Shown here: in pieces, positions 1 to 7,302 of the stretch | Numbering within the stretch: the stretch's first letter is position 1 | Layout of the letters: each line of letters opens with the position of its first letter | Source: Tardiphaga sp. | GTDB taxonomy: Bacteria > Pseudomonadota > Alphaproteobacteria > Rhizobiales > Xanthobacteraceae | DNA length: 7,302 nt | NCBI GenBank assembly: GCA_028290765.1 | Contig: JAQGJF010000772.1 | Span: 1 to 7,302, forward strand | Direction of reading: 5' to 3' | Position numbers and translations under genes: made by a program | Notes under the pieces: model-generated | Seen by the model: only the letters and a program-made list of their open reading frames with translations | Databases searched by the model: none | What the model was told of the DNA's origin: nothing

Positions 1-1
1 G

Positions 2-349
2 CGAATATCCCCGATCGAAGCGATCGAGCGCACCGCGCACGGCATCGAGCAATCGCTGATCCTGTGCGGCCACAGCCACATCCCGCGTGCGGTCAAACTT
101 CGCGACGGGCGCATGGTGGTCAATCCCGGCAGCGTCGGCTGCCCCGGCTATCGCGACACCGTGCCGTTCCCGCATGTGATGGAAACCGGCACGCCCGACG
201 CCTGTTACGCCATCCTGGAGCTGCGCGCTGGGCAATGGCAGGTGACGTTTCGGCATGTGCCTTACGATCACAACGCGATGGCGGCGCTGGCGCGTCAGAA
301 CCAGCGGCTGGAATGGGCGAGCGCGTTGGCGACGGGATGGGTGAGGTAG
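2..349 (+). CDS. Metallophosphoesterase family protein (calcineurin-like), C-terminal part, 5' end outside the window
   Basis: This is the last 115 codons of a gene that enters from the left edge, read in the frame starting at base 2 and ending at TAG 347-349. It carries the C-terminal metal-binding signature of calcineurin-like phosphoesterases: G-H-S-H at residues 23-26 of the fragment, followed by V-N-P-G-S-V-G at residues 40-46. This pairing is typical of the small YfcE/MJ0936-like phosphodiesterase subfamily, whose histidines ligate a di-metal centre in a cytoplasmic enzyme. The N-terminal D-x-H and G-D motifs would lie upstream of the window, so the metal site cannot be checked fully. 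An internal ATG at 113 lies after the GHSH motif and is not a credible start. The gene converges on trxA. The physiological substrate cannot be told from the sequence; phosphodiester hydrolysis is inferred from the family. Confidence 0.88.
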   Translation, partial: RISPIEAIERTAHGIEQSLILCGHSHIPRAVKLRDGRMVVNPGSVGCPGYRDTVPFPHVMETGTPDACYAILELRAGQWQVTFRHVPYDHNAMAALARQNQRLEWASALATGWVR

Positions 350-424
350 GATTCACGAGCGCTCCGCCACCGCTCGCCGCGTGCGGGGCGCTATCGTATG
401 GACACGAGGGGGGGCGGCATCTCA

Positions 425-589
425 CCTCGCCCCGCTTGCGGGGAGAGGTCGGCGAGCATCGAAAGATGCTCGGGGGGTGAGGGGGCGTCTCGGCAGGATC
501 GGGCGCTCAAGCTCGCTGAGGCGCCCCCTCACCCGGTTCAATCGCGCGTTGCGCGATCTCACCACCCTCTCCCCGCAAGCGGGGCGAGG
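425..589. repeat. Large composite inverted repeat (head-to-head pair of palindromic intergenic units)
   Basis: This element fills most of the gene-free stretch 350-684. The outer arms, 425-448 and 566-589, are perfect 24-base reverse complements, and each arm is itself nearly palindromic around CCCCGC-TT-GCGGGG. An inner pair of arms, 475-487 and 522-534, is a perfect 13-base inverted repeat that extends to 475-494/515-534 if two G·T pairs are allowed. Between outer and inner arms sit two small hairpins in mirror positions: 453-472 (8-bp stem, GAAA loop) and 541-557 (7-bp stem, GTT loop). The fold is therefore a four-armed structure with an apical loop at 495-514. Each half resembles the multicopy palindromic intergenic repeats I recall from Bradyrhizobium and Rhodopseudomonas genomes; membership of a repeat family is from memory and was not searched. 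No coding sequence or transposase is associated. It lies 75 bases past the metallophosphoesterase stop, so it could form the 3' end of that transcript. Confidence 0.85.
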
Positions 590-621
590 GGCGCGCTGCC
601 GATGCGGCCCGCGTGACCTCT

Positions 622-661
622 CACAAAAAACAAAACGGCCGGCGAGGTCATCGCCGGCCGT
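622..661 (-). terminator. Rho-independent terminator of trxA
   Basis: The segments 636-645 and 651-660 are perfect 10-base reverse complements around a five-base loop (646-650), and one more A-T pair at 635/661 makes 11 bp. The stem is very GC-rich. Read on the minus strand it is followed directly by a T-rich run (TTTTGTTTTTTG), the complement of the A-rich stretch at about 624-635. It starts 23 bases past the trxA stop, exactly where an operon terminator is expected. On the plus strand there is no T-run after the stem, so it is unlikely to end the convergent transcript efficiently. Confidence 0.9.
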
Positions 662-684
662 CCGAACAAATGCGATGCAGCGGA

Positions 685-1005
685 TCAGACCGCGGCGGTG
701 ATCCACTGCTGCAGCTTCTGCTTCGGCGCGGCGCCGACCTGGCGCGAGGCCATCTCGCCGCCCTTGAAGATCATCAGGGTCGGGATCGACATCACGCCGT
801 ATTTCGAAGCCGTCTTCGGGCTCTCGTCGACGTTGAGCTTCACGATCTTGACCTTGTCGCCCATCACGCCGGAAATTTCATCGAGCGCCGGCGCGATCAT
901 GCGGCAGGGGCCGCACCACTCGGCCCAGAAATCGACGACGACCGGGCCCGTTGCATTGAGTACTTCCGATTCGAAATCGGCATCAGAAACCTTGCCAACG
1001 GCCAT
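685..1005 (-). CDS. trxA: Thioredoxin (TrxA)
   Basis: This is a 106-residue cytoplasmic protein disulfide reductase, the usual size for a single-domain thioredoxin. The redox-active W-C-G-P-C motif is at residues 30-34, preceded by the buried Asp of V-D-F-W (D25). The conserved cis-proline is P75 in S-I-P-T, and the K-G-G-E turn at about 81-84 is also typical. There is no signal peptide or membrane segment. Family members take electrons from thioredoxin reductase (NADPH) and reduce ribonucleotide reductase, PAPS reductase, methionine sulfoxide reductases and other targets. The ATG at 1005 is supported by a GAGGT Shine-Dalgarno seven bases upstream. It lies 87 bases after addA on the same strand and ends at a strong terminator. 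A sigma70-like sequence at the end of addA could give it its own promoter, as expected for a housekeeping gene. All key residues are present. Confidence 0.97.
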
Positions 1006-1012
1006 GGGTTTT

Positions 1013-1017
1013 ACCTC
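1013..1017 (-). promoter_or_regulatory. Ribosome binding site of trxA
   Basis: GAGGT on the minus strand lies seven bases upstream of the trxA ATG, a good Shine-Dalgarno match at ideal spacing. It fixes the start at 1005. Confidence 0.8.
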
Positions 1018-1067
1018 GTTTGAGTTCAGAGAACGCGGCTGGGAATCGCCGCCTGGATCATGCAGTC

Positions 1068-1096
1068 AACCTATGAACGAGGGCTTGCCGGGTCAA
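1068..1096 (-). promoter_or_regulatory. Candidate sigma70-type promoter for trxA, overlapping the addA stop codon
   Basis: On the minus strand TTGACC (1096-1091) is followed after exactly 17 bases by TAGGTT (1073-1068). The -35 box is a strong match to the housekeeping consensus; the -10 box is weak (three of six positions of TATAAT). The TGA stop of addA is embedded in the -35 box. The predicted transcript would have a leader of roughly 55-60 bases. It is the only plausible promoter I see in the addA-trxA gap, but in GC-rich alphaproteobacteria such matches are only suggestive. Confidence 0.4.
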
Positions 1097-4000
1097 GGAT
1101 GCTCATCCCCGCGAATCAGGGTGGCCAGTCGTGCGTCCAGCGCCGGGGCCGAAATCTCCATCATTTCAGGGGTCTCGGTCCACAGCAGCGCCGCCCGGAC
1201 CGGCCGGTCCGGGTATAATTTGGCCAGTACCGCGCGGTAGAGCGCAAGCTGCCGGACGTAGGCCGGTGGCGCCTGCGCCACCGAGCGCGGCGGGGCGTGG
1301 TTGGTCTTGTAGTAGACGATCAGGATTTCGGCCGGGGTCACCACCAGCCGGTCGATCTGCCCGGAAACCAGCGCCGGCGTCCGTCCAGGCCGCTCCAGCC
1401 GCCCGACAATCGAGACCTCGGCGCGGCTGCCCGGTGCGAACAGCGCGGCAAAGCGCGGCTCGGCGATCAGCACCAGCACCTCCGCCGCCAGCGCCTCGCG
1501 CTCGGCATCGGTCCAGCCGCCGGCATGGCGCCCGAGATAGCGCAGCGCCGCCTCGCGGCGCCGCTCCGGTGCCACGCCTGGCAGGGATTGTAGCAGCCGA
1601 TGCACCAACGAGCCGCGCAGCAGCGCCCGCGCCCGCAATTCGGCCGACTCCCCCGATCTGGCGCCGGGGCTTTGATCGTCGGCAGGGTCCGACGGCCGCA
1701 AAAACTGATCGGCGGACGCTTCGAACGGCGCCGGTGTCCGCAGCCATGCCGGCAGCGCCATGGCCGGCGCGGCCGAGGGAGCCGTCGCGACACCCATGAC
1801 CGGACTGGCATCCTCCAGCCGGGAGTAGCGCCTCACCACGCCGTCCGGCGGCGGCACGTTCTGCATGTGCAGGCCGGAGCCCTCGAGGCCCCTGGCGATC
1901 AGATCGTACCAGGACAATGGCCGTACCTCGTTGCGGTTGCCCGGCATGCAGCCGCCGACGATCAGCCGGTCAGCGGCGCGGGTCATCGCCACATAGAGCA
2001 GGCGGCGGTATTCGTCCTCGGTCTCGGCGATCATCGCCGCGCGCGCCGTGGCGACGGCCGGCGGATCGTCCGCCTTCTTGCCGGCCCAGACCACCACGCC
2101 CGGCGCATTCGGCGCCGCATTGCCCTGCGGCAGATGGATGAGGTTGAGGCGCTGGGTGTCCGCCGGCGACGACGTGGTGTCGACCAGGAATACCACCGGC
2201 GCCTCAAGGCCCTTGGCGCCATGCACGGTCATCACCCGGACTTCGTCGCGGGAGATTTCCATGTCGCGCTTTACTTCGGTATCGGCGGCGCGCAGCCAGG
2301 CCACAAAGCCCTGCAGCGAGGCCGGCGCCTTGCGCTCATAGCCGAGCGCCAGTTCGAGAAATTCGTCGAGCGCGTCGTTGGCTTCGTGTCCCAGCCGTCG
2401 CAGGATTCGCGCCCGGCCGCCATCGCCGCCGAGCAGCCAAGCGTGGAATGTATATGGCGTCTCATGGGCGAAGCGGGTCTCGCAGGCCTTGAGCCGGCGC
2501 AAGGCGGCTTCGACCTTGCCGTTGGTCGCCGCGTGTTCGCCCAGCGCGGTGCGCAGCGAGCCCTGGCGGTCCCACGCCAGTGTGAACAGGTCGTCGTCGT
2601 CGAGCCCGAACAGCGGGCTCTTCAGCGCCACCGCCAGCGCCAGGTCGTCCTGCGGCAGCAGCAGGGCGTCGGCCAGGTTCATCAGGTCGATGATCGCGAT
2701 GTGTTCGGTGAGTTTCAGGCGGTCGGCGCCGGCCACCGGGATGCCGCCGCGCTTCAAGGCCTGGATGATCGCATCGAAGGCGGTGCCGCGCCGGCGCACC
2801 AGCACCAGCACGTCGCCATAGCGCAGCGCCCGCCGCTTGCTGGTCGAGCCGGTCATGGTGCCCGCTGCGATCAGCGACCGGATCTCGTCCTGGACGCGCT
2901 GCGCCAGCCGCACTTCCGGGCTGGTCTCCGACACCGCGTCGAACGGCGCCTGCCAGCCTTCGATGTCCTGCCGCGGGTCGGGCTGCTGCAATTCCCACAG
3001 ATCGATCAGGCTCGGCCCGGCATCGGTGAGCGATTCGTGGATCGGATAGCCGGTCTCGACGGCGTGGATGCTGCGGTAGATCGCCTGGTCGCGAAACACA
3101 TGGTCGACCGATTGTAGGATCGCGGCCCCCGAACGGAACGAAGCGTTGAACGACACCCGATCGAATTTCAGGTCGGCGCCCTCGAACTGGCTCTGCAGCG
3201 ATTTGCGCCGCAGGTCGAACTCGCGCGGCGCCGCGCCCTGGAATGAAAAGATCGACTGCTTCTCGTCGCCGACCGCGAAGATCGTGCGCCGCACGCCGTC
3301 GCGCGCCCCTTCGCCGGTGGTGAATTCGGCAATGATGTGCGCGACGATGTCCCATTGCCGGGGACTGGTGTCCTGCGCTTCGTCGATCAGCACGTGATCG
3401 ACGCCGCGGTCGAGTTTGTAATGCACCCAGCCGGACGAGACGCGGTCCAGCATCTCCAGCGTCTTGTCGATCAAGTCGTCATAATCGAGCAGTCCGCGCT
3501 CGAGCTTTTCGCGGCGGTAATTCGCAGCGACGCCGGTCGCGATCACCGACAGCGAATAGGTCCGGTCGCGCATCGCCACGGCGCGCCGCCGCTCCAGCAG
3601 CGGGCCGATGCGGTCGCATTCGCGACGCAGCGCCTGGGCCAGATCGGGCCGGGAGTCGCCGATCTTCTTGGTCACCAGCGTCTTGCGCGGCGTCATTTCC
3701 GCGGTCAGGAACACGCCGAGATATTCGTCGACCCGGGCGCTGCCGGACAGCGCCAGTGCCTCGCGCAGCTTTTGCGCCTGCTTCGCGTCGGTGACGCTGC
3801 CGGTCTCGAACACGGCGGCGGCGGCTTCCCAGCGCCCGAACGGCAGATGCGGCCCCTCGACGATCTCGCGCTCGACGGCCTCGGAGCTGTCGTCGGGCCG
3901 CACCCCGAGAGCTGCGGAGAGCTGGGCCATCGCGGCATCGATGCTGCCGGCGCGGTCGGTCCAGGCCAGAAACTGATCGCGGCTGAGGCTGGCCTCGCGC

Positions 4001-4596
4001 ACCACGTCGCGGAACGTGACGTCGGCGGCGCTGGTCATGGCGATGGCGAGCGCGCGGCCCTCGGGGCTATGCGGCGCGGCGGCGGCCTGCAGCAGCACCT
4101 TGAGACTGGCGCGTTCCATCATCTCGTTCTGGTCGCGGTCGTCGAGCACGGCGAAGCGGGCCGGCACGTTGGCCTCGAACGGAAACTGCTGCAGCAGGCG
4201 GGTGCACAGCGCGTGGATGGTCTGCACCTTCAGCCCGCCCGGCGTCTCCAGCGCGCAGGCGAACAATTCGCGTGCGCGCAGGCGGATTTTGGCGTCGTGC
4301 CGCGTCACGCCGGCATCGCGGATCACCGCGTCGAGCGCGGCATCGTCGAGCGTGATCCAGTGGCCCAGGGTTTCGAACACCCGCTGCGACATGTTGGCGG
4401 CAGCCGCCTTGGTGAAGGTGATGCAGAGGATTTTTTCCGGCGGCACGCCGTCGAGCAGCAGCCGGACCACGCGCTGCACCAGCACATGGGTCTTGCCGGA
4501 GCCGGCATTGGCGGACACGAAAGCCGATGCGGTCGGATCGGAAGCGCGGGCCTGCGCGGCGCGCACGCTCGGGGGAATCGGTCGCGGCGACGTCAT
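1093..4596 (-). CDS. addA: AddA, double-strand break repair helicase/nuclease subunit, with a substituted nuclease catalytic residue
   Basis: This 1167-residue protein is the UvrD/SF1A-type helicase and nuclease subunit of AddAB, which unwinds and resects DNA ends to load RecA; the length is normal for alphaproteobacteria. Helicase motifs are complete: Walker A A-N-A-G-S-G-K-T (29-36), motif Ia around I-T-F-T-K (59-63), Walker B D-E-A-Q-D (405-409), motif III G-D-E-K-Q-S (443-448), motif IV S-F-R-S (486-489), motif V around V-H-G-A-K-G-L (791-797) and motif VI with A-M-T-R-A (R873). The C-terminal PD-(D/E)XK nuclease domain has H999 (G-S-L-V-H), E1060 and D1082 (G-Q-I-D-R). The motif that should read D-Y-K-T-N instead reads Y-Y-K-T-N (Y1095, K1097), so the second catalytic Asp is missing. 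The ATG at 4596 was chosen over an in-frame upstream ATG at 4620 because it overlaps the addB stop as ATGA and has a GGAGG six bases upstream. The helicase should work; the nuclease probably does not. Confidence 0.96.
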   Translation of the reverse strand: MTSPRPIPPSVRAAQARASDPTASAFVSANAGSGKTHVLVQRVVRLLLDGVPPEKILCITFTKAAAANMSQRVFETLGHWITLDDAALDAVIRDAGVTRHDAKIRLRARELFACALETPGGLKVQTIHALCTRLLQQFPFEANVPARFAVLDDRDQNEMMERASLKVLLQAAAAPHSPEGRALAIAMTSAADVTFRDVVREASLSRDQFLAWTDRAGSIDAAMAQLSAALGVRPDDSSEAVEREIVEGPHLPFGRWEAAAAVFETGSVTDAKQAQKLREALALSGSARVDEYLGVFLTAEMTPRKTLVTKKIGDSRPDLAQALRRECDRIGPLLERRRAVAMRDRTYSLSVIATGVAANYRREKLERGLLDYDDLIDKTLEMLDRVSSGWVHYKLDRGVDHVLIDEAQDTSPRQWDIVAHIIAEFTTGEGARDGVRRTIFAVGDEKQSIFSFQGAAPREFDLRRKSLQSQFEGADLKFDRVSFNASFRSGAAILQSVDHVFRDQAIYRSIHAVETGYPIHESLTDAGPSLIDLWELQQPDPRQDIEGWQAPFDAVSETSPEVRLAQRVQDEIRSLIAAGTMTGSTSKRRALRYGDVLVLVRRRGTAFDAIIQALKRGGIPVAGADRLKLTEHIAIIDLMNLADALLLPQDDLALAVALKSPLFGLDDDDLFTLAWDRQGSLRTALGEHAATNGKVEAALRRLKACETRFAHETPYTFHAWLLGGDGGRARILRRLGHEANDALDEFLELALGYERKAPASLQGFVAWLRAADTEVKRDMEISRDEVRVMTVHGAKGLEAPVVFLVDTTSSPADTQRLNLIHLPQGNAAPNAPGVVVWAGKKADDPPAVATARAAMIAETEDEYRRLLYVAMTRAADRLIVGGCMPGNRNEVRPLSWYDLIARGLEGSGLHMQNVPPPDGVVRRYSRLEDASPVMGVATAPSAAPAMALPAWLRTPAPFEASADQFLRPSDPADDQSPGARSGESAELRARALLRGSLVHRLLQSLPGVAPERRREAALRYLGRHAGGWTDAEREALAAEVLVLIAEPRFAALFAPGSRAEVSIVGRLERPGRTPALVSGQIDRLVVTPAEILIVYYKTNHAPPRSVAQAPPAYVRQLALYRAVLAKLYPDRPVRAALLWTETPEMMEISAPALDARLATLIRGDEHP

Positions 4597-4602
4597 TCGC
4601 CG

Positions 4603-4607
4603 CCTCC
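4603..4607 (-). promoter_or_regulatory. Ribosome binding site of addA inside the end of addB
   Basis: GGAGG on the minus strand lies six bases before the ATG at 4596, within the last codons of addB. It decides the addA start. Together with the four-base ATGA overlap (addB stop TGA 4595-4593, addA ATG 4596-4594) it indicates translational coupling. Confidence 0.85.
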
Positions 4608-6614
4608 GGCCGCGGACCATTCCTTGATCCGCGCCAGATCGTCATAGCTGCCGTAGCGGTTCGACCACATCGACAGATTAAGCGACGTATAGGCGGTGGC
4701 CTCGTCCTCGAACCGGCGAATGAGAGTCTCCAGCTTGCGGCGGGCCTCGTCGGCGGCGGCGTCGGGATCCTGCGGCTCCTCGTTGCGGTCGCGCCTCAGT
4801 TCGAGAATCTTCTCGTCGCCGGGAGGGTTGTTGCCGCTGAGCTTGACGTAGGTCAGTTCGCTGACCGAGGCATGGGCCGGGATGCCCTTGAAGCCGCCGG
4901 CGCGCAGGATCGCGGCTTCCAGCGTGAGCTGTGGCGACAGCCCCATCCGTACTTGTTTGCCGGTCGGCGGCTGGCCGGTCTTGTAGTCGAGGATCGCGAA
5001 GGTGCGATCACGGCGGCGTTCGATCCGGTCGGCGCGCGCCGAGAGGAAGAAGATGCGATCGCCGCCGAGCGGAATCGACATCTCGCCGCGGACCTCGGCG
5101 TCGATGCTGGCAACATTGATGCGCCGCTCGATTTCCCAATTGGCGAACCAGTTGGCGATGCGCAGGAAACGCGGCCACCACAGCGCCCGCGCCTCCGGCC
5201 GCGTCATCAGCGGCGCAAAATGCTTTTCGCCGATCTGGCGCAGTACGAAGGCCGGATCGTCGGGCAAGTCAGTCGGATAGGTTTGCGTGAAATCGCCGAG
5301 CGCGTCGTGGATCGCCGAGCCGCGATCCGCCGCCGACAGCGGCATGTCGACCGGATCGAGCGGAACCAGCTTCAGGATATGTTTGGCGTAGATGGTGTAG
5401 GGATCGCGCAGCCAGTCCTCGATCGCGGTGACCGACAATCGCAGCGGCCGTGCCGCGCGCGGCGGCTTCGGGGCTGGCTGGGCGATCGGCTCCACAGTGT
5501 GCGGGCGATCCAGCGCGTCGGCGTAGTGGACATATTTCTCGCCGGCAGCCAGCGCGGCCTGCCAGCGCTGTTCTCCCGCCACGGCTTCGAGCCGGTGCAG
5601 AAAGCGCGAGGCCACTGCCGGGGCGCCGCCGACCTTGGCGGCGTGGCTCAGGATGACGTCGTCGGCGCCGAGCAGTTGCGCGAAATCATGGGCGGAGAGA
5701 CCAATGCGCCGCTCCGGCAGATCGAGACCGAGCTGATGCCGCATCGGCCGGCTCAGCCACGGATCGATCCGCGGCGCCGGCGGCCAGATCCCCTCCACCA
5801 GGCCGCCGAGGATGACGCGGTCGCATTGCGTCAGCCGCGCTTCCACAGTGCCGTAGATACGCAGTCGCGCATCGGCGACCTCCGGCTTCCGCACATTGTG
5901 GTCGCTGAATGCGGTTTGGAATACATCGGGGTAGTAGCCGAGTTGTACCATCAAGCCGCTGGGCCGCTTGTTCCCGTTCTCGTCCTCCGTGACCTTGACG
6001 AGCAGGTACTCGAACGCTCTGAACAAGGCCTTGCCGTCGAGTCCGAGATATGCGTGAAGCGATGCTTCCTCGTCGATTGATAGTGCTTCTATGATCTCCT
6101 GATGGCGCTTCGCAAATTCAGAGAAATCCATAGGTCTGACGGGATCGATGGCTTCCAGAGGAGCGAGTGCGTCACGTAGTTTGCCGATCAGGGTCGCCGC
6201 CTGATCCAGCTTATCGTTGTCCAGCATTGAGCGCGGCTCCGACGAGTGAATCACCGAAACTTCGCGCCGCCGGAGCTTCACAAGTTCGTCGCGAAATCGA
6301 ACAAAATCTAGTGCCAATCCAGCGCTTCCCGACGATGGTCGAGTGCCGCGCAGCAGCGACAATTCGAGTGCCTCGATCGCGTTCCTCCACGCTCCCGGGG
6401 CGGCGCCGAGCCGGCACAAGGGATGTTTCAGCAGCGCCAACAAGGTTGTGGGTTCCAACTGTTTTGCGGCTGCTTCTGCTATCAGCCGCGCGAAGACGCC
6501 AGCCGACGTGTCCATCAGTTTGTCGCCGCCGGAATCGTCGAAGGCGAGATTCCAACGGCCGAGTGCTGCCATCACCCGTCGAGCCAGTGCGCGATCGGGG
6601 GTCACCAAGGCCGC

Positions 6615-6617
6615 TTA
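6615..6617 (-). other. Premature in-frame TAA stop in addB
   Basis: On the minus strand the codons read CTT GGC CGA TAA GCG GCC TTG GTG ACC. Without the stop this gives L-G-R-x-A-A-L-V-T-P-D-R, which matches the AddB family on both sides. TAA is one base change from several sense codons, for example AAA (Lys), CAA (Gln), GAA (Glu) or TCA (Ser). The stop sits in the five-base loop of a short inverted repeat (GGCCG/CGGCC, 6609-6623), probably by chance. The next possible starts, TTG at 6608 and GTG at 6605, have no Shine-Dalgarno sequence. Confidence 0.9.
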
Positions 6618-7302
6618 TCGGCCAAGTTCGTGCGACTCGCGCATTGCCACAGCAATGGCCAGCGCTTCCATCTCCGGATTCGCGGCAGCGATGACCGCGA
6701 CTTTTTTCATGCCGGCGGAAATTTTTTCCGCAACCTCCGGCTCGGCCAGCCGACGATACCATTGCGCTGTCGCATTCGAGGGCCGCATCGCCTCGGACAC
6801 TAGCGTTTCGCGGCCCTCCGGTGCGGGTATGCCCAAAAGCTGGACGTCGCTACGCCTGATCCGGAACCGTGTGAGCAGCGCATGCAGCGCGAACTGTGGA
6901 TGATTCGACGACGATGACGTTGTCTTACCCTGGTCATCGGTCGAACCGCCGATCAGCTGCCACGCATCGTCATCGAGATCGGTATCGAGCCCCGGCAGCA
7001 CCACGGCCCCTTGGGGTAGGTTGGCGATGGCATGAAGAAATCTTGCTGTCGTTGGCATCGAGCCGGTCGAGCCTGCTGCAATCACCGGGCCGTCCTGATG
7101 CGCTTTCAGCCGGTCGGTTTCCGCTGCGATTAGCAGATCGTGCCGAGCCGCAGGTTCGATCCTTTTAATTTCCTCAAGATGAGCTGGCCACGCTTCTCTT
7201 GCTATCTTTAGGAAGTTCAGCGTCAATTGCCAGTATTTGTCGAACGCGTCCGGCACCAGCCCATCGAGTGAGCTGAAATCGACGCCGCGCAATACCATAT
7301 CG

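Follow-up and report, generated by a model that had tools for sequence, protein, structure and literature searches.

AddA with tyrosine for the nuclease-motif aspartate, beside an interrupted addB, in a metagenome contig from a soil-type bacterium: probably a damaged or misread copy of a familiar enzyme

The window analyzed here is the whole of a 7,302-base metagenome contig from a soil-type bacterium, and it carries three genes on the minus strand: addB, whose 5′ end is missing, addA, and a thioredoxin gene. An open frame on the plus strand (positions 2 to 349) resembles the end of another gene. Positions 425 to 589 hold a long, imperfect inverted repeat with 32-nt arms that are 91% complementary and an inner 20-nt pair. 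The repeat is like a dispersed palindromic element, and an 18-base piece of it was found in none of 194 fetched loci. A search of Rfam returned nothing at gathering score, and a scan of positions 4400 to 7302 found no promoters and two terminator-like sequences, as compared with a mean of 1.8 in shuffled sequence.

The addA gene (positions 1093 to 4596, minus strand) encodes helicase-nuclease subunit A, with a predicted product of 1167 amino acids from the ATG at 4596 or 1175 amino acids from an upstream ATG at 4620. The ATG at 4596 overlaps the stop codon of addB as ATGA (positions 4593 to 4596, minus strand) and gives the form held in the protein database. It is most likely the start, and the residue that concerns us is therefore numbered Y1095 (Y1103 from the upstream ATG). 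The protein matched the alphaproteobacterial AddA model TIGR02784 (addA_alphas) over residues 22 to 1156 with 1387.8 bits, well above the cut-off of 860.75. UvrD-helicase and UvrD_C domains scored above their cut-offs, PDDEXK_1 was also found, and the residues of the superfamily 1 helicase motor motif (A39, G40, G42, K43, and T44) were invariant in an alignment of 30 sequences (A1). A predicted structure had a mean pLDDT of 78.3 and placed Y1103 (1175-residue numbering) within a strand at 1099 to 1105, in a block with a pLDDT of 82; the best four Foldseek matches to this model were AddA chains. Rows of the VIA-align comparison mostly span 10 to 931, so the nuclease domain was barely probed by it. 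In PADLOC, 46 families matched AddA, at least 25 of them GajB and RTasHel models matching its helicase parts, and none matched AddB.

A preliminary description of this DNA had reported that AddA lacks the catalytic Asp of its nuclease motif. Re-reading the minus strand confirmed the codons TAC TAC AAG ACC at 1314-1303, encoding Y1095-Y-K-T. On the evidence of the codon and of the homologs, the TAC at positions 1312 to 1314 replaces the motif Asp, leaving the (D/E)-x-K motif with Tyr at its acidic position, while the remaining Y-K-T (positions 1303 to 1311) is intact. The other metal-binding Asp, D1082 (positions 1351 to 1353), to which we assign that role by analogy with RecB D1067, is intact as well. 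As had also been described, H999, E1060, D1082, and K1097 are retained, each being identical in 184 of 184 homologs among the best matches listed, and so the His, Glu, Asp, and Lys of a RecB-type nuclease center are present outside the changed site. When a profile of 20 nuclease domains (A2) was compared with Bacillus AddA (3u44 chain A), the Tyr of the window fell on residue 1172, with a weak score (E = 0.071). The register was nonetheless coherent: the Tyr adjoins Y1173 and K1174 within G-x-x-D ... Y-K, and the upstream Asp is aligned too. Chain A has Ala at residue 1172, which we infer to be the D1172A change introduced to make the construct nuclease-dead. The identification of the changed residue as the catalytic Asp is thus borne out by this alignment. 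We take D1080 of RecB to be the counterpart of the same column, the Asp of the RecB nuclease center that is altered in E. coli D1080A and P. syringae D1118A.

How unusual is a Tyr at this position was assessed in three overlapping comparisons. Protein searches, from which the best 120 of 7974 and the best 120 of 1294 matches were taken, gave 184 different proteins once the window AddA itself was set aside, and the motif column was Asp in every one of these best matches. A genome scan, from which 80 of 295 loci encoding a relative were kept, gave Asp in 80 of 80. Class-wide, 289 genomes of Alphaproteobacteria were searched and 202 scored above the AddA cut-off; the 110 of these that were examined (30 delivered loci and 80 chosen from the listed rows, 40 of them next-ranked and 40 from the lower end) had Asp in 109 and Glu in one. 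The Glu carrier, L155, reads E-Y-K-S, and Glu is permitted by the (D/E)-x-K motif. The column is therefore acidic in all 374 rows (184 + 80 + 110), although the sets overlap; L085 and L002, for example, come from one genome. At the DNA level, a degenerate pattern for V-Y-Y-K-T-N was absent from 198 family genomes and from the 194 fetched loci, and the corresponding pattern for V-D-[YF]-K-T-N matched 111 of the 194, indicating that the approach works. The alignment of relatives that the preliminary description had called for thus leads us to reject Tyr as a common alphaproteobacterial variant among the homologs, loci, class-wide set, and pattern scan examined, and no second sequence carrying it was found among the listed homologs or the scanned family genomes. 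The window AddA itself is in the protein database from one contig and was taken as a lone metagenome record; its 90% protein cluster has four member sequences, of which the window's own was the only one compared.

In B. subtilis, the two nucleases have been reported to divide the strands between them, AddB cutting the 5′ and AddA the 3′ (PMC4824097), and D1172A has been described as a nuclease-defective AddA mutant (PMC12748557). For RecB, H956, D1067, and D1080 have been given as catalytic residues (PMC1185551). Because the column is Asp or Glu in relatives, the Tyr falls on residue 1172, and the defect of D1172A has been published, loss of the AddA nuclease is well supported and would be very likely if the base is right. 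An inactive or impaired nuclease, as originally proposed, would then be the expected effect. The rest of addA does not suggest general decay, which we rejected since its private changes lie inside the peer range: two occur at columns that are ≥99% invariant, as compared with a peer mean of 0.64 and maximum of 5 (two or more in 16% of 174 peers). Apart from Y1095, the only private change at a near-invariant column is F715Y, outside the nuclease domain.

The partner gene, addB (positions 4593 to 7301, minus strand), has lost its 5′ end at the contig edge and comprises 902 codons, interrupted by an in-frame TAA at positions 6615 to 6617. The parts on either side of this stop match TIGR02786 at positions 148-370 and 378-1024 of 1024 in a single frame. 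In 76 genome loci that reach the column, the residue is Ser (72) or Thr (4), and in 120 listed homologs it is Ser in 117 and Thr in two, with one gap. Downstream of the stop, the addB nuclease motif D-Y-K-T (positions 4977 to 4988, minus strand) is intact, its first residue being Asp in 120 of 120 listed homologs. Its codons, at residue 772 of the partial protein, read GAC TAC AAG ACC from 4988 to 4977, as stated previously. With the TAA at 6617-6615 and the motif beyond it, the window does not encode an intact AddB partner with its own nuclease. A TTG and a GTG begin 7 and 10 bases past the stop, and no purine-rich ribosome site was seen near them in the stretch examined; from the sequence, translation restart appears unlikely.

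As to the arrangement of the genes, addB precedes addA with a coupled start in the window, and 76 of 80 related loci share this overlap, scored as a start codon with A after it no more than 36 bases from the aligned start. In these 80 loci, addA was uninterrupted in all, and addB was full in 75, cut by a contig end in four, and apparently frameshifted in one, which indicates that disruption of addAB is rare in this group. The frameshifted case is L075, a metagenome-assembled genome with a coverage of about 6 in its title, where addB is apparently split between two frames. Since the TAA of the window comes before the nuclease domain of addB and the start of addA lies on the addB stop, little working AddAB of any kind would be expected. 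It had been suggested that, provided AddB is made, the Tyr would restrict AddAB to cutting a single strand. We reject this proposal: the interruption of addB would take away the second nuclease as well, and probably no complex would form without AddB. With its stop upstream of addB's own nuclease domain, the operon looks null.

The two lesions may not share an origin. The GC3 of addB is 0.667 over codons 1-500 and 0.831 over codons 501-902, a difference of 0.164 that exceeds the maximum of 0.140 found in 75 relatives (mean, 0.024; sd, 0.028). The 3′ part is ~98% identical to one homolog (P0138), whose identity drops to 40-76% across codons 301-500. For the 5′ part (positions 5800 to 7301), P0121 is the one close relative in the 120 listed homologs, with 88% across codons 1-500 against 72% for the runner-up. 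The GC3 jump and the change of nearest relatives show addB to be a mosaic with an approximate junction at positions 5775 to 5850. This shift puts the stop within a foreign or chimeric upstream (5′) segment and the AddA Tyr on the far side of the junction, so that the lesions may stem from different cells. Either recombination or assembly could have produced the mosaic, recombination being an equally good reason, and a plasmid search with the 5′ part gave no match. As the N-terminal region of Bacillus AddB has been reported to read Chi (PMC4027173), alleles that read Chi may, by analogy, have been exchanged here.

Besides the stop, addB has four private changes at columns that are ≥99% invariant, which is in the upper part of the peer range (mean, 1.11; maximum, 7; two or more in 28% of 114). 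AddB residue 456 (positions 5934 to 5936, minus strand) is a private Tyr where 119 of 120 listed homologs have Asp. Its codon and that of AddA Y1095 both lie in the heptamer CTACTAC, for which the sequence expected from relatives is CGACTAC; the window contains a single CGACTAC, that of the addB nuclease motif. At columns that are ≥97% invariant, three of the window's six private amino-acid changes are explained by G:C-to-T:A only, a share that is 38 of 365 among peers (p = 0.02, one-sided), and Asp-to-Tyr accounts for just one of those 365. Looser cut-offs gave p-values of 0.055 and 0.083, and tolerating a single further carrier gave 0.0125. The addB stop is outside this count and is scored as G:C-to-T:A at the nucleotide level, where such changes made up 6 of 27 for the window and 62 of 416 for relatives (p = 0.22; 0.17 at a second cut-off). 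Within addA the nucleotide-level figure was 1 of 11, and a separate count of addA against P0002 to P0004 gave 2 of 12. Oxidised-guanine damage was accordingly set aside as a proven cause, given an amino-acid p of 0.02 only at the strictest cut-off and a nucleotide p of 0.22.

Taken as a whole, we favor, tentatively and at somewhat short of even chances, a recent and real double lesion of an ordinary addB-addA operon in an uncultured relative of Tardiphaga and Bradyrhizobium, with a sequence error or chimera close behind. One hit would be the Asp-to-Tyr change at the AddA nuclease center and the other the stop upstream of the addB nuclease domain. From known biochemistry, AddA without this Asp should not hold the catalytic metal and would lose its nuclease with its helicase motifs intact. 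Without full-length AddB there would be no working AddAB, and hence DNA ends would be processed by other enzymes and AddA would no longer be under selection. Two hits in one operon fit such a release from selection once the first had occurred. Both codons are present in the window and absent from the relatives examined, and the remainder of addA appears well kept. Against a double lesion stand the single metagenome contig, the different origin of the addB segment holding the stop, the four other private addB changes, the one heptamer context shared by two Asp-to-Tyr changes, and the rarity of interruption among the 80 related loci (none in addA and one apparent frameshift in addB). Spontaneous loss of addAB has been reported in Thermus ppol mutants (PMC9751324) and would serve, by analogy, as a precedent. 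A literature search by title and the start of the abstract, with subscription papers outside it, recognized no natural loss of the AddA nuclease and no addAB pseudogene in Alphaproteobacteria.

A serious possibility, to which we give a little over a third of our belief, is a sequence artifact. Either lesion, or both, would then be an erroneous base, arising for example from oxidised-guanine damage or from low coverage in the consensus, and the two parts of addB may come from different organisms and form a chimera with its joint near 5800. The excess of G:C-to-T:A amino-acid changes, to whose class the stop also belongs, the shared CTACTAC with so few Asp-to-Tyr changes in peers, and a GC3 difference beyond that of any of the 75 relatives would all be explained in this way. 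The excess fades, however, at looser cut-offs and at the nucleotide level, addA above all, addA is otherwise inside the peer range, and recombination explains the mosaic equally well.

It is unlikely that a real strain retains AddA as a nuclease-less helicase whose motor alone suffices for repair. The helicase domains and motifs are intact, and laboratory mutants lend the idea some plausibility: in B. subtilis, AddA D1172A and AddB D961A, singly or together, have been reported to support repair at a nick, and the helicase-dead K36A not to (PMC12748557), and in P. syringae RecB D1118A, the equivalent of D1080A, restored damage resistance almost to the wild-type level (PMC2828478). In E. coli, on the other hand, RecB D1080A is reported to abolish both nuclease and RecA loading (PMC2828478). 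AddA also works with AddB, which is interrupted here, and no second Tyr-bearing sequence turned up among those listed or scanned. More doubtful still is a natural living lineage using AddA as a pure DNA motor, in effect the engineered D1172A enzyme occurring in the wild, perhaps with a 671-residue C-terminal piece of AddB made by restart. That the Tyr is tolerated and the nuclease active, for instance through a neighboring acidic residue, is the least credible reading, as no compensating change was seen (F715Y lies outside the nuclease domain) and the column is acidic in every row examined.

Compared with known systems, the window AddA is closest to other alphaproteobacterial AddA proteins such as that of P0002 (on an 8613-base contig), to which it is 95.5% identical and alike in whole length, helicase motifs, and other nuclease residues; P0002 has the motif Asp where the window has Tyr. 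B. subtilis D1172A is altered in the same column, but it is a designed Ala with AddB present, whereas the Tyr is natural or an error and accompanies an interrupted addB. In RecBCD the nuclease resides in RecB alone, unlike in the AddAB system of the window. RecC, whose nuclease-like domain is inactive, is described as having lost nuclease residues naturally within the same superfamily (PMC1185551), but that loss is old, fixed, and repurposed, and the change seen here would be a single recent substitution. We regard the window AddA as belonging to a known enzyme family, either broken or misread, and as no new system; the sequence probably shows an ordinary enzyme in damaged form, or else contains an error, and does not point to a new kind of enzyme.

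When an active-site change comes from one metagenome contig, the reads, the partner gene, and the uniformity of the contig should be checked before a mechanism is built upon it. Laboratory mutants of AddAB and RecBCD have been reported to answer differently, by species, the question of whether the nuclease is needed (PMC12748557, PMC2828478). If real, the locus described here would be an instance from outside the laboratory with relevance to the need for the AddAB nuclease in nature.
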